64,000 nt of DNA. Origin: Paenibacillaceae bacterium (GTDB lineage: Bacteria > Bacillota > Bacilli > Paenibacillales > CANHGK01). The notes below the pieces were generated by a model, which made no database searches, was not told where the DNA came from, and saw only the letters and a list, made by a program, of their open reading frames with translations. The first letter of the stretch is position 1, and each line of letters opens with the position of its first letter. The DNA lies in NCBI GenBank assembly GCA_947460235.1, contig CANHGK010000002.1:62001-126000 (forward strand), written 5' to 3'. This document shows, piece after piece, positions 1 through 64,000 of this stretch. The translations under genes were made by a program, and so were the position numbers.

Positions 1-1466
1 TGATCGGCACACTCCAAAAAATACCGCTACAAAATTATGCGGGCGATTCCGTGTTTGGTTATTATAACGCGGCGTATCCGATGTATACGATGATCATGTT
101 TGTTGCCACGGCGGGTTTGCCGATGGCTGTTTCTGCATGTTTTGCACAGGCATATGCTGACGGAGCAAATCCTTTGACCGCGCATCAAAGTTGGCTTAAA
201 CTTCGCAGTCGAATGATCATTGTGGGCATAATGTTGGGACTGTTCATGCTTTTGACCGCGCCAATACTAGCAAATATGATGGGCATTCCTGAATTAGATT
301 GGCCAATTTCTGCGCTTGCACTTGCAATGTTTTGGGTACCACTTTTATCAACGTGGCGAGGATGGGTGCAGGCACGCGGTCAGATGCAAGTAAGTGCGAT
401 CTCTCAAGTTATTGAGCAATTTGTTCGTGTTACTGCGATGGTTTTGTTTTTAATTATTGGAATTAAATTTCAATGGCCAGACCAAATATCTGCAGCGGCG
501 GTTCATTTAGGAACTGCAATTGGTGCCGCATGTGCACTTGGGTGGGCGATGTGGCGGACTCGAGTTAAAGATGTTGTTCAAGAATTTACGATTACGGAAA
601 AACCCGTGCACATCCGTAGCCGCACGATTTTGCGCATGGCATGGTTTGCATCGATTGGTTCAATTGCGTTTCCATTGTTTCAATGGATAGATTCGTTATC
701 ATTACCTGGAATTATGGGGATTGAGGAATATGGCGTATTTACAAGGCCGTTTATTATTTTGCAATTGGCGGCAATGTTAATGTTATCGTTACTTGCGGCT
801 GGAACACCAGATTGGGTTCGAAGATATAAAAATGGTGATCCTGCGGCGGCACGAGAACCTATGGGCATACTGGCGTGGATAGCTATCCCAGCGGCAGCCG
901 GCATGTCCGTTCTTGGCGGGGCGATGAATATGATGTTTTTTACCGATACGAACGGTCATGCGGTCTGGAGCATTTTAGCGGTCGTGATCATTCCAATGAG
1001 TATTCAATTGGCAGGAGCACAAATCTTACTTTGGGAAGGGCGTGGTTCAGTCGTTGTTCGCTGGGTACTATTGGGTAGTTTGATAAAATGGTTGCTTAAT
1101 TTGGTTTGGGTACATAAATCGGAGCACCCACTCGAAGCTGGCGCTTGGGCGCTGCTGATTACGTATAGTTTTGTGGCACTTGGTCATTTTGTGGCATGGT
1201 TGAGAATTGTTCGAAAACGCGCTTTGATCAGTGAAAAAAGGGAATCAATGAAAGAGTTTATATATAGTATGGTGCGTGCAACGATTGTGATGGTACTTGG
1301 GGTGATTTTGATTTCGAGTAGTTTTGCAAATATGTTGCCAATGAATCGACTTGGTGCAACGCTGACTACCTTGATTGGTCTCTTGTGCGGCGTTGCAATT
1401 TATTGGTGGCTATGGAAAGATCAAATGACAACGTGGATAAAGCGATTAGGAACGGAGATGGAATGA
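1..1466 (+). CDS. SpoVB/MurJ-like polysaccharide flippase, 5' truncated
   Basis: Multi-spanning membrane protein of the MOP/MurJ superfamily (oligosaccharidyl-lipid flippases), equivalent by position to B. subtilis YabM. The reading frame is open from base 3 with no stop, so the gene starts outside the window; a GTG at 51 is only an internal codon. The visible part (about 488 residues) has repeated hydrophobic segments throughout and the conserved N-terminal region with an IGTLQKIPLQ-type loop and GLP near residue 40. It overlaps the next gene by 3-4 bases (ATGA at 1463-1466), so the two are [15 protein letters not shown] coupled. Proteins of this family translocate lipid-linked cell-wall or spore-envelope precursors; the exact substrate cannot be read here. 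Confidence 0.85.
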   Translation, partial: IGTLQKIPLQNYAGDSVFGYYNAAYPMYTMIMFVATAGLPMAVSACFAQAYADGANPLTAHQSWLKLRSRMIIVGIMLGLFMLLTAPILANMMGIPELDWPISALALAMFWVPLLSTWRGWVQARGQMQVSAISQVIEQFVRVTAMVLFLIIGIKFQWPDQISAAAVHLGTAIGAACALGWAMWRTRVKDVVQEFTITEKPVHIRSRTILRMAWFASIGSIAFPLFQWIDSLSLPGIMGIEEYGVFTRPFIILQLAAMLMLSLLAAGTPDWVRRYKNGDPAAAREPMGILAWIAIPAAAGMSVLGGAMNMMFFTDTNGHAVWSILAVVIIPMSIQLAGAQILLWEGRGSVVVRWVLLGSLIKWLLNLVWVHKSEHPLEAGAWALLITYSFVALGHFVAWLRIVRKRALISEKRESMKEFIYSMVRATIVMVLGVILISSSFANMLPMNRLGATLTTLIGLLCGVAIYWWLWKDQMTTWIKRLGTEME

Positions 1467-2809
1467 TGATTCAGATCGTCGGGCTAGGTACAGGCGAAGA
1501 AAGCCAATTGTCGCAAGCGGCTTGGCGTGTTTTGGAGGAAAGTAAACAAATTTATGTTCGCACCATGGATCATCCGGTTTGTGCATGGTTAGTTCAGCAA
1601 GGTGTTGAGCTTCAAAGTTTTGATTCAATTTATGAAGAAGAAACTACGTTTGAAGGGGTATATGCAAAAATTGTTCGCATATTGCTTCACGAAGCAGAAA
1701 CTGGTAAGCCCATCGTTTATGCGGTGCCAGGTCATCCGATGGTTGCCGAGGAAACGGTGCGCTTGTTGCTGGAACATGCTAAGAATAGCGATATTGAAGT
1801 AAAGCTAATTACCGGTGAAAGTTTTCTTGATACAGTGTTTACTAGACTGGGTTTTGATCCGGTTGATGGATTTCAATTGCTCGATGGGCCGCGTTTGAAA
1901 GCAGCCTTTATTCAACCGCGATTGCATGTGCTAATTGGTCAAGTGTACGACCGAAATATGGCGTCGGATGTGAAGTTAACGTTAATGCAGAAATATCCTG
2001 ACGATCATGATGTGATCTTTGCAGATAAGCTCGGATTTTCACAAGGCGAACAAATTTTGACAATGAAATTATATGAACTTGACCAGCATGACGGGTTTTC
2101 GAATCATTCGGTCGTTTACGTGGCGCCAACGGAAGCGAATGGAGTACTTCGGAAGGATTTCGATCGATTAAAAGATATTGTAGCGACGTTACGCAGTCCG
2201 CAAGGGTGTCCATGGGATCGAGAACAAACGCACCTTAGTTTGCGAAGGCATCTAATCGAAGAGGCATACGAAGTGATTGCCGCACTTGAGCAAGATGACC
2301 CAGATGCAATATGTGAGGAACTTGGTGATTTATTGCTTCAGGTGATGCTTCATTCTCAAATCGAAGCGGAAACAGGTGTTTTTACGGTGGACGATGTCAT
2401 TGGTCAATTAAATGATAAATTGATTCGTCGCCATCCGCATGTGTTTGGAGAAACGCGAGCGAGCGATGCGGAAGATGCAATTCGTCACTGGGAAGCAATG
2501 AAAGCCGCCGAAAAAGCGGTTCAACCTGATCCAAATGAATCAAAGTCAATTTGGGATCTAATGCCGCAAGAAATGCCTGCATTGCTGTTAGCGGCCGAAT
2601 CGCACAAGAAAATTGGCAAGGCAATCGTCGCGACAAAGCTTCAGCCGCTCGCAAAACAGTTAGAGCAACTTGAATTTGATGCCACCGATTCAGAAACACA
2701 AATTGCAAAATTGTTGGAAGCGACGGTATGGCTCGCGAAATCCAAAGGTGTCGATCCGGAACATGCACTGCGCGACCTAATTCGATCACAAACTCAAATT
2801 CGTGGATAA
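1463..2809 (+). CDS. yabN: YabN: tetrapyrrole methylase-like plus MazG pyrophosphohydrolase
   Basis: Two-domain protein of 448 residues. Residues about 3-220 form a SAM-dependent tetrapyrrole (corrin/porphyrin) methylase-like domain, with a GLGTGEESQLS glycine motif and VPGHP. Residues about 225-445 form an all-alpha MazG nucleotide pyrophosphohydrolase domain, with CPWDREQTH, then EEAYEV and EELGD metal-binding motifs near 265-290. MazG proteins hydrolyse (d)NTPs and help remove non-canonical nucleotides; the role of the methylase-like half is not established. ATG 1463 overlaps the previous stop; ATG 1466 is an equally good start. GGAG at 1454-1457 serves as ribosome site. Length is slightly shorter than the B. 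subtilis protein. Confidence 0.9.
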   Translation: MMIQIVGLGTGEESQLSQAAWRVLEESKQIYVRTMDHPVCAWLVQQGVELQSFDSIYEEETTFEGVYAKIVRILLHEAETGKPIVYAVPGHPMVAEETVRLLLEHAKNSDIEVKLITGESFLDTVFTRLGFDPVDGFQLLDGPRLKAAFIQPRLHVLIGQVYDRNMASDVKLTLMQKYPDDHDVIFADKLGFSQGEQILTMKLYELDQHDGFSNHSVVYVAPTEANGVLRKDFDRLKDIVATLRSPQGCPWDREQTHLSLRRHLIEEAYEVIAALEQDDPDAICEELGDLLLQVMLHSQIEAETGVFTVDDVIGQLNDKLIRRHPHVFGETRASDAEDAIRHWEAMKAAEKAVQPDPNESKSIWDLMPQEMPALLLAAESHKKIGKAIVATKLQPLAKQLEQLEFDATDSETQIAKLLEATVWLAKSKGVDPEHALRDLIRSQTQIRG

Positions 2810-2822
2810 GGTGTGAAACGAA

Positions 2823-3092
2823 ATGCGTGTGGATAAATTTCTGAAAGTATCTCGGCTTATTAAACGCCGTTCGGTCGCAAAAGATGCTTCGGATGCCGGC
2901 CGAGTGTGGATTAACGGGCGAGAAGCTAAGCCGTCCGCTGTTGTGAAAGTAGGCGACGAATTAACGATTCAATTCGGTCAAAAACGCGTAACCATCCGTA
3001 TCGATCAAATTATTGAAACAACGAAAAAGGAAGCAGCGACGGAAATGTACACGTTGCTTCGCGAAGAGCGTGAACCTTTAGAATCAATATAA
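2823..3092 (+). CDS. rqcP: S4-domain ribosome quality-control protein RqcP (YabO)
   Basis: 89-residue RNA-binding protein made almost entirely of an S4 domain (MRVDKFLKVSRLIKRRSVAK at the N terminus, then WINGREAKPSAVVKVGD). In B. subtilis RqcP binds the 50S subunit with RqcH during alanine tailing of stalled nascent chains. It starts 13 bases after yabN, with a GGTG site at 2810-2813, and belongs to the same operon. Family and neighbourhood both agree; the tailing function is transferred from the family. Confidence 0.9.
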   Translation: MRVDKFLKVSRLIKRRSVAKDASDAGRVWINGREAKPSAVVKVGDELTIQFGQKRVTIRIDQIIETTKKEAATEMYTLLREEREPLESI

Positions 3093-3109
3093 AGTTTATG
3101 GTATCATTT

Positions 3110-3140
3110 GGTTCTATCACCGGATAACGAAGCATATCCT
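3110..3140 (+). promoter_or_regulatory. candidate sigma-E promoter for yabP-yabQ
   Basis: CATATCCT at 3133-3140 fits the sigma-E -10 pattern CATANNNT. The -35 candidate (around 3110-3118) is weak. It would place the start of transcription near 3147, just upstream of the yabP ribosome site. yabP and yabQ are mother-cell (sigma-E) genes in B. subtilis, which supports the reading. Confidence 0.35.
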
Positions 3141-3169
3141 TTTTTATGCAAAAGGGAGCGTGTTTAACG

Positions 3170-3442
3170 GTGAAAATGGAAATGATCATCAATCAACGTA
3201 AAACCGCCGCTTTCAAAGGAATTCGTTCAATGGACGCCTTTGATGACAGGCGGTTTTGTTTGCATACGGACCAGGATGTTGTTTACGTGTGGGGAAGGAA
3301 CTTGCGTGTGAAAAAATGGGAAGCCGATCAGCAGGTGCTACTTCTTGAAGGAGAGATCTTTGGTGTTGGAGATCCGTTGTCTTTTCCGAATGATGATGAA
3401 TTCTTAAAAGAAGAGCCATTTTGGAAACGGTGGTTCAAGTGA
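3170..3442 (+). CDS. yabP: sporulation protein YabP
   Basis: 90-residue YabP/YqfC-family protein, needed for normal sporulation in B. subtilis. The body carries ALHTD-type and VYVWGRNLRVKKWEADQ segments followed by LLEGEI and an acidic-aromatic C terminus, as expected for the family. I place the start at GTG 3170 because AAAGGGAG lies at 3151-3158; an in-frame ATG at 3146 precedes that site and is unlikely. Stop and next start overlap (GTGA at 3439-3442). Confidence 0.85.
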   Translation: MKMEMIINQRKTAAFKGIRSMDAFDDRRFCLHTDQDVVYVWGRNLRVKKWEADQQVLLLEGEIFGVGDPLSFPNDDEFLKEEPFWKRWFK

Positions 3443-3957
3443 GTGTCCAACAATCATTTCTTTCCTTGGGGTGGATGTTGTGGCATGGGTTTGCGATTTC
3501 GGCATTTTGGGATTCGACCCGATATGCATTTAAGAAACAGGGAACGCCAACGTGGGTCTTATTCGGATACGATTTTTTTGCCGCGTGGTTCGCATCGATT
3601 TATTTATTTCAGGCGATGCGCGTGTTGAATGGTGGAGAGTTTCGACTTGTATTTTTCTTAACTGCTGGGGCCGGTTGCTGGATATATTTTTCGGTATTTA
3701 AGCGCATGTTTCGACAAATTAATTTTTATATTGTCAGACTTCTTTGTTTTGTAATACAATGTTGTAAACGCTTTCTGGTTTTTTTCGTAATTAATCCAGT
3801 GTTCTGGTTTGCTTCAATCATCTTGAAATTACTTTATGCAATCTTGTTTTGGATCTCGAGTTTGATTTTGCCTAAAATGTGGTTGACCAAATGTGAAAAC
3901 CGTATTAGAATTCTTTTGCAGCGAATGACGAATTTCGACAAGCGGAGGCAAGCATGA
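3439..3957 (+). CDS. yabQ: spore cortex biosynthesis membrane protein YabQ
   Basis: 172-residue integral membrane protein with several hydrophobic segments, an aromatic-rich N terminus (SLGWMLWHGFAISAFWD) and a basic C terminus. YabQ is required in B. subtilis for spore cortex formation and localises to the forespore outer membrane. The GTG at 3439 overlaps the yabP stop, pointing to [13 protein letters not shown] coupling; an upstream in-frame TTG at 3421 is less likely. It is a little shorter than the B. subtilis protein. It overlaps divIC (ATGA at 3954). Confidence 0.8.
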   Translation: MSVQQSFLSLGWMLWHGFAISAFWDSTRYAFKKQGTPTWVLFGYDFFAAWFASIYLFQAMRVLNGGEFRLVFFLTAGAGCWIYFSVFKRMFRQINFYIVRLLCFVIQCCKRFLVFFVINPVFWFASIILKLLYAILFWISSLILPKMWLTKCENRIRILLQRMTNFDKRRQA

Positions 3958-4262
3958 ATTACGCAGTGGATAAAAACCGAGGAACTCGTCGAAGAAAAAA
4001 GTTGATCTATTTATTTATTCTGATCATCTCTTGTTATGGCGTTTATAACTTTGTTCATTTGATGAACCAAATCGAAGATAAACAAGTCGAAGTATTGACA
4101 TTGCAGAAAGATCTTGAGGCGTTTCGTAAGACGCATCAAACTTCTCAGACTGAGATCCGTCGCTTAAACGATCCGGAGTATGTGATGCAACGTGACCGTA
4201 AGATGTTTCATATGACGAAGGAGAACGAAATTCCGTTCATTCTTCAAGACAATGCCCAATAA
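3954..4262 (+). CDS. divIC: FtsB/DivIC-type cell division protein
   Basis: 102-residue bitopic protein: basic N terminus (RGTRRRKK), one membrane helix (about residues 18-37), then a coiled-coil region (ME..QVEVLTLQKDLEAFRKTH) and a conserved end (LNDPEYVMQRDRKMFHM). Septum proteins of this family form a complex with FtsL and DivIB. Its place after yabQ is as in B. subtilis. The ATG overlaps the yabQ stop. Confidence 0.88.
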   Translation: MNYAVDKNRGTRRRKKLIYLFILIISCYGVYNFVHLMNQIEDKQVEVLTLQKDLEAFRKTHQTSQTEIRRLNDPEYVMQRDRKMFHMTKENEIPFILQDNAQ

Positions 4263-4270
4263 GAATTAAT

Positions 4271-4300
4271 TGGCATTCATTTCATACATACTGTATAATT
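4271..4300 (+). promoter_or_regulatory. sigma-A promoter for the S1-domain gene
   Basis: TTGGCA at 4271-4276 and a consensus TATAAT at 4295-4300 with an 18-base spacer. It lies in the 81-base gap between divIC and the S1-domain gene and gives a leader of about 37 bases. Confidence 0.65.
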
Positions 4301-4343
4301 CTATACATTGATGTAATCATTTTAAGGGAGGATTTTTTTCTTC

Positions 4344-4835
4344 ATGGCAATTCAAGTCGGCGAGAAACTGCAAGGAAAAGTTACTGGGATCACGAATTTT
4401 GGCGCATTCGTTGAATTGCAACCAGGAATCACGGGTTTGGTTCATATTTCTGAGGTTGCAGACAACTATGTCAAAAGCGTATCAGATCATCTTAAAGTTG
4501 GGGATGAAGTTACCGTTAAGGTAATCAATGTCGACAATGATGGAAAGATTGGTCTGTCCATTAAGAAAGCTGTAGATAAGCCTGTCGAAGAAAAACGACC
4601 TTTCCGATCAGAAGATCGTGGACCACGTCCGCCTCGTTCTGAAGGTGGTTACTCCGGTGGTGGTCAAGGCGGCGGCGGTGGTGGTCGCGGGGATCGCAAT
4701 CGTGGCGATCGACCGAATCGAGTGACATTCGATGACAAATTGACGAGATTCCTTCGTGATAGCGAAGAAAAAATCTCATCATTACGTAAGAATACTGACT
4801 CCAAGCGCGGTGGACGCGGTGGACGTCGCGACTAA
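4344..4835 (+). CDS. yabR: S1-domain RNA-binding protein (YabR)
   Basis: 163-residue protein. Residues 1-75 form a clear S1 domain (VGEKLQGKVTGITNFGAFVEL, then GLVHISEVADNYV and VGDEVTVKVINVD). Residues about 85-135 are a Gly/Arg-rich disordered stretch with GGGQGGGGGGRG, and the C terminus is basic (RGGRGGRRD). Such RGG-like tails bind RNA non-specifically. The AGGGAGG at 4325-4331 supports the ATG. The family is a polynucleotide phosphorylase-type S1 general stress protein; its target is unknown. Confidence 0.85.
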   Translation: MAIQVGEKLQGKVTGITNFGAFVELQPGITGLVHISEVADNYVKSVSDHLKVGDEVTVKVINVDNDGKIGLSIKKAVDKPVEEKRPFRSEDRGPRPPRSEGGYSGGGQGGGGGGRGDRNRGDRPNRVTFDDKLTRFLRDSEEKISSLRKNTDSKRGGRGGRRD

Positions 4836-4852
4836 TTTTATAAACGAAATGC

Positions 4853-4892
4853 AGACCTTGATGCGGAGGTAAACTCCGTGCGGGGTCTTTTT
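4853..4892 (+). terminator. rho-independent terminator after yabR
   Basis: Nested hairpin: AGACC (4853-4857) with GGTCT (4884-4888) and CGGAG (4864-4868) with CTCCG (4874-4878), followed by a run of T. Confidence 0.8.
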
Positions 4893-4909
4893 CATTTTCT
4901 GTTGCAAGT

Positions 4910-4974
4910 TGTCGTAAAAAAAATAAACAACTCCGCACATTCCGACAAGGTTTCCAATGGTGATTCGATATAAT
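4910..4974 (+). promoter_or_regulatory. spoIIE promoter with Spo0A boxes and 21-base spacer
   Basis: TATAAT at 4969-4974 has no normal -35, but CCGACA at 4942-4947 lies exactly 21 bases upstream. It is embedded in TTCCGACA (4940-4947), a 6/7 match to an inverted Spo0A box; another 6/7 box, TGTCGTA, is at 4910-4916. The B. subtilis spoIIE promoter is likewise sigma-A dependent with a 21-base spacer and overlapping Spo0A sites, so activation by phosphorylated Spo0A is a good inference. Confidence 0.7.
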
Positions 4975-5005
4975 GACGACAATAGAAAGAGGAGTGATTT
5001 GTCGA

Positions 5006-7402
5006 ATGAATTTACATTGGATGAAGTTAATCATTTTATTGTTAATCGCTTTTTTGTTTGGGCGCGTAGATTTATTTGTTGATTTATTGCCGTTTGCTTT
5101 GCCGATGGTGATTGCGTTTCATGATCAGTCTAAGCGGTTAAGCTGGATCATGGGGCTATGTGCATTGGGAGGTGCTTTTACTTTACACTTCGCAATGGCA
5201 GAAAAATTGCTGATCGAACTCGTTTTTTTCGGATTACTATATCTTATATTCGGGAAAATGACGGATAAGGATAGCCGATATGCGCCAGTTTATGTATTTA
5301 TGAGTATATTACTTACGCAAAGTGTATATCTCGTTTTGTTATCGACATTTACAGTACATCTGATCATGATTAACGCGGTAGAATTAACATTAGCGGTTCT
5401 TTTCACCGTACTTGTGATTAATGCGCAGTGGTTGCTTGTTTCATTAAAACGTCCAATACCTCCAAAAATGGAAGAAATGATCAGTTTGCTGATTGTGGTT
5501 TCTTGTGCAATTGGAGGGCTACATGATGTAATGATTGCTGGAGTTTCTGCGGAACACGTCATGCAGCGAGTACTTGTTATTTTAATTGCTTCTGTAGCGG
5601 GTGCTCCCTTCGGAGCCTTAATCGGTGTTATTTGTGGGATGATTGGATCTCTTCCCGAGCCAGATGATTTTAATCAACTTGGTTTACTTGCGGTGGGTGG
5701 ATTTTTTGCGGGATTGATGCAAAAAGGGAAGATCCATGCGATTATCGTGGGATTTTGGATGGGAACCGTTGCGATAAGTGTTTACTATCATCCGAGTCCA
5801 TTGTTTAATTTTATTTTAGAAAATATTGCGGTAACGGCTTTGTTTTTGCTTATTCCAGATCGGTTTCGTGCGGCGGTCGCAGTTTATGCTCCTGGTTCAA
5901 TTGTTAATCAATTGGCACAACATGAATATGCTCGGCGCATTCGTGAGCTTGCGTCGTCTCGGATTCGCCAATTTGCGGCAATGTTTCGGCATTTAGGGAT
6001 CAATTTTCAAGAGTTATCCACCAAAAACGCAGAGCCAAAGCAAAATCGGATGGAACAAACCATTCAAACGGTCATTGCAAGGCATTGTACAGGTTGCACA
6101 AAGCGATCCTTTTGTTGGGAAAATGATTTTTCGGGCACCATTCAATTTTTAGGGAATGTGATTGTTCGTGCCGCAGATTCAAACGGTGCTAGCGAGGAGC
6201 CGATCCCAGATTCGTGGCGGGAACAATGTATTAAAAGTGAAACGGTGTGGAACACAATAGAATTAACCTATAAAAATTTCTCTGACCAATCGTATTGGAA
6301 ACAACAAGTGCAAGAAAGTCGATTGTTTGTGTCACATCAGTTATTCGGTGTTTCGCAAGTAATGGACCATTTAGCCGATGAAATTTGTGAGGAAAAAGAA
6401 ACGATGCTGCGGCACGAAGATCAAATTTTACATGCCATCGCCGAATTGAATCTTGAAATTCGTCGGACTGAATTGGTATGTTTGGAACGAGGTCAAGTGC
6501 AAATAGAATTGGAGCATCGAATCCTTGATCAGGAAGATTTTTGTCGGACAGTACTCGCGCCAATATTTAGTGCGATTTTACAAGAAAACATTGTGCTTTC
6601 CAGTGAAAGCGCAATGGATGGAAGAGGCAGAATGAAACACGCAATCTTTCAGTCAGCTAAACGAATGGTCATTGAAACTGGCATGGCAGGCGCCGCAAAA
6701 AATGGCGGTGTTTTATCAGGTGATAGTTTTAGTACAATGGATTTGGGCGAAGGAAAAATGGCAATTGCGATCAGTGACGGGATGGGAAATGGTCAGCGTG
6801 CGCGTGAAGAAAGCTCTGCGGCATTGACGATTTTACAGCAAATGATGCAAAGTGGAGTAGATGAGCAACTTGCCGTGCGAATGGTCAATTCCATTTTGCT
6901 ACTGCGCTCCTCAGAAGAAATGTATGCGACAGTTGATTTGGCATGCATCGATTTGAATAAAGGATCAGTAACATTTTTGAAAAATGGTTCGATCCCCAGC
7001 TATATTTTACGCGGACAAGAAATTATTTCTGTGTCTTCCAATACTTTGCCAGTTGGAATCGTCGATCAAATCGAAGTTCAACCAATGCGTTTTCAATTGA
7101 TTCCGGGCGACCGCTTGTTATTAATGTCAGATGGTGTTTATGATTCTTCGGATTGGTTGACCGATCAGGAGCGCTGGATGAAACAAACGATTGGTCGATT
7201 GAACATAGATGACCCTCAAGCAATGGCGGATCAGCTCATGGATACGGTTGTACATCAGCGCGGTGGACAAATCCAAGATGATTTAACGATTTTAGTTGCT
7301 AAAGTAGGCAATTATCGTAAAGATTGGGCGGCTGTCAGTTGGGCAGATGCGCCTAGATATCGTAAACCGAGAGTTGTAAGTGGTTCAGCAGTTTACAAAT
7401 AA
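5006..7402 (+). CDS. spoIIE: stage II sporulation protein E, PP2C-type phosphatase
   Basis: 798 residues. The N-terminal third (about 8-315) is a block of membrane helices; the middle (about 320-570) holds a cysteine cluster (CTGCTKRSFCW) and the oligomerisation/FtsZ-interacting region; the C terminus (about 575-785) is a PP2C phosphatase with SDGMGNG near 589 and LLMSDGVYD near 710. SpoIIE dephosphorylates SpoIIAA to switch on sigma-F in the forespore and takes part in polar septation. I start at ATG 5006, which follows AAAGAGGAG (4986-4994); the in-frame ATG at 4973 overlaps the -10 box and cannot be used. It is close to the usual length of about 827. Confidence 0.95.
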   Translation: MNLHWMKLIILLLIAFLFGRVDLFVDLLPFALPMVIAFHDQSKRLSWIMGLCALGGAFTLHFAMAEKLLIELVFFGLLYLIFGKMTDKDSRYAPVYVFMSILLTQSVYLVLLSTFTVHLIMINAVELTLAVLFTVLVINAQWLLVSLKRPIPPKMEEMISLLIVVSCAIGGLHDVMIAGVSAEHVMQRVLVILIASVAGAPFGALIGVICGMIGSLPEPDDFNQLGLLAVGGFFAGLMQKGKIHAIIVGFWMGTVAISVYYHPSPLFNFILENIAVTALFLLIPDRFRAAVAVYAPGSIVNQLAQHEYARRIRELASSRIRQFAAMFRHLGINFQELSTKNAEPKQNRMEQTIQTVIARHCTGCTKRSFCWENDFSGTIQFLGNVIVRAADSNGASEEPIPDSWREQCIKSETVWNTIELTYKNFSDQSYWKQQVQESRLFVSHQLFGVSQVMDHLADEICEEKETMLRHEDQILHAIAELNLEIRRTELVCLERGQVQIELEHRILDQEDFCRTVLAPIFSAILQENIVLSSESAMDGRGRMKHAIFQSAKRMVIETGMAGAAKNGGVLSGDSFSTMDLGEGKMAIAISDGMGNGQRAREESSAALTILQQMMQSGVDEQLAVRMVNSILLLRSSEEMYATVDLACIDLNKGSVTFLKNGSIPSYILRGQEIISVSSNTLPVGIVDQIEVQPMRFQLIPGDRLLLMSDGVYDSSDWLTDQERWMKQTIGRLNIDDPQAMADQLMDTVVHQRGGQIQDDLTILVAKVGNYRKDWAAVSWADAPRYRKPRVVSGSAVYK

Positions 7403-7412
7403 GGAGGCTGTT

Positions 7413-8885
7413 ATGCAATCAAAGGCTAGTTTTACTTTGCAAAATAAAGTATTAAATGACATGAAGTCCTTGAATCGTACATACCAGATGCCGATGCTCG
7501 TTGCGGTTTCTGGTGGTAATGATTCAATGGCACTTTTACATATTCTCAATTCAATAAGCACAATGCTTGATCGGTCAATTGTTGTTTGTCATTTTAATCA
7601 TCAACTTCGGGGAACGGAATCAGATCGGGATGAGGAATATGTGCGTTCATTTGCGATCCGGGTTGGTTTGCAATACGAGACTTCGACGTTAGATGTAAAA
7701 AAATTTGCGTTGGAGCATAGGATCAGTGAAGAGAATGCGGCAAGAAGGTGTAGATATGCATTTTTCAAATCCGTCGCATTAAAATATCGGACTACAGATG
7801 TCGTGTTAGCGCATCATGCAGATGATCAGATGGAGACGGTACTTTGGCGACTTATGCGCGGTGCCGGTACGGATGGATTATCAGGTATGCAATTTATCGT
7901 GATCCGTGACGATATACATTATATAAGGCCGCTGTTGACAGTCACCAAACAGCAGTTAGTTGATTATTGTATGGAAAAGGAAATAATACCGCAGTTTGAT
8001 TCTTCAAATGAAAATGAAAAGTACACTCGAAATGCGATTCGAAAAAAACTTGTGCCAATGATTCATCAGTTTAATCCGAACAGTGTCCGGACGATTGGTC
8101 AAACGGCAGCCATTCTTTCGGAAGAAGACCGTTGGATGAATGGGTTGGCAAGGGAATGGGTACAAAAACATGTAGAACATTGTGACGGTATTAAGAAATT
8201 TACTTGGTCCCGAGTTGATTTTTTGCAGAGTCCAATTGCTTTACAAAGAAGGTCGATTAAACTAATATTAAATTATCTTTCGCTTGATTTGGAATGTTTT
8301 TCTTTTCAGCGATTGGAGTCAATTCGAGAATTAATTGTAAAGCCAGAGCAACCGAATCACACAAGTAAGTTATCGGAACAAATGACCATTCAGCGTTCGT
8401 ACGACCGTATTGAAGCAGGACATTTTCAGCATACTGATATGACAGCATATGAGTATGATTGGGATGCGGAGACGCAACAGGTTTTCGAGCTTCCTTTTCA
8501 TGGGGGACGGTTTCATGCCCGAAGAATGACTCAAGATGATGTTGATTTTCCATTTCATCAAACAGCAACTGACGTTTTTGTGATGAATTTAGATGTTTAT
8601 GGTCCGATAGTAAAGATTCGCAATCGCCGAAATGGGGATCGCATCCGAATTCACGGATTGAACGGTCACAAGAAGTTAAAGGATGCATGGATTGATGCGA
8701 AGTGGCCTGTGGAGCGAAGAGCGATTTGGCCGCTACTTGTCTCAACGGCAAACGAAATATTATGGGTGCCGGGTTTCAGGTCGTCTGAACAGACGGTTGA
8801 TGTTATGGTAAATGCACAATTATTGATGATTCGATGGGAAGATGGTATGAATCGAGCGGAAACAGAAGGACCGATGACCAAATAG
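7413..8885 (+). CDS. tilS: tRNA(Ile)-lysidine synthase
   Basis: 490-residue enzyme that converts C34 of the CAU anticodon of tRNA-Ile2 to lysidine using ATP and lysine, so the tRNA reads AUA. The N-type ATP-pyrophosphatase P-loop SGGNDS is at residues 33-38, followed by HFNHQLRG and ADDQMETVLWRLMRG, both family hallmarks. The C-terminal third is the tRNA-acceptor-binding TilS domain (RNRRNGDRI, KKLKDAWIDAKWP). AAGGAGG at 7402-7408 sets the start at ATG 7413. It sits between spoIIE and hpt, as in B. subtilis. Confidence 0.93.
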   Translation: MQSKASFTLQNKVLNDMKSLNRTYQMPMLVAVSGGNDSMALLHILNSISTMLDRSIVVCHFNHQLRGTESDRDEEYVRSFAIRVGLQYETSTLDVKKFALEHRISEENAARRCRYAFFKSVALKYRTTDVVLAHHADDQMETVLWRLMRGAGTDGLSGMQFIVIRDDIHYIRPLLTVTKQQLVDYCMEKEIIPQFDSSNENEKYTRNAIRKKLVPMIHQFNPNSVRTIGQTAAILSEEDRWMNGLAREWVQKHVEHCDGIKKFTWSRVDFLQSPIALQRRSIKLILNYLSLDLECFSFQRLESIRELIVKPEQPNHTSKLSEQMTIQRSYDRIEAGHFQHTDMTAYEYDWDAETQQVFELPFHGGRFHARRMTQDDVDFPFHQTATDVFVMNLDVYGPIVKIRNRRNGDRIRIHGLNGHKKLKDAWIDAKWPVERRAIWPLLVSTANEILWVPGFRSSEQTVDVMVNAQLLMIRWEDGMNRAETEGPMTK

Positions 8886-8897
8886 GAGGGACGCAAC

Positions 8898-9437
8898 GTG
8901 CATCCTGATTTACAGGAAATCCTATTTTCTTCCGAAAGCATTCAACAGCGAGTCACCGAAATGGCGCAACAAATTAAAGTGGATTACGAAGGCAAGAACC
9001 CGATCGTGGTTTGCGTGCTGAAAGGCGCGTTTATTTTTATGTCTGATTTAGTGAAACAAATGGATTTACCAATTGAAGTGGATTTTATGTCCATTTCAAG
9101 CTATGGAACGTCCACAAAATCTTCAGGAGTTGTTCGAATTCTAAAGGATTTGGATTTGCCGGTAGAAGGACGCAACGTCATTATTGTCGAAGATATTATC
9201 GACACGGGATTAACGTTGAGTTATTTGATTGATGTCTTGGAGCGTCGGAATGCGTTATCGATTAAAGTGTGTGCTTTGATCGATAAGAAAAGCAGACGCG
9301 CGATGGGTTTTGAAGCAGACTATATCGGTTTTTCAATTCCGGATGCGTTTATCGTCGGATATGGGCTGGATTATGCGGAAAAACATCGTAATTTACCTTA
9401 CATCGGCATACTCAAACCACAAGTCTATACAAAGTAA
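8898..9437 (+). CDS. hpt: hypoxanthine phosphoribosyltransferase
   Basis: 179-residue purine salvage enzyme making IMP and GMP from hypoxanthine or guanine and PRPP. The PRPP-binding loop VIIVEDIIDTGLTL is near residues 93-106, and VCVLKGAFIFMSDL and a conserved YAEKHRNLPYIG end fit HGPRT. GTG start at 8898 with AGGAGGG at 8884-8890. It lies between tilS and ftsH, the usual tilS-hprT-ftsH order. Confidence 0.95.
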   Translation: MHPDLQEILFSSESIQQRVTEMAQQIKVDYEGKNPIVVCVLKGAFIFMSDLVKQMDLPIEVDFMSISSYGTSTKSSGVVRILKDLDLPVEGRNVIIVEDIIDTGLTLSYLIDVLERRNALSIKVCALIDKKSRRAMGFEADYIGFSIPDAFIVGYGLDYAEKHRNLPYIGILKPQVYTK

Positions 9438-9443
9438 GAGTAT

Positions 9444-9473
9444 TTGTGAAAGTATGTACAACTATGATAGACT
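9444..9473 (+). promoter_or_regulatory. possible ftsH promoter
   Basis: TTGTGA at 9444-9449 and TAGACT at 9468-9473 with an 18-base spacer, in the short gap before ftsH. Both elements are imperfect, so this is tentative. Confidence 0.3.
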
Positions 9474-9503
9474 AAATCTACGTGCTCTGAGAGGAGGTCG
9501 GCA

Positions 9504-11483
9504 ATGAAGTTCTTCAAAAATGCCGCATTTTATTTGCTGATTTTTTTGGTTGCAATTGGTATTTTCCAATTTATTAACAACCAAAATGACCAGAAAGAAC
9601 AGCTGAATTACAATGATTTACGTCAAGCTTTGATCGAGAAACGGGTCAAAGATATTACGGTAAAATACGATGGATTTTCGTACTACATTACCGGCAAATT
9701 GATTTCGACGGCTCCAAACAAGCAATCCACATTTATTTCACGTGCTCCGTATGGGGACCGAATTGTTGAATTAATTGAGAAGAGTGGTGCAGAAGAAGTC
9801 TGGGAGAAACAAGAAGGTCAGAACATTTGGATTACGTTCCTGACTTCGATTATTCCGTTTATCCTGATTTTTGTGTTGTTTTTCTTCTTGCTCAACCAAT
9901 CTCAAGGCGGCGGTGGCAAAGTGATGAACTTTGGCAAAAGCCGTGCACGTTTGTATAGCGAAGAAAAGAAGCGAATTACGTTTGAGGACGTAGCTGGCGC
10001 AGACGAGGAGAAACAAGAACTCGTAGAAGTTGTTGAGTTTTTGAAAGATCCACGGAAGTTTTCCTTGCTTGGTGCTCGGATTCCAAAAGGTGTCCTCTTA
10101 GTGGGGCCTCCAGGAACCGGTAAAACGTTACTTGCTCGCGCAGTTGCGGGTGAGGCTGGTGTACCATTCTTCAGTATTTCGGGTTCTGATTTTGTTGAAA
10201 TGTTCGTTGGTGTGGGTGCTTCCCGTGTTCGCGATTTGTTCGAAAATGCGAAGAAGAATGCGCCTTGTATTATTTTTATCGACGAGATCGATGCGGTAGG
10301 TCGTCAACGCGGTGCTGGTTTGGGCGGCGGTCATGATGAGCGCGAACAGACGCTTAACCAATTACTCGTTGAGATGGACGGTTTTGGTTTGAATGAAGGC
10401 ATTATTATCGTTGCTGCAACGAACCGTGCTGATATTTTGGATCCAGCATTGCTTCGCCCGGGTCGTTTTGACCGACAAATTTCTGTGGATCGTCCGGATA
10501 TTAAAGGTCGTGAAGCTGTACTTAAAGTTCATTCCCGTAATAAACCAATGGCAAAAGATGTCTCATTAGAGAATCTTGCGAGATATACAACAGGATTCAC
10601 GGGTGCAGAACTTGAGAACTTGTTAAATGAATCGGCGCTAATTGCTGCTCGTCGTAATCGCAAAGATATTTCAATGAATGAAATCGATGAGGCGTTTGAT
10701 CGTGTCGTAGTCGGTCTGAAGAAGTCGAGTCGAGTGATTAACGAGAAAGAGAAGCGTATGATTGCCTATCATGAAGCGGGTCATGCAATCATCGGCATTC
10801 ATTGTAAGGATGCAAATGAAGTACACAAGATTACCATCGTTCCTCGTGGTCGGGCTGGCGGATATGTAATCAACATGCCGAAAGACGGCGAAGATCGGAT
10901 GCTTTCCACGAAATCAGAATTGATTGATCGTATTACAGGGTTATTGGGTGGTCGTGTTTCCGAAGAGTTGCATATTGGCGAAATCGGTACTGGCGCATAT
11001 GATGATTTCCGTAAAGCTACGAGTATTGCTCGCAGCATGATCGTTGAATTCGGGATGAGCGAAAAGCTTGGGCCGCTACAATTTGGAAATCCGCAAAACC
11101 AAGTGTTCCTTGGTCGAGATCTTGGGAATGATCAAAACTATAGTGATGCGATTGCTTATGAGATCGATAAAGAAATGCAAAGCTTGATTCAATCATGTTA
11201 TGAGCGCGCACGTGAACTTTTGACGGAACATGCAAGTGAAGTTCACTTAGTGGCAAAGACGTTGTTGGAACGTGAAACACTCGAAAGAGACGAAATTAAG
11301 GAATTACTTGAGACAGGTAAAATTACAAAGTCTCACCGAAATCCTCCTGAAACAGGTGGTACAACTGCTTCATCGTCAAACGAAGGTGTGGGAAAACATA
11401 TTAATGAATCAATTGGTGATGATGTAAAAATCAAAATCAATCCACAAGCACAGGCGCACGACGCTAACCAAATGGATACGTAA
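9504..11483 (+). CDS. ftsH: ATP-dependent membrane zinc protease FtsH
   Basis: 659-residue membrane protease. Membrane helices are at about 5-22 and 112-130, flanking an extracytoplasmic region. The AAA+ domain has Walker A GPPGTGKT near 202-209, Walker [10 protein letters not shown] and the arginine-containing LLRPGRFDR. The zinc protease motif HEAGH is near 423-427. FtsH degrades misfolded membrane proteins and regulators, including Spo0E in B. subtilis. The last 50 residues are polar and variable. GAGGAGG at 9490-9496 supports ATG 9504. Confidence 0.97.
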
Positions 11484-11492
11484 GAACAATCC

Positions 11493-11532
11493 AAAACCGG
11501 TCTGATCGTATACGCGGTCGGACCGGTTTTTT
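11493..11532 (+). terminator. terminator after ftsH
   Basis: AAAACCGGTC (11493-11502) pairs with GACCGGTTTT (11521-11530) and runs into further T residues. It separates ftsH from the nad genes. Confidence 0.85.
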
Positions 11533-11562
11533 GATCATTGGTGACAAAATGGAGGGATTCTA

Positions 11563-12501
11563 GTGGAAGCATTGGCACTGGAACGTAAAAAAGAGCAAAA
11601 TCGCGAACTGAAAGAGCGGTTGTTGCAATTGAAAAAAGAACGCAATGCAATTATTCTTGCTCATTATTATCAACGTGATGAAATACAGGAAGTTGCAGAT
11701 TTTCGCGGAGATTCGTTTTTACTCGCTCAGAAAGCGGCGCAAACGGATGCTGATGTGATTGTGTTTTGTGGTGTACACTTTATGGGTGAAAGCGCAAAAA
11801 TTCTTGCTCCGAACAAAACGGTATTAATTCCGGACGAGCGCGCGGGTTGTCCAATGGCAGATATGGTAAATGTGGACGGGCTTCGAGCGTTGAAAGCAAA
11901 ACATCCAAAAGCGAAAGTCGTGGCTTACATTAACACGTCTGCAGAGATAAAAGCGGAAACGGATATTTGCTGCACCTCTTCGAATGCAATCAAAGTGATT
12001 AACTCGGTTGATTCAGATGAGATTATTTGGGTTCCTGACAAAAACCTTGGGGATTACGTTCAAAAGTTTACGGACAAAAAACTAATCATTTGGGAAGGGT
12101 ATTGTAATACCCATGATCAATTGACCGTTCGCGATGTGGAAGAAATGCGTGCGAAGCATCCTGAAGCTGTTTTTGTTGTGCATCCTGAATGCCGTCCTGA
12201 AGTTGTAAAACTTGGTGATTATGTTGGTTCTACAACTGGTATAATCAAATATTGCCGCGAATCATCGGCAAAAGAATTTATTGTGGGAACGGAAGACGGG
12301 ACAGGGTACCAACTTCGTGTGGACAGCCCGGACAAGAAGTTCCACTTTGCGACGAAATATCTCGTATGCCCAAATATGAAAGTAAACAATCTAAAGAAAC
12401 TTGTGAAAGCATTGGAAACAATGCAACCGCAAATTTATGTGCCACCATATGTTGCCGACCAAGCAAGGGCATCACTCGAGCGCATGCTACTAGTTCAGTA
12501 G
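11563..12501 (+). CDS. nadA: quinolinate synthase
   Basis: 312-residue [4Fe-4S] enzyme condensing iminoaspartate with dihydroxyacetone phosphate to quinolinate, the second step of NAD synthesis. It shows AHYYQRDEIQEVADFRGDS near the N terminus, then FCGVHFMGES, CPMAD, HPECRPE and a VCPNMK segment; the cysteines in the first and last of these are likely cluster ligands. GTG 11563 follows GGAGGGA at 11551-11557. It heads nadA-nadB-nadC. B. subtilis has its nad genes elsewhere (nifS and nadB-A-C). Confidence 0.95.
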   Translation: MEALALERKKEQNRELKERLLQLKKERNAIILAHYYQRDEIQEVADFRGDSFLLAQKAAQTDADVIVFCGVHFMGESAKILAPNKTVLIPDERAGCPMADMVNVDGLRALKAKHPKAKVVAYINTSAEIKAETDICCTSSNAIKVINSVDSDEIIWVPDKNLGDYVQKFTDKKLIIWEGYCNTHDQLTVRDVEEMRAKHPEAVFVVHPECRPEVVKLGDYVGSTTGIIKYCRESSAKEFIVGTEDGTGYQLRVDSPDKKFHFATKYLVCPNMKVNNLKKLVKALETMQPQIYVPPYVADQARASLERMLLVQ

Positions 12502-12507
12502 CATGCG
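12481..12507 (+). other. perfect hairpin over the nadA stop codon
   Basis: CGCATGCTACT (12481-12491) and AGTAGCATGCG (12497-12507) form an 11-base perfect stem with a 5-base loop. The nadA stop (TAG at 12499-12501) is in the right arm. No T run follows, so it is not an ordinary terminator; it may stabilise or process the RNA between nadA and nadB. Confidence 0.6.
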
Positions 12508-12558
12508 TTAGTGCTGTTAAGCTGTCTGCTTGATTTTGAATGTAAAGGAGTTGCAAGT

Positions 12559-14184
12559 ATGTTCCCGCGGTATATTACATCATTTAATACGTCCGAATTG
12601 AAAAAAATTGAGACTGAAGTGCTTGTAATTGGCGCAGGAATTGCAGGTCTCTTTACCGCAATTCAAGCAGCGAAAACTCGCAATGTGTTATTGATCACGA
12701 AAAAACATTTGCTGGAGAGCAACACACGTTATGCGCAAGGCGGAATTGCTGCGGTTATCGCAGAGTCGGACTCACCAGCTTATCATTTGCAAGATACACT
12801 AGTGGCGGGGGCGGGGTTATGCTCTCGCGAAGCCGTGAATATCCTTGTGCACGAAAGTCCGGACGTTGTCCAAGAGTTGATGCAACTCGGTGCACAATTT
12901 GATTATGAAAATGGTGAACTGGCGCTGACGCGCGAAGGAGCACATAGTCAGCGTCGAATTTTGCATGCAAATGGAGATGCAACAGGATATGAAATTGTTC
13001 GAGCGCTTTGTGAACGTGCACTTCAGCATCCGCGTATTAAAGTACTTGAGGAACACGTTGCGATTGATTTATTGACGGAAGATGGCGAATGTAAAGGTGC
13101 TATTCTAATGTCACCGAATGGGGAACAAAGTATTGTACTGGCATGTTCGACGGTACTTTGTACTGGCGGAGCGGGCCAACTGTATCGATATACAACAAAC
13201 CCCGAAATTGCGACGGCGGACGGTATTGGCATTGCATACCGTGCAGGTGCGGAAATTAAAGATATTGAATTTATTCAGTTCCATCCTACAGCGCTTGTAT
13301 ACCCTGGTGCACCGCGATTTCTCATCTCCGAGGCTGTTCGAGGAGAGGGAGCAATTCTTCGCAATATTAAAGGCGAACGGTTCATGAACAATTATCATGA
13401 ACAGCTTGAATTGGCACCGCGTGATATCGTCGCTCGGGCGATTGTTAGTGAGATGGAAAATACGCAATCAACGTTTGTATATTTAGACATTACACATGAA
13501 ACAGAAGAATTGATTAAACATCGATTTCCTACGATCTATGAATATTGCTTGCGGTACGGATTAGATATGACATCGGATTGGATTCCGGTTGCGCCTGCTG
13601 CACATTATATAATGGGCGGACTCAAAACGGATTTGAATGGTGAAACAAGCATTAACAAATTGTACGCTTGCGGAGAGGTTTCATGTACCGGCGTTCATGG
13701 GGCAAATCGTTTGGCGAGTAATTCGTTATCGGAAGCACTTGTGTTTGGCAAACGAATCGTACAGCAAATAAATCAAACCAGTTCTGTTGCCCCAAATTTT
13801 CATATGTTCAATCGAATTGAAGCCGATCAACGTTTGGAGGCGTTAGACGTTGCTGGTCAGCGTCTTCGTTTGCAAAAATTAATGGTTCGATATGTTGGAC
13901 TGAAACGTGACGCAAAAGGGTTGCAAAAAGGAATTAATGAAATCGAACGAATAGCAAAGAAAATCATTCATGGCATTGCAGACCAAGAACAAGTTGAATT
14001 AGCGAATCTGATTTGTGCAGCACATTTGGTTGCACAATCGGCGTTGATTCGAGAAGAAAGTCGCGGCGGACATTATCGCAGTGATTTCCCGGATCGTGAT
14101 GATGTAAATTGGCAAAAACATATCGTGTTCCGTATTGGACATGATTGGATACAGGAGAGGGATTTTGATGCAGTGGTGGAGTAA
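12559..14184 (+). CDS. nadB: L-aspartate oxidase
   Basis: 541-residue FAD enzyme that oxidises L-aspartate to iminoaspartate, feeding NadA. The dinucleotide-binding motif GAGIAG is at residues 25-30. SNTRYAQGGIAAV, the FHPTALVYPGAPRFLISEAVRGEGA block and a HYIMGG..GL..CGEV..TGVHGANRLASNSLSE region are typical of the succinate dehydrogenase/aspartate oxidase flavoproteins; the last motif favours NadB. ATG 12559 follows AAAGGAG (12544-12550); the upstream in-frame ATG lacks a site. It overlaps nadC by 17 bases. Confidence 0.95.
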   Translation: MFPRYITSFNTSELKKIETEVLVIGAGIAGLFTAIQAAKTRNVLLITKKHLLESNTRYAQGGIAAVIAESDSPAYHLQDTLVAGAGLCSREAVNILVHESPDVVQELMQLGAQFDYENGELALTREGAHSQRRILHANGDATGYEIVRALCERALQHPRIKVLEEHVAIDLLTEDGECKGAILMSPNGEQSIVLACSTVLCTGGAGQLYRYTTNPEIATADGIGIAYRAGAEIKDIEFIQFHPTALVYPGAPRFLISEAVRGEGAILRNIKGERFMNNYHEQLELAPRDIVARAIVSEMENTQSTFVYLDITHETEELIKHRFPTIYEYCLRYGLDMTSDWIPVAPAAHYIMGGLKTDLNGETSINKLYACGEVSCTGVHGANRLASNSLSEALVFGKRIVQQINQTSSVAPNFHMFNRIEADQRLEALDVAGQRLRLQKLMVRYVGLKRDAKGLQKGINEIERIAKKIIHGIADQEQVELANLICAAHLVAQSALIREESRGGHYRSDFPDRDDVNWQKHIVFRIGHDWIQERDFDAVVE

Positions 14185-15043
14185 TCCGAGTATTCAGCAA
14201 CAACTTCAAGCATGGCTAACTGAAGATGTAGGCATGGGCGATATGACAACCTTGTCAACTGTACCGGAACAGCATCAATCGCATGCAATCATTCACAGCA
14301 AGGATGGCGGCATATTGGCTGGTACTCCGTTGATTAGAGAGATTTTCAAGATCGTTGATCCTAATGTGCGCGTAGAAGTGCTTGCAGAAGACGGTGCTCA
14401 TCTTGAAATTGGGACGCAAATTGCAATTGTTCGTGGTTCATCGCGCAGTATTTTGACGGGCGAACGCTTGGTGTTGAATTTACTACAGCGCATGTCAGGA
14501 GTAGCAACGCGAACGAGTCAGTTTGTTGCGCAATTGCCAGAAGGATCCAAAGTACACGTTGTGGACACGCGAAAGACAACACCAGGGCATCGTATATTTG
14601 AAAAATATGCGGTTCGAATCGGTGGTGGTTCGAATCATCGGTTCGGATTGTTCGATGCGGTGCTGATTAAAGATAATCATATTCAGGCTAATGGTGGAGA
14701 TTTGGGTCAAGCGATTAAAGCGGCAAAATCCGCGATTCCGCATACGATGAAAGTGGAGGTTGAAATCGAGCGTCTTACCCAAATTGATGCAGCGATTGAA
14801 GCCGGCGCCGACATTATTATGCTCGATAATATGGATGTATCGACAATGAAACAAGCAGTACAATTGATTCGTAGTCGAAGCACGCACGTGTTAATTGAAG
14901 CCTCCGGTGGGGTACGCGAATCAACCGTTCGCGCAATTGCGGAAACGGGTGTTGATTTGATATCAGTGGGCGCGTTAACGCATTCGATTCAAGCGCTAGA
15001 TATTAGTTTAGATTTGAATGGTATGAAAGGACGATCCCAATGA
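14168..15043 (+). CDS. nadC: nicotinate-nucleotide pyrophosphorylase (carboxylating)
   Basis: 291-residue quinolinate phosphoribosyltransferase giving nicotinate mononucleotide, CO2 and PPi. Diagnostic stretches are [42 protein letters not shown] and [10 protein letters not shown], then MLDNMD and ASGGV. ATG 14168 lies inside the end of nadB with AGGAGAGG at 14153-14160, so nadB and nadC are coupled. The stop overlaps coaX (ATGA at 15040). Confidence 0.95.
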
Positions 15044-15819
15044 TCCTTGTAATCGATGTAGGGAATACAAATATCGTGTTAGGGATATATGAAAAAAGGG
15101 AATTGCTGCATCATTGGCGGATCCATACGAACCGATCATCTACTGTGGATGAATATGGCGTACTACTTTTAAATCTGTTTCAATTTGCAAATGTTCAAGC
15201 GACGGAGATTGAAGGTGTCATTATTTCATCTGTTGTACCGCCGTTGCAGTTTACATTAGAAAAGTTATGCACGAAATACTTGAAGAAACAACCATTGTTT
15301 GTCGGGCCGGGAATTAAAACCGGATTGAATATTAAAATCGAAAACCCACGCGAACTTGGTGCTGACCGGATCGTAAACGCGATTGCGGCGGTTGATTTGT
15401 ATGGCGCTCCGCTAATCGTTGTCGATTTTGGAACGGCAACAACGTATTGTTATATCAATACTGAAGGTGAATATTCTGGCGGATTAATTGCGCCTGGCAT
15501 TGGCATTTCTGCAGAAGCGTTATATCAGCAGGCAGCGAAATTACCGCGAATTGAACTCACGAAACCGAAACAAGTCATCGGTAAAAATACGGTTGCGTCT
15601 ATGCAATCTGGGATGATTATCGGTTATGCAGGTCAAGTCGATGGCATCGTCGCACGTGTTCGTGAAGAAGCTAAAGTACAAGCTCGAGTAATTGCAACCG
15701 GCGGGTTTGCTACGATGATTGCTCAGGAATCGAAAGAAATTGAAATCGTTGATCCATTGCTTACATTATATGGATTAATTCTATTATATGAGCGAAACAA
15801 ACCGGAAGGAGGACAATAA
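15040..15819 (+). CDS. coaX: type III pantothenate kinase
   Basis: 259-residue ASKHA-fold kinase that phosphorylates pantothenate, the first step of coenzyme A synthesis. The phosphate-binding motif DVGNTN is at residues 6-11; [10 protein letters not shown] and VDFGTATT are the second phosphate and adenosine motifs. It overlaps the nadC stop by four bases, so NAD and CoA cofactor genes share a transcript. In B. subtilis coaX follows ftsH directly. Confidence 0.95.
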
Positions 15820-15821
15820 TC

Positions 15822-16706
15822 ATGGCAGATGAAATTGTTCGAGCATTAGCATGGGGAGGACAAGCGCGCATTTTTGCCGCTGTCACAACAGAATTAGTAA
15901 CCGAAATCCAACGTCGTCATCAAACATCGATTACAGCAACTGCAGCGATTGGCCGTGCGGCGACTGCGACAGCTATAATGGGTGCGATGTTGAAAGGGCC
16001 GGAACAATTGACGGTCAAGATTAAAGGGGACGGTCCATGTGGATCAATTGTTGTTGATGCGAACGCTAAAGGCGAAGTTCGCGCGATGATTGATGAGCCA
16101 AGTGCGGAAGTTGAGCCAAAAGCCAATGGCAAATTAGATGTTAGTTCATTAGTTGGTTACGATGGAATGCTTCATGTAACGAAAGATTTAGCATTAAAAG
16201 AGCCGTATATCGGTAGCGTGCCACTCATTTCAGGCGAAATCGGTGATGATTTTACGTATTATTTTGCAACATCTGAACAAACTCCGTCAGCTGTAGGGCT
16301 TGGTGTGCTAGTGAATCCGACGGAAAATGGTGCGCAAGTCGTTGCTTCCGGGGGATTTATTATTCAATTGCTACCGGGTATGCGAGAGGAAGCAATTGCT
16401 GAAGTTGAAGCTAATATTCGTGCACTCCCTCCGTTGTCTGCATTGATAAACGAAGGTATCACCGCTGAAGAATTGATTTTGAGATTAGTTCCAAAAGCAA
16501 AAGTGCGCGGGTCTTTGAAGCCATTCTTTAAGTGCAAATGCGGTCGTGAACGTGTTTCTCAAACGTTAATGAGTCTTGGTGTGATTGAATTGAACCAAAT
16601 GATCGAAGAAATCGGTGAAGCGGAAGTGGTCTGTCAGTTCTGTCTTGAGAAATATCAATTTGGACGTGCAGAACTTGAGGACATAGTAAAGGCTTGCATG
16701 GCATAA
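15822..16706 (+). CDS. hslO: redox-regulated chaperone Hsp33
   Basis: 294-residue holdase activated by oxidation of its zinc centre. The four zinc ligands are visible as C238-x-C240 and C271-x-x-C274. The N-terminal substrate-binding domain has the family RTAATAIMGAMLKGPEQLTVKIKGDGP type region. ATG 15822 follows AAGGAGG at 15807-15813. It is two bases after coaX, as in B. subtilis coaX-hslO. Confidence 0.95.
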   Translation: MADEIVRALAWGGQARIFAAVTTELVTEIQRRHQTSITATAAIGRAATATAIMGAMLKGPEQLTVKIKGDGPCGSIVVDANAKGEVRAMIDEPSAEVEPKANGKLDVSSLVGYDGMLHVTKDLALKEPYIGSVPLISGEIGDDFTYYFATSEQTPSAVGLGVLVNPTENGAQVVASGGFIIQLLPGMREEAIAEVEANIRALPPLSALINEGITAEELILRLVPKAKVRGSLKPFFKCKCGRERVSQTLMSLGVIELNQMIEEIGEAEVVCQFCLEKYQFGRAELEDIVKACMA

Positions 16707-16711
16707 TGTAC

Positions 16712-16741
16712 TTGACAGTTTTGAATAAAAATTGATAAAAT
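16712..16741 (+). promoter_or_regulatory. sigma-A promoter for cysK
   Basis: Consensus TTGACA at 16712-16717 and TAAAAT at 16736-16741, 18-base spacer, within the 93-base gap before cysK. I see no riboswitch or T-box in the short leader; a small GGG/CCC hairpin lies at 16771-16780. Confidence 0.75.
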
Positions 16742-16799
16742 CAACTCATTAAAACCAACTAATTTACTCGGGAATAGCCCGACATTGGAGGTCATTCAA

Positions 16800-17738
16800 T
16801 TGGCACGTTTAGTTCAAAGTGTTACTCAACTTATCGGTGATACACCACTCGTTCGTTTGAATCGCGTAGTTCCAGAAGACAGCGCAGAAATTTATGTTAA
16901 ACTTGAATTTCAAAACCCTGGTGCAAGCGTAAAAGACCGTATTGCGATTAGCATGGTTGAAGTGGCAGAAGCAGAAGGAAAAATTAAACCGGGCGACACG
17001 TTGATCGAACCAACTTCCGGTAATACGGGAATCGGTATTGCAATGGTAGCGGCCGCTAAAGGATATAAAGCAATTCTTGTGATGCCTGAAACGATGTCAA
17101 TGGAGCGCCGCAACTTGCTTCGTGCATATGGTGCGCAATTGGTATTGACGCCAGGAGCTGAAGGTATGAAAGGTGCAATTCGCCGCGCAGAAGAAATTCA
17201 AGCAGAGCACCCGCACTACTTTATGCCACAACAATTTAAGAACCAAGCGAACGTGAAAGTTCACCGTGAAACAACGGGTCCCGAAATCGTTCAAGCGATT
17301 AAAGACCACGACGGCCAATTAGATGCGTTCGTATCCGGTATCGGTACAGGCGGAACAATCACAGGCGCAGGCGGCGTATTGAAAGAGGCATTCCCGGGAA
17401 TTCATATTGTTGCCGTTGAGCCTGCAGCTTCTCCGGTTCTTTCCGGTGGTAAACCAGGACCACACAAAATTCAAGGAATCGGTGCTGGTTTCGTTCCTGA
17501 TATTTTGAACACAGAAGTTTACAATGAAGTTATCCAAGTTGAGAATGAGCAAGCGTTCGAAACGGCACGTCGCGTCGCGAAAGAAGAAGGGATCCTTGGT
17601 GGTATCTCTACTGGCGCATCAATTTTTGCAGGTCTTCAAGTTGCTAAAAAATTAGGTAAAGGGAAACGCGTTGTTGTTGTTATTCCTTCAAACGGTGAGC
17701 GTTACTTGTCTACTCCTTTATACCAATTCGAAGATTAA
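16800..17738 (+). CDS. cysK: cysteine synthase (O-acetylserine sulfhydrylase)
   Basis: 312-residue PLP enzyme making cysteine from O-acetylserine and sulfide. The PLP lysine is K45 in [20 protein letters not shown] is the substrate loop and GTGGTITG binds the PLP phosphate. TTG 16800 follows GGAGG (16787-16791) at 8 bases; an in-frame TTG at 16785 overlaps that site. In B. subtilis CysK also partners with CymR; no operator is evident here. Confidence 0.95.
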
Positions 17739-17765
17739 TCATTTGTTCATACAGTTATCATAATA

Positions 17766-17824
17766 AAAGCTCTACATATGAAACATATCTATTCGGATAT
17801 GTTCAAGTATGCGGAGCTTTTTTT
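17766..17824 (+). terminator. terminator after cysK
   Basis: Outer stem AAAGCTC (17766-17772) with GAGCTTT (17814-17820), an inner CATATC/GATATG stem, then T residues to 17824. Confidence 0.85.
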
Positions 17825-17832
17825 GCGGCTAT

Positions 17833-17861
17833 TTTTCATTACATAAAAAAGAATATATACT
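17833..17861 (+). promoter_or_regulatory. candidate pab operon promoter
   Basis: TTTTCA (17833-17838) and TATACT (17856-17861), 17-base spacer, after the cysK terminator and 45 bases before pabB. Confidence 0.5.
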
Positions 17862-17906
17862 GAGAGCATTCGAAGTTCATTTCGGCAAAATAAAAAGGTG
17901 AGGTGT

Positions 17907-19475
17907 ATGCAGATGGTTCCGTCAATTGAACAGTGGTTAACGTGGGGAGCGGAATGCACGCATCTTCCCTATGTTCAAAAATTTAAAGGGATAGATATTC
18001 AATTCCCGCAAACGTGGGAGCCATTTGCAGAAGCATTTGGGGATCGGTTTATCATCCTTGAAAGTGGTAAGAATGCCCGGTATACCTATCTTTCGCCTTC
18101 ACCGAATGAATGGTTAACGGTTCAAGATCAGAAGGCAATACTCGAATCAGCCGACGGGATGAAAACAGAGTTTCGAGCAAATTCGTTTGAAGCCCTTCGA
18201 TTATGGATCGGTAATACAAAAGCACCGTCATTAGGTAATGCATTTCCGCCATTTCTCGGTGGAATAGCCGGATGGATAAGCTATGATTCGGTTCGTTGTT
18301 TGGAAAACATACCAGTAAATGCAGAGAATGATCTTGATTTGCCTGATATGCAAATGTACCGTGTGGACGAATGTTGGGTTTGGGATCATGAAGAACAAGC
18401 GCTATTTTGTGCGGTTAATTATAAGATTGAAACTCATTTGGATGATTTGCAGTTACCATTTGATGCGGCAACGCTTCGAGCAAACGAGATGAAAGAACAA
18501 TGGATATCGTGGACGAGCATTTCGTCTGATCAACAAGCTCAAGTCAATGATCGAATTCATACCGTTTCAAAAGCAACGGGACAGCTTGAGTGGGATATTC
18601 AAGTGGATGAATGGGCCCATTTGCAGCGATCATTGTCGGCACAAGCTTTCACCGATTCAGTAAAACAAATTCAAGAATATATTCGTGCCGGTGATGTTTT
18701 TCAAGTCAATTTATCCGTTCGTCAAAGTGTACCGAATGAAACGAGTGCCATTGAAATATATGAATGGCTACGGGCGTGGAATCCATCCCCGTATATGGGT
18801 GTTTTTCATGCGCCAGATTATCAACTAGTAAGTGGGTCTCCAGAACTACTCGTCAAGACTCGTGGTCGAAAAGCGAGCACAAGGCCAATTGCTGGGACAA
18901 GACCACGCGGGAAAACAGCGGAAGAAGATGTGCAATTAGAAGAACAACTTCGCTCAAACGAAAAAGAATGTGCAGAGCATGTGATGCTCGTTGATTTGGA
19001 AAGAAACGACCTCGGTCGGGTATGTCAATTCGGTACTGTAAAAGTAAGTGAGCTTTTTGCTGTTGAACGCTATTCACATGTGATGCACTTAGTTTCTGAA
19101 GTGGTGGGCGAATTAGCACCAGGAAAAGATGGCATAGATTTGCTTTCTGCATCTTTTCCTGGTGGAACAATTACAGGTGCCCCAAAAATTCGCACAATGG
19201 AAATAATTGAAGAGTTAGAAACCGTTCGACGGGGGCCCTATACAGGATCCATGGGGTGGTTCGGCTATGATGGAAACATGGAAATGAATATTTTAATTCG
19301 CACATTGGTTCAAAAAGATGGTACTTCACACATTCAGGCGGGAGCGGGGATTGTAATCGATTCTATTCCAGAAAAAGAGTACCAAGAGTCTTTGAATAAA
19401 GCGAAAGCACTTTGGAAGGCACTTATGAGCGCACAAGGTCAAATTCGTTCACAAAAAAAACTTATTCAAAATTAA
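17907..19475 (+). CDS. pabB: aminodeoxychorismate synthase component I
   Basis: 522-residue chorismate-utilising enzyme (anthranilate synthase/PabB family). With PabA glutaminase it forms 4-amino-4-deoxychorismate for p-aminobenzoate and folate. The chorismate domain covers about 245-510, with [30 protein letters not shown] and [11 protein letters not shown]. TrpE has nearly the same motifs; the pabA-pabC-folP neighbours decide for PabB. It has an N-terminal extension relative to the common length of about 470. ATG 17907 follows AAGGTGAGG at 17895-17903. Confidence 0.92.
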
Positions 19476-19488
19476 AGGGAAAATTCCG

Positions 19489-20070
19489 ATGATTCTAATG
19501 ATTGATAATTACGATTCCTTTACCTACAATCTCGTTCAATATATTGGCGAGTTGGGGGAAGATGTTGAAGTTGTTCGAAACGATAAAATCACCCTTAAAG
19601 AAATCGAAAATATGGCACCTAGTCATATCATAATTTCTCCAGGACCATGCACACCGAATGAAGCGGGGATCAGCTTATCGTTGATTGAATATTTCAAAGG
19701 AAAGATTCCGATTTTAGGGGTATGTTTGGGGCATCAGACGATTGGACAGTCGTTCGGTGGAACCGTTTCGCGCGCTCCTGAATTAATGCATGGCAAAACT
19801 TCAGAAATTATCCATGATGGCAAAACTTTGTTTAAGGATGTGCCTAACCCTTTTACGGCGACAAGATATCACTCCTTGATCATTGAAGAACACGACTTTC
19901 CCAATGAATTGGAAGTAAGTGCACGTACCCAAGATGGCATGATCATGGGGTTGCGACACAAAAAATATATCATTGAAGGTGTTCAATTTCATCCGGAGTC
20001 AATTATGACTCAATATGGATTGGACCTTTTACGGAACTTTATAAAGTTAAGGGAGGCGAAACACGAATGA
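19489..20070 (+). CDS. pabA: aminodeoxychorismate/anthranilate synthase glutaminase
   Basis: 193-residue class I glutamine amidotransferase providing ammonia to PabB. The nucleophile is in GVCLGHQ, with SPGPCTP upstream and the His-Glu pair in VQFHPES. In B. subtilis this subunit serves both folate and tryptophan synthesis and is controlled by TRAP; I see no run of GAG/TAG repeats over the ribosome site here. Its stop overlaps pabC (ATGA). Confidence 0.95.
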
Positions 20071-21014
20071 CGAAGGAATTCGTAGGCATGAACGGACGAA
20101 TTGTTCCAAGTGCTCAGGCCAATGTGTCTGTTATGGATCATGGATTGCTATATGGTGTAGCCTTTTTCGCAACAATGCGTTATGAACATGGACGTGTTTT
20201 CTTGTGGTCATGGCATATGGAACGCATACAACTGGCGTGTACTAAGCTTTCCATCCATTGGGAACCTGGTGAATCTGACGAAGCGTCGGATATGCTACTG
20301 AGAAACGTTCATGAAGTGTGTAAAGCCAACGGATTAAATGAAGCGTATGTACGCATTACAGTTACTGCCGGCGATGCTCCGCTCGGACTACATATCGGAA
20401 ATTACAGTGAACCTCAAACCATTGTAATCGCCAAACCATTGCCATTAAATTTGAGAATGGGTGCTCGGGCACCTAAGCGATTACATAAACTTGAACTACA
20501 TCGAACTACTGCTGAAACGAGCCCTCGCTTTAAATCAAGTCACTATTTAAATAATTTTATGGGGCGTCGCGAACTTTTTGCTGCACTAGGAAATCAAGAT
20601 GCCGAAGGTTTGTTCATGGATTCTCATGGATATGTATGTGAAGGGTTAGTAAGCAATGTTTTTTACCGCAAAGGTACGGTTTGGCATACGCCGGACGAAT
20701 CGACAGGGTGTTTACCGGGTATTACGCGTCGCTGGGTAATTCAGTGGTTACGCACGCTCGGAACAACGGTTAAAGAGGGTAGATTTTCTTGGGACCAACT
20801 GATCCATGCAGATGAAATGTTTGTCTGTAACGCATTGCAAGAAATCGTTCCGGTACGTGCTTTATCTGATTCTCATGGCGTTTGTAAAACATGGGATGAA
20901 TTTATGTGGACTTCGGCTGCGCAAAAAGATCATACGCCATCAACGATGATGATTTCTCAAGCATACGGAATGACAAAAAAACAAATGCCGGATATGGATG
21001 GGAATGTGGAGTAA
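20067..21014 (+). CDS. pabC: 4-amino-4-deoxychorismate lyase
   Basis: 315-residue class IV PLP aminotransferase-fold enzyme releasing pyruvate from aminodeoxychorismate to give p-aminobenzoate. [16 protein letters not shown] near the N terminus, FKSSHYLNN (PLP lysine) and [22 protein letters not shown] are family marks. It is about 20 residues longer than B. subtilis PabC, at the C terminus. Four-base overlap with pabA implies coupling. Confidence 0.93.
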
Positions 21015-21018
21015 TCAA

Positions 21019-21858
21019 ATGCCTTTAAAACAATTTACATTATCACAACTACTAAATCCTTTGAATGAGCGAACGCTTATTCAAGGGATTTTAAATATTA
21101 CACCGGATTCATTTTCCGATGGAGGAACGTTTCAGCGAGTAGACGTAGCGGTTGCCCATGCCATTCAGATGGTTTCTGATGGTGCAGATTGGATCGATAT
21201 CGGGGGTGAATCGACAAGACCAGGTGCGGCAGCGGTGTCACTGGACGAGGAATTGTCCCGCGTGATTCCGGTTATTGAAGCGGTACGCAAAGAAGTAGAC
21301 GTTCCCATCTCGATCGATACATACAAAGCAGAAGTCGCACGGCAGGCTTTGGAGGTAGGGGCGAACATTATAAATGATGTGTGGTCGTTGCAGCGTGATC
21401 CGGATATGGTTAACGTGGCCATTGCGGCGGGATGTCCCGTTATTTTTAATCATAATCGCATCAACCCGATGCCAGTGGGAAAAAATGTCGAAGATGTGGT
21501 GATTGCCGATCTAATCGCATATACTCAAGATGCGATATCAAAAGGGTTAGATCCAAGACAAATCATTACTGATCCGGGTATAGGCTTCGGGCATAAGTCA
21601 ACGCAAGATAATTTGCGTTTGATGAATTATTTGAACGAGCTTGTAAAATTAGGTTACCCAGTCCTACTTGGTACTTCGCGCAAAAAATTCATTCGTGAAA
21701 CGTTAAATCGTCCAGCATTAGAAGTGCTTGAAGGTACTGCATCAACTATAGTGAGCGGCATTTTTCAAGGGTGTACGATCGTTCGGGTTCATGACGTACT
21801 GGAAATCAAACGTACCGTGATGATGTGCGACGCGATAAGAAAAGCGAGAGGGAAATAA
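21019..21858 (+). CDS. folP: dihydropteroate synthase
   Basis: 279-residue TIM barrel enzyme joining p-aminobenzoate to hydroxymethyl-dihydropterin pyrophosphate; the sulfonamide target. GILNITPDSFSDGG and DIGGESTRPGA are the two DHPS signatures, with DPGIGFGHKS further on. ATG 21019 follows GTGGAG (21005-21010). The in-frame ATG at 20998 lies inside pabC without a site. Confidence 0.95.
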   Translation: MPLKQFTLSQLLNPLNERTLIQGILNITPDSFSDGGTFQRVDVAVAHAIQMVSDGADWIDIGGESTRPGAAAVSLDEELSRVIPVIEAVRKEVDVPISIDTYKAEVARQALEVGANIINDVWSLQRDPDMVNVAIAAGCPVIFNHNRINPMPVGKNVEDVVIADLIAYTQDAISKGLDPRQIITDPGIGFGHKSTQDNLRLMNYLNELVKLGYPVLLGTSRKKFIRETLNRPALEVLEGTASTIVSGIFQGCTIVRVHDVLEIKRTVMMCDAIRKARGK

Positions 21859-21859
21859 A

Positions 21860-22807
21860 ATGCATAGCAAACCAACAGTCAATAATGACCGCATGGTCAT
21901 GAAAAATATGAAGTTTTACGGGCGACACGGTGTCTTTGCCGAAGAAAACCGTTTAGGGCAACACTATGAGGCTACGGTTTTTTTGACGCTTGATTTGTCG
22001 AAGGCCGGACGTTCAGACGAGTTAAAGGATACCGTCGATTATGCTGCAGTTTACGAGGTCGTTCGATTTATTCTTGAAGAAACGGAATCAAAACTAATCG
22101 AAGCGGTTGCTGAACAAGTTGCCGAAGCCATTTTGCGCTTCGACAATCAAATTCAGGTAGTGGAAGTACATTTGACGAAACCGAATCCGCCATTCAAAGT
22201 GTTTTTTGATGGGGTTACGGTGGAGATCATTCGTTCTAGGGATGATTTGCAACACGTTGTGATGCTCGGCTTTGGTTCAAATGTCGGAGATCGAATTGGT
22301 TGGTTGCGCGAGGCAGTGAAACAATTAGACGAAGATGAAGAGACTGAGGTTTATGATGTTTCAAATATTTACGAAACGGCACCAGTCGGACCGGTAGACC
22401 AAGGACCATTTTTGAACATGAATGCATTGGTCGTTACACGACGTTCTGCGGAATCACTGCTTTCATTGATGCAACAAATTGAACAAAATTGTGGCAGAGA
22501 ACGCACGATTCACTGGGGACCGCGCACATTGGACTTGGATTTGTTATTATATAATCAAGATACATTTGCTTTGGAGAATTTACAGGTTCCACATCCGTTT
22601 TTGGCGGAGCGCGCATTTGTTCTTGTTCCGATGAATCAATTGCTCCAAAAGCTCTTAGATGGGCATTGTGAGCGGATTATGCGGGATTTGGTGCTGATGT
22701 GGCGAGAGAAGTACCGATGCGATGAGGTTTTGCGGCGCGACGGCGGAGATGTGAATTTTTTTGCAGAAGCAGATGAGGTTTTTTGCTCGAAATTAAAGGG
22801 GAATTGA
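21860..22807 (+). CDS. folBK: fused dihydroneopterin aldolase / HPPK (FolB-FolK)
   Basis: A single uninterrupted frame of 315 residues joins two folate enzymes. Residues about 12-122 are dihydroneopterin aldolase (FYGRHGVFAEENRLGQHYE, then TVDYAAVYE). Residues about 131-275 are hydroxymethyl-dihydropterin pyrophosphokinase (GFGSNVGDR, ETAPVGPVDQGPFLNMN, WGPRTLDLDLLLY, VPHPFLAERAFVL). A linker of under 10 residues separates them. B. subtilis has separate folB and folK. The last 40 residues extend past the HPPK fold and match nothing I know. It begins 2 bases after folP. Confidence 0.93.
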   Translation: MHSKPTVNNDRMVMKNMKFYGRHGVFAEENRLGQHYEATVFLTLDLSKAGRSDELKDTVDYAAVYEVVRFILEETESKLIEAVAEQVAEAILRFDNQIQVVEVHLTKPNPPFKVFFDGVTVEIIRSRDDLQHVVMLGFGSNVGDRIGWLREAVKQLDEDEETEVYDVSNIYETAPVGPVDQGPFLNMNALVVTRRSAESLLSLMQQIEQNCGRERTIHWGPRTLDLDLLLYNQDTFALENLQVPHPFLAERAFVLVPMNQLLQKLLDGHCERIMRDLVLMWREKYRCDEVLRRDGGDVNFFAEADEVFCSKLKGN

Positions 22808-22808
22808 T

Positions 22809-23783
22809 ATGTTGAAAATTGGGAACATCGAAATGAAAAATCGTGTCGTGCTCGCGCCGATGGCTGGGGTATGTAATCCTGCTTTTCGTTTAATTGCAAA
22901 GGAATTTGGTTGCGGTCTCGTGTGTGCGGAAATGGTCAGCGACAAAGCGATTTTGCATGGAAACAAAAAGACATTGGGAATGCTGTTTGTTGATGAAGAA
23001 GAAAAACCATTAAGTTTGCAAATTGTTGGGGGTGACCGCGAGTCGCTTGTTGAAGCGGCAAAAATCGTGGATACGCAGACCAATGCAGACATTATTGATA
23101 TTAATATGGGATGCCCAGTTCCCAAAGTCGTAAGTTGCGATGCTGGTGCGAAGTGGTTGCTCAATCCTGATAAAATATACGAGATGGTTTCTGCCGTCGT
23201 AGGTGTTGTGCAAAAGCCGGTCACGGTGAAGATGCGAACTGGTTGGGACGATCAACATATTTATGCGGTAGAAAACGCACGTGCAGTTGAAGCGGCTGGC
23301 GGTAAAGCGGTTGCTGTACACGGACGCACGCGTGAGCAATTATATACAGGCAAAGCGGACTGGTCGATCATTCGGGATGTGAAAAATGCAGTAAACATTC
23401 CTGTTATTGGTAATGGTGACGTTTCGACGCCTGAAGATGCAGAAAGAATGATTAATGAAACAGGGTGCGATGGCGTAATGATTGGCCGTGCCGCACTCGG
23501 TAATCCGTGGATGTTATACCGAACGGTTCATTTTTTGGCAACAGGTGAACATGCTCCTGAACCGGATCTCGATGAAAAGTTCAAAATTGCAATTTTGCAC
23601 TTAGACCGACTCGTTGCTTTGAAAGGCGAAGTGCAAGCAGTAAAAGAGATGCGTAAACATATGGCATGGTATCTAAAAGGGTTGCCGGGTTCTGCGCGGG
23701 TCAAAGATTTGATTATGCTTGAAACGACACGCATTGGTATGGTCGAACAATTATTAAGTTACAATTTCGAAACCGTTAATTGA
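22809..23783 (+). CDS. dus: tRNA-dihydrouridine synthase (YacF/DusB type)
   Basis: 324-residue FMN-dependent TIM barrel that reduces uridines in tRNA. LAPMAGVCNPAFR at the FMN site, MGCPVPKV with the catalytic cysteine, KMRTGW, and AVHGRTREQLYTGKADW are clear Dus motifs. It follows folBK by 1 base; the small XRE regulator found between folK and this gene in B. subtilis is absent. Confidence 0.93.
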   Translation: MLKIGNIEMKNRVVLAPMAGVCNPAFRLIAKEFGCGLVCAEMVSDKAILHGNKKTLGMLFVDEEEKPLSLQIVGGDRESLVEAAKIVDTQTNADIIDINMGCPVPKVVSCDAGAKWLLNPDKIYEMVSAVVGVVQKPVTVKMRTGWDDQHIYAVENARAVEAAGGKAVAVHGRTREQLYTGKADWSIIRDVKNAVNIPVIGNGDVSTPEDAERMINETGCDGVMIGRAALGNPWMLYRTVHFLATGEHAPEPDLDEKFKIAILHLDRLVALKGEVQAVKEMRKHMAWYLKGLPGSARVKDLIMLETTRIGMVEQLLSYNFETVN

Positions 23784-23808
23784 CATTCGATGGCTTGTAA
23801 CCTATAAT
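23780..23808 (+). promoter_or_regulatory. perfect-consensus sigma-A promoter for greA
   Basis: TTGACA at 23780-23785 and TATAAT at 23803-23808, spacer 17: all 12 bases match. The -35 box contains the dus stop codon (TGA at 23781-23783). The leader is about 60 bases. Confidence 0.9.
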
Positions 23809-23874
23809 CTGTTCATCACAAAGCGGGTCAACAGACATTCGTTCCCAAAATGATTGGGGTGGAGGGTTTTTCTC

Positions 23875-24348
23875 ATGGAGAAAGAAACGATTTTAACGCA
23901 GGAAGGCCTGCACAAGCTTGAGCAGGAATTGGAATATTTAAAATCGGAGAAACGTCGCGAAGTTGCAGAACGGATCAAAGTTGCGATCGGTTATGGCGAT
24001 ATTAGCGAAAACTCCGAGTATGAAGATGCGAAGAACGAGCAAGCGTTTGTGGAGGGTCGGATTGCGACACTTGAGAAAATGCTTCGTAATGCCCGCATCA
24101 TCAAAGAAGACGAAGTGGATTACACGAAAGTCAGCGTTGGCGCGAAGGTTGAGTTATTAGACGTTGAGTTCAACGAGAAAGTTGAATATACAATTGTCGG
24201 CACAGCTGAATCGGATCCGAACAATTCTAAGATTTCAAACGAATCTCCAGTAGGGAGAGCGTTGCTAGGTAAACCGAAGGGTTCCGTAGTTGACGTTCAA
24301 GTACCAGATGGTGTAATTCGTTACCAAATTCTCGACATTCATAAATAA
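23875..24348 (+). CDS. greA: transcript cleavage factor GreA
   Basis: 157-residue protein that rescues backtracked RNA polymerase. The N-terminal coiled coil (about 1-75) carries the acidic tip in [18 protein letters not shown], and the C-terminal FKBP-like domain ends with [19 protein letters not shown] 23875 follows GGTGGAGGG at 23858-23866. It stands between dus and lysS; in B. subtilis greA is elsewhere. Confidence 0.95.
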
Positions 24349-24359
24349 TGAAATATTGA

Positions 24360-24396
24360 CGTCTGTTCTGGCGGTCTTGGGTCGCTTGAACAGACG
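24360..24396 (+). other. stem-loop downstream of greA
   Basis: CGTCTGTTC (24360-24368) pairs perfectly with GAACAGACG (24388-24396). It sits just before the intrinsic terminator and may be part of greA mRNA 3' processing. Confidence 0.5.
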
Positions 24397-24397
24397 C

Positions 24398-24426
24398 CCT
24401 CCAAAAGTTGATTTTGGAGGTTTTTT
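24398..24426 (+). terminator. terminator after greA
   Basis: CCTCCAAAA (24398-24406) pairs with TTTTGGAGG (24412-24420), followed by six T. Confidence 0.88.
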
Positions 24427-24453
24427 CATGTTAAGGATGAGCCACTAGAACGA

Positions 24454-25984
<1,531 letters not shown>

Positions 25985-26003
25985 TGATACGAGGTCCTCA
26001 CTG

Positions 26004-27491
26004 ATGACGGATCCACAACAAAATCATATGCCGCTGGTCTCTGCGTTGCATGCTTACCGCAACGCAAGATCGGCGCGTTTTCATATTCCAGGCCATGCCG
26101 GAGAAGTTGCATCTGGAAGTGTATTTCACGAGTTATTTGGCGGGGTTTTGCCATTTGATGTCACGGAAATTGAAGGCCTAGACGATTTACATCAACCGGA
26201 AGATTGTATTGCCGATGCAGAGCGATTGGCGGCACATTTTTACGGTTCTGATCAGACATTTTTTCTTGTTCAAGGAAGTTCTTTGGGTAATCAAGCCATG
26301 ATTGCGGCACATTGTCGGCAAGGTGATGTCGTGTTAGTGCAACGAAATGTGCATCAATCCATTGTTCACGGACTATTGTTAGCAGAGGTGCGCGTAGTAT
26401 GGCTGATGCCGGAAGTTGACCTCATGACTGGGATTGCTAGCTCGGTTTCGATTAGAACGCTGACAGAAGCGCTTCAAGCGAATCAACACAGCGCCATTCG
26501 AGCGGTTATCCTTCAACGGCCAAATTATTATGGCCAAATTGGAGCGGACTTTCAGCAAATTGTAAGTTTGGCTCATGATAAATGTGCGATGGTAATGGTT
26601 GATGAGGCACACGGTGCGCATTTTGGGATTCATCATCAATTACCACAATCTTCGCTTCAACTCGGTGCGGATGTCGTTGTTCAGTCGACACATAAAATGC
26701 TCGGCTCATTAACGATGGGTGCGATGTTGCACGTTCAAGGTCCATTAGTTGATGTGCCTGCAATTCGAAGAACACTTAGAGTATTACAAACCTCAAGTCC
26801 GTCTTATTTAATTATGGCATCTTTGGATGCGATCCGCGGTGCATTACAACATGAAGGTATTGTTAAGATTGAACGGGTTATTTCCAGAAGCACAATGTTA
26901 CGCAAATTGCTGGATGAACATCAACACTTGGAAGTTGTAGACGCCGAAGACCCATGCAAAATTGTCATCTTCGATCGTCATGGCTCGCGAACGGGATTTG
27001 AATTAAAAAAGTGGTTTGAAGAGCGTGGTTGCATCCCAGAACTGGCTGATTTAAATCATGTTGTATTCGTAATTACTTGGCAGACACCAGATGAATTTAT
27101 CGATCGATTGCAAGTTACATGTCTGAAATATTCATGTTTAGAGCAATCGGATGTTAAAAAATATACGATAGTTGAATTTTCCGATGTAGAATTTAGTTTT
27201 GAACCGAAGCAAATGCCTTCTTTAAGCCAATGGCTACACGGTAATTCCCATGAGTTTATTCATAGCGTGCCAATTGAACTGGCGGAAGGTTGTATTTGCG
27301 CAGATTCGATTACCCCATATCCACCAGGAATACCTATCGTTTTTCCAGGAGAACTGATTCGTGCATCGCATGTCAAAAATATATTTATTTTTTACGCTGC
27401 AGGTGCAATGATTAAGGGGACGCATAAACACGAGAAAACGGATCAATTGATGGTTCGTATTCGTTCACATAAAGGAGAAAATCAGGAATGA
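26004..27491 (+). CDS. Orn/Lys/Arg decarboxylase family protein (YaaO-like)
   Basis: 495-residue PLP enzyme of the fold-type I basic amino acid decarboxylases. It shows FHIPGH near 30, VDEAHGAHF (PLP-binding Asp) and STHKMLGSL with the Schiff-base lysine at K231; the C-terminal domain has GICADSITPYPPGIPIVFPGE. B. subtilis YaaO lies at the same place upstream of tmk and its substrate is uncertain; SpeA arginine decarboxylase is a close relative. GAGG at 25990 serves ATG 26004. It is 19 bases after lysS with no terminator between, and overlaps tmk by 4 bases. Confidence 0.88.
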   Translation: MTDPQQNHMPLVSALHAYRNARSARFHIPGHAGEVASGSVFHELFGGVLPFDVTEIEGLDDLHQPEDCIADAERLAAHFYGSDQTFFLVQGSSLGNQAMIAAHCRQGDVVLVQRNVHQSIVHGLLLAEVRVVWLMPEVDLMTGIASSVSIRTLTEALQANQHSAIRAVILQRPNYYGQIGADFQQIVSLAHDKCAMVMVDEAHGAHFGIHHQLPQSSLQLGADVVVQSTHKMLGSLTMGAMLHVQGPLVDVPAIRRTLRVLQTSSPSYLIMASLDAIRGALQHEGIVKIERVISRSTMLRKLLDEHQHLEVVDAEDPCKIVIFDRHGSRTGFELKKWFEERGCIPELADLNHVVFVITWQTPDEFIDRLQVTCLKYSCLEQSDVKKYTIVEFSDVEFSFEPKQMPSLSQWLHGNSHEFIHSVPIELAEGCICADSITPYPPGIPIVFPGELIRASHVKNIFIFYAAGAMIKGTHKHEKTDQLMVRIRSHKGENQE

Positions 27492-28135
27492 GCGGTTTTT
27501 TCATTACGTTTGAAGGCCCAGATGGGACAGGAAAAACAACGCAAATTAAACGTCTTGCCGAATCGTTACGGCATTTAGGGTATGATGTTGTACTAACAAG
27601 AGAGCCTGGTGGTACGCCGATCAGCGATCAAATCCGTACATTGTTGCTAAATCCTGATTATAAAGAAATGTGTGCACAGGCAGAAATTTTGCTATATGCC
27701 GCATCGCGTGCACAACACGTACAACAAGTGATAAGACCATCGATTGCCAAAGGGAAAATTGTGCTTTGTGATCGTTTTGTAGAAGCGAGTATTGCGTATC
27801 AGGCATATGGAAATGAATATGATATGGAAACTGTTGTGCGCACAAATGACGTTGCCACCGGAGGATTAAAACCGGATCGGACGTATATGCTCATGATACA
27901 ACCAGAAGATGCACTGGGCCGTATGAAGCGACGCCAACTCGAAACAGGGGTCCAAGCGGACCGGATGGAGCAAAAGGGTGAAGCGTTTCATCAACGCGTG
28001 TTTGAAGGATTTGTGCACATTGCGAATAGTGATCCTGAGCGAATTCGTATCATTGATGCAAAAGGAACAATTGAACAAATCGCAGAAACTATTTTAATGG
28101 ATTGCCAAGTCTTCCTATCTAACGATAAAATATAG
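27488..28135 (+). CDS. tmk: thymidylate kinase
   Basis: 215-residue P-loop kinase converting dTMP to dTDP. Walker A is GPDGTGKTT near residues 10-18; TREPGGTP is the DR-type substrate motif, and CDRFVEASIAYQAYG follows. ATG overlaps the decarboxylase stop. The next gene in B. subtilis (yaaQ, a PII-like c-di-AMP receptor) is absent here. Confidence 0.95.
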   Translation: MSGFFITFEGPDGTGKTTQIKRLAESLRHLGYDVVLTREPGGTPISDQIRTLLLNPDYKEMCAQAEILLYAASRAQHVQQVIRPSIAKGKIVLCDRFVEASIAYQAYGNEYDMETVVRTNDVATGGLKPDRTYMLMIQPEDALGRMKRRQLETGVQADRMEQKGEAFHQRVFEGFVHIANSDPERIRIIDAKGTIEQIAETILMDCQVFLSNDKI

Positions 28136-28164
28136 ATAAGACCAATGAATGAGGTGATGCCTGT

Positions 28165-28614
28165 ATGAAAATCAACAACGATTTTAGGACATTCGCCCCC
28201 GATATGAATAAGCCTTTGGAATCGAATCCATCTCAAACAGCTGGAACGCGTAGTTTTGGCGATGCGATGAGCCAACACCAATCGAAGTTAACGCAGGATA
28301 TGTTGTCCGAGCAAATGACCCAAATTAATCATCAAGGGGATCGTTTAATTAAAACAATGACCGTACGTGAGCTGCGAAAATATAAAATGATGATCAAACA
28401 ATTTTTAGAGGAAACAATCCGCAAAGGCGTCGGATTGAAAGATACTAAAGGTTGGGACCGTCGAGGTCGAAATAAGAAATACAAAATTTTGGACGAAATC
28501 GATGAGTATTTAATTGCGATGGGTGACGAGATGATTCAGTCAGAAGCGGGCCGTATCCAATTGTTAAATCAAATCGGGGAAATCCGCGGGTTGTTAATTA
28601 ATTTGATTTTTTAA
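28165..28614 (+). CDS. yaaR: YaaR family protein (DUF327)
   Basis: 149-residue soluble, highly charged, mainly helical protein. The C-terminal two thirds (LTQDMLSEQMTQINHQGDRLIKTMTVRELRKYKMMIKQFLEE in short segments, then KGWDRRGRNKKYKILDEID) match the YaaR/DUF327 family. Function is unknown; the family is conserved next to tmk and holB. GAGGTG at 28151-28156 supports ATG 28165. Confidence 0.85.
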   Translation: MKINNDFRTFAPDMNKPLESNPSQTAGTRSFGDAMSQHQSKLTQDMLSEQMTQINHQGDRLIKTMTVRELRKYKMMIKQFLEETIRKGVGLKDTKGWDRRGRNKKYKILDEIDEYLIAMGDEMIQSEAGRIQLLNQIGEIRGLLINLIF

Positions 28615-28628
28615 TCGGAGGGATTCCG

Positions 28629-29612
28629 TTGACGCTGTTGGAGTCAAACGTTCAACCGGAAGTCCGGAGAATGTTGCATCAAGCGGTGAAACAAGATAAA
28701 GTCGCGCATGCATATTTGTTTTCAGGGCCTGGCGAATCACTCAAAATACAGATGGCACTGGACTGGGCAAAGGCAATGATCTGTACCACCATTCCTGGTG
28801 AGGGCTGTTCAACGTGTTATTCCTGCAAAGCACTAAGTGAGGGCAATCATCCGAACTGGCATGTAATTGAACCGGATGGTAATTTTATTAAAATTGATCA
28901 AATTCGAACGATGCAAAAAGAATTTCAAACCCGCGCAAAAAACGGCGGCAAGAAATTTTTCATTATAAAGCAAGCGGAGCGATTACGGACCGAAGCGGCA
29001 AACAGTTTTTTAAAGTGGCTGGAAGAACCGACATCTGATTTATTAATCATTTTGCTTACGTCCAGCCGGATGAACATATTGCCAACGATCGCGTCACGCG
29101 TTCAGGAAATCCGCTTTTTATCTGCTACGACGGAAGATATCTTTCAACAATTGAAGGAAACACATTCACAGTTAACGGATGATACGATACGCGCGATCGC
29201 AGCGATTTCTGAGAATGATGACGATGCAAAATTGTTGGCGGAAACAGAATGGTTTGCCGAACTTCATGGCAAAATGATAAAATGGGCACAGACATTGCTT
29301 ATTTCTCCAACGAGTGCAATGTTAATGTATCAAGAATTGATCGGGAAATCGCTTGATCAGACGAATATACGGATTTGGATCCGATTGATTATGATCTGGT
29401 ATCGGGATTTGGTGATGTCAAGCATTGCCCAATCTGATCGAATGATTCATCGCAATCAAGCGCAATGGTTTGCTGCGAATGCGGGTAAACGGCCGGTACA
29501 CTATTGGTTGAAACGGATTGATAGCGCGCAAGCGATGTTGAGCCGATTGAGTTTAAATCCGAGCATCCCAGGATTGATGGATGCATTTGCGTTAGAGGAG
29601 GTGTCGAATTGA
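28629..29612 (+). CDS. holB: DNA polymerase III delta' subunit
   Basis: 327-residue clamp-loader subunit. A zinc module (C-x7-C-x2-C-x2-C around residues 51-65) and SFLKWLEEP with ASR are typical of the gamma/delta' AAA+ fold. The P-loop is degenerate (SGPGESLK in place of GxxGxGKT), as expected for delta', which does not hydrolyse ATP. TTG start at 28629 after CGGAGGGA (28616-28623). Its stop overlaps the TTG of ricT. Confidence 0.92.
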   Translation: MTLLESNVQPEVRRMLHQAVKQDKVAHAYLFSGPGESLKIQMALDWAKAMICTTIPGEGCSTCYSCKALSEGNHPNWHVIEPDGNFIKIDQIRTMQKEFQTRAKNGGKKFFIIKQAERLRTEAANSFLKWLEEPTSDLLIILLTSSRMNILPTIASRVQEIRFLSATTEDIFQQLKETHSQLTDDTIRAIAAISENDDDAKLLAETEWFAELHGKMIKWAQTLLISPTSAMLMYQELIGKSLDQTNIRIWIRLIMIWYRDLVMSSIAQSDRMIHRNQAQWFAANAGKRPVHYWLKRIDSAQAMLSRLSLNPSIPGLMDAFALEEVSN

Positions 29613-30421
29613 TAACCGTAATTGGGGTTCGTTTTAAGAAGGCTGGTAAGATTTATTATTTTGACCCAGTAGATTTCCCAATCGAAAAGAATGAATATGT
29701 CATCGTAGAGACTGCTCGCGGTGTTGAATATGGACATGTCGTAATCGGCAAACGCGATGTGGAGGAAGAAGACGTCGTGTTGCCGCTTAAGAAAGTGATG
29801 CGCATGGCGAATCCGCAAGATGCTGTAGTCGTAGAATCAAATAAAAAAGCAGCGGTCGAAGCATTTGATACCGGCCTCCAAAAGATTAAAAATCACAGCT
29901 TAAAAATGAAATTGGTAGAAGTTGAATACACATTTGACCGAAGCAAAATCATTTTTTATTTTACAGCTGATGGTCGTGTCGATTTCCGTGAATTGGTAAA
30001 AGATTTGGCGGGAATTTTTAGAACACGCATTGAACTTCGACAAATTGGTGTTCGTGACGAGGCAAAAGTACTTGGCGGAATCGGACCTTGCGGACGGTTA
30101 CTCTGCTGTTCGACATTTTTAGGTGACTTCGAACCAGTAAGTATCAAGATGGCCAAAGATCAAAATTTATCGCTTAATCCGACGAAAATCTCGGGGATTT
30201 GTGGTCGGTTGATGTGTTGCCTTAAATATGAATATGATAATTATGAATCCAAAAGCGATGAAGTTCCAACAATTGGTGCACATGTTGTAACATCAGGCGG
30301 ACCGGGTAAGGTTGTCGGACTCAAAATGCGTGAACGCACTGCGCAAGTACTTATTTTTGATCAAAAGAAAGTACTTGATTTTGCATTTGAAGACGTTGCG
30401 ACTGCGGAAACCGTTGGATGA
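29609..30421 (+). CDS. ricT: RicT (YaaT), PSP1-domain Ric complex subunit
   Basis: 270-residue PSP1 C-terminal domain protein. The conserved cysteines appear in [16 protein letters not shown] and [13 protein letters not shown] near 150-205, which in B. subtilis bind Fe-S clusters with RicA and RicF. The Ric complex assists RNase Y mRNA maturation and affects sporulation, biofilm and competence. TTG 29609 overlaps holB by 4 bases, with GAGGAGG at 29595-29601. Confidence 0.93.
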
Positions 30422-30431
30422 GGTGAGTGGG

Positions 30432-30764
30432 ATGGATCAAAAGAATTGGCCCCAGTCATTGAACCGAATGAGCGATTCCATTTTTGATCTGCAGCAAAAC
30501 TGGTCAGAATGGAGAAACCAATGGATTGCGTTGGTTGAAGAAAATCAGCGTTTGAAGTTGGAAAACGAGAAATTACAACAGTTACTCACTAAAAGTAGTT
30601 CAAAGAAGAGCGAAAATCGCAAATTAAAAGCAGAATCGAATGGTGAAGGACTTGGAAATTTGAAGAGGCTTTATCAGGAAGGTTTTCATATTTGCAATGT
30701 TTCATTTGGTCGATTGCGGACTGAAGAAGAGTGTTTATTTTGCCATTCATTTTTACAAAAATAA
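30432..30764 (+). CDS. yabA: replication initiation control protein YabA
   Basis: 110-residue protein that restrains initiation by binding DnaA and DnaN. It has an N-terminal coiled coil (residues about 15-55) and a C-terminal zinc motif with HIC near the end and CLFCHSFL. Start ATG 30432 follows AGGTGAG (30421-30427); the frame extends upstream into ricT but without a start site. It is slightly shorter than the 119-residue B. subtilis protein. Confidence 0.88.
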
Positions 30765-30770
30765 ATCGTT

Positions 30771-30802
30771 ACACCGTAACCGTCTATCGGTTGCGGTGTT
30801 TT
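30771..30802 (+). terminator. terminator-like hairpin after yabA
   Basis: ACACCGTAACCG (30771-30782) pairs with CGGTTGCGGTGT (30788-30799) and only four T follow, so termination is probably partial. Confidence 0.55.
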
Positions 30803-30824
30803 CATGTCGAAAGGGTCGATAAGA

Positions 30825-31538
30825 TTGTCTTCAAATATAGTAATTAATGATGATGAGCGCATCGATGATTTAATGACGGATGGTCTAAAAATTATTCAAA
30901 GCGTGGATGTGTTTCGTTTTGGGATTGATGCGGTTTTATTGTCTAAATTTTGCTCCGTACCTAAGCACGGTAAAATACTTGATTTATGTAGTGGCAACGG
31001 AGTGATTCCCTTGCTTTTAAGTCAGCGAACAAAAGCAGAAATAAAGGCGGTTGAAATTCAAGAGCGGCTTGCAGAGATGGCGATTCGCAGTATTCGATTG
31101 AATGGGTTGGACGAGCAGATTGAGATGATCCATCTGGATCTTAAAGAAGCATCCGCATATTTTGGAATCGGCCAATTTGATTTGGTGACGGTGAACCCAC
31201 CGTATTTGCCGATAGATTGGGGACAAATAAGCGAAAATCAACATGTTGCATTTGCGCGTCATGAAGTTGGATGCACGCTAGATGATGTGCTTGTGGCGGC
31301 TTCCAAACTAGTCACGAATGGCGGTAAATTTGCGATGGTGTACCGGGCCACGCGATTGGTCGATGCGATTGAGAAAATGAGAGCCTATCGCTTGGAACCG
31401 AAACGAATACAGTTTGTGCATGGTCGTATCGATTTGGAACCTCAAATGGTTTTAATCGAAGGGATTCGAAACGGAAAACCTGAATTGCGCATTATGCCTC
31501 CATTAATTATTCAGGAAGCCGGTGAACCAAATGCGTGA
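30825..31538 (+). CDS. tRNA1(Val)-type adenine N6-methyltransferase (YabB/TrmN6)
   Basis: 237-residue Rossmann SAM methyltransferase. LDLCSGNGVIPLLL is the SAM motif and NPPYLP (from N124) is the N6-adenine catalytic motif, preceded by the family start DGLKIIQS..FRFGIDAVLLSKF. I place the start at TTG 30825 because GAAAGGG is at 30809-30815; ATG 30804 in the same frame has no clear site and lies within the hairpin tail. The GIY-YIG gene yazA that usually follows is missing. Confidence 0.88.
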   Translation: MSSNIVINDDERIDDLMTDGLKIIQSVDVFRFGIDAVLLSKFCSVPKHGKILDLCSGNGVIPLLLSQRTKAEIKAVEIQERLAEMAIRSIRLNGLDEQIEMIHLDLKEASAYFGIGQFDLVTVNPPYLPIDWGQISENQHVAFARHEVGCTLDDVLVAASKLVTNGGKFAMVYRATRLVDAIEKMRAYRLEPKRIQFVHGRIDLEPQMVLIEGIRNGKPELRIMPPLIIQEAGEPNA

Positions 31539-32445
31539 ACAATGGAGTTTTGTAGAACACGAACCTTCAAAGGTTGGAAAATTATATTTGGTGGCAACGC
31601 CGATTGGAAATTTGGAAGATATGACATTTCGTGCAGTCAATACGTTAAAGTCAGTTGACTGCATTGCGGCGGAAGATACACGACATAGTCGAAAATTGCT
31701 GACGCATTTTGAAATTCATACGCCTGAATTACTTTCTTATCATGAGCATAACAAAGACACGATGGGCCCTAAGTTGATCGAGCGTTTGCTCAATGGCAAA
31801 CAGATAGCACTCGTAACTGATGCAGGAACGCCGGCCATTTCGGATCCGGGGTATGAACTCGTTCAACTTGCAGTAGAAGCGGATATTCCGGTCGTTCCAA
31901 TTCCAGGACCAAGTGCAGTGATTAGTTCGTTAATTATTTCTGGATTATTACCGCAACCGTTTGTGTTTCTGGGGTTTTTACCGCGCGACAAAAAACCTGC
32001 ATTTGAATGGTTGGATCGCTCAAAACATTTTCCGTGTTCCGTTGTGTTCTATGAGGCGCCGCACCGCTTAAAACAGTCATTACAGCGCATACAAGAGCGT
32101 TTAGGCGATCGTTCGGTTGCGGTTGTGCGCGAATTAACGAAAAAGCATGAACATGTGCTTCGTGGGTCAATTTCTGAAGTGTTGGATCATTTGGAAGTGT
32201 CGGCGCCGCGCGGAGAATATTGTATAGTAGTTGGTCCAAGCACAGGCATAGAGCAGGCGACGATTGGTGATGATCAGAATGGACTGGCAACAGGCGAATG
32301 GTGGAGCACGCTTTCTATCGAACAACACCAAGAACATTTTGTTAGTAAGGGGAACCCACCAAAAGAAGCGATGCGCCTTGTAGCCAAAGATCGCGGGTTA
32401 AAAAAACGTGATGTGTATCAGGCGCTTTTGAATGAAAATGAATAA
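31531..32445 (+). CDS. rsmI: 16S rRNA 2'-O-ribose C1402 methyltransferase
   Basis: 304-residue tetrapyrrole-methylase-fold enzyme modifying C1402 in the decoding centre. LYLVATPIGNLEDMTFRA, AAEDTRHSRKLL, ALVTDAGTPAISDPG and PIPGPSAV are RsmI signatures. ATG 31531 follows GGTG at 31521-31524 and overlaps the previous gene by 8 bases; a GTG at 31522 is possible. Confidence 0.95.
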   Translation: MREQWSFVEHEPSKVGKLYLVATPIGNLEDMTFRAVNTLKSVDCIAAEDTRHSRKLLTHFEIHTPELLSYHEHNKDTMGPKLIERLLNGKQIALVTDAGTPAISDPGYELVQLAVEADIPVVPIPGPSAVISSLIISGLLPQPFVFLGFLPRDKKPAFEWLDRSKHFPCSVVFYEAPHRLKQSLQRIQERLGDRSVAVVRELTKKHEHVLRGSISEVLDHLEVSAPRGEYCIVVGPSTGIEQATIGDDQNGLATGEWWSTLSIEQHQEHFVSKGNPPKEAMRLVAKDRGLKKRDVYQALLNENE

Positions 32446-32453
32446 TCCCCAAA

Positions 32454-32489
32454 AAACCCCTTGTTCCGCTTTCGCAGGGCAAGGGGTTT
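32454..32489. terminator. bidirectional terminator between rsmI and abrB
   Basis: AAACCCCTTG (32454-32463) pairs with CAAGGGGTTT (32480-32489). A run of A at 32451-32456 gives a strong T tract for abrB on the minus strand; the plus-strand side ends TTTAATTT. Confidence 0.85.
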
Positions 32490-32508
32490 AATTTACAATG
32501 GTGATAGA

Positions 32509-32781
32509 TTATGAAGGTTGACCGGAACGGGATGAATTGAACGCTTCGATCAATTCTTCAACACATGAGCGGCTAACCATTTTTCCTTTGAAATAAATTA
32601 GTTCGTCTGCATTACCTGTGAAGATACAAGCAGGTTCGTATTTTTTAAGCATAATTTTTTCGCCGTCAACGTAAATTTCCAATGCGTCTTTTTCTCCGAT
32701 ACCGAGTGTGCGGCGCAATTCGATTGGAATTACAACGCGACCTAACTCATCGACTTTACGGACAATACCTGTGGATTTCAT
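32509..32781 (-). CDS. abrB: transition-state regulator AbrB
   Basis: 90-residue DNA-binding repressor of post-exponential genes. The N-terminal swapped-hairpin domain shows MKSTGIVRKVDELGRVVIP and RRTLGI, close to B. subtilis AbrB, and the C-terminal multimerisation region has CIFTGNADELI. The start is fixed by GAAAGGA just upstream (complement 32792-32798); an upstream in-frame TTG is not supported. It lies between rsmI and the next operon as in B. subtilis and is the only minus-strand gene here. Control by Spo0A is covered by the separate promoter entry. Confidence 0.95.
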   Translation of the reverse strand: MKSTGIVRKVDELGRVVIPIELRRTLGIGEKDALEIYVDGEKIMLKKYEPACIFTGNADELIYFKGKMVSRSCVEELIEAFNSSRSGQPS

Positions 32782-32813
32782 TCTCTCACGGTCCTTTCGA
32801 ATTGTATACAAAA

Positions 32814-32873
32814 GTCGTCAATATTCGACAAATGCTATGTTGAAATTGTACCATTCACTCCCAGTTTAGTCAA
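32814..32873 (-). promoter_or_regulatory. abrB promoter with tandem Spo0A boxes
   Basis: On the minus strand, TTGACT (complement of 32868-32873) and TACAAT (complement of 32845-32850) have a 17-base spacer. Downstream of the expected start, a perfect Spo0A box TGTCGAA (complement 32824-32830) is followed 10 bases on by TGACGAC (complement 32814-32820). The same paired arrangement represses abrB in B. subtilis, so Spo0A repression is likely conserved. Confidence 0.85.
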
Positions 32874-32879
32874 CAGTTA

Positions 32880-32965
32880 TTGACTTGTGGTCAGCAAGAA
32901 TGTTATCAAATCAATGGTTTTAAGATGGACATCCATTGGTAATTATAGTTCGACAATTTTCGACA
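32880..32965 (+). promoter_or_regulatory. HD-gene promoter region with two perfect Spo0A boxes
   Basis: TTCGACA occurs at 32949-32955 and again at 32959-32965, both exact inverses of the box TGTCGAA and one helical turn apart. A possible promoter lies upstream: TTGACT (32880-32885), 18-base spacer, TATCAA (32904-32909). Boxes downstream of the start would predict repression, as at abrB. The boxes are firm; the promoter is weaker. Confidence 0.65.
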
Positions 32966-32991
32966 AAATAATTAAAAAGGAGCGTGTGCTC

Positions 32992-34296
32992 GTGTATAGA
33001 TTAGTGAAATTAAAAGAGGAAAAAGTATTTAAAGATCCGATACACGGATATATTCATATCAATGATCAATTAATTTGGGATTTGATTAATACACCAGAGT
33101 TTCAGCGCTTACGTCGAATTCGACAGTTGGGAATGACATACTTTACATTTCATGGCGCGGAGCATAGCAGATTCAATCATTCACTTGGAGTGTATGAGTT
33201 AATGCGACGCGTACTTTCACATTTTCGCCGCAATTATGCACTCGAGCTGCAAGATGACGAGGTCGCATTAGGTCTGTGTGCAGCGCTTTTGCATGATGTA
33301 GGACATGCGCCTTTTTCACATTCGATGGAACATGCACTGCATATGAAACATGAAATATGGTCTCGCAAAATAATAGAGAGTAGCAATGGAATTTCGACAA
33401 TTTTAAACGCCTTTAAGCCTGGTTTTGCGAAAGAAGTTTCTAGTGTCATCGCCAATGAACATCCGAATAAATTAATTGAATCACTTATTTCCAGCCAATT
33501 GGACGTGGATCGCATGGACTATTTATTGCGAGATGCATATTATACCGGCGTGAACTATGGAAACTTTGATTTGGAGCGCGTATTGCGGATTATGCGTCCT
33601 CATCCGAAGTTGGAATCGATCAAAAATGATCCAAATACGCCAAAGGTCGTATTAAAATTTTCGGGTTGGCATGCGGTCGAAGATTTTATTGTTTCTCGGT
33701 ACCAGATGTTTTGGCAAATTTATTTTCACCCGGTGACAAGAAGCGCGGAAGTGCTGCTCGGTAAAATTTTTAAACGAGCACAAGATTTAGCGAGAAGTAA
33801 CTATACATTTTCATTTATGCTTGAACCATTAGATGATTTAATCATGAATAACGTAATTACAGTTGAGCAATATTTAAGAATGGACGAGTCGTTCATGCAA
33901 ACTGTTTTTTATCAGTGGATGGATGAAAAGGATGTTGTGTTAAGCGATTTGTGCAGACGATTAATCAATCGCGATTTGTTCAAATATCAGGTGTTACCTG
34001 CCGACGAAAAAGAAAGTAAACGTATTTGTATTGAAATGGAGCAATTGCTTAGACAAAAAGGCTTCGATCCTGAATATTATATGGAAACGGACTATCCAAA
34101 AGATACCGCTTATCATGTATACGAGGTGAATGGCCCGCTAATAAAAACTCCAATTGCTGCAATTGATAATCAAGACCATTTAATTGAAATTTCGAACCTG
34201 TCGGTTATTGTAAAGTCTTTAGGTGAAAAGAAAAGCGTTGGAGCAACGAATTTATATGTTCCGGAATTAAAAAATAACGAGGTATATGAGAGATGA
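32992..34296 (+). CDS. HD-domain phosphohydrolase (YwfO / dNTPase-like)
   Basis: 434-residue HD-superfamily metal-dependent phosphohydrolase. The metal ligands include H58 and H63 in HSRFNHSLGVYE, then H101-D102 and H105 in LLHDVGHAPFSHS; a later SQLDVDRMDYLLRDA supplies the final Asp. The closest family I recognise is YwfO, related to deoxynucleotide triphosphohydrolases; substrate is not certain. GTG 32992 follows AAGGAG (32977-32982) at 9 bases. It occupies the place of metS between abrB and tatD and overlaps tatD by 4 bases. Two perfect Spo0A boxes lie just upstream. Confidence 0.85.
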   Translation: MYRLVKLKEEKVFKDPIHGYIHINDQLIWDLINTPEFQRLRRIRQLGMTYFTFHGAEHSRFNHSLGVYELMRRVLSHFRRNYALELQDDEVALGLCAALLHDVGHAPFSHSMEHALHMKHEIWSRKIIESSNGISTILNAFKPGFAKEVSSVIANEHPNKLIESLISSQLDVDRMDYLLRDAYYTGVNYGNFDLERVLRIMRPHPKLESIKNDPNTPKVVLKFSGWHAVEDFIVSRYQMFWQIYFHPVTRSAEVLLGKIFKRAQDLARSNYTFSFMLEPLDDLIMNNVITVEQYLRMDESFMQTVFYQWMDEKDVVLSDLCRRLINRDLFKYQVLPADEKESKRICIEMEQLLRQKGFDPEYYMETDYPKDTAYHVYEVNGPLIKTPIAAIDNQDHLIEISNLSVIVKSLGEKKSVGATNLYVPELKNNEVYER

Positions 34297-35087
34297 GTTC
34301 ATTCATTGACACACACACGCATATTAACGATAAAGCATTCGAGGAAGACTTTCATTTGGTACTTAACCGAGCGCGCGAAGCAGGGCTAGAAAAAATCATA
34401 AATGTAGGCTTTAATCGTGAAACGATTCCACAAACGATGGCGCTCGTCGATCGAGAATCGGATATTTACGGCGCTGTCGGTTGGCATCCGCAAGATGCGA
34501 TTGATTATCGTCCAGAAGATGGCGACTGGTTGATTTCATTGGCGAAACACCCTAAAGTAGTAGCGATCGGAGAGATCGGTTTAGACTATTATTGGGATAC
34601 GTCACCAAAAGATGTACAACATCGAGTGTTCAGAGAGCAAATTCAATTAGCCAAAACGGTAAATCTGCCGATTTCAATTCATAATCGCGATGCACATGCT
34701 GATGTTGTGCGCTTGCTTCAGGAAGAAGGCGCCAAAGATGTTGGCGGAGTTATGCACTGTTTCTCCGGCAGTTGGGAAATTGCAAAGATGTGCCTGGACA
34801 TGAATTTTTATATTTCGTTTGGTGGACCTGTCACATTTAAAAATGCGAAACAACCGAAAGAAGTGGCGAGACAAGTTCCGATTGATCGATTACTAATCGA
34901 AACAGACGCACCTTACTTAACTCCACACCCGTATCGAGGCAAACGCAATGAGCCAGCATATGTGAGTCTCGTTGCTCAATCGATCGCAGAAATTTTAGAG
35001 ATTTCAATCGAAGAAGTCGCGCAAATTACGACAGAAAACGCATATCGATTATTCCCTAAATTAAGGAATCATGGTTCACAGCTTTGA
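34293..35087 (+). CDS. TatD-family metal-dependent DNase (YabD)
   Basis: 264-residue TIM barrel hydrolase. Metal ligands appear in DTHTHIN (residues 6-12), EIGLDYYWD, ISIHNRDA, GVMHCFSG and LIETDAPYL. TatD enzymes show 3'-5' exonuclease activity in vitro. Position after abrB-metS and before yabE in B. subtilis matches. It is coupled to the HD gene by ATGA. Confidence 0.92.
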   Translation: MSSFIDTHTHINDKAFEEDFHLVLNRAREAGLEKIINVGFNRETIPQTMALVDRESDIYGAVGWHPQDAIDYRPEDGDWLISLAKHPKVVAIGEIGLDYYWDTSPKDVQHRVFREQIQLAKTVNLPISIHNRDAHADVVRLLQEEGAKDVGGVMHCFSGSWEIAKMCLDMNFYISFGGPVTFKNAKQPKEVARQVPIDRLLIETDAPYLTPHPYRGKRNEPAYVSLVAQSIAEILEISIEEVAQITTENAYRLFPKLRNHGSQL

Positions 35088-35116
35088 CACATAGAATGAA
35101 CGGTAAGGAGGCAGGG

Positions 35117-35149
35117 GTGGACAAAGCGTTTTCTTTTTGGTTAAAATAA
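35117..35149 (+). CDS. possible 10-codon leader peptide
   Basis: GTG at 35117 follows a full TAAGGAGG (35104-35111) at 5 bases and reads 10 codons to TAA at 35147-35149 (peptide MDKAFSFWLK). The strong site is the only support; it may be chance. Confidence 0.2.
   Translation: MDKAFSFWLK
35118..35147 (+). promoter_or_regulatory. candidate promoter for the 3D-domain gene
   Basis: TGGACA (35118-35123) and TAAAAT (35142-35147), 18-base spacer. The remaining leader of about 100 bases has a small CTCG/CGAG hairpin near 35220 and no riboswitch that I recognise. Confidence 0.35.
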
Positions 35150-35253
35150 GAGAAATCTTTGAGTCACCGCAAAGATTAACAAAAATATCCATAGTCACGT
35201 CAATCTGCTCATGCAGTACACTCGACGACGAGGCTTCAAGGAGGACCGATGAA

Positions 35254-36045
35254 ATGGGCTTATTCCGCAAGGAAGCTCCCCATGTCAACCGATCATCCCG
35301 AACACCTTCAGGTATTCGATGGAAGCATGAACCATTGCGTTTGTTAGGGGCTTCAATTGCAGCCTCATGCGTAATTGTTTTCATGTTGATGATGTTATCG
35401 GCTGGGATTGCTTCGGCACAACACGCGAAACAACCTTTAGTTAAGAAACAAACGGTCGTTAAGAAAGCAATCAAGTCTGTAGCTTCCGCCAAAGCACATA
35501 AGTTATCAAAGAAAAGTTCGAAACCGGTAGTCGCGAAAAAGAACATAAAGAAAAATAAACAAACGGTTTCCAAAAAGAAATTAAAACTTGTCAGCAATAA
35601 GAAATTAAAACCTGTTGCCGAAACAAAGTGGCCTAAAGGTGTTCCTGACAAAAAGTTTGTCAAAAAAATTATTCGCGGCGTTACAGTATACGCATATGCC
35701 GTGAGTTCGTCTAAGAATAAGAAAAGACGCATTGATGCATATACAAGTTCAGGTACCAAAGCGACTGAAGGACGAACGATCGCTGTAGACCCTAAACAAA
35801 TTCCGATTGGTTACTGGGTATATGTCGAAGGATTAGGTTATCGTAAAGCCGAAGATGTTGGCGGAGCAATTAAGGGCAAGAAAATTGATGTTTTCGTATC
35901 CAGCATTTCAAAAGCTATGCAGTTCGGTGTAAAGAAAAATCGTAAAATTTATGTTATCGGTCCTAATTTACCGAAAGTTGCAAAAGCAAAAGCTTTGCCG
36001 AAATCATCAACTAAGGCTACTTCCAAAAAATCAAAAGCAATTTGA
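35254..36045 (+). CDS. secreted 3D-domain protein with lysine-rich linker
   Basis: 263 residues. A hydrophobic segment at about 29-50 is a signal or anchor. A Lys/Ser-rich linker (about 55-125) follows, then a 3D double-psi beta-barrel (about 130-225) with the acidic residues D201 in AEDVGGAIKGK and D212 in KIDVFV. This is the catalytic domain of lytic transglycosylase-like proteins such as YabE and YocH. YabE at this locus in B. subtilis also has DUF348 and G5 domains, which are absent here. ATG 35254 is 9 bases after AAGGAGG (35238-35244). Confidence 0.85.
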   Translation: MGLFRKEAPHVNRSSRTPSGIRWKHEPLRLLGASIAASCVIVFMLMMLSAGIASAQHAKQPLVKKQTVVKKAIKSVASAKAHKLSKKSSKPVVAKKNIKKNKQTVSKKKLKLVSNKKLKPVAETKWPKGVPDKKFVKKIIRGVTVYAYAVSSSKNKKRRIDAYTSSGTKATEGRTIAVDPKQIPIGYWVYVEGLGYRKAEDVGGAIKGKKIDVFVSSISKAMQFGVKKNRKIYVIGPNLPKVAKAKALPKSSTKATSKKSKAI

Positions 36046-36117
36046 TGTACGAGCAATAAATTGCGCATACGTTTTCGGTGTTACTAAATTTTTGGCGTTT
36101 GAAAGGAAGTTCCGGCA

Positions 36118-36666
36118 TTGAAAATTAAAGAAGTAATCGTTGTTGAGGGTCGTGACGATAGAAATGCAATTTTACGTGCAGTTGACGCAGATACCATCGA
36201 AACCGGCGGATCTGCGCTACATAAAAGCGTTATTGAACAAATTCGCTTGGCACAAACGCGTAGAGGCGTAATTATTCTGACTGACCCCGACCATGCCGGA
36301 GAACGAATTCGAACAAAAATAAACCAATTGGTTCCAGGCTGTAAGCATGCATTTTTGACTCCTGCTGAAGGTAGGACGAAGAAGGGCATCGGAGTAGAAT
36401 ACGCACAACCAGAAGTGATACGTAAAGCGCTTGCGCGTGTACATGATCCCGCTGCTGATGTATTGCCTGAGGACGTTGTCGATTGGGATGATTTACTTGA
36501 ATCGGGTATGATTGTGCATGAAGAAGCAGCGCAACGTAGAGCGGTGGTTGGAGAAACACTTCGGATTGGTTATGCAAATGGGAAACAGTTTTTTAAGCGT
36601 TGTCAGCTTTTTCATATTACCAAAGAAGAATTTTGGCGTGCAGTTGATTTATTGAACGAAAAATAA
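36118..36666 (+). CDS. rnmV: ribonuclease M5
   Basis: 182-residue TOPRIM nuclease maturing 5S rRNA. The TOPRIM acidic residues are E10 in VVEGRDD and the DPD of ILTDPDHAGERIR. GVEYAQPEVIRKAL is conserved in RNase M5. TTG 36118 follows GAAAGGAAG (36101-36109). Order tatD, 3D gene, rnmV, rsmA as in B. subtilis. Confidence 0.94.
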   Translation: MKIKEVIVVEGRDDRNAILRAVDADTIETGGSALHKSVIEQIRLAQTRRGVIILTDPDHAGERIRTKINQLVPGCKHAFLTPAEGRTKKGIGVEYAQPEVIRKALARVHDPAADVLPEDVVDWDDLLESGMIVHEEAAQRRAVVGETLRIGYANGKQFFKRCQLFHITKEEFWRAVDLLNEK

Positions 36667-36700
36667 CGCGATGTTTGCAGTCTAGAGAGCAGGGAATCAG

Positions 36701-37573
36701 GTGGAACGAATTGCAACCGTACAACGGACAAAAGCGATTTTGAATGCATATGGCCTTCAATTGAAAAAAAGTTTAGGTCAGCATTTTATGTCCGATCCGC
36801 GGATATTGCAAAAGATGCTTGAAGCGGTTCCTTTTCAACCAGGTGATGGCGCCCTGGAAATCGGGCCAGGTATTGGAGCATTAACCCAATATTTATCTGA
36901 TCGTGCGGAACAAGTTGTTGCGGTGGAAATCGATCAGCGATTAATTCCGGTACTTCGAGATCTATTTAAAGATGTTCAGAATGTTTCTGTGATTAACGAA
37001 GATTTTTTGGCCACAGACCTTACACAATTAAAGGAGAATCATTTTTCCTCGGTTGGTCGTATACATGTTGTTGCCAATTTACCATATTACATTACAACTC
37101 CAATTTTAATGAAAATTTTAGAGTCTGATTTCCCGTGGCAAACGATCACGATTATGATTCAGAAAGAAGTAGCGGATCGCTTGGCAGCAACACCTGGCGG
37201 GAAAGAGTATGGGAGTTTGACCGTCAGTGCTCAGTTTTATGCGGAGATCGAACCTGTATGCTATGTTCCTGGGAGTGCATTTGTACCCCCGCCAAATGTA
37301 GAGTCTGCAGTAATCCGCTTAACTAAACGTGAACATCCACCCGTACCCGTTGAAGATCCAAGAAAGTTTTTCTTGCTTGTAAGAACAGCCTTTGCACACC
37401 GTAGAAAGACATTGCTTAATAATATCCAAGTTGCGAAGCAACAACTTGGATTGGGGACGCTAGATCGAGACGCTATTGTACAATGGATCGAATCTTGCGG
37501 GGTAAATCCGAGTGCTAGAGCGGAAACGTTAGCATTTGAACTATTTGCGAAGATGGCTTCAAAGCTTAGTTAA
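36701..37573 (+). CDS. rsmA: 16S rRNA dimethyladenosine transferase (KsgA)
   Basis: 290-residue enzyme dimethylating A1518 and A1519. GQHFMSDPRI, EIGPGIGALT (SAM), NLPYYITTPI (catalytic) and a C-terminal helical domain with RTAFAHRRKTL. GTG 36701; the ribosome site is weak (GCAGGGA at 36689). The sporulation protease gene yabG that usually follows is absent. Confidence 0.95.
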   Translation: MERIATVQRTKAILNAYGLQLKKSLGQHFMSDPRILQKMLEAVPFQPGDGALEIGPGIGALTQYLSDRAEQVVAVEIDQRLIPVLRDLFKDVQNVSVINEDFLATDLTQLKENHFSSVGRIHVVANLPYYITTPILMKILESDFPWQTITIMIQKEVADRLAATPGGKEYGSLTVSAQFYAEIEPVCYVPGSAFVPPPNVESAVIRLTKREHPPVPVEDPRKFFLLVRTAFAHRRKTLLNNIQVAKQQLGLGTLDRDAIVQWIESCGVNPSARAETLAFELFAKMASKLS

Positions 37574-37609
37574 GCTTATTTAATCATCAAAAAATGGAGT
37601 CGCATTTTA

Positions 37610-37639
37610 TTGACACAATTCGGAAACTTCCTATATAAT
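37610..37639 (+). promoter_or_regulatory. veg promoter P1
   Basis: TTGACA (37610-37615), 18-base spacer, TATAAT (37634-37639): full consensus in both boxes. Confidence 0.88.
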
Positions 37640-37648
37640 ATAAAAATT

Positions 37649-37678
37649 TTGACAAAATCGTTACAGTCCGCTTATAAT
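37649..37678 (+). promoter_or_regulatory. veg promoter P2
   Basis: A second TTGACA (37649-37654), 18-base spacer, TATAAT (37673-37678), 39 bases after P1. B. subtilis veg also has two strong vegetative promoters. Confidence 0.88.
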
Positions 37679-37705
37679 AGTGATATTCGGGGGTGGGCGA
37701 TTCAA

Positions 37706-37981
37706 ATGGCAAAGAATTCTTTGGCTGAAATCAAACGTAATATCGAGTCACATGTTGGGGAACGTATACTTCTCCGTGCAAACGGTGGCCGTAGAAAAAC
37801 GATTGAACGTACTGGGGTATTGGAAGAGACGTATCCAGCGGTATTTATTGTCAAGCTCGATCAGGATCAACACGCCTTTAAAAGAGTATCATACAGCTAT
37901 GCCGACATTTTAACTGAAACTGTCGAGCTGACCGTTCAAAAAGACGAAGGCGATGTTCGCATTGCATACATAACGACCTGA
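37706..37981 (+). CDS. veg: Veg protein
   Basis: 91-residue conserved protein ([20 protein letters not shown], then [26 protein letters not shown]) of SH3-like fold. In B. subtilis Veg is very highly expressed and promotes biofilm matrix genes by countering SinR. Start ATG 37706 follows GGGGGTGGG (37689-37697); a longer in-frame reading begins at the P1 promoter and is not real. sspF, which lies next in B. subtilis, is missing. Confidence 0.93.
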
Positions 37982-37996
37982 TTTAAAAATAAGAGT

Positions 37997-38030
37997 AAAG
38001 ACAAAAACGGAAACTCGTTTTTGTCTTTTT
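37997..38030 (+). terminator. terminator after veg
   Basis: A perfect 13-base stem: AAAGACAAAAACG (37997-38009) with CGTTTTTGTCTTT (38016-38028), then TT. Confidence 0.85.
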
Positions 38031-38053
38031 GTTTGTATATGGAGAGATCAAAG

Positions 38054-38911
38054 ATGCGTATTGATGAACGTGCACCTGCTAAGATTAATTTGGCGTTGGA
38101 TGTAAAGTATAAGCGTCCCGACGGCTATCATGAAGTTGAAATGATCATGACCATGGTAGATTTGGCGGACAGGCTTCGATTCGAGCCATTACCAGACGGG
38201 GAAATTCGTATCGTTTGCCAATCGATGCATATTCCGTTGGATGAAAAAAACTTAGCTTTTCAAGCGGCGAAGCTTTTGAACCAAACACTTGGAATGAATC
38301 GCGGCGTGCAGATTGAACTGGAGAAAGTGATTCCTGTATCTGCGGGCTTGGCTGGCGGCAGCTCTGATGCTGCTGCTACATTGCGTGGTTTAAATCGGTT
38401 ATGGAATTTGAATTTGTCATTAGAGACACTAGAAGTACTCGGGGGAAAGATTGGTTCAGATGTTCCATTTTGTATTCGTGGCGGAACAGCATTGGCAACG
38501 GGAAGGGGCGAGATTCTTCAAAAATTACCTCCAGCTCCGGCCTGTTGGGTTGTTATTGCAAAACCGCCGATCGGGGTTTCAACAGCGGATGTATACGGAA
38601 GGTTTCGTGCGGATGAAATCCGTGACCACCCGGATGTTCGTGGAATGATTCAAGCTATTGAAATGAAAAGTTTTGAAGGTGTTGTTGAACGACTGGGTAA
38701 TGTGCTCGAGGATGTTACATTAAAGTTGTACCCGGAAGTATCACAAATTAAAGATCGTATGAATAAACTTGGACTTGATGGGGTATTAATGTCTGGAAGT
38801 GGTCCAACGGTATTTGGTATTACGGACATTCGTTCAAAGGCAGAGCGTGCATATAACGGACTTCGCGGATTTTGTAAGGATGTATATGTTGTACGCTTGC
38901 TCACAACCTAA
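38054..38911 (+). CDS. ispE: 4-diphosphocytidyl-2-C-methyl-D-erythritol kinase
   Basis: 285-residue GHMP kinase of the MEP isoprenoid pathway. [22 protein letters not shown] at the N terminus, [21 protein letters not shown] (ATP loop) and SGSGPTVFG near the C terminus. ATG 38054 follows GGAGAG (38041-38046); an in-frame ATG at 38021 lies in the terminator. Confidence 0.95.
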
Positions 38912-38917
38912 AAAACG

Positions 38918-38954
38918 TATAATATTAAAGATATATTAAAAAATATTCGGTTTT
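38918..38954 (+). promoter_or_regulatory. possible purR promoter and half PurBox
   Basis: TATAAT at 38918-38923 without a good -35. The stretch 38942-38954 (with ATTCGG) fits the inverted PurBox AWWGTTCGGWWWT at 12 of 13 positions. The partner box that PurR normally needs is not visible, so autoregulation is only a suggestion. Confidence 0.3.
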
Positions 38955-38981
38955 TCGGTTGATACGGGAGTGAACGAGCAG

Positions 38982-39827
38982 ATGTTAATGAAGAAGTTGA
39001 AACGAAGTGCCCGATTAGTAGAAATGACTCATTTTTTATTGAGCAAACCGCATACTTTAGTGCCATTAACTATTTTTGCAGATCGTTATGAATCAGCTAA
39101 ATCATCCATAAGTGAAGATTTAGCGATCATTAAAGAAGTGTTTGATGAAGATGGAATTGGCGAACTATATACACATGCAGGTGCTGCTGGCGGGGTTCGT
39201 TTTGTGCCTCGTTCAGCGAAAAGTGATGCATTAAAATTTGTACATGAATTATGCCGAATGTTGGAACAACCAGATCGATTGTTGCCTGGAGGTTATTTGT
39301 ATTTATCAGATATTCTTGGCCAACCAACGTTATTGAACGAAATTGGTCGAATGATTGCCAGTGCGTTTTCAAAGCGTGATCTTGATGTGGTCATGACGGT
39401 TGAAACCAAGGGAATACCACTCGCATATTCAGTTGCGCAGCATTTGAACTTACCAGTGGTTATCGTTCGACGCGATGCCAAAGTAACAGAAGGTTCATCG
39501 GTGAGTATTAACTATGTTTCTGGTTCAAATAAACGGATACAGACAATGTCTTTGGCGCGACGCGCGTTAAAAGAAGAATCGCGTGTACTGATTGTTGATG
39601 ATTTTATGAAAGCAGGCGGTACAATTCGTGGAATGATGGATTTACTCCAAGAGTTCCGTGCCACGGTTAAGGGAGTATGTGTATTAATTGAATCCTTCGA
39701 CACCGAAGAGCACTTGGTAGACAATTATATTTCGCTTGCAAAGTTAAGTGGGGTTGATTTGAAAACCAAACAAATTCATATCGCACCAGGTAATTATTTT
39801 AGTGATCGGAGTGACACGTGGAAATGA
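38982..39827 (+). CDS. purR: purine operon repressor PurR
   Basis: 281-residue repressor: an N-terminal winged helix (about 1-75, RSARLVEMTHFLLS and ESAKSSISEDLAIIK) and a phosphoribosyltransferase-fold effector domain (about 80-275) with the PRPP motif VLIVDDFMKAGGTIRG. PRPP releases PurR from DNA in B. subtilis. Start: ATG 38982 after CGGGAG (38965-38970), or ATG 38988, which aligns with the B. subtilis start. ridA overlaps its end. Confidence 0.94.
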   Translation: MLMKKLKRSARLVEMTHFLLSKPHTLVPLTIFADRYESAKSSISEDLAIIKEVFDEDGIGELYTHAGAAGGVRFVPRSAKSDALKFVHELCRMLEQPDRLLPGGYLYLSDILGQPTLLNEIGRMIASAFSKRDLDVVMTVETKGIPLAYSVAQHLNLPVVIVRRDAKVTEGSSVSINYVSGSNKRIQTMSLARRALKEESRVLIVDDFMKAGGTIRGMMDLLQEFRATVKGVCVLIESFDTEEHLVDNYISLAKLSGVDLKTKQIHIAPGNYFSDRSDTWK

Positions 39828-40201
39828 GTTTAGATATTATTGCAACACCTTTTGCTCCGGCGGCAATTGGACCATACGCTCAAGCAATTAAAACAGGAAA
39901 TATGATTTTTACATCCGGTCAAATTCCACTAGATTTAAATGGACAACTTGTTGAAGGCGGAATTGAAGCGCAAACGCATCAAGTGTTTCGCAATCTTCAA
40001 GCCGTTTTGGCAGAAGCAGGAGCAACGCTCCAAAACGTTGCTAAAGCCACTGTGTTTTTAAGTGATTTAACGCAATTTGCAACAGTAAACGCAATATATG
40101 CTGAATATTTTGGTGATCATAAGCCTGCTCGGTCAACCGTTCAGGTAGCAAGATTGCCGCGTGATGTGCAAGTAGAAATTGATTTAATTGCAATTATTTA
40201 G
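39818..40201 (+). CDS. ridA: reactive enamine/imine deaminase RidA
   Basis: 127-residue YjgF/RidA protein that hydrolyses reactive 2-aminoacrylate-type imines. GPYAQAIKTGNMIFTSGQIPLD, the substrate-binding arginine in RSTVQVARLP, and a VEIDLIAII end are characteristic. Start GTG 39818 (6 bases after GGAG at 39808) or ATG 39824, which overlaps the purR stop. Equivalent to yabJ downstream of purR. Confidence 0.94.
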   Translation: MEMSLDIIATPFAPAAIGPYAQAIKTGNMIFTSGQIPLDLNGQLVEGGIEAQTHQVFRNLQAVLAEAGATLQNVAKATVFLSDLTQFATVNAIYAEYFGDHKPARSTVQVARLPRDVQVEIDLIAII

Positions 40202-40316
40202 AAAAAGCGTAGCATTAAATTAACAAATTACCTAGTGGATCTGTTTATTTTTAATGATCTTCGTTGAGTATCTTTCTATTATTGGCGAATACGTGAAATT
40301 ATTGTCTTTTGCATCT

Positions 40317-40346
40317 AGCAATTTCTGTCTATTTTTGGTTTAATAT
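40317..40346 (+). promoter_or_regulatory. candidate sigma-H promoter for spoVG
   Basis: AGCAATT (40317-40323) resembles the sigma-H -35 (AGGAWWW) and the stretch at 40338-40346 resembles the -10 (RNNGAATWW), each with one mismatch, 14 bases apart. spoVG is a sigma-H gene in B. subtilis. The rest of the 178-base gap 40202-40379 shows no other structure. Confidence 0.3.
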
Positions 40347-40379
40347 AAATATAGGCATTATTAAAGGGGTGGCAGCCAG

Positions 40380-40667
40380 ATGCAAATTACAGATGTGAGA
40401 TTACGTCGTGTCAATACGGAAGGTCGAATGAAAGCTATAGCTTCAATTACGATTGATCATGAATTTGTTGTTCATGATATTCGAGTCATTGATGGCGTAA
40501 ATGGTGTGTTTGTTGCAATGCCGAGTAAACGGACACCAGACGGCGAATTTCGTGACATTGCGCACCCTATTTCATCGACAACACGCGACAAAATTCAGCG
40601 TGCAGTTCTTGATGTATATGAACAATCACCAGAGCCAGATCAGTTAGAAGAAGTAGCGTTTACTTGA
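40380..40667 (+). CDS. spoVG: septation/regulatory protein SpoVG
   Basis: 95-residue SpoVG ([12 protein letters not shown], then [18 protein letters not shown] and [22 protein letters not shown]). It is a small nucleic-acid-binding regulator acting in asymmetric septation in B. subtilis. AAAGGGGTGG at 40363-40372 supports the ATG. Between ridA and glmU, as in B. subtilis. Confidence 0.96.
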
Positions 40668-40689
40668 GTAGTTTATATGAATTTCTTTT

Positions 40690-40725
40690 GAGAACTTTCG
40701 GGCTTAGATCCGGAGGTTCTCTTTT
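40690..40725 (+). terminator. terminator after spoVG
   Basis: GAGAACTTTCGG (40690-40701) pairs with CCGGAGGTTCTC (40710-40721), with two G-U pairs, then TTTT. Confidence 0.75.
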
Positions 40726-40786
40726 CTTTTGAACTAATTTAAGGTATATTCGAATTCGTTCAGTTTTGAAAGGAGAGATGTTCAGC

Positions 40787-42172
40787 GTGAGTTTGATTGG
40801 TATTGTTTTGGCTGCAGGTAAGGGAAAGCGGATGAAATCCAAATTGTATAAAGTTCTGCACTCTGTTTGTGGAAAATCAATGGTTGACCATGTGTTGTCT
40901 GGATTGGAAACGTTAAAAGTTGATCGTAAGGTAGTGATCGTCGGACATGGAGCAGAAGCGGTAAAAGAAAAACTAGGGAATCGCGCTGAGTTTGTTTTTC
41001 AAGCCGAACAACTTGGAACTGGGCATGCCGTTTTGCAAACGAAAGAACTTCTTCAGTCTGAAGAAGGTACAACAATCGTTTTGTGTGGAGATACGCCATT
41101 GATACGGACGGAAACTTTGGCCGATTTAATCGTTAACCACAACAAATTACAAGCAGCAGCAACCATTTTGACTGCGGTGATCGACCAACCGTTTGGATAC
41201 GGACGTATTGTGCGTAATGAATCGAATGAAGTGACAGCAATTGTGGAACAAAAAGATTGTACATCTGAGCAAGCGCTCATTCACGAAATCAATTCCGGAA
41301 TATATTGTTTTAATAATAAAAAATTATTTTCCGCTTTGGGAAAAATTACAAATGAAAATGCGCAACAGGAGTATTTGCTAACCGATGTCATTGCTATTCT
41401 TAGATCTGAAGGTGAACTGATCGCAGGCCATATTGCGGGTGATTTTACTGAGGCGCTAGGTGTGAATGATCGTGTTGGTTTGGCGGAAGCGGAAGCGGCA
41501 ATGCGCAAGCGGATCAATACAGCGCACATGATTAATGGCGTAACGTTTATCAATCCCGACAATGTTTACATCGAAAGTGATGTGGTCATCGGTGAGGATA
41601 CGATTATTTATCCTGGGACCTTTTTGCGTGGCAATACAACAATTGGTTCGGATTGCGTTATTGGACCAGATGTAAACTTGACGGATACAACGGTCGAGGA
41701 TGGAGTTTTAATAAAATATTCTGTTTTAACACAAGCTACCATTGGGCGGGATTCAACGATTGGACCATTTGCATACTTAAGGCCGGGGAGTGTACTTGGC
41801 AAAGGTGTGAAAATCGGTGATTTTGTGGAGATAAAGAATGCGACCATCGGTGATGGCTCGAAAGTATCACATTTGAGTTATGTTGGCGATGCTACAGTTG
41901 GTCTGGATGTAAACATTGGCTGCGGAGCAATCACTGTGAATTATGATGGATTTAACAAGCACAAAACATTAATTGGTGATGGTGCGTTTGTCGGTAGTAA
42001 CGTAAATTTGATTGCACCAGTACAAATTGGTGATGGGGCATATGTGGTCGCTGGATCAACAATTACCCAAGATGTTCCTTCAAATGATTTGGCAATTGCG
42101 AGGGAAAGACAATCAAATAAACCTGGTTATGCACAAGTTTTGCGTGAAAAATTAAACGAAAAGAAAAAGTAA
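40787..42172 (+). CDS. glmU: bifunctional GlmU (N-acetylglucosamine-1-P uridyltransferase / acetyltransferase)
   Basis: 461 residues. The N-terminal nucleotidyltransferase (about 1-230) has LAAGKGKRMKSKLYKVLH, and the C-terminal left-handed beta helix (about 250-440) has repeated hexapeptides and the acetyltransferase region GCGAITVNYDGFNKHKT. It makes UDP-GlcNAc for peptidoglycan. GTG 40787 is 9 bases after GGAGAG (40772-40777); ATG 40778 is too near that site. The usual downstream prs, ctc and pth are not here. Confidence 0.95.
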   Translation: MSLIGIVLAAGKGKRMKSKLYKVLHSVCGKSMVDHVLSGLETLKVDRKVVIVGHGAEAVKEKLGNRAEFVFQAEQLGTGHAVLQTKELLQSEEGTTIVLCGDTPLIRTETLADLIVNHNKLQAAATILTAVIDQPFGYGRIVRNESNEVTAIVEQKDCTSEQALIHEINSGIYCFNNKKLFSALGKITNENAQQEYLLTDVIAILRSEGELIAGHIAGDFTEALGVNDRVGLAEAEAAMRKRINTAHMINGVTFINPDNVYIESDVVIGEDTIIYPGTFLRGNTTIGSDCVIGPDVNLTDTTVEDGVLIKYSVLTQATIGRDSTIGPFAYLRPGSVLGKGVKIGDFVEIKNATIGDGSKVSHLSYVGDATVGLDVNIGCGAITVNYDGFNKHKTLIGDGAFVGSNVNLIAPVQIGDGAYVVAGSTITQDVPSNDLAIARERQSNKPGYAQVLREKLNEKKK

Positions 42173-42216
42173 GCGCTTTATTGTGAACCTTCTGTGAACA
42201 TATTTAAAAATTGGTA

Positions 42217-42244
42217 TTCACAAAGCAAATTAATGTGTTATATT
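42217..42244 (+). promoter_or_regulatory. candidate promoter for the c-di-AMP riboswitch transcript
   Basis: TTCACA (42217-42222) and TATATT (42239-42244), 16-base spacer, ending about 12 bases before the conserved aptamer. Confidence 0.5.
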
Positions 42245-42255
42245 TCACATACCAA

Positions 42256-42384
42256 AACAGAACACTGCCGAGTTTCCGTAAAACGGAAAACGGGGGAACC
42301 ACATCGGGTGAATTGACCTTGCAAGAAAGGGGTCATAGGGCATCTCCGACCGAACCCTTAAGCTAACCTCGTAGGCATTGGGAG
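42256..42384 (+). promoter_or_regulatory. cyclic di-AMP riboswitch (ydaO/yuaA type)
   Basis: Conserved ydaO-motif blocks occur in order: CGGGGGAACC (42291-42300), CGGGTGAATTG (42305-42315), GGGCATCTCCGACCGAACCC near 42338-42357, and AGCTAACCTCGTAGGC (42361-42376), followed by the gene's GGGAGG. The ydaO/yuaA class senses c-di-AMP and usually turns expression off at high ligand, commonly ahead of cell-wall hydrolases and K+ or osmolyte transporters. I see no separate T-tract terminator, so control of [11 protein letters not shown] or of a weak terminator is possible. Confidence 0.9.
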
Positions 42385-42393
42385 GAACCGAAT

Positions 42394-43245
42394 ATGAAGA
42401 AGATCCTATGGCTATGCATCGCTGTCATGTTGCTATCGTCGTTTGGGGGTCTGTCGTCCGCTTTGGCCGTATCGCCACTTAAAAAAGTGTCGAACGACCT
42501 GATTGGCATCCACTATAAGTACGGTGGGACGACAACTCGCGGGTTTGATTGTTCAGGAATGGTCTCATTTGTTTACAAAAAGTTTGGCGTAAAGTTGCCT
42601 CATCAGTCACGGTCGATGGCTGCATTAGGAACAAAGATTAAGAAGACTCAATTAAAAGCTGGCGATCTAGTATTTTTCAGAGGTTCTAGTAGATCTAAAC
42701 AGATTGGTCATGTTGGCGTTTACCTAGGGAATGGTAAATTTATGCACTCATCATCATCGCGTGGTGTAGTTCAAGACAGCATGAATGATAAACACTGGAA
42801 GAGTTTTTATTTGATGTCTCGTCGCGTATTGTCAAGTAAACAATATGCAAAAATTACAGACGATTCAAAATTCAAACTAGCGGACTTAAAAAAGAAGAAA
42901 CCTGTTGCTAAGATTAAATCCAAAAAATCTGCATCCAAATCTTCTAAAAAATCAAATAAATCAAATAAAAAATCTTCAAATAAAAAATCTTCAAATAAAA
43001 CTGCTCTAAAGACTAAGAAATCAAGCACAACTGGTGGTGCGATTAAATCGGCAAACAAACAACCAGTTGCAAAAACGAAAGTGCTTGCATCAAATAAAAC
43101 TAAAAAATCAACAAGTAAAAAATCAAAATCTAAAAAATCAAAATCTAAAAAATCAAAATCTAAAAAATCAACAAGTAAAAAATTAGCAGATGCTAAAAAG
43201 GTGAAAAAATCAACAAAATCAACAAAACATAAAAAAGCAGCATAA
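42394..43245 (+). CDS. secreted NlpC/P60 peptidoglycan hydrolase with lysine-rich tail
   Basis: 283 residues. Residues 1-25 are a signal peptide. An NlpC/P60 domain (about 30-145) has the catalytic cysteine C53 in RGFDCSGMVSFVY and catalytic His H106 in IGHVGVYLGNGKFMHS, so it is likely a D,L-endopeptidase. Residues about 165-283 are almost only K, S, T and N with 5-residue repeats. No SH3b or LysM wall-binding domain is seen; the polycationic tail may take that role. It is under the c-di-AMP riboswitch. Confidence 0.9.
   Translation: MKKILWLCIAVMLLSSFGGLSSALAVSPLKKVSNDLIGIHYKYGGTTTRGFDCSGMVSFVYKKFGVKLPHQSRSMAALGTKIKKTQLKAGDLVFFRGSSRSKQIGHVGVYLGNGKFMHSSSSRGVVQDSMNDKHWKSFYLMSRRVLSSKQYAKITDDSKFKLADLKKKKPVAKIKSKKSASKSSKKSNKSNKKSSNKKSSNKTALKTKKSSTTGGAIKSANKQPVAKTKVLASNKTKKSTSKKSKSKKSKSKKSKSKKSTSKKLADAKKVKKSTKSTKHKKAA
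42961..43000 (+). repeat. 15-base tandem repeat in the hydrolase tail (copy set 1)
   Basis: TCAAATAAAAAATCT occurs at 42961-42975 and 42976-42990, then a partial third copy. Confidence 0.8.
43106..43180 (+). repeat. 15-base tandem repeat in the hydrolase tail (copy set 2)
   Basis: Five 15-base units: variant AATCAACAAGTAAAA (43106-43120), three identical AATCAAAATCTAAAA units (43121-43165), and the same variant again (43166-43180). In frame they encode Lys/Ser pentapeptides. Confidence 0.9.
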
Positions 43246-43273
43246 TTGATCGATAAAATATAGATTTGAAACG

Positions 43274-43302
43274 TTCCCTGGCAAAAACCAGGGAATTTTT
43301 TT
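43274..43302 (+). terminator. terminator after the NlpC/P60 gene
   Basis: TTCCCTGG (43274-43281) pairs with CCAGGGAA (43288-43295), followed by seven T. Confidence 0.9.
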
Positions 43303-43322
43303 CATTATCTGGAGGAATTTGA

Positions 43323-44546
43323 ATGCAGGGATTTCAATTCGTTTTGGAGCGTTTGGACGCGAAGATACAACAAGAAATGCAGGAATGGCGTACTCAGTTT
43401 GTTCCACAGCTAGAAATGGATGAATTGATTGAACTGATGAATCATAGATGGACACAAAAACAGCAAGAAATGCCCGTTTTATTTGAGCAAGCGGGAATAA
43501 AGACATCCACGTTTCGGGAATGGTTATATACATGGTTTACTGGAATCGCATTATTGCATGAGTGGGTTGTATTATATGATCTTGCAAAAGAAAAAGTGAA
43601 ATTTGCAGATGTATTTGGTTTGTATTATCGAAGTCAATCAATGATTGAACCGGATGCGATGATTCATCCGAAGCGTTGGGTCAACCGTTTTTTGCACATT
43701 GAAAGACCGGTATGGAAAGAGGCTACGATTGAAGATATCGCATGTGTGAATGAATTATTGCGGAGGGCATGTACAATTTGGAAATCACCAATACCGGAAC
43801 AACAGTGGATCGTATCGTGGTTATTTCTTCAAATCGAACATTTTCCTGAAGGAAAAACGGTAGTTTCTCATTGGGCACCAAAAAGTACTGTGACATGGTT
43901 TGGTGACTTTAACGAAGGAAATGATGGGAAAGTTAAAGAGACTTTCAACAAACTTTCTCCTTTAATTAGATGTAGAAATGTATCGCTTATCATTTTTTTA
44001 TTGCATCAAGAACGTGAAGCAAATCACCAAAGGATATTTGGTTGGTTACAATATGCACTTAAGTTTTTATCATTTATTTCTGCACCTGATGCAGAAAATA
44101 TTTGGATCTATTTTGAGCGATGGGCAATTTACGCCAACACGCAGGATCAGATTGATGCAATGATAAAAGCGTTGTTTGATCATTTACCTTCAACAAAACA
44201 AAGGTTAATTGCAGTAAGCGAGCAGACGAGAAATTATCCGCTGCGTATTGAAGTTGAATTGTTGACGAACGGGGACCCTATGGAATGGTCGTCCGAAGAA
44301 TGGGATCAATGGATAGAGAGCCGTGCTGAATTTTTATTGCCATTCCTACATAATCGTTTAGATCAAATTATGAAATGGAAAGCAAGCGATCGTGAAACGG
44401 CAATGGAATGGACGTGGAATGCACTTCAAACTGTTTACACGAAATTGGATCGTGAATTATTGTGGAAACAATTTATTAGTTGGTATGATGAACAATATGG
44501 AAGAACACGGGTTGGACGAACATTGCGGGAGAAGGAACAAGCATGA
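43323..44546 (+). CDS. uncharacterised protein coupled to SNF2 helicase
   Basis: 407 residues, not recognised. It is soluble-looking, rich in Trp, Glu and Gln, mostly helical by composition, with no signal peptide, membrane helix, zinc cluster, P-loop or HTH that I can see. B. subtilis pairs the SNF2 helicase YwqA with the SWIM zinc-finger protein YwqB; the CxC..CxH SWIM motif is not present here, so this may be a different or strongly diverged partner. ATG 43323 has GGAGG at 43312-43316. The ATGA overlap with the helicase gene strongly suggests joint production. Confidence 0.6.
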   Translation: MQGFQFVLERLDAKIQQEMQEWRTQFVPQLEMDELIELMNHRWTQKQQEMPVLFEQAGIKTSTFREWLYTWFTGIALLHEWVVLYDLAKEKVKFADVFGLYYRSQSMIEPDAMIHPKRWVNRFLHIERPVWKEATIEDIACVNELLRRACTIWKSPIPEQQWIVSWLFLQIEHFPEGKTVVSHWAPKSTVTWFGDFNEGNDGKVKETFNKLSPLIRCRNVSLIIFLLHQEREANHQRIFGWLQYALKFLSFISAPDAENIWIYFERWAIYANTQDQIDAMIKALFDHLPSTKQRLIAVSEQTRNYPLRIEVELLTNGDPMEWSSEEWDQWIESRAEFLLPFLHNRLDQIMKWKASDRETAMEWTWNALQTVYTKLDRELLWKQFISWYDEQYGRTRVGRTLREKEQA

Positions 44547-47191
44547 ACATTGAACTTGAATTGATTGAATGGCCGACCGGTTCTTCATTGACCAGTAAAG
44601 TGATCGTGATGGGCAAGGACAATTGGCAGCGCGTCATTTCTGGTGAAACGTTAAAGACAATGCTATTTGCATGGCACCAGCGCTCTTTTTATGGAAATTT
44701 TATCGAAGAAATTCGAACTGGTGAAGGTGCGGCCTTGCAAGTCCGTATTGATTGGTTATGGGATTTGTTGTTTGAACAAACCAAATTAATTCATGTTGAA
44801 ATGAAATTAGATATAGAATTGAAGGGTGTTTTTGACCGTTGGCAGAAATTGCACAAAACGGTCGAAGAAAAACTTCTTCAACCTTCGGTCGAAGAATGGT
44901 TAAATGGTGGACATTGGTTCGGTACCGATGAATTATTGGTCAGAGTATTGTTGAATCGCATCGATGGGTTTGAACAAATCGGAAAGAAATTAGCAGTACT
45001 TGAAAAGTTAACTTTTTTAGAACGTGAACGATTGTTGGAATCGATAAACGAGGTTGATTTACAGCGTATTGTAACGGATCGTCATGGAGAAGAAAATCAT
45101 GCGATTGCCTCAATCGCACATAATCCTAGAGGATGGGTTTATGAAATTGATTCACCTGATCCAGTGCGGATTGGATTGGCTAAATTCTATACGGCAAGCT
45201 GGGAATGGTTAAATGAGGAACAATTTTTAGTTCCTTTTGATCATGAACGCATGTTTGAGCGGGATTTGGAAGATAAATTAAGTGGTTTTGGTTTTTACTT
45301 GCGCCGTGATGTTGAAATGGTAAGTGGTGAAGATGTGCAATGGCGTGTAAAGGCACTCGTTCGGCCGAGAAAACCGCAAAAATCAGATCAAGATTTAGTA
45401 AAGATTTCACAATGGTTAGAGTGGGAATGGACGATTTTACTAAATGAAATGGACTGGCCACGCGAAGAATGGAGTGCATGGTTACAGCAACCGCGCACAT
45501 GGATTCGCACGGCTGGGCATCTTTTTGTATTAAAAGACGATCAATTAGATGAACTGGCAAAATTATTGGCCAGTTTTCTTTTTCCTGCCCCGAGAACGGT
45601 CAGTGATTGGCTGAAAGCACAATTAGAAACGAAAGAAGAAGAAAAGAAACTTTGGCGCGATGTTGAGTGGAGAAATGATTTTCGCCTCGATCAATGGATT
45701 GATCGGCTACGCTCGCCAATTGTTTCTGAAGACGCGCCTGTACCAGAATCATTTCATGGCGTGTTACGGCCTTATCAGCATGCGGGAGTAGCATGGCTTT
45801 GGCGTATGCGTGAATTGTCATTAGGTGCGTTGCTTGCTGACGAGATGGGGCTCGGGAAAACCATTCAGGTTATCGTACATTTGTTGCGTCTCAAAGAATT
45901 CGCATCGGGTAAACCTTGTTTAATGATTTGTCCAACGTCGGTACTTGGAAACTGGCAAAAAGAATTGGCTAAGTTTGCACCTTCACTCGTAACACTCGTG
46001 CATTATGGAGCGAATCGGTATCGCGACGAATGGTTAATTGAATCTGCTGCTCAAGTTGATGTTGTATTAACCACTTATGGCACCGCTCAAATGGATTCTA
46101 TGCTCATTCAAGAAATTGAGTGGGATACCATTGTATTAGATGAAGCCCAGCAAATTAAAAATCCATTTACAAAACAAACTCGTGCAATTAGACAGTTCCG
46201 CCATGACCATGCAATTGCCATGACTGGTACGCCAATTGAAAATCGAGTCATCGAGTTATGGTCAATCATGGACGTGTTGAATACAGGATATTTAGGTCAT
46301 TACCGCGCCTTTGCAAAAGATTGGCGTCGTGCTAACGAAGAACAAATGTCATCGCTACGTACATGGGTGCATCCATTTTTGCTTCGCAGAAGAAAATCAG
46401 ATCCTGATGTTGAGCTTTCATTACCAGATAAAACGCTTATTCCTGAATATGTTCCGTTGTCACTTGAGCAGGCGGCTGCTTATGAAAAAACGGTGCAAAA
46501 CTGTTTGAATCGATTGCGTGAAACAGATGGCATGATGCGCCGCGGATTAGTATTGTCTGCATTAACAAAATTGAAGCAAATTTGCAATTTCGTTGACAAT
46601 ACAAGTACGGATTCACCAAAACTAGATCGAGTTCAAGAGTTAGTTGAAGTTATTCGTGAGCAGGACGAATCAGTTTTATTATTTACGCAGTTCGTTCAGA
46701 CCGGTCAGTTGTTACAGCAAAAATTACGGAAACGGTTCGGCGAGCCCGTGATTTTTTTACATGGCGGACTAACGAAAAAACAACGGGATAAACTCGTTAA
46801 TGATTTTCAAAGCGGAACACCAGATGCCCCTAGAATTTTCGTGCTTTCATTACGTGCCGGCGGATATGGTTTGAATTTGACCGCGGCGAATCATGTTATT
46901 CATGTGGACCGATGGTGGAACCCTGCGGTTGAGCAACAAGCGAGTGACCGAGTGCACCGTATTGGTCAGACAAAAAACGTGCGCGTGTATCGTATGATCA
47001 CGATGGGTACGCTGGAAGAACGTATTGATGAATTACTAGAAGAAAAAGAACAATTGGCCGAGCGTGTCTTAGAATCAACCGGAGAAGGTTGGCTTGTTGA
47101 TCAACCAATTGAACTTTTGGAAAAAATATTCCGTCTTGACGAAAATCGTGCAACTTTTTCGAACGATGAACCGTTTATTAAAATGAGATGA
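44543..47191 (+). CDS. SNF2-family DNA translocase/helicase (YwqA-like)
   Basis: 882 residues. The N-terminal half holds a bacterial SNF2-associated region (about 230-370). The ATPase core begins with RPYQHAGVAWLWRM; Walker A is DEMGLGKT near 432-439, Walker B is DEAQ (not DEAH) near 533-536. The second RecA lobe (about 690-830) has FTQFVQTGQLLQ, LSLRAGGYGLNLTAANHV and the family motif DRVHRIGQTKNV. Such proteins remodel protein-DNA complexes, often with repair or polymerase partners. Function in Firmicutes is poorly known. Confidence 0.92.
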   Translation: MNIELELIEWPTGSSLTSKVIVMGKDNWQRVISGETLKTMLFAWHQRSFYGNFIEEIRTGEGAALQVRIDWLWDLLFEQTKLIHVEMKLDIELKGVFDRWQKLHKTVEEKLLQPSVEEWLNGGHWFGTDELLVRVLLNRIDGFEQIGKKLAVLEKLTFLERERLLESINEVDLQRIVTDRHGEENHAIASIAHNPRGWVYEIDSPDPVRIGLAKFYTASWEWLNEEQFLVPFDHERMFERDLEDKLSGFGFYLRRDVEMVSGEDVQWRVKALVRPRKPQKSDQDLVKISQWLEWEWTILLNEMDWPREEWSAWLQQPRTWIRTAGHLFVLKDDQLDELAKLLASFLFPAPRTVSDWLKAQLETKEEEKKLWRDVEWRNDFRLDQWIDRLRSPIVSEDAPVPESFHGVLRPYQHAGVAWLWRMRELSLGALLADEMGLGKTIQVIVHLLRLKEFASGKPCLMICPTSVLGNWQKELAKFAPSLVTLVHYGANRYRDEWLIESAAQVDVVLTTYGTAQMDSMLIQEIEWDTIVLDEAQQIKNPFTKQTRAIRQFRHDHAIAMTGTPIENRVIELWSIMDVLNTGYLGHYRAFAKDWRRANEEQMSSLRTWVHPFLLRRRKSDPDVELSLPDKTLIPEYVPLSLEQAAAYEKTVQNCLNRLRETDGMMRRGLVLSALTKLKQICNFVDNTSTDSPKLDRVQELVEVIREQDESVLLFTQFVQTGQLLQQKLRKRFGEPVIFLHGGLTKKQRDKLVNDFQSGTPDAPRIFVLSLRAGGYGLNLTAANHVIHVDRWWNPAVEQQASDRVHRIGQTKNVRVYRMITMGTLEERIDELLEEKEQLAERVLESTGEGWLVDQPIELLEKIFRLDENRATFSNDEPFIKMR

Positions 47192-47210
47192 TCAATAGGG
47201 GGAATAACCA

Positions 47211-49751
47211 ATGAATAAGTTCAGATGGGTCGCAATGTCTACGGTATTCGTGATGCTTGCATTAAATAGTGTTGGATTTGCCGGAGCGGTGACCACAACA
47301 AATAAAAATACGGTGAAAGTACCAGTTACTTCAGTGAAAAAGACGGCGGCGTCTGCGGTAAAGTGGACATTGAACGGCAAATCATTTCAGCCTAAAATAG
47401 CACAAAACTTGAAAGGTGTTTCTTTGGTTGGCACGGAGATTTTGGATCAACTTGGAATGCACTGGGCTTACGATGAGGCAACGAAAACATTATCAATCCA
47501 AGAAAATGGGAATGTTGTAAGTCTTGTTCTCGGTGAAAAAACAGCACTGTTAAATGGTGTTGCATATGATGTGCCAGGTGCCTTAACAAAAGTAAACAAC
47601 AAATTAATGGTTCCAGTTCGCGCAACTATGGAATTGCTTGGACTTGTAACCGATTGGACCTCCAAAAATCAAACCATTTCCTTGAAACGTACTTCCTATG
47701 TTTTGGGGACTGCGTCCAAAGGACCACAAAAAGTAGGCAGTTTAGCACGTTTGAAAGAAATTATTCGTGCGGTACAAGGCACAACCAATAAGTATTCCGT
47801 TTCGTATAATCCGTTAATGGTGAAACGTACCGGAGGCACAATGCCAGTCATGATGATGGATACGGCCGCTCCAAAAGCTGCAGCGCCTGCCGCGAAAGCT
47901 ACCGAGAGTACGGGAGCAAACATTACCACTTCTTCAGATTCGGATTATTCAAAAACAAATGTTCAGGTTGATGGTGTTGATGAGGCGGACGTTGTAAAAA
48001 CAGATGGTCAATATATTTATCAAGTGAATCGTCAACGAATTATGATTGTAAAAGCGAATCCGAGCGATAATATGTCGATATCAAGTATCGTTAAATTTAT
48101 TGATAGTAATTTTAATCCTCAAGAAATTTATGTGGATGGAAACAACTTAACAGTAATCGGTAACGCTTGGGTATCGGAACCAACACCAGTCCCTACACAA
48201 ACTCCGTTACCAAAGGAAACGCCTGCTCCAATCGAGGGTTCATCACTTGGGGCTGCTCCAATTTCAAAAATGGCAATGCCAGTCATTGGCGTTGATGTTC
48301 CGACGGATGTCTATTATCCGGGGGTAATATCGAAAACAGTAACACGCTCGTTGGTTTTTGATGTGAGCGATCGTCAAGCGCCAAAGTTGATGCGCACCGT
48401 TGAATTGGATGGAGATTATATCAGTTCACGCAAAATTAATGATTCAGTATACATTGTCACGAACAAATGGTTGGACACATACCAATTGATGAATCAATCG
48501 ATATCCAAACCGCTTGCATGTGTTCTTGATAACAATCAAAAAACGGATATTGGTTATGATCAACTTTATTATTTGCCGGAAACGACAGAAATGAACTTGT
48601 TACAAGTAGCAGGATTCCGTTTGAACGCACCGGATCAAGACGTGAGTATTGCTTCATATATGGGCGCAGGAACAACGGTTTATGCATCAACCGACCATTT
48701 ATATGTTGCGGCGCAAAAAACACAATGGCATCCAATGATGTTTTTTGTACGACCAATGATGAGCAAAATGGCAACAGGATTTATGTCTCCTCAATCAGAA
48801 ACCAAAACTAATTTATTCAAGTTCGCATTAGACAACGGAAAAGTAGCTTTTGAGAAACAAGGAACAGTAGATGGAACATTATTGAATCAATTCTCGCTTG
48901 ATGAGAGTGACGGTAATTTACGCGTCGCTGTGACAACGGGAAATGTTTGGGACGGTTCCTCGCAAAATCATTTGATTGTTCTTGATGAGAAGTTGCAACA
49001 AATCGGAAAACTTGAAGGATTAGCAAAAGGTGAGCGTATTTATTCCGTTCGCTTCATGGGTAAGCGTGCATATCTCGTAACATTCAAAAAGGTAGACCCA
49101 TTATTCGTAATTGACTTGGCAGATCCGAAAAATCCAACGGTTCTTGGTGAATTGAAAATTCCAGGTTTTAGTGATTACTTGCACCCTTATGATGAAAATC
49201 ATTTGATCGGTGTCGGAAAAGATGCTGCAGAGGCGGATGAAACAACAAATGCAAATACAGGGATTTTCCCCGGAAGTAATGGATTTGCCTATTATAAAGG
49301 GTTAAAATTGGCCGTTTTTGATGTGACAGATGTTAATAATCCGAAGCAAATGTTTGAAACGGGTATTGGTGATCGTGGGACGGATTCGGAAGCGTTATAC
49401 AATCATAAAGCATTCTTATTTAACAAAGACAAAGGAATTCTTGCATTGCCTGTAACGTTACTTGAAATCAAAAACAAAACAGAATCTACACCAGTTACAC
49501 AATATGGTGAGTTTACATTCCAAGGTGCGTATATTTATAAACTTGATTTGACGAACGGATTCCAATTAAAAGGTCGCATTTCACATATGCCAGAAAATGA
49601 AAGTCCAACTAATGGCGGTTGGTATGATGAAATTCGTAAAGTGGATCGTACTTTGTATATCGGAAACTCAATTTATACGTTGTCACAAGGTACAATTCAA
49701 GCGAATGATTGGAATACAATGAAAAAAATCGGTTCGGTGAACTTGCCCTAA
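47211..49751 (+). CDS. secreted beta-propeller protein with copper-amine-oxidase-like N domain
   Basis: 846 residues. A signal peptide (about 1-25) precedes a copper amine oxidase N-terminal-like domain (about 40-160, with LNGVAYDVPGAL and MVPVRATMELLG). A Pro/Ala/Thr-rich linker follows, then a large C-terminal domain from about 240 with SKTNVQVDGVDEADVVKTDGQ and repeats such as VFDVSDRQAPKL, VIDLADPKNPTVLG and VFDVTDVNNPKQM. This fits the family of secreted proteins with a WD40-distant beta-propeller. Role unknown; probably wall-associated. It follows the SNF2 gene by 19 bases (GGGGG at 47197). Confidence 0.85.
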   Translation: MNKFRWVAMSTVFVMLALNSVGFAGAVTTTNKNTVKVPVTSVKKTAASAVKWTLNGKSFQPKIAQNLKGVSLVGTEILDQLGMHWAYDEATKTLSIQENGNVVSLVLGEKTALLNGVAYDVPGALTKVNNKLMVPVRATMELLGLVTDWTSKNQTISLKRTSYVLGTASKGPQKVGSLARLKEIIRAVQGTTNKYSVSYNPLMVKRTGGTMPVMMMDTAAPKAAAPAAKATESTGANITTSSDSDYSKTNVQVDGVDEADVVKTDGQYIYQVNRQRIMIVKANPSDNMSISSIVKFIDSNFNPQEIYVDGNNLTVIGNAWVSEPTPVPTQTPLPKETPAPIEGSSLGAAPISKMAMPVIGVDVPTDVYYPGVISKTVTRSLVFDVSDRQAPKLMRTVELDGDYISSRKINDSVYIVTNKWLDTYQLMNQSISKPLACVLDNNQKTDIGYDQLYYLPETTEMNLLQVAGFRLNAPDQDVSIASYMGAGTTVYASTDHLYVAAQKTQWHPMMFFVRPMMSKMATGFMSPQSETKTNLFKFALDNGKVAFEKQGTVDGTLLNQFSLDESDGNLRVAVTTGNVWDGSSQNHLIVLDEKLQQIGKLEGLAKGERIYSVRFMGKRAYLVTFKKVDPLFVIDLADPKNPTVLGELKIPGFSDYLHPYDENHLIGVGKDAAEADETTNANTGIFPGSNGFAYYKGLKLAVFDVTDVNNPKQMFETGIGDRGTDSEALYNHKAFLFNKDKGILALPVTLLEIKNKTESTPVTQYGEFTFQGAYIYKLDLTNGFQLKGRISHMPENESPTNGGWYDEIRKVDRTLYIGNSIYTLSQGTIQANDWNTMKKIGSVNLP

Positions 49752-49780
49752 TTAAAAATGATAATTGCATGAAAAATATG

Positions 49781-49808
49781 GCCGCGAAGCTAATTTCGCG
49801 GCTTTTTT
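49781..49808 (+). terminator. terminator after the beta-propeller gene
   Basis: GCCGCGAA (49781-49788) pairs with TTCGCGGC (49795-49802), then six T. The rest of the 153-base gap has an AT-rich stretch with a weak sigma-D-like ACCGATAA at 49841-49848 but no convincing promoter. Confidence 0.9.
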
Positions 49809-49904
49809 CGTTTAAAACCAGTACAAAAAAACAAATTAAAACCGATAAATATAGTATAAGAAACGATCGGTGAAACGAGCGGGAAATTAAAGGGGGGGAT
49901 TCGG

Positions 49905-51800
49905 ATGCAAGCACCAGTAAATGGACGCGAGTGGACAAAATTATTGAAACATTTGGATTTATTCGGGGCCGGAATTGACTTGTTTGCAGCTGAAGAGGCG
50001 CCTCCAGCTTTTTCGAATCAAGATGGATCTTCCAATCAAAAAGTACCTGAAGGTGCTGGATATATTGAAGTGGACGGACATGAATTAAAAATTTATAATG
50101 GGGATAGTCAACTGCTGAATCCTTGGATTAAAGCACAATCTCCTATCGTTTTAAGCGTTAATAACGTGATTGTTAATGAAGCCGTTCAAGTGGCGTCGAC
50201 TGACCATGTTGAAATTACGTTTGAACCATATAAAATGTTTTCGTTAATGGTGAGTGAAGATCGTCTTGAGGTGAATTTTCAAATTCATAGCGAGAAGAAA
50301 TATGTACAACGCTTGAAAAACAATTCAAAAGTATATGAAATGACGTTACTATCAGAAACCGATGAATCATCTTGGACAGAAGAATTAAAATTAGAACACG
50401 TCTTAACTGCAATTAGCAAAATGAAAATTAAAGCAACGGTTGATGATTTGGCCATTCGTAATGAAATTGCATTGTTCTCAAAAGAAGAAGTTATAATTGC
50501 ACGAGGAGTTGCGCCGATTCCAAGCATCGATGCGCGAATAGAGAAATTTTTTACAGATGAAGTGCAAAATCATGTTCCATTGCCGGATGATCGCGACGTC
50601 GTTGATTTTAGAAATCACTTAGTCATTCCATCTGTAAAAAGCGGTGAACTATTAGCTCGCTTGACCCCATCGGTTCCGGGAAAAAATGGTACTGATGTGT
50701 ATGGAGAGACGATTGTTCCAACCCCACCAAAGAATTTTTCGATGAAAGTAAAACAATATTGTCGTATTAATGAGCAAAACGAAGTGTTTGCGCTTAAAGC
50801 GGGACGACCTGCGATGCATGGAAAAGATATTTTGGAATTTGAAGTTGTTCCTTGTTTTGAATGGCATTCAGATGTCGATTTCAAATGTGGCAATATCTTT
50901 TTTGATGGTGATGTCATCATAAACGGCAACGTGATGGAAGCAATGTTTATTGAAGCGCGCGGCCGGGTTACAATTAACGGGAGCGTTTATCGCGGAACGA
51001 TTTCGGCATCAAACTCCGTAATCGTAAATGGAAAAGTTATTTCCGGTGCAATTTATGCTGGTCAAGAACCCCCGCATTTTCAACAATTACGTCAAATGAC
51101 GAATGATATTCATGAACAATGGACGCAATGGGTGCAAACCGCACGTTTTGTATCTTCAAGATTACAAAAAGCGGGGCAGGCGGTTCGGCGCGGATCGCTC
51201 TTAATGTCTTTAATCCATACCAAATTTCAAGAGTTACCAAGACGAATTCGTATGTGGCTCGCATTGGAGCAACATTTGACACCATCACCAGATAGTCCGA
51301 TTGTACACTTGGCTGAAAGTTTGCGAAAAATGAACGGTCCGCAATTTTGGAGTGAGGATGGAAGTTTTGAGTTTTTGGAACAGTTAGAGCGTGAATTGCA
51401 ACAAGCAAGTTTGCCTCCTGGGGGTAACTTAGTCAAAGCAAGTATCACAATAGATCAATGCCAACTTTCTGATTTTCGTGCAAGTGGAGATATCATCGTG
51501 CGTAAAGAAGGTTCGATTCAATCGAATATTGTTGGCGAAGGAAGCGTTATGTTTTTGGATGGTTCAGCAATCTGTCGTGGCGGTCAAGTCATCGCAGGAG
51601 ATCGGGTTGTTTGTGCAGCACTTGGTAGTGAAATGGGCGGCGTAACAATGGTCAAAGCAGGTAAAGAAATTGTGGCACAACAAATGAATCAAGGAAAAAT
51701 CTACATCGGTCGCCATATGCGTGAAATCTGGTCGCCAATCCGTAAAATGAAAGCATACGTTCAACATAATAACTTAGTCGTAACCGGAACATTAGACTAA
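49905..51800 (+). CDS. FapA-family protein (DUF342)
   Basis: 631 residues. A central region (about 165-400) matches the FapA/DUF342 beta-helical fold: FSKEEVIIARGVAPIPS, PSVPGKNGTDVYGE, then GDVIINGNVMEAMFIEARGRVTINGSVYRG-type repeats in short units. The C-terminal part returns to the repeat pattern (ASGDIIVRKEGSIQSNIVGEGS) after a helical insert (about 390-500). FapA proteins are linked to flagellar assembly or polar localisation in some bacteria; here it stands alone, without flagellar genes. AAAGGGGGGGA at 49890-49900 supports ATG 49905. Confidence 0.82.
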   Translation: MQAPVNGREWTKLLKHLDLFGAGIDLFAAEEAPPAFSNQDGSSNQKVPEGAGYIEVDGHELKIYNGDSQLLNPWIKAQSPIVLSVNNVIVNEAVQVASTDHVEITFEPYKMFSLMVSEDRLEVNFQIHSEKKYVQRLKNNSKVYEMTLLSETDESSWTEELKLEHVLTAISKMKIKATVDDLAIRNEIALFSKEEVIIARGVAPIPSIDARIEKFFTDEVQNHVPLPDDRDVVDFRNHLVIPSVKSGELLARLTPSVPGKNGTDVYGETIVPTPPKNFSMKVKQYCRINEQNEVFALKAGRPAMHGKDILEFEVVPCFEWHSDVDFKCGNIFFDGDVIINGNVMEAMFIEARGRVTINGSVYRGTISASNSVIVNGKVISGAIYAGQEPPHFQQLRQMTNDIHEQWTQWVQTARFVSSRLQKAGQAVRRGSLLMSLIHTKFQELPRRIRMWLALEQHLTPSPDSPIVHLAESLRKMNGPQFWSEDGSFEFLEQLERELQQASLPPGGNLVKASITIDQCQLSDFRASGDIIVRKEGSIQSNIVGEGSVMFLDGSAICRGGQVIAGDRVVCAALGSEMGGVTMVKAGKEIVAQQMNQGKIYIGRHMREIWSPIRKMKAYVQHNNLVVTGTLD

Positions 51801-51824
51801 TCATTATTAAGCAACAAATTGACA

Positions 51825-51887
51825 ACCCGCCCAAATCCCGCGATAATCATTAAGACTGATTATGAGCGGAAATAGGCGGGTGTTTTG
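51825..51887 (+). terminator. long hairpin terminator reaching the prfA start
   Basis: Outer stem ACCCGCC (51825-51831) with GGCGGGT (51875-51881), inner CCGC/GCGG and ATAATCA/TGATTAT, then TGTTTTGTTTTG. The right arm also contains the only candidate ribosome site for prfA. Confidence 0.75.
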
Positions 51888-51889
51888 TT

Positions 51890-52969
51890 TTGTTAGATCG
51901 ATTACAGGCGTTAGCGGATCGTTATCATCAATTAAGTGAATTTTTATGTGACCCAATGATTATGAACGACTCCAAGAAATTACGGGAATATTCGAAAGAA
52001 CAATCCGGATTGCAAGAAGCGTTCGATGCTTACGAGAAATACAAAGAAGTTTGTGGGCAACTTGGAGAATCCAAGTTGATGCTTGAAGAGAAATTAGATG
52101 ATGAAATGCGTGATCTCGTCAAAATGGAGATCGGAGAATTATCTGAGCAACAAACGACGTTAGAAGAATTAATTACCGTATTATTGAGACCAAAAGATCC
52201 AAACGATGATAAAAATGTCATTGTCGAGATTCGCGGTGCGGCCGGTGGCGATGAGGCAGCGTTGTTTGCGGCAGATTTGTACCGGATGTATACCAAGTAT
52301 GCTGAAGCACAAGGTTGGAAGGTATCAGTGTTGGATACGAGTTACAATGACCTTGGAGGGTTTAAAGAGGTCATTTTTATGATTGCGGGAGATAAAGCGT
52401 ATAGCCGACTAAAATTTGAGAGTGGTGCACATCGTGTGCAACGGATTCCGGTTACAGAATCGGGCGGACGAATTCATACGTCAACAGCAACGGTAGCAAT
52501 TTTGCCGGAAGCGGAAGAAGTTGAAATTGAGATACACGATAAAGATATTCGTGTTGATACATTTTGTTCAAGTGGTGCCGGTGGACAATCCGTTAATACG
52601 ACGAAATCAGCGGTGCGCGTTACCCATATTCCTACCGGTATTATGGCGTCTTGTCAGGATGGTAAGTCGCAAAACTCAAACAAAGATATGGCGCTCCAAG
52701 TGTTGCGTGCACGAATTTACGATAAAATGATGCAAGAAGAGATGAGTCGTCAAGCCGATGAGCGCAAAAGTAAAGTGGGCACTGGAGATCGTAGCGAGCG
52801 AATTCGCACGTACAATTTTCCGCAAAGTCGTGTGACCGATCATCGCATAGGATTAACACTACATCGATTAGATTCCATATTAAATGGCGATATTGAAGAA
52901 ATTATTAGCGCGCTGACGATTCAGGCGCAAACCGATATGATGCAAGCCTCAAGCGACTTGGGGGAATAA
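51890..52969 (+). CDS. prfA: peptide chain release factor 1
   Basis: 359-residue factor that ends [11 protein letters not shown] at UAA and UAG. The GGQ tripeptide is at residues 231-233 in [12 protein letters not shown], and [23 protein letters not shown] and [10 protein letters not shown] are RF1 hallmarks. Start TTG 51890 (MLDRLQAL) aligns with the B. subtilis start and lies directly after the terminator-like hairpin. It is followed by its modifying enzyme prmC. Confidence 0.95.
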
Positions 52970-52973
52970 GCTG

Positions 52974-53855
52974 ATGCCTACCATTCGAGAAGCCCTGAAA
53001 GAGGCTTCTTCTTTTTTACTTGCTTCTGGTGTCATTGAAGCGGAGAGCGTGCAACATGCAGAGTGGCTGTTGATGTATGTGCTTGATTGTACGAGAACGC
53101 AATTGTTGATGCGTTGGAACGATCCACTGATCGAGAGTGTATACGATCGATTCAAATATTTTCTTGAGCGCAGGGCGACAGGAGAACCGGTACAATACAT
53201 TATCCAGGAGCAAGAATTTTGCGGTCGTTCATTTTATGTGACATCCGATGTGCTCATTCCAAGGCCGGAAACTGAATTGTTGGTTGAACACGCGTTACGG
53301 GCAATGATGCATTGTGGATTAGCGTCGGATGCTACCATTGGAGATATTGGAACGGGAAGCGGCGCAATTGTAGTGTCACTTGCGATAGAATGTCCAAAAT
53401 CAAAGTTGTATGGCTTGGATTTGTCAGAACCGGCACTTACGATTGCTGCAAAAAATGCGCGTCGGCATGAGGTTGCAGATCGGATTGAATTTTTATGTGG
53501 ATCATATTCAGAACCGTTAATGGAACGAGGTTTATGTCTAGATGTAGTTGTTTCCAATCCACCATATATTCCACGGACGGACGAACCTAGCTTGCAACGT
53601 GAAGTCAGGTGTTTTGAGCCGGAAATGGCCTTATATGGCGGTGGTGATGACGGGATGGATTCATATCGCGAAATCATTCAACAGTTCAGTGCGTGGCAAC
53701 GGAGACCGTATGTCGTCGCATTTGAGGTTGGGATCGGTCAAGCAAACGGAGTAGCTGAGTTAATGCGTGAATTGCAGACGTGGGAACATATCGAGATCAT
53801 TGAAGATTGGCAAAACATCGGTAGAATTGTTTTGGCGTATGCGTATAAAAAATGA
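52974..53855 (+). CDS. prmC: release factor glutamine N5-methyltransferase
   Basis: 293-residue SAM enzyme that methylates the GGQ glutamine of the release factors. The N-terminal helical domain precedes GDIGTGSGAI (SAM) and the NPPYIP motif from N195. VLIPRPETELLVE is conserved. ATG 52974 with GGGGGA at 52960. Four bases after prfA, the usual prfA-prmC pair. Confidence 0.95.
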   Translation: MPTIREALKEASSFLLASGVIEAESVQHAEWLLMYVLDCTRTQLLMRWNDPLIESVYDRFKYFLERRATGEPVQYIIQEQEFCGRSFYVTSDVLIPRPETELLVEHALRAMMHCGLASDATIGDIGTGSGAIVVSLAIECPKSKLYGLDLSEPALTIAAKNARRHEVADRIEFLCGSYSEPLMERGLCLDVVVSNPPYIPRTDEPSLQREVRCFEPEMALYGGGDDGMDSYREIIQQFSAWQRRPYVVAFEVGIGQANGVAELMRELQTWEHIEIIEDWQNIGRIVLAYAYKK

Positions 53856-53909
53856 AATTCTGGTTCATGATGGATTTATCAGATGAAATCATGAAATGGA
53901 GTGTTGAAT

Positions 53910-54065
53910 ATGAAATTTTTGGCGGGAATGTTAGCAATTGCGGTGGCGATTTGTTTGCCTGCAGCAGCGAATCCGGGGAATCTTCAATGGGGTAAACCGA
54001 TGACGAAAAAATGTATACTGTTCCCGCCGATTTGTTTTGAATCAGGAGTAAAAAGGGTGAGATAG
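53910..54065 (+). CDS. small secreted peptide, unrecognised
   Basis: A 51-residue frame with GGAG (53898-53901) 8 bases before ATG 53910. Residues 1-20 look like a signal peptide (MKFLAGMLAIAVAICLPAAA). The predicted mature part of about 31 residues is basic and has two cysteines six residues apart (CILFPPIC). The stop TAG abuts the ATG of tsaC (54066), and its last codons hold the tsaC ribosome site, so the two are coupled. In B. subtilis the secreted sporulation signal SpoIIR is encoded in this neighbourhood; I see no similarity to it. Not recognised. Confidence 0.55.
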   Translation: MKFLAGMLAIAVAICLPAAANPGNLQWGKPMTKKCILFPPICFESGVKRVR

Positions 54066-55094
54066 ATGTCTTGGATGAGTGTTGAGGCGGCGGCGGCGGC
54101 GCTTATTGCGGGTCGAACCGTCGCGTTTCCTACTGAAACGGTATATGGCCTTGGTGGGGATGCGCGAAACGCGGAAGCTGTTCAGGCGATTTTTAATGCA
54201 AAAGGCAGACCTTCGGATAATCCGTTAATCGTGCATGTAGAGAGCATGGAGGCTGCTATTGCAATTGCCATGGAGTTAAATGTAATTGAACTTGAGTTAA
54301 TGCAGCGTTTTTGGCCAGGAGCACTCACGATCGTTTTGCCGGTTCGTCGCGGTGTTTTGGCAGCTGAAGTGACTGCTGGACTGGATACGGTGGGGATTAG
54401 AGTACCTTCGCATCCGGTTGCATTGGAATTGTTGCGCACTTGTAAATTGCCGATTGCAGCGCCGAGTGCCAATCGTTCGGGAAAGCCATCGCCGACGACC
54501 GCGCAACATGTACAAGATGATTTGGGGGCTCGAATAGCAGGTGTGATTGATGGCGGGGCGTGTGATGTCGGGTTAGAATCAACGGTTGTGCGTGTTGTTA
54601 ATGGCAAAATTCATATTTTACGTCCTGGTGGCGTGACGATTGAACAGTTACTTGCTCATGGTTATGAAGCGATTTATGTGCGCGAATTGGAAGACTCGGC
54701 AAGTGTTCCGCGGTCACCTGGTGTGAAATACACACATTATGCACCGCAAGCGGAAATGGAAGTTTGGATTGGTCAACATGGTTTCAACATCGGGTTGGCA
54801 GAGTTATTAAAAAATGAATGCATGGCATTTCAAGGCGATGGACAGCGAATCGCTTGTTTGCTGTTTCAAGATACATTTCAGACGGTCGGAGAATTGAAAA
54901 ACGTGCGCATGTTTTCACTTGGCGATCGTAATCAACCGGAAAACGCTGCACATGATCTGTATGCATTCCTAAGGACCTGCGATCAAGAAGGAATTACACG
55001 AATCATTGCAGAAGGATGTACGGAAGAAGGCGCAGGACTAGCATTTATGAACCGCTTGCTTAAAGCTTCGGGACATCGGATGCGCTTGGTTTAG
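54066..55094 (+). CDS. tsaC: L-threonylcarbamoyladenylate synthase (Sua5/TsaC, YwlC)
   Basis: 342-residue enzyme making threonylcarbamoyl-AMP for t6A37 in tRNA. The YrdC domain (about 1-205) has FPTETVYGLGGDA, KGRPSDNPLIVH and APSANRSGKPSPTTA; a SPGVKYTHYAPQA linker leads into the C-terminal Sua5 domain (about 220-342). ATG directly follows the small peptide's stop, with AAAAGGGTGAG at 54050-54060. Confidence 0.94.
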   Translation: MSWMSVEAAAAALIAGRTVAFPTETVYGLGGDARNAEAVQAIFNAKGRPSDNPLIVHVESMEAAIAIAMELNVIELELMQRFWPGALTIVLPVRRGVLAAEVTAGLDTVGIRVPSHPVALELLRTCKLPIAAPSANRSGKPSPTTAQHVQDDLGARIAGVIDGGACDVGLESTVVRVVNGKIHILRPGGVTIEQLLAHGYEAIYVRELEDSASVPRSPGVKYTHYAPQAEMEVWIGQHGFNIGLAELLKNECMAFQGDGQRIACLLFQDTFQTVGELKNVRMFSLGDRNQPENAAHDLYAFLRTCDQEGITRIIAEGCTEEGAGLAFMNRLLKASGHRMRLV

Positions 55095-55152
55095 AATACA
55101 AATGCGTTTGTCATCATAAAGTGATTTCGGGAAAATGAACCGGAAAGGCACG

Positions 55153-55719
55153 ATGATGATGGAATTATGGAATGATCAAAACCTATGGTCTCAGTTTATA
55201 TTAGCAAGTGCAATTTCGGTCGATACAGCATCAGTTGCGATTGCAATGAGTGTGCGAGGCGTCGGCTGGCGGGCGATACTAATTTATGCGGGTTTTGTGG
55301 GCGGGTTCCATGCTGGATTGCCTTTGATTTCTGGAATTGTTGGTCGATGGGCGACGGGTTTAATTGGCTGGATCGCTGGAATTTTTAGCGGGCTAATCTT
55401 TACAGTGTTGGGATTGAATATATTTTTAAGTGCCTTTGGCAATCGAGATACCCCTTTGACTTCTGGTCGTTGGTGGCAAATGGGGCTAGCAGGATTTTTC
55501 GTAAGCGTCGATGCGCTGACCGTTGGATTTTCAATGGGAATGGTTGAAAAAGTGTCGTTCGATCAAACGATGTGGTTTGGTATTTCGGGTGTCGTGTGGA
55601 GTTTGGGCGGATGGGCTGCGGGAAAATGGATTTCCTACGGTCGTACGCGCTGGACAGAAGCGGCGGGCGGTGCGGTGTTGTTCGCGTATGGTATGCATCA
55701 TTTATTACAATGGTTTTGA
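55153..55719 (+). CDS. mntP: manganese efflux pump MntP (YwlD)
   Basis: 188-residue membrane protein with six hydrophobic segments in two repeats, each with a conserved acidic motif: SAISVDTASVAIAMS and FFVSVDALTVGFSMG. MntP exports Mn(II). The start is ambiguous among ATG 55153, 55156 and 55159 after GGAAAGG (55142-55148); an in-frame ATG at 55135 is also possible. Between tsaC and ywlE, as in B. subtilis. Confidence 0.88.
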   Translation: MMMELWNDQNLWSQFILASAISVDTASVAIAMSVRGVGWRAILIYAGFVGGFHAGLPLISGIVGRWATGLIGWIAGIFSGLIFTVLGLNIFLSAFGNRDTPLTSGRWWQMGLAGFFVSVDALTVGFSMGMVEKVSFDQTMWFGISGVVWSLGGWAAGKWISYGRTRWTEAAGGAVLFAYGMHHLLQWF

Positions 55720-55728
55720 GGTGATTTA

Positions 55729-56193
55729 GTGGAACGAGTTTATTTTGTATGCACGGGAAATACGTGCCGAAGCCAAATGGCCGAGGCAATTTTCATAGAG
55801 ATGGCGGGTCAAGTAAAGCTGGATGTTCAAACTCGTTCTGCGGGTGTTTCTGCATGGCCCGGACAACCAGCGTCAGGACAAGCTGTGAAAGTTCTAGGGG
55901 ATATGGGCATTGAATGGCGCGGTACGTCGGAGACGGCGGATGAAGAGTTCGTGCGTGAGGCGACATTAATTTTGACGATGACTGGATCGCATAAACGAAT
56001 TTTGATGGAACGTTACCCGTATGCTCGTGATTATATTTTTACGTTAAAAGAATTTGTGGATGACAATATTGAGGATCAAGGACGAAAGAATTTGGACATA
56101 GAAGATCCGTTTGGTGGCTCTGTTGCTGATTATCGAAGGACAGCGGATGAGCTTGAGTTAGCAGTTAAAAAGCTCATAAAGAAGTTGGTCTGA
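55729..56193 (+). CDS. ywlE: protein-arginine phosphatase (YwlE type)
   Basis: 154-residue low-molecular-weight phosphatase fold. The loop is C8-TGNTC-R14-S; the threonine after the nucleophile-loop (CTGNTCRS) is the feature that makes B. subtilis YwlE prefer phosphoarginine over phosphotyrosine. The catalytic Asp is in DIEDPFGG. It would reverse McsB arginine phosphorylation. GTG 55729 with GAGGTGA at 55718-55724. Confidence 0.92.
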   Translation: MERVYFVCTGNTCRSQMAEAIFIEMAGQVKLDVQTRSAGVSAWPGQPASGQAVKVLGDMGIEWRGTSETADEEFVREATLILTMTGSHKRILMERYPYARDYIFTLKEFVDDNIEDQGRKNLDIEDPFGGSVADYRRTADELELAVKKLIKKLV

Positions 56194-56230
56194 AACCCGA
56201 ATTGAACAAGGGGACAAGCAGTAGTTTGCT

Positions 56231-56258
56231 TTACTTGAAGCAACGGATTTAGTAATAT
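56231..56258 (+). promoter_or_regulatory. candidate promoter before the ZTP riboswitch
   Basis: TTACTT (56231-56236) and TAATAT (56253-56258), 16-base spacer; both boxes are imperfect. Confidence 0.35.
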
Positions 56259-56272
56259 GAAACTAGCAATTG

Positions 56273-56343
56273 AGACCTAATGTGACTGGCGACAACGTGG
56301 ATGACCACAGGGGAGCATTAGGTGAGCGGCCGGTCGCCTGGGC
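56273..56343 (+). promoter_or_regulatory. ZTP (pfl) riboswitch
   Basis: The stem ACCTAATG (56275-56282) with CATTAGGT (56316-56323) encloses the conserved GTGACTGGCG (56282-56291), GTGGA..CCAC and AGGGGAGC. A conserved CGGCC..GCCTGGGCA (56327-56343) closes the pseudoknot. This is the pfl motif, which senses the purine intermediate ZTP/ZMP that builds up when 10-formyl-THF runs low, and turns on one-carbon and purine genes. It leads the rpiB-ywlG transcript, with glyA next. Confidence 0.9.
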
Positions 56344-56378
56344 AAAAAGAGCAAACGCATTTCGCGCATGCTCTTTTT
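56344..56378 (+). terminator. riboswitch expression-platform terminator
   Basis: AAAAAGAGCA (56344-56353) pairs with TGCTCTTTTT (56369-56378). It directly abuts the pseudoknot of the ZTP aptamer, as in other pfl riboswitches that control termination. Confidence 0.85.
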
Positions 56379-56416
56379 GTTGTATTGGGGGACATTTTTA
56401 ATCGGGGGAGCTGAGT

Positions 56417-56875
56417 GTGTTGAACATTGCAATTGGTGCAGATCACGGTGGATTTCGGTTGAAAGAAATCATCGTGAAGCAGTTAATCGCAGAAGGACAT
56501 TCGATGATTGACTTGGGATGTGACTGTGATGTGTCTGTTGATTATCCTGATTACGCATTGCCAGTCGGCAAAGCCGTTCAGTTAGGACAGGCCGACCGCG
56601 GGATTTTGGTATGCGGAACTGGAATTGGAATGAGTATTGCAGCAAACAAAATGACGGGTATTCGCTGCGCATTGGTGTCGGACACATTTTCCGCAAAAGC
56701 TACTCGTGAACATAATGATACGAATGTACTTGCCATTGGCGAGCGGGTGATTGGTCCTGGGCTTGCATGGGATATCGTGAAAATTTGGGTAGATACTCCC
56801 TTTTCACATGAACAAAGACATCAGAAGCGTATTGATAAAATTGCGCAAATTGAGGCGCATTCGGCAGGTGAATAA
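56417..56875 (+). CDS. rpiB: ribose-5-phosphate isomerase B
   Basis: 152-residue RpiB/LacAB fold isomerase linking ribose-5-P and ribulose-5-P. IGADHGGFRLKE, VDYPDYA and VCGTGIGMSIAANK (catalytic cysteine) are diagnostic. GTG 56417 follows GGGGGAG (56404-56410). Equivalent to ywlF and placed after the ZTP riboswitch, which fits a need for PRPP and purines. Confidence 0.94.
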   Translation: MLNIAIGADHGGFRLKEIIVKQLIAEGHSMIDLGCDCDVSVDYPDYALPVGKAVQLGQADRGILVCGTGIGMSIAANKMTGIRCALVSDTFSAKATREHNDTNVLAIGERVIGPGLAWDIVKIWVDTPFSHEQRHQKRIDKIAQIEAHSAGE

Positions 56876-56877
56876 TT

Positions 56878-57540
56878 GTGGAATGGTCGAATGAATCAGA
56901 ACGTAAACTTTGGTTGGAGCAAATTTCGCATTCCATCGAGAAAATTGCGGGTGAGCTGGCTGTACGCGCGCAATTGAATGCGAAGCGGATCGTTGTGATC
57001 GGAACGAGTACAAGTGAAGTTTCTGGGCAGCATATTGGCACGACCGGGTCAGATGAAATTGCAGAGGCAATTTTTGATGGCTTGATCGATGCACAGCATA
57101 CGTTCGGGTTTCAATTGGCTTTTCAATGTTGCGAGCATTTGAATCGTGCGTTAGTCGTTCGTCGTGATACGGCGGAACGGTTTAATTTGCCTGAAGTAAC
57201 AGCGATACCAGTTCGTAAAGCGGGAGGCGCAATTGCAACGTACGCGTTCCGTACGTGGTCAGATGCCGTGCTTGTGGAAGAAATTCAGGCACACGCGGGA
57301 ATTGATATCGGGGATACGCTGATCGGGATGCATTTGAAATCTGTTGTTGTACCATTTCGACCGAGCATTCGTCAAGTTGGAAGTGCACATATAACTGCGG
57401 CCTATACTCGTCCCAAATTAATCGGCGGCTCAAGAGCAGTATATTCATGGGAAGCGGCTGGAGACCAACAAATTGATCCGTCAAATCGGCAACGCGTAGC
57501 TCAATTGTCCCATTCACAGCAGCAACAGCAACAACAATAA
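56878..57540 (+). CDS. ywlG: YwlG family protein (UPF0340, DUF436)
   Basis: 220-residue protein of the conserved UPF0340 family, function unknown (CEHLNRALVVR, HAGIDIGDTLIGMHLK, HITAAYTRPKLIGGSRA). It is always found near glyA/rpiB in Bacillales. The C terminus ends SHSQQQQQQQ, a run of seven glutamines not expected in the family. GTG start 2 bases after rpiB, weak site GGTG. Confidence 0.88.
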   Translation: MEWSNESERKLWLEQISHSIEKIAGELAVRAQLNAKRIVVIGTSTSEVSGQHIGTTGSDEIAEAIFDGLIDAQHTFGFQLAFQCCEHLNRALVVRRDTAERFNLPEVTAIPVRKAGGAIATYAFRTWSDAVLVEEIQAHAGIDIGDTLIGMHLKSVVVPFRPSIRQVGSAHITAAYTRPKLIGGSRAVYSWEAAGDQQIDPSNRQRVAQLSHSQQQQQQQ

Positions 57541-57575
57541 TTCACATACATGTAGTTTTTGTGCGAGGCGTCGAC

Positions 57576-57605
57576 TTTAAAAGTTGGTTGCAAAGCATCT
57601 ATAAT
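57576..57605 (+). promoter_or_regulatory. candidate glyA promoter
   Basis: TTTAAA (57576-57581), 18-base spacer, consensus TATAAT (57600-57605) in the 128-base gap between ywlG and glyA. The -35 is weak. It implies glyA can be made independently of the ZTP riboswitch transcript. Confidence 0.45.
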
Positions 57606-57668
57606 AAATATGTTTGATCATTTCGGTAGCTTCGTTTTTATCACCATTTTAGGGAGAGTTGAAATCAG

Positions 57669-58940
57669 ATGGAAAATTTGCGACAAGCGGACCCGCAAGT
57701 ATTTGCGGCAATCGAACAAGAATTAGGTCGTCAACGTAACAAAATTGAATTGATCGCATCAGAGAACTTTGTCAGCCGTGCAGTTATGGAAGCGGCGGGT
57801 ACAGTTTTGACAAATAAATATGCCGAAGGTTATCCTGCTCCGGGCACCCGTTATTATGGCGGATGCGAGTATGTTGATATTGTCGAGAACCTAGCGCGTG
57901 ACCGTGCGAAAGAATTGTTTGGAGCTGAACACGCGAACGTTCAACCACATTCCGGCGCACAAGCTAACATGGCAGTCTATCTTGCGTGTGTGAAACCCGG
58001 CGATACCATCTTAGGTATGAATTTAGCACATGGTGGTCATTTGACACATGGTAGCCCAGTAAATGCATCGGGGTTGTTATACAATTTCGTTGCGTATGGC
58101 GTAGATGAAAAAACATTCCGCTTGGATTATGATGAAATACGCAAACTAGCATTTAAGCATCGCCCTCGTTTGATCGTTGCAGGTGCAAGTGCATACCCAC
58201 GCGTGATTGATTTCGCTAAATTTGCAGAAATCGCAAATGAAGTTGGGGCGTTGTTCATGGTGGATATGGCGCATATTGCGGGTCTTGTAGCAGCAGGTCT
58301 TCATCCGAACCCAGTTCCACACGCTCACTTTGTAACGACGACTACGCACAAAACACTTCGCGGACCTCGTGGCGGTATGATTTTATGCCGCAAATCATGG
58401 GCGGCAGCAATTGATAAAGCGGTTTTCCCAGGATCACAAGGTGGTCCATTGATGCATGTTATCGCAGGTAAAGCAGTTGCTTACCAAGAAGCGTTGCAAC
58501 CTGGTTTTAAGGATTATGCTGCTCAAATCATCAAAAATGCGCGTGCGTTGGCAGAGACTTTGTCAGCAGAAGGGCTTGATCTCGTTTCCGGCGGAACAGA
58601 CAACCATTTGATGTTGATTGATCTTCGTAAATTGAATATTACAGGTAAAAAAGCAGAGCACGTATTGGACGAAGTTGGCGTAACTGTTAATAAAAATGCG
58701 ATTCCGTTCGATCCAACAAGCCCATTTGTAACTAGTGGTATTCGCGTAGGGACAGCAGCTGTCACTTCCCGCGGAATGGACGAAGAAGCGATGAAAGTCA
58801 TCGGCCAAATTATTGCGATGACAGTCAAAGCGCCAGAAGATACTGCGACACTTGAGAAAGCTGCGCAAATGGTTAAAGATTTGACTGCAAAATTCCCTTT
58901 GTATAACGGTTTGACATACAGCGAAGCTGTTTCTGTATAA
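57669..58940 (+). CDS. glyA: serine hydroxymethyltransferase
   Basis: 423-residue PLP enzyme converting serine and THF to glycine and methylene-THF, the main one-carbon source. [22 protein letters not shown], and the PLP lysine K228 in [13 protein letters not shown] are seen. GGGAG at 57651 supports the ATG. Order ywlG-glyA-upp as in B. subtilis. Confidence 0.97.
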
Positions 58941-58973
58941 ATATCGTTTTTGAACGGAACATAAATACAATTG

Positions 58974-59007
58974 AATCCGGAGCGCAATTCCAGTGCTCCG
59001 GATTTTT
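58974..59007 (+). terminator. terminator after glyA
   Basis: AATCCGGAGC (58974-58983) pairs with GCTCCGGATT (58995-59004), then TTT. Confidence 0.85.
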
Positions 59008-59040
59008 GTTCGCGAAGCCTACTGTAAGGAGATGATGACG

Positions 59041-59670
59041 ATGAGTCGATTGGTTGTCATGAATCATCCGCTTGTTCAGGAATGGATGTCTGTGATGCGT
59101 GATAAACGAACAGATACGCCAATGTTTCGAGAAGCGACAAATCGGATATCCGAGTTGCTGACGCTCGAAGTGGTAAAAAGCTTTCCGCAAAAAGCGATTG
59201 TCGTCGAAACACCAGTCGCGGTGACGGAATGCGAGGTGCTTAACGTGGCATCACTATGTCTCGTGCCTGTATTGCGTGCAGGACTTGGAATGGTCGAAGG
59301 TTGTTTGCGCTGGTTACCTTTTGCGTCGGTTCGTCATGTTGGTCTTGCTCGTGACGAAGAAACACTCCAATCAAGTGTATATTTGACGAAACTTAGTGCG
59401 AAGTTAAACGGTGCACATGTATTGGTGCTTGACCCGATGTTGGCAACGGGCGGAACGGGTGTTGAAACGATTCGTATGGTTAAGGAGCATGGCGCGGCAT
59501 CGATTCAATTTATGGCGATTATCGCTTCTCCTGAAGGCATTAAACGTGTTCGTGAAACATATCCGGATGTTGATTTATATATTGCGTGTGTGGATGACAA
59601 ATTGAACGACAAAGGGTATATCGTTCCTGGGTTAGGGGATGCTGGAGATCGTTTGTTCGGAACACTTTAA
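59041..59670 (+). CDS. upp: uracil phosphoribosyltransferase
   Basis: 209-residue pyrimidine salvage enzyme (uracil + PRPP to UMP). VLDPMLATGGTGVETIR is the PRPP loop, VPVLRAGLGMVEG an earlier conserved stretch, and PGLGDAGDRLFGT the uracil-binding C terminus. ATG 59041 follows AAGGAG (59026-59031) at 9 bases; upstream in-frame starts overlap the glyA terminator. Confidence 0.96.
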   Translation: MSRLVVMNHPLVQEWMSVMRDKRTDTPMFREATNRISELLTLEVVKSFPQKAIVVETPVAVTECEVLNVASLCLVPVLRAGLGMVEGCLRWLPFASVRHVGLARDEETLQSSVYLTKLSAKLNGAHVLVLDPMLATGGTGVETIRMVKEHGAASIQFMAIIASPEGIKRVRETYPDVDLYIACVDDKLNDKGYIVPGLGDAGDRLFGTL

Positions 59671-59707
59671 TAGTTAGAAGGCATAATTTTCGGGGATGAG
59701 GTCTGTT

Positions 59708-60853
59708 ATGAAGAGAATTAAAGTGATGACCATTTTTGGAACGAGACCGGAAGCGATTAAGATGGCTCCGCTCATTTTGGAATTGCAAAAGCATCCAGAA
59801 CAAATTGAATCTCTTGTTTGCGTTACCGCACAACACCGTCAATTGCTAGATCAAGTATTAGAGATTTTTAAGATTAAACCAGATTACGATTTGGACGTAA
59901 TGAAAGACCGTCAAACGTTGAATGAAGTGTCTGTGCGCGTTCTTCAAGGATTGGCGCCTGTATTTGAAGAGGCGAAACCGGACTTGATTTTGGTGCATGG
60001 CGATACGCTCACGACATTTTTGGCAAGTTTTTCAGCGTTTATGCAACAAATTAAAGTTGGTCACGTAGAAGCGGGTCTTCGAACGTGGAACAAATTTTCG
60101 CCATATCCAGAAGAGATGAATCGTCAGTTGACTGGCGTTCTGGCAGATTTGCATTTTGCTCCAACGGATTGGTCAGCTTCAAATTTGCGTAAAGAAAATA
60201 AATCGGAAGAATCCATTTTTGTTACCGGGAATACGGTAATTGATGTGTTCAAATATATAGTGAATGATGAGTTTAAGCATTCAATGCTAGATTGGGTTGG
60301 GGATCGCAAATTAATTTTGATGACTGCGCATCGCCGTGAATCGCAAGGTGAGCCACATCGCAATATTTTCCGTGCAGTACGGCGTTTGGCAGATGAACGT
60401 GAAGATATTGCGATTGTATATCCAGTACATCCAAGTCCAGCCGTTCGTGAACCGGCGATGGAGATGCTTGGTAATCATCCGAGAATTCAATTGATTGAAC
60501 CACTTGATGTGTTTGATTTTCATAATTTCTATCCACACACGCATATGATTTTAACGGATAGCGGTGGATTGCAAGAAGAAGCACCTTCGTATGGAGTACC
60601 GGTTCTAGTGCTTCGTGATACAACGGAGCGTCCGGAAGGAATTCAGGCAGGAACGTTACAACTGGTTGGGTCAGATGAAGAGGAAGTATATGAAGCGGCA
60701 TCCAAACTGTTAGATGATCCAGAACATTATGCTCGAATGAGCCAAGCGGCGAACCCGTATGGTGACGGGAAAGCATCAGAACGGATCGTCCATGCAATTC
60801 TGAATTACTTTGGCTATGCTTCAACGCGCCCAGAATCATTCCGTGTTCACTAA
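59708..60853 (+). CDS. mnaA: UDP-N-acetylglucosamine 2-epimerase (non-hydrolysing)
   Basis: 381-residue GT-B fold enzyme interconverting UDP-GlcNAc and UDP-ManNAc, for teichoic acid linkage units. FGTRPEAIKMAPLI, VHGDTLTTF, HVEAGLRTW, ENPHRNIF-like GEPHRNIF and DSGGLQEEAPSYGVPVLVLRDTTERPEG are typical. ATG 59708 follows GAGG (59698-59701); ATG 59696 is less likely. Confidence 0.95.
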   Translation: MKRIKVMTIFGTRPEAIKMAPLILELQKHPEQIESLVCVTAQHRQLLDQVLEIFKIKPDYDLDVMKDRQTLNEVSVRVLQGLAPVFEEAKPDLILVHGDTLTTFLASFSAFMQQIKVGHVEAGLRTWNKFSPYPEEMNRQLTGVLADLHFAPTDWSASNLRKENKSEESIFVTGNTVIDVFKYIVNDEFKHSMLDWVGDRKLILMTAHRRESQGEPHRNIFRAVRRLADEREDIAIVYPVHPSPAVREPAMEMLGNHPRIQLIEPLDVFDFHNFYPHTHMILTDSGGLQEEAPSYGVPVLVLRDTTERPEGIQAGTLQLVGSDEEEVYEAASKLLDDPEHYARMSQAANPYGDGKASERIVHAILNYFGYASTRPESFRVH

Positions 60854-60872
60854 TTGTTAATATCCCACTTGA

Positions 60873-60902
60873 TTGACAAACCCTTTTCCAACGACTTAAA
60901 AT
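60873..60902 (+). promoter_or_regulatory. ATP synthase operon promoter
   Basis: TTGACA (60873-60878), 18-base spacer, TAAAAT (60897-60902). The leader of about 48 bases ends in AAAGGGG before atpZ. Confidence 0.75.
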
Positions 60903-60956
60903 AGTGAAGGACAAATTTACAGATGTGATAAGTTTCTCGGTTGAAAGGGGTCCTAA

Positions 60957-61184
60957 ATGGTAACGCCTTCAAGTGGAAATCCATGGAGAGCGGCCTTAAT
61001 GGCTACTGCAATAGGGATTGATTTAATCGTTTGCATGGCAGCGGGTTTTGGGATAGGGAAATTGTTTCAACGATGGTTCAGTCCGCATCCGCTTTGGGTT
61101 GTATTAGGTATTATGATTGGTTTTTTTGCGGGGATTATCTCTGCATACTTGTTAGCAAAGAGTCAATTGGAGGACAAGTCGTGA
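60957..61184 (+). CDS. atpZ: AtpZ/AtpI-type small membrane protein
   Basis: 75-residue protein with two membrane helices (about 14-35 and 43-65) and a GFGIGKLFQRWF loop. It fits the AtpZ family, found ahead of atpI in some Bacillales, where AtpZ and AtpI have been proposed to carry Mg2+ or Ca2+ for the synthase. AAAGGGG at 60943-60949. Its stop overlaps atpI (GTGA). Confidence 0.8.
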   Translation: MVTPSSGNPWRAALMATAIGIDLIVCMAAGFGIGKLFQRWFSPHPLWVVLGIMIGFFAGIISAYLLAKSQLEDKS

Positions 61185-61597
61185 TGTTCCAGTACGTGCG
61201 CGGGTTAGTGTGGATTGCAGTTCCTATGCTCGCGATGGCAATTTGGAACATTGCAGTTCGATTGATTTATGGGGTTTGGCAACCGATTTCATGCGGGTTA
61301 TTTCTTGGTTCAATGGCTGCGGCGATTAATGTATTTCACTTGTTAATGCGGGTGAATCGTCTCGGTGAGTTTGCCGAGAAAAACGTTTTCACAAGCGCTT
61401 CAATTGCGGATCAGCGCCGGGCAAGAACATTGGGGTTTGCTTCAAGAGCATCGATTGCGCTCATTGCAGCGGCGACTGCGTTGAAATATCCGCATTTGTT
61501 TGATGTGAAATATACCATTATCGGGTTAACATGGGTTCCGTTCGCAGCGTACTTGCTGACGTGGTGGAATCATCGTCGTCTGTCGCAAAAGGTTTGA
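61181..61597 (+). CDS. atpI: ATP synthase accessory protein AtpI
   Basis: 138-residue protein with four hydrophobic segments, consistent with AtpI, which assists c-ring assembly. I choose GTG 61181 (overlapping the atpZ stop) after TGGAGGA (61169-61175); ATG 61184 is as likely. The frame is open further upstream, but that part overlaps atpZ and has no site. Confidence 0.8.
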   Translation: MMFQYVRGLVWIAVPMLAMAIWNIAVRLIYGVWQPISCGLFLGSMAAAINVFHLLMRVNRLGEFAEKNVFTSASIADQRRARTLGFASRASIALIAAATALKYPHLFDVKYTIIGLTWVPFAAYLLTWWNHRRLSQKV

Positions 61598-61623
61598 CAT
61601 TTCAATGTAACGGAAAGGGGTGA

Positions 61624-62442
61624 ATGAAAGAAGTGGAACATCTATTACCGACCATTGATTTGTTTGGCACAGGGAAAGAATTTTTGAAGGTTGATTTGGC
61701 GGCAGTGCTCGTAATTTTTATTACGTCATTGATTGTGTTTTTGATCGCGTACTTCGGCGCTCGTAACGCATCGCTCAAAAATCCTACGAAGATTCAGAAC
61801 TTTGTAGAATGGATCGTAGAATTCGTGCATGGGATTGTCGCAAGTACAATGGACATGCAAAAAGGCAAAAAGTTTGTCATGCTAGGAATTACCTTGATCA
61901 TGTTCATTTTTGTAGGGAATATGTTGGGGTTACCTTTAGGGTTTGTTACTGAGCATACACAACCGCTCCAAATTTTTGGATATGATGTTGTGACGGCAGA
62001 GCAAATTACACATGCATGCGAAGAAGCTACAAAGAAAAATGTTGAATGTCATGGCGTTGGAATTTCCTGGTGGAAATCACCAACGGCAGATGCATCTGTA
62101 ACAATGGCACTTGCATTAACAATCATTGTGATGACACACACGCTTGGTTTGGCGTGGAACGCAAGAAATTACTTGCACCATTACTTCGAACCACACTGGG
62201 CAATGTTCCCTTTGACGGTTATTAAAGAGTTTTCCAAATTGCTTACATTAGGATTGCGACTCTTTGGTAACATCTATGCGGGTGAAGTTATGATCTCTGT
62301 TATTTTGATGGGCGGCGCATTCGGAATTCCGGCGTTGCTGGTATGGCAAGGTTTTAGTATCTTTGTAGGTGCGATTCAAGCGTTCGTATTTACAACACTA
62401 ACGATGGTATACATTTCCCAAAATATCGAGCAGAACCATTGA
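61624..62442 (+). CDS. atpB: F0F1 ATP synthase subunit a
   Basis: 272-residue membrane stator subunit with five to six helices, forming the proton half-channels. KEFSKLLTLGLRLFGNIYAGEVM contains the essential arginine next to the c-ring. Start ATG 61624 is very near AAAGGGG (61614-61620); GTG 61633 is an alternative. Confidence 0.94.
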   Translation: MKEVEHLLPTIDLFGTGKEFLKVDLAAVLVIFITSLIVFLIAYFGARNASLKNPTKIQNFVEWIVEFVHGIVASTMDMQKGKKFVMLGITLIMFIFVGNMLGLPLGFVTEHTQPLQIFGYDVVTAEQITHACEEATKKNVECHGVGISWWKSPTADASVTMALALTIIVMTHTLGLAWNARNYLHHYFEPHWAMFPLTVIKEFSKLLTLGLRLFGNIYAGEVMISVILMGGAFGIPALLVWQGFSIFVGAIQAFVFTTLTMVYISQNIEQNH

Positions 62443-62470
62443 TGTTTGATTTGAGGGAACAATATATTAA

Positions 62471-62731
<261 letters not shown>

Positions 62732-62748
62732 TTCAAGAAAATTGGAAT

Positions 62749-62776
62749 GGCGGGGAAGGGCTGGTCCCTCTTCGCC
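62749..62776 (+). other. stem-loop between atpE and atpF
   Basis: GGCG..GAAGGG (62749-62760) pairs imperfectly with CCCTCTTCGCC (62766-62776). It lacks a T run and may set the stability of the highly expressed atpE message. Confidence 0.4.
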
Positions 62777-62822
62777 TTCGTTATGTACATCCGCGAAAAT
62801 TTATGCGAAGGAGTGAATTGGT

Positions 62823-63308
62823 GTGAGTATTCACCTGCCGACCTTCGTGATCATGATTGTCACTTTCGGGTTGCTATATTTATTATTGCAAAAGTATGCA
62901 TTTGGCCCATTGTTTTCAATCATGGAAAAACGAAGAGAATATATTGTTGATCAACTCAGCTCAGCGGAAGTATCCCGTGCTGAAAGCCAAAAGTTATTGA
63001 ACGACCAAAAACAAGCGATTTTGACAGCGCGTAACGAAGCGTATCAAATCCTTGAGCAAGCTCGTGTAACAAGCGCGAAACAAACAGAAGAATTGTTGAA
63101 TCAAGCGAAAGTGGAAGCTTCCCGTTTGAAAGAAGAAGCAGTTCGTGAAATCGAGTCCGAGCGTAACAAGGCGCAAGCCGCACTTCGTGCTGAAGTACAA
63201 CAATTGTCCGTATTAGTTGCATCCAAAATCTTGGGTCAACAAATTGACGAAAAAGCACAAGCAACGTTGATTGAAAAGGCGTTGAAAGAAGTAGGAGGCC
63301 AAGCATGA
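62823..63308 (+). CDS. atpF: F0F1 ATP synthase subunit b
   Basis: 161-residue stator: one N-terminal membrane helix (about 5-24) and a long charged helix with the heptad-like AESQKLLNDQKQAILTARNEA pattern in short runs. GTG 62823 with GAAGGAG at 62807-62813. Overlaps atpH by 4 bases. Confidence 0.95.
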   Translation: MSIHLPTFVIMIVTFGLLYLLLQKYAFGPLFSIMEKRREYIVDQLSSAEVSRAESQKLLNDQKQAILTARNEAYQILEQARVTSAKQTEELLNQAKVEASRLKEEAVREIESERNKAQAALRAEVQQLSVLVASKILGQQIDEKAQATLIEKALKEVGGQA

Positions 63309-63856
63309 GTCGGGAAGCAATTGTTGCCAAACGGTATGCAAAGGCGCTGTTTGAACTTGCAAATGAGCAGGGTGTAGCGAATCAAGCGGAGACAGAATTA
63401 GCTTCTGTACTTCAGATTGCTGAAGCAAACCCAGAATTGCTCGAAGTGTTGCATCATCCTACGATTGAAGCGAGCAAGAAACAAGCTCTTTTGAAAGCTG
63501 TGTTTGAATCACAAGTAAGTTTAGTCGTGTTAAACGCATTGAACTTGCTCGTGGCGCGTAAACGTGGTCGTCTTTTGAAAGAGTTCGTTGAGTCATATAT
63601 CCGAATTGCGCAAGAAGCACTCGGTCAGGCGACAGCGATCGTCCGCAGTGCGTTCCCGATCTCGGCATCGCAATCGAAAGCAATTGCAGATCAATTAAAG
63701 GCAACCACAGGTAAGACGATTCGTGTGGAATCCATTGTGGACAGCAAATTAATTGGTGGTATTCAAATTCAATTAAACGGAACATTATACGATGGTTCGG
63801 TCGCAGGCCAATTAGTTCGTTTGCAGCACGCGATGCGAAACGCACAAGCATTGTAA
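63305..63856 (+). CDS. atpH: F0F1 ATP synthase subunit delta
   Basis: 183-residue peripheral stalk subunit joining b to the F1 head. It begins IVAKRYAKALFELA and ends with IGGIQIQLNGTLYDGSVAGQL, both conserved. ATG 63305 overlaps the atpF stop; GGAGG is at 63294-63298. Confidence 0.95.
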   Translation: MSREAIVAKRYAKALFELANEQGVANQAETELASVLQIAEANPELLEVLHHPTIEASKKQALLKAVFESQVSLVVLNALNLLVARKRGRLLKEFVESYIRIAQEALGQATAIVRSAFPISASQSKAIADQLKATTGKTIRVESIVDSKLIGGIQIQLNGTLYDGSVAGQLVRLQHAMRNAQAL

Positions 63857-63865
63857 AAGAGGTGA

Positions 63866-64000
<135 letters not shown>

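Follow-up and report, generated by a model that had tools for sequence, protein, structure and literature searches.

Between abrB and a divergently transcribed gene for an HD-domain protein, the window (the whole stretch of DNA analysed here, 64,000 nucleotides from a Paenibacillaceae bacterium) holds a tandem pair of Spo0A boxes. We read this pair as the local form of an old Spo0A array facing abrB, to which Spo0A~P would bind, probably with repression of the HD gene and the following tatD as its most likely effect. Sequence evidence of four kinds makes the HD-side boxes very probably a Spo0A operator: they are conserved across the order, they are helically phased, the genome encodes spo0A, and the same motif occurs at abrB, at spo0A and at the spoIIG promoters of relatives. 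Since a strongly conserved box cluster lies between abrB and HD, the sporulation decision probably governs the HD gene. Among the papers searched, none linked Spo0A with the HD gene, and the searches turned up neither binding or expression data nor RNA-seq of Paenibacillus spo0A mutants.

The region contains the following features:

32512-32781, minus strand: abrB, transition-state regulator, divergent from HD
32814..32830, plus strand: abrB Spo0A pair GTCGTCA-N3-TTCGACA, downstream of the abrB promoter
32845..32873, minus strand: predicted abrB promoter TTGACT-17-TACAAT, its -10 preceded by TG; a conserved block in relatives
32880..32909, plus strand: alternative, weaker predicted HD promoter TTGACT-18-TATCAA, a consensus match only, about 40 bp upstream of the boxes
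32920..32949, plus strand: predicted sigma-A promoter of HD, TTAAGA-18-TATAGT, a consensus match only; its -10 (32944-32949) shares its last base with the start of box 1
32949..32955, plus strand: Spo0A box 1, exact TTCGACA, read directly; orthologous boxes in 63/66 regions
32959..32965, plus strand: Spo0A box 2, exact TTCGACA, starting 10 bp after the start of box 1
32974..32982, plus strand: HD ribosome-binding site AAAAAGGAG, read directly
32992..34296, plus strand: HD-domain protein of the EF1143/YwfO type, a probable dNTP triphosphohydrolase by similarity and metal ligands
34293..35087, plus strand: tatD, whose start overlaps the HD stop at ATGA (34293)

The gap between abrB and the HD gene

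The consensus of the Spo0A box (0A box) is TTCGACA/TGTCGAA, and the HD side of the gap carries two exact copies in tandem, offset by 10 bp. An earlier sequence-only reading had placed them one helical turn apart and about 30-40 bases before an HD gene divergent from abrB; the coordinates are correct, the offset is as described, abrB lies on the minus strand, and the measured distances to the GTG at 32992 are 43 nt for box 1 and 33 nt for box 2. This GTG is the best choice of start because AAAAAGGAG ends at 32982 and orthologues align from there. A longer frame, opening at 32887 and running through the boxes, was set aside for lack of orthologue support. The exact arrangement TTCGACA-N3-TTCGACA occurs once in the window and twice in the 2.72 Mb genome. 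The second genomic copy lies within the coding sequence of recN and was rejected as a regulatory site; the backward control pattern has 0 occurrences in the genome.

On the abrB side, the sequence-only reading had described a matching pair of boxes at 32814 and 32824. The 10-base offset holds and the box at 32824 is exact; that at 32814 is degenerate (GTCGTCA, 5/7 matches), giving a pair with 2 mismatches. An abrB-side box is kept in nearly all relatives. The pair sits just downstream of the predicted abrB start, an arrangement that would suit repression, and boxes just downstream of the start are the known repression geometry at B. subtilis abrB. Upstream of spo0A (locus L223, genome G000, contig C26), three exact boxes (two TTCGACA and one TGTCGAA) and one near match suggest that the genome's spo0A may be autoregulated.

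The HD protein resembles EF1143 over its full length, with residues 2-425 of 434 aligning (PDB 2o6i/3irh/4lrl; E=3e-107). The EF1143 metal ligands H66, H110, D111 and D183 (PMC8177086) have aligned counterparts in its H63, H101, D102 and the aspartate within LDVDRMDY. Against the Dgt dGTPase model TIGR01353 it scores 28.3 bits, below the NCBIfam cut-off of 152. The EF1143 match and the conserved ligands bear out the earlier assignment as a YwfO-like, probable deoxynucleotide hydrolase, and we consider the product likely to be a dNTPase of the EF1143/YwfO type. The tatD gene directly follows HD in 44/44 Paenibacillus loci, and the two are probably cotranscribed.

Conservation of the array in Paenibacillales

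Conservation was assessed in 66 non-redundant abrB-HD gaps; the relatives used belong to Paenibacillales as far as named records show, and none comes from the window genome's own family. Exact boxes were counted in the 200 bp before HD, with 100 dinucleotide shuffles as the control. Loss of the boxes in close relatives would have spoken against the sequence-only reading; instead, exact HD-side boxes are found in 63 of the 66 gaps. They total 148, compared with a shuffle mean of 2.5 and a maximum of 7, and a 10-bp direct pair is present in 36/66 gaps and in none of the shuffles, these counts being slightly generous in that the 200-bp stretch reaches the abrB-side box in the shortest few gaps, including that of the window. 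Box density is 10.8/kb on the HD side of the gap, as opposed to 0.18/kb over the remainder of these loci, and at least one exact box occurs in 11 of the 12 families examined. The boxes are thus conserved upstream of orthologues in genomes that carry spo0A, which is encoded in the window's genome and in all 8 further genomes checked. Counting against the main reading, the array has been lost from three Paenibacillales genomes (G002, G007 and G028) that retain both HD and spo0A. Conserved as it is over an order of spore formers, the predicted Spo0A target carries far more weight than a motif match in a single genome.

Within the array, many relatives have a direct pair followed by 1-3 oppositely oriented boxes. 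Plus-to-minus box spacings cluster at 12, 22, 33 and 43 bp, each a full number of turns of the helix (R=0.82 at 10.5 bp). Because related sequences share spacings, the Rayleigh p is not to be taken literally, and the argument lies in the repeated one-turn steps across lineages. Two further sequence blocks accompany the array. A TTGGAA hexamer is conserved at a constant spacing, about 14 bp before box 1, in many Paenibacillales loci, and reads TTGGTA in the window (32935-32940). In a P. alginolyticus-like group (L006, L037-L055), a conserved dyad block, AACCaaGtagAATAAGG..tGTAA...TATATTAC, lies about 100 bp upstream of the boxes and is possibly another operator or promoter of HD.

Promoter geometry and the likely sign of the proposed control

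In the proposed mechanism, Spo0A~P would bind the boxes, which all lie on the same side of the helix, and would in this way control the operon opposite abrB, which in Paenibacillales starts with HD, encoding the EF1143/YwfO-type dNTPase, and continues with tatD. The boxes straddle the predicted transcription start, and repression would be the most likely effect: a rise in Spo0A~P would turn abrB off on one side of the gap and HD-tatD off on the other, leading to less dNTP hydrolysis at sporulation entry.

Repression is preferred on three grounds. The predicted HD promoter ends inside the boxes; TTAAGA-18-TATAGT is the only near-gene promoter in the HD direction that a simple scan of the window returned, and with it the boxes would span about -7 to +10. 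The stretch from box 2 to the ribosome-binding site AAAAAGGAG is just 8 nt long, too short to hold a -10 and a transcription start downstream of the boxes. Finally, the arrangement at spoIIG is absent at HD. The spoIIG promoters of relatives have tandem TTCGACA/TTAGACA sites in the coding direction and a TATACT -10 located 11 nt after the second site; HD resembles these Spo0A-activated Paenibacillales promoters in its tandem sites and their direction, whereas no such -10 follows its boxes.

These same likenesses underlie the opposite reading, in which Spo0A~P activates HD-tatD, so that dNTPs are destroyed and new replication rounds are blocked at sporulation entry. It can draw on the TTCGACA copies in the coding direction, as in the Spo0A-dependent spoIIG promoters, on metS-type loci of other orders, where boxes lie upstream of a clear -35, and on one relative (L019) with TATACT exactly 11 nt after box 2. 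However, in the window and in many relatives the last box lies too close to the ribosome-binding site for a -10 and a start to fit in between, and no -10 peak appears at the spoIIG spacing; we therefore regard activation as unlikely.

Across the relatives, no sigma-A -10/-35 was found at a fixed place relative to the boxes. A -10-like hexamer ending on box 1 is mildly enriched (15% versus an average of 1.4%), an excess partly forced by the shared T. With no order-wide promoter element, the case for repression rests on the window's own geometry, and the sign may differ between genomes. In metS-type loci the boxes stand 20-110 bp before the -35, a placement unlike that of a simple repressor, and this counts against our main reading. 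For the window's own genome, the local geometry makes repression of HD-tatD by Spo0A~P the most likely effect, at somewhat better than even odds.

The operon opposite abrB and related systems

HD faces abrB in essentially all Paenibacillales examined. The statement in the sequence-only reading that HD has replaced metS here is correct as a description of gene order relative to metS-type Bacilli; as a local event it does not hold, the arrangement being order-wide in Paenibacillales. The four genomes of family f9 that lack HD retain the array, with tatD opposite abrB. In other orders, where metS faces abrB, boxes lie between the abrB promoter region and metS in 19 of 27 loci, 37 boxes in all versus 2.2 expected, a count that is slightly generous because a few of these loci (e.g. 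L184, L188) include another gene's coding sequence between abrB and metS. In 11 loci the T-box leader of metS could be placed, often with a clear -35/-10 just before it. Many Bacilli (e.g. L195, L199, L200, L204, L205, L213, L214) have a second group of Spo0A boxes, distal to abrB and in front of the T-box-metS promoter, and there metS may also be a Spo0A target. In genome G097, another gene lies between abrB and metS, and a box pair stands 26 bp before the metS -35.

HD genes far from abrB lack the array, and those located elsewhere in mixed families have no exact boxes. Counting against the main reading, metS has no boxes in six other genomes in which it is separated from abrB. The Bacillaceae HD copies have no pairs, and single exact boxes occur in about 7/35 of them, mostly from related genomes. 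Spo0A control as an intrinsic property of ywfO/HD genes was accordingly rejected, HD genes far from abrB having no array. Since the array is kept with tatD or metS facing abrB and is absent from distant HD genes, it belongs to the promoter opposite abrB and not to HD. This bears on the direct tie between Spo0A and nucleotide pools that had been proposed earlier: as a dedicated link it has less support than the broader statement that Spo0A would control whatever operon faces abrB, an operon that in Paenibacillales starts with a dNTPase gene. At least two replacements of the facing gene (metS, HD, tatD) have left the Spo0A boxes of the promoter opposite abrB in place.

Gene order around abrB varies further. 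In L184 and L188 (family f18), HD lies between abrB and T-box-metS without a box array, possibly an intermediate between metS-type and HD-type loci. A quite different gene faces abrB in some families (L182-L186, L206, L210, L218); it encodes an EAL-domain-like protein in f29 and a 'MLPVSEELK' protein in f28 and f50.

The facing gene varies between HD, tatD and metS while abrB stays in place, and HD genes elsewhere have no array; both points would also fit an auxiliary abrB operator, with Spo0A~P helping to repress abrB by looping or oligomerization and the facing gene incidental. Yet the spacing between the abrB box and the array shows no phasing at 10.5 bp (R=0.13, p=0.33) and only weak phasing at 11 bp (p ~0.02-0.03), and with distances that are essentially unphased, looping from the abrB boxes to the array was rejected. 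Moreover, in the loci examined in which an unrelated gene faces abrB, there are abrB boxes only and no second array, and in L206 the boxes are at metS, away from abrB. We hold an auxiliary operator to be improbable, somewhat more so than activation. A role of the boxes for tatD or genes further along the operon, and not for HD, is equally improbable. The constant place of tatD behind HD in Paenibacillus and its position facing abrB, with the array kept, in the four HD-less genomes speak for it; HD nevertheless heads the operon, and its stop codon overlaps tatD, so HD would be affected too, and such a target would change the purpose of the control while leaving its mechanism the same. Chance occurrence of a short motif, although single TTCGACA copies are common (21 in the window versus 14.7 expected) and the genome's other exact pair lies in recN, is ruled out for practical purposes by the shuffles, the density control, conservation 60-fold over background, the pairs in 36/66 gaps versus 0 and the helical phasing.

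The preferred reading thus remains an array, probably repressive, at the promoter facing abrB. Its wider form, in which Spo0A directly and conservedly controls a SAMHD1-like dNTPase across Paenibacillales and one divergent abrB/dNTPase switch region resets dNTP breakdown at the sporulation decision, is tentative, and we put it at somewhat below even. If it is true, control over the breakdown of DNA precursors would be a further link, besides SirA, Sda and the oriC boxes, between sporulation entry and DNA replication. Under repression, dNTP breakdown would fall as abrB goes off, and precursors might be spared to finish the chromosome; under activation, dNTPs would be drained and new rounds blocked.

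Several known systems resemble parts of this arrangement. As with the Spo0A operator of Bacillus abrB, the HD-side pair consists of two boxes offset by 10 bp that lie at a (here predicted) transcription start or beyond it, with the same consensus and in the same intergenic region. Unlike that operator, the array lies on the opposite, HD side of the gap, its target would be HD-tatD, and in relatives it comprises 3-5 boxes in both orientations and in helical phase. Of the SAMHD1-like dNTPases EF1143 of Enterococcus faecalis and YwfO of B. subtilis, the HD protein aligns over its full length with EF1143 and shares its metal ligands, but the HD gene adjoins abrB and lies under Spo0A boxes. Similar to the Spo0A boxes at B. 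subtilis oriC and the control of replication by SirA and Sda (reviewed in PMC5295017), the array would tie Spo0A to replication control at sporulation; the oriC boxes, SirA and Sda act on initiation, whereas our reading of HD concerns dNTP pools.

Follow-up and report, generated by a model that had tools for sequence, protein, structure and literature searches.

The window, by which we mean the whole 64,000-nucleotide stretch of DNA that was analysed, carries a short open reading frame in the gap between prmC and tsaC. We refer to this frame as the mini gene and to its product as the mini peptide, and to the genome that contains the window as the source genome. The features on which the description rests are the following.

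4973 to 7402, forward strand: spoIIE, intact (TIGR02865, 586.7 bits; cut-off 490.8)
52974 to 53855, forward strand: prmC, the upstream flank (TIGR03534, 258 bits)
53843 to 53871, forward strand: degenerate sigma-F-like box, GTATA-N15-GTTCATGAT (weak, 6.4 bits)
53898 to 53901, forward strand: ribosome site GGAG of the mini gene, 8 nt before the ATG (from sequence)
53910 to 54065, forward strand: the candidate mini-SpoIIR frame of 51 codons, between prmC and tsaC (sequence, codon usage, motif)
53910 to 53969, forward strand: signal-peptide-like N terminus, residues 1-20, ending in PAAA (sequence, hydrophobicity, AF2 helix)
54012 to 54038, forward strand: CILFPPICF, the counterpart of CVLFPPLCF in SpoIIR (motif matrix, DNA pattern, position in the SpoIIR model)
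54054 to 54061, forward strand: ribosome site of tsaC, AGGGTGAG, within the final codons of the mini gene (from sequence)
54066 to 55094, forward strand: tsaC, the downstream flank (TIGR00057, 188 bits)

The gap between prmC and tsaC measures 210 bases on a single contig, about 54 of which lie ahead of the mini frame. A sequence-only reading of the same DNA had described a short frame with a good ribosome site, a signal peptide, a basic 31-residue mature part with two cysteines, and a stop that abuts the next ATG, and all of these traits were borne out. The GGAG stands 8 nt ahead of the ATG at 53910, and the TAG at 54063-54065 is followed at the very next base by the ATG of tsaC. Within the full peptide (MKFLAGMLAIAVAICLPAAANPGNLQWGKPMTKKCILFPPICFESGVKRVR), residues 1-20 (MKFLAGMLAIAVAICLPAAA) have, as judged by eye, the shape of a signal peptide with an AxA-type site at its end. 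The hydrophobicity of this segment peaks at 2.69 (KD scale, 12 residues), and AF2 places a helix over residues 3-19 with low confidence, in a model of the mini peptide that is itself of low confidence (pLDDT 52.5). The remaining residues, 21-51, bear a net charge of +5 along with the two cysteines. Codon usage is gene-like, with a log-likelihood of 7.9 compared with 10.9 +/- 5.6 in real genes, and none of 59 shifted open frames of 51 codons equals this score. The 51-codon ORF is a real coding frame, and no family of Pfam or NCBIfam recognizes its product at E <= 1.

The position of the frame is that of a well-known sporulation gene. spoIIR is a forespore gene whose signal starts the sporulation programme of the mother cell, normally by controlling the protease SpoIIGA and a sigma factor; the family is described by PF09551 in Pfam and by what we take to be TIGR02837 in NCBIfam. 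In the order, 141 of 149 genomes have SpoIIR, and in the class 265 of 398. Of 80 tsaC loci fetched from named genomes, 50 have a same-strand SpoIIR frame upstream, and at 47 of them the distance is no more than 1 kb. The SpoIIR frames at these 50 loci span 216-317 codons, compared with 51 in the mini gene, and no second mini spoIIR gene occurs among them.

Searches with whole-length models and sequences returned little. PF09551 has no match at E <= 0.001 in the source genome, which is 99.2% complete, and a full-length home-made SpoIIR model, one of whose 30 training frames (L136) lay on the wrong strand, reaches the mini peptide at E = 0.14. The 51-residue peptide, searched against 392 genomes of the order, gave only two weak matches outside its own genome (E 0.003 and 0.005), which is no more than chance over 391 genomes. 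Nothing similar to the full frame is conserved in these 391 other genomes; the family of the source genome is represented by the source genome alone. Conservation across the order is confined to the motif of the mini peptide, which relatives carry inside full-length SpoIIR. In viral contigs, we found no confirmed match to the mini peptide and no TsaC.

The motif offers the most specific link to SpoIIR. The block near the protein end of SpoIIR reads NWWCVLFPPLCFVD in relatives, and its counterpart in the mini peptide reads KKCILFPPICFES. Of 80 SpoIIR sequences gathered, 79 were used after L136 was left out as a wrong-strand frame; CVLFPPLCF is exact in 73 of these, with the other six deviating from it. 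Against a motif matrix made from the 79 SpoIIRs, the mini peptide not being among them, CILFPPICF scores 30.8 bits, and the runner-up among the 87,034 nine-mers of the window, translated in six frames, reaches 12.2 bits. Written as a degenerate DNA pattern, the motif has one match genome-wide, at the mini locus, and control matches numbered zero; the pattern is strict enough to overlook the SpoIIRs carrying CVLFPQLCF (G002) and CVLFPSLCF (G007). Both substitutions in the mini motif, V to I and L to I, are conservative. An alignment of 39 SpoIIRs shows no variation at the two cysteines and the first proline of the motif, nor at N153, W154 and W155 just ahead of it. The mini peptide lacks this NWW, and the VD flanking the motif is lost as well.

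A predicted model of full-length SpoIIR (L075, 39-row alignment, mean pLDDT 79.9) allows for a comparison of what was kept and what was lost. The model begins with a hydrophobic helix (10-37), continues through an alpha/beta domain (46-159) and a low-confidence stretch (167-201), and ends in a terminal helix (205-220); the motif forms the final domain strand (154-159) together with the loop to the second cysteine. The mini peptide keeps the N-terminal hydrophobic segment and this strand-loop, while the alpha/beta domain that precedes the strand-loop and the tail that follows it are gone. The blocks RLRILANSD, FPTKxYG and YPAGxYEAL, all present in the aligned relatives, are missing from it. A sequence search of the PDB found no solved structure related to SpoIIR, and comparing the fold of the SpoIIR model found none either, the best hit having an E of 0.5.

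In sum of traits, the mini peptide shares with SpoIIR (PF09551) the slot upstream of tsaC, an N-terminal hydrophobic export segment and C-x-L-F-P-x-x-C-F, and its genome keeps the partners SpoIIGA and pro-sigma-E. It differs in having only 51 codons, no globular domain and no C-terminal tail, and in being missed by the family model. SpoIIT, also known as YwmB (PF08680), is likewise a secreted forespore protein in the pathway proposed for the mini peptide, but the mini peptide has no match to any Pfam model at E <= 1. Meeske 2016 (PMC4703394) presents SpoIIT as a second forespore signal to SpoIIGA. PF08680 has no match in the source genome, but several relatives are likewise without a match (two of seven genomes are positive), and the source genome may still encode SpoIIT.

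By gene content, the sporulation programme is kept in the source genome. Besides the intact spoIIE of the window, the genome encodes SpoIVA (368.5 bits) and SpoIIGA (94 bits, an open 305-aa frame at L154:3295-4209, G000:C7), and spoIIGA, sigE and sigG follow one another in a 10-kb stretch. SpoIIGA was searched for in 80 of the 136 SpoIIR-negative genomes from the order and class surveys. Since only two of these 80 genomes pass the SpoIIGA cut-off, namely the source genome and G131 (85% complete), SpoIIGA without a full SpoIIR in one genome is an exceptional combination; partial matches below the threshold were seen in 11 others. This rarity agrees with a table in PMC3533761 that lists spoIIR as a gene common to all bacilli and clostridia that form spores.

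Two further loci of the window and one other genus deserve mention. The protein encoded at 51-1466 matches the SpoVB model over its N-terminal 146 residues only (57.7 bits compared with a cut-off of 372), and the 407-codon frame at 43323-44546, upstream of an SNF2-type helicase, has no Pfam match at E <= 1e-8. All six sampled genomes of genus g18 (G021, G068, G078, G086, G106 and G114) are without SpoIIR, and in G021 SpoIIGA and SpoIVA are missing too; hence, sporulation has probably been lost in this genus.

The retained partners of SpoIIR have themselves changed. In local alignments, SpoIIGA of the source genome is 24-27% identical to its counterparts in four relatives, compared with 27-58% among the relatives themselves; sigE and sigG are 77% and 68% identical to their G022 counterparts. 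The catalytic-type motif of SpoIIGA is retained as DSGN (DTGN in relatives), and the N-terminal YxD found in all four aligned relatives is missing. For B. subtilis SpoIIGA, PMC13174948 names D6A as the sole N-terminal substitution with a noticeable effect. SpoIIGA of the source genome also has a longer stretch ahead of its last membrane segment. The pro-sequence of sigma-E is still of about the usual length and still has the YIGG site, but its hydrophobic patch is lost, with an 11-residue peak of -0.52 compared with 1.19, 2.04 and 2.06 in three relatives (G002 was unmatched by the search string). The divergence of SpoIIGA could fit relaxed constraint equally well as an adjustment to an altered signal.

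Scored with a sigma-F matrix derived from 30 spoIIR promoters in relatives, the sigma-F-like box ahead of the mini gene is equalled or exceeded in 19 of 400 random 210-nt windows (about 5%). The sigG gene of the same genome is preceded by a textbook sigma-F box, GTATA-N15-GGACATACT, at 21.6 bits. At the full-length spoIIR loci, the strict sigma-F consensus is absent in 20 of 50 cases.

Because the mini peptide shares the motif and the syntenic slot of SpoIIR and no other SpoIIR was detected in the genome, we consider it highly probable that the mini frame is what remains of a spoIIR gene after most of it was lost. The sequence-only reading had placed the frame in the slot of spoIIR, and the prmC-tsaC gap is indeed where relatives carry the full-length gene. 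Its suggestion that spoIIR might exist as a separate gene elsewhere did not hold, as the mini gene, with its CxLFPPxCF, is very probably spoIIR-derived itself and no other SpoIIR was detected. Among the functions that it had offered was a secreted signal; a toxin-like peptide found no support.

Our preferred reading, to which we assign a probability of roughly 0.53, is that the mini gene descends from spoIIR and would still serve as a forespore signal. According to this reading, almost the whole globular domain of SpoIIR would have disappeared together with the C-terminal tail, with the export signal and the two-cysteine motif being kept. The peptide would be made in the forespore, and its N terminus would take it into or across the forespore membrane, so that it may be either exported or held in the membrane. 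The CILFPPIC loop, possibly closed by a disulfide, would then touch SpoIIGA, the protease of the mother-cell membrane, and this contact would start the cleavage of pro-sigma-E. Its target would be a co-diverged SpoIIGA, reached either in the space separating the two membranes or from within the mother cell. We infer expression, export, the disulfide and activity on SpoIIGA alike for the mini peptide. A 2026 study argues that SpoIIR acts inside the mother cell, contrary to the older model of a secreted signal (PMC13174948). The same study reports that B. subtilis SpoIIR accepts other membrane anchors in place of its N-terminal segment, and that SpoIIR without this segment is markedly impaired while some sporulation remains. 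As the segment is replaceable and partly dispensable, the active part must reside in the remainder of the protein, and the composition of the mini peptide suggests that it is the cysteine loop. A word search of that study found neither "cystein" nor "motif", and a search of open-access papers found no report of a SpoIIR of mini size or of signalling by a SpoIIR cysteine motif. A bolder version, which we advance tentatively and rate slightly below even odds, is that SpoIIR has been reduced to a peptide of ~30 residues whose CxLFPPxC loop alone activates the co-diverged SpoIIGA, much like a cysteine-loop peptide hormone, with the rest of SpoIIR being a dispensable scaffold.

The main competitor is that the mini gene is a non-working scar of a spoIIR deletion in a genome where the checkpoint is bypassed. 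SpoIIGA would then be independent of SpoIIR, being either constitutive or otherwise cued, and constraint on its membrane part and on the sigma-E pro-sequence would have relaxed. The loss of most of SpoIIR, the weak sigma-F-like box, a SpoIIGA without the conserved YxD and at 24-27% overall identity, and the missing hydrophobic patch of the pro-sequence are all in line with such a history, which we regard as a substantial but lesser chance. A scar would nevertheless hardly be expected to have an intact start, ribosome site, signal peptide, open frame and motif with gene-like codon usage, nor two motif changes that are both conservative although the neighbouring invariant NWW is gone. It is for these reasons, the intact elements and the conservative change of the motif next to lost invariant residues, that we prefer continued function over a scar. 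What counts against function is the weak promoter-like box, the lost NWW, the E of only 0.14 with the full-length SpoIIR model, the low-confidence fold and the representation of the family by a single genome.

The other explanations fare less well. The frame could have been kept solely as a leader for tsaC, with an irrelevant product, as the frame stops directly before the tsaC ATG and contains the tsaC ribosome site in its last codons. However, this leaves unexplained both the signal peptide and a motif that scores 18 bits above any other nine-mer of the window, and coupling would rather be a side effect; we consider this improbable. A collapsed or gapped full-length spoIIR is still less probable. 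The assembly is a draft of 42 contigs, but a single contig carries both prmC and tsaC intact, 210 bases apart, and PF09551 finds nothing in a genome that is 99.2% complete. An unrelated bacteriocin- or toxin-like secreted peptide that came to occupy the spoIIR slot by chance would account for the basic character, the two cysteines, the signal peptide and the lack of a Pfam or NCBIfam match. This explanation is close to refuted by the nine-residue SpoIIR motif, unique in the genome and in the syntenic place, and the flanking genes are prmC and tsaC rather than genes for immunity or export.

Whichever of function or scar applies, the locus is an experiment of nature that bears on which part of SpoIIR carries the signal, and the mechanism by which SpoIIR turns on SpoIIGA is unsolved. 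A pathway kept with only the signal peptide and the nine-residue motif of SpoIIR would point to the signalling part and provide a small construct. If the mini gene is a scar, the genome would equally informatively show a SpoIIGA that no longer needs SpoIIR.

Deviations from the motif also occur in SpoIIRs of other genomes. The SpoIIR of Jeotgalibacillus soli (L042:3094-3720) has CSIFPSFCE in place of CVLFPPLCF. An 85-aa SpoIIR fragment from a 1.4-Mb genome (G027; L150:2205-2459, G027:C77) was rejected as a second mini gene because the contig ends there; it reads NWWCLLMQMMCIV, with the cysteines kept and the FPP core replaced. Members of family f13 in the class form a group with diverged SpoIIRs, recognized with profile E-values of about 1e-7 to 1e-26.
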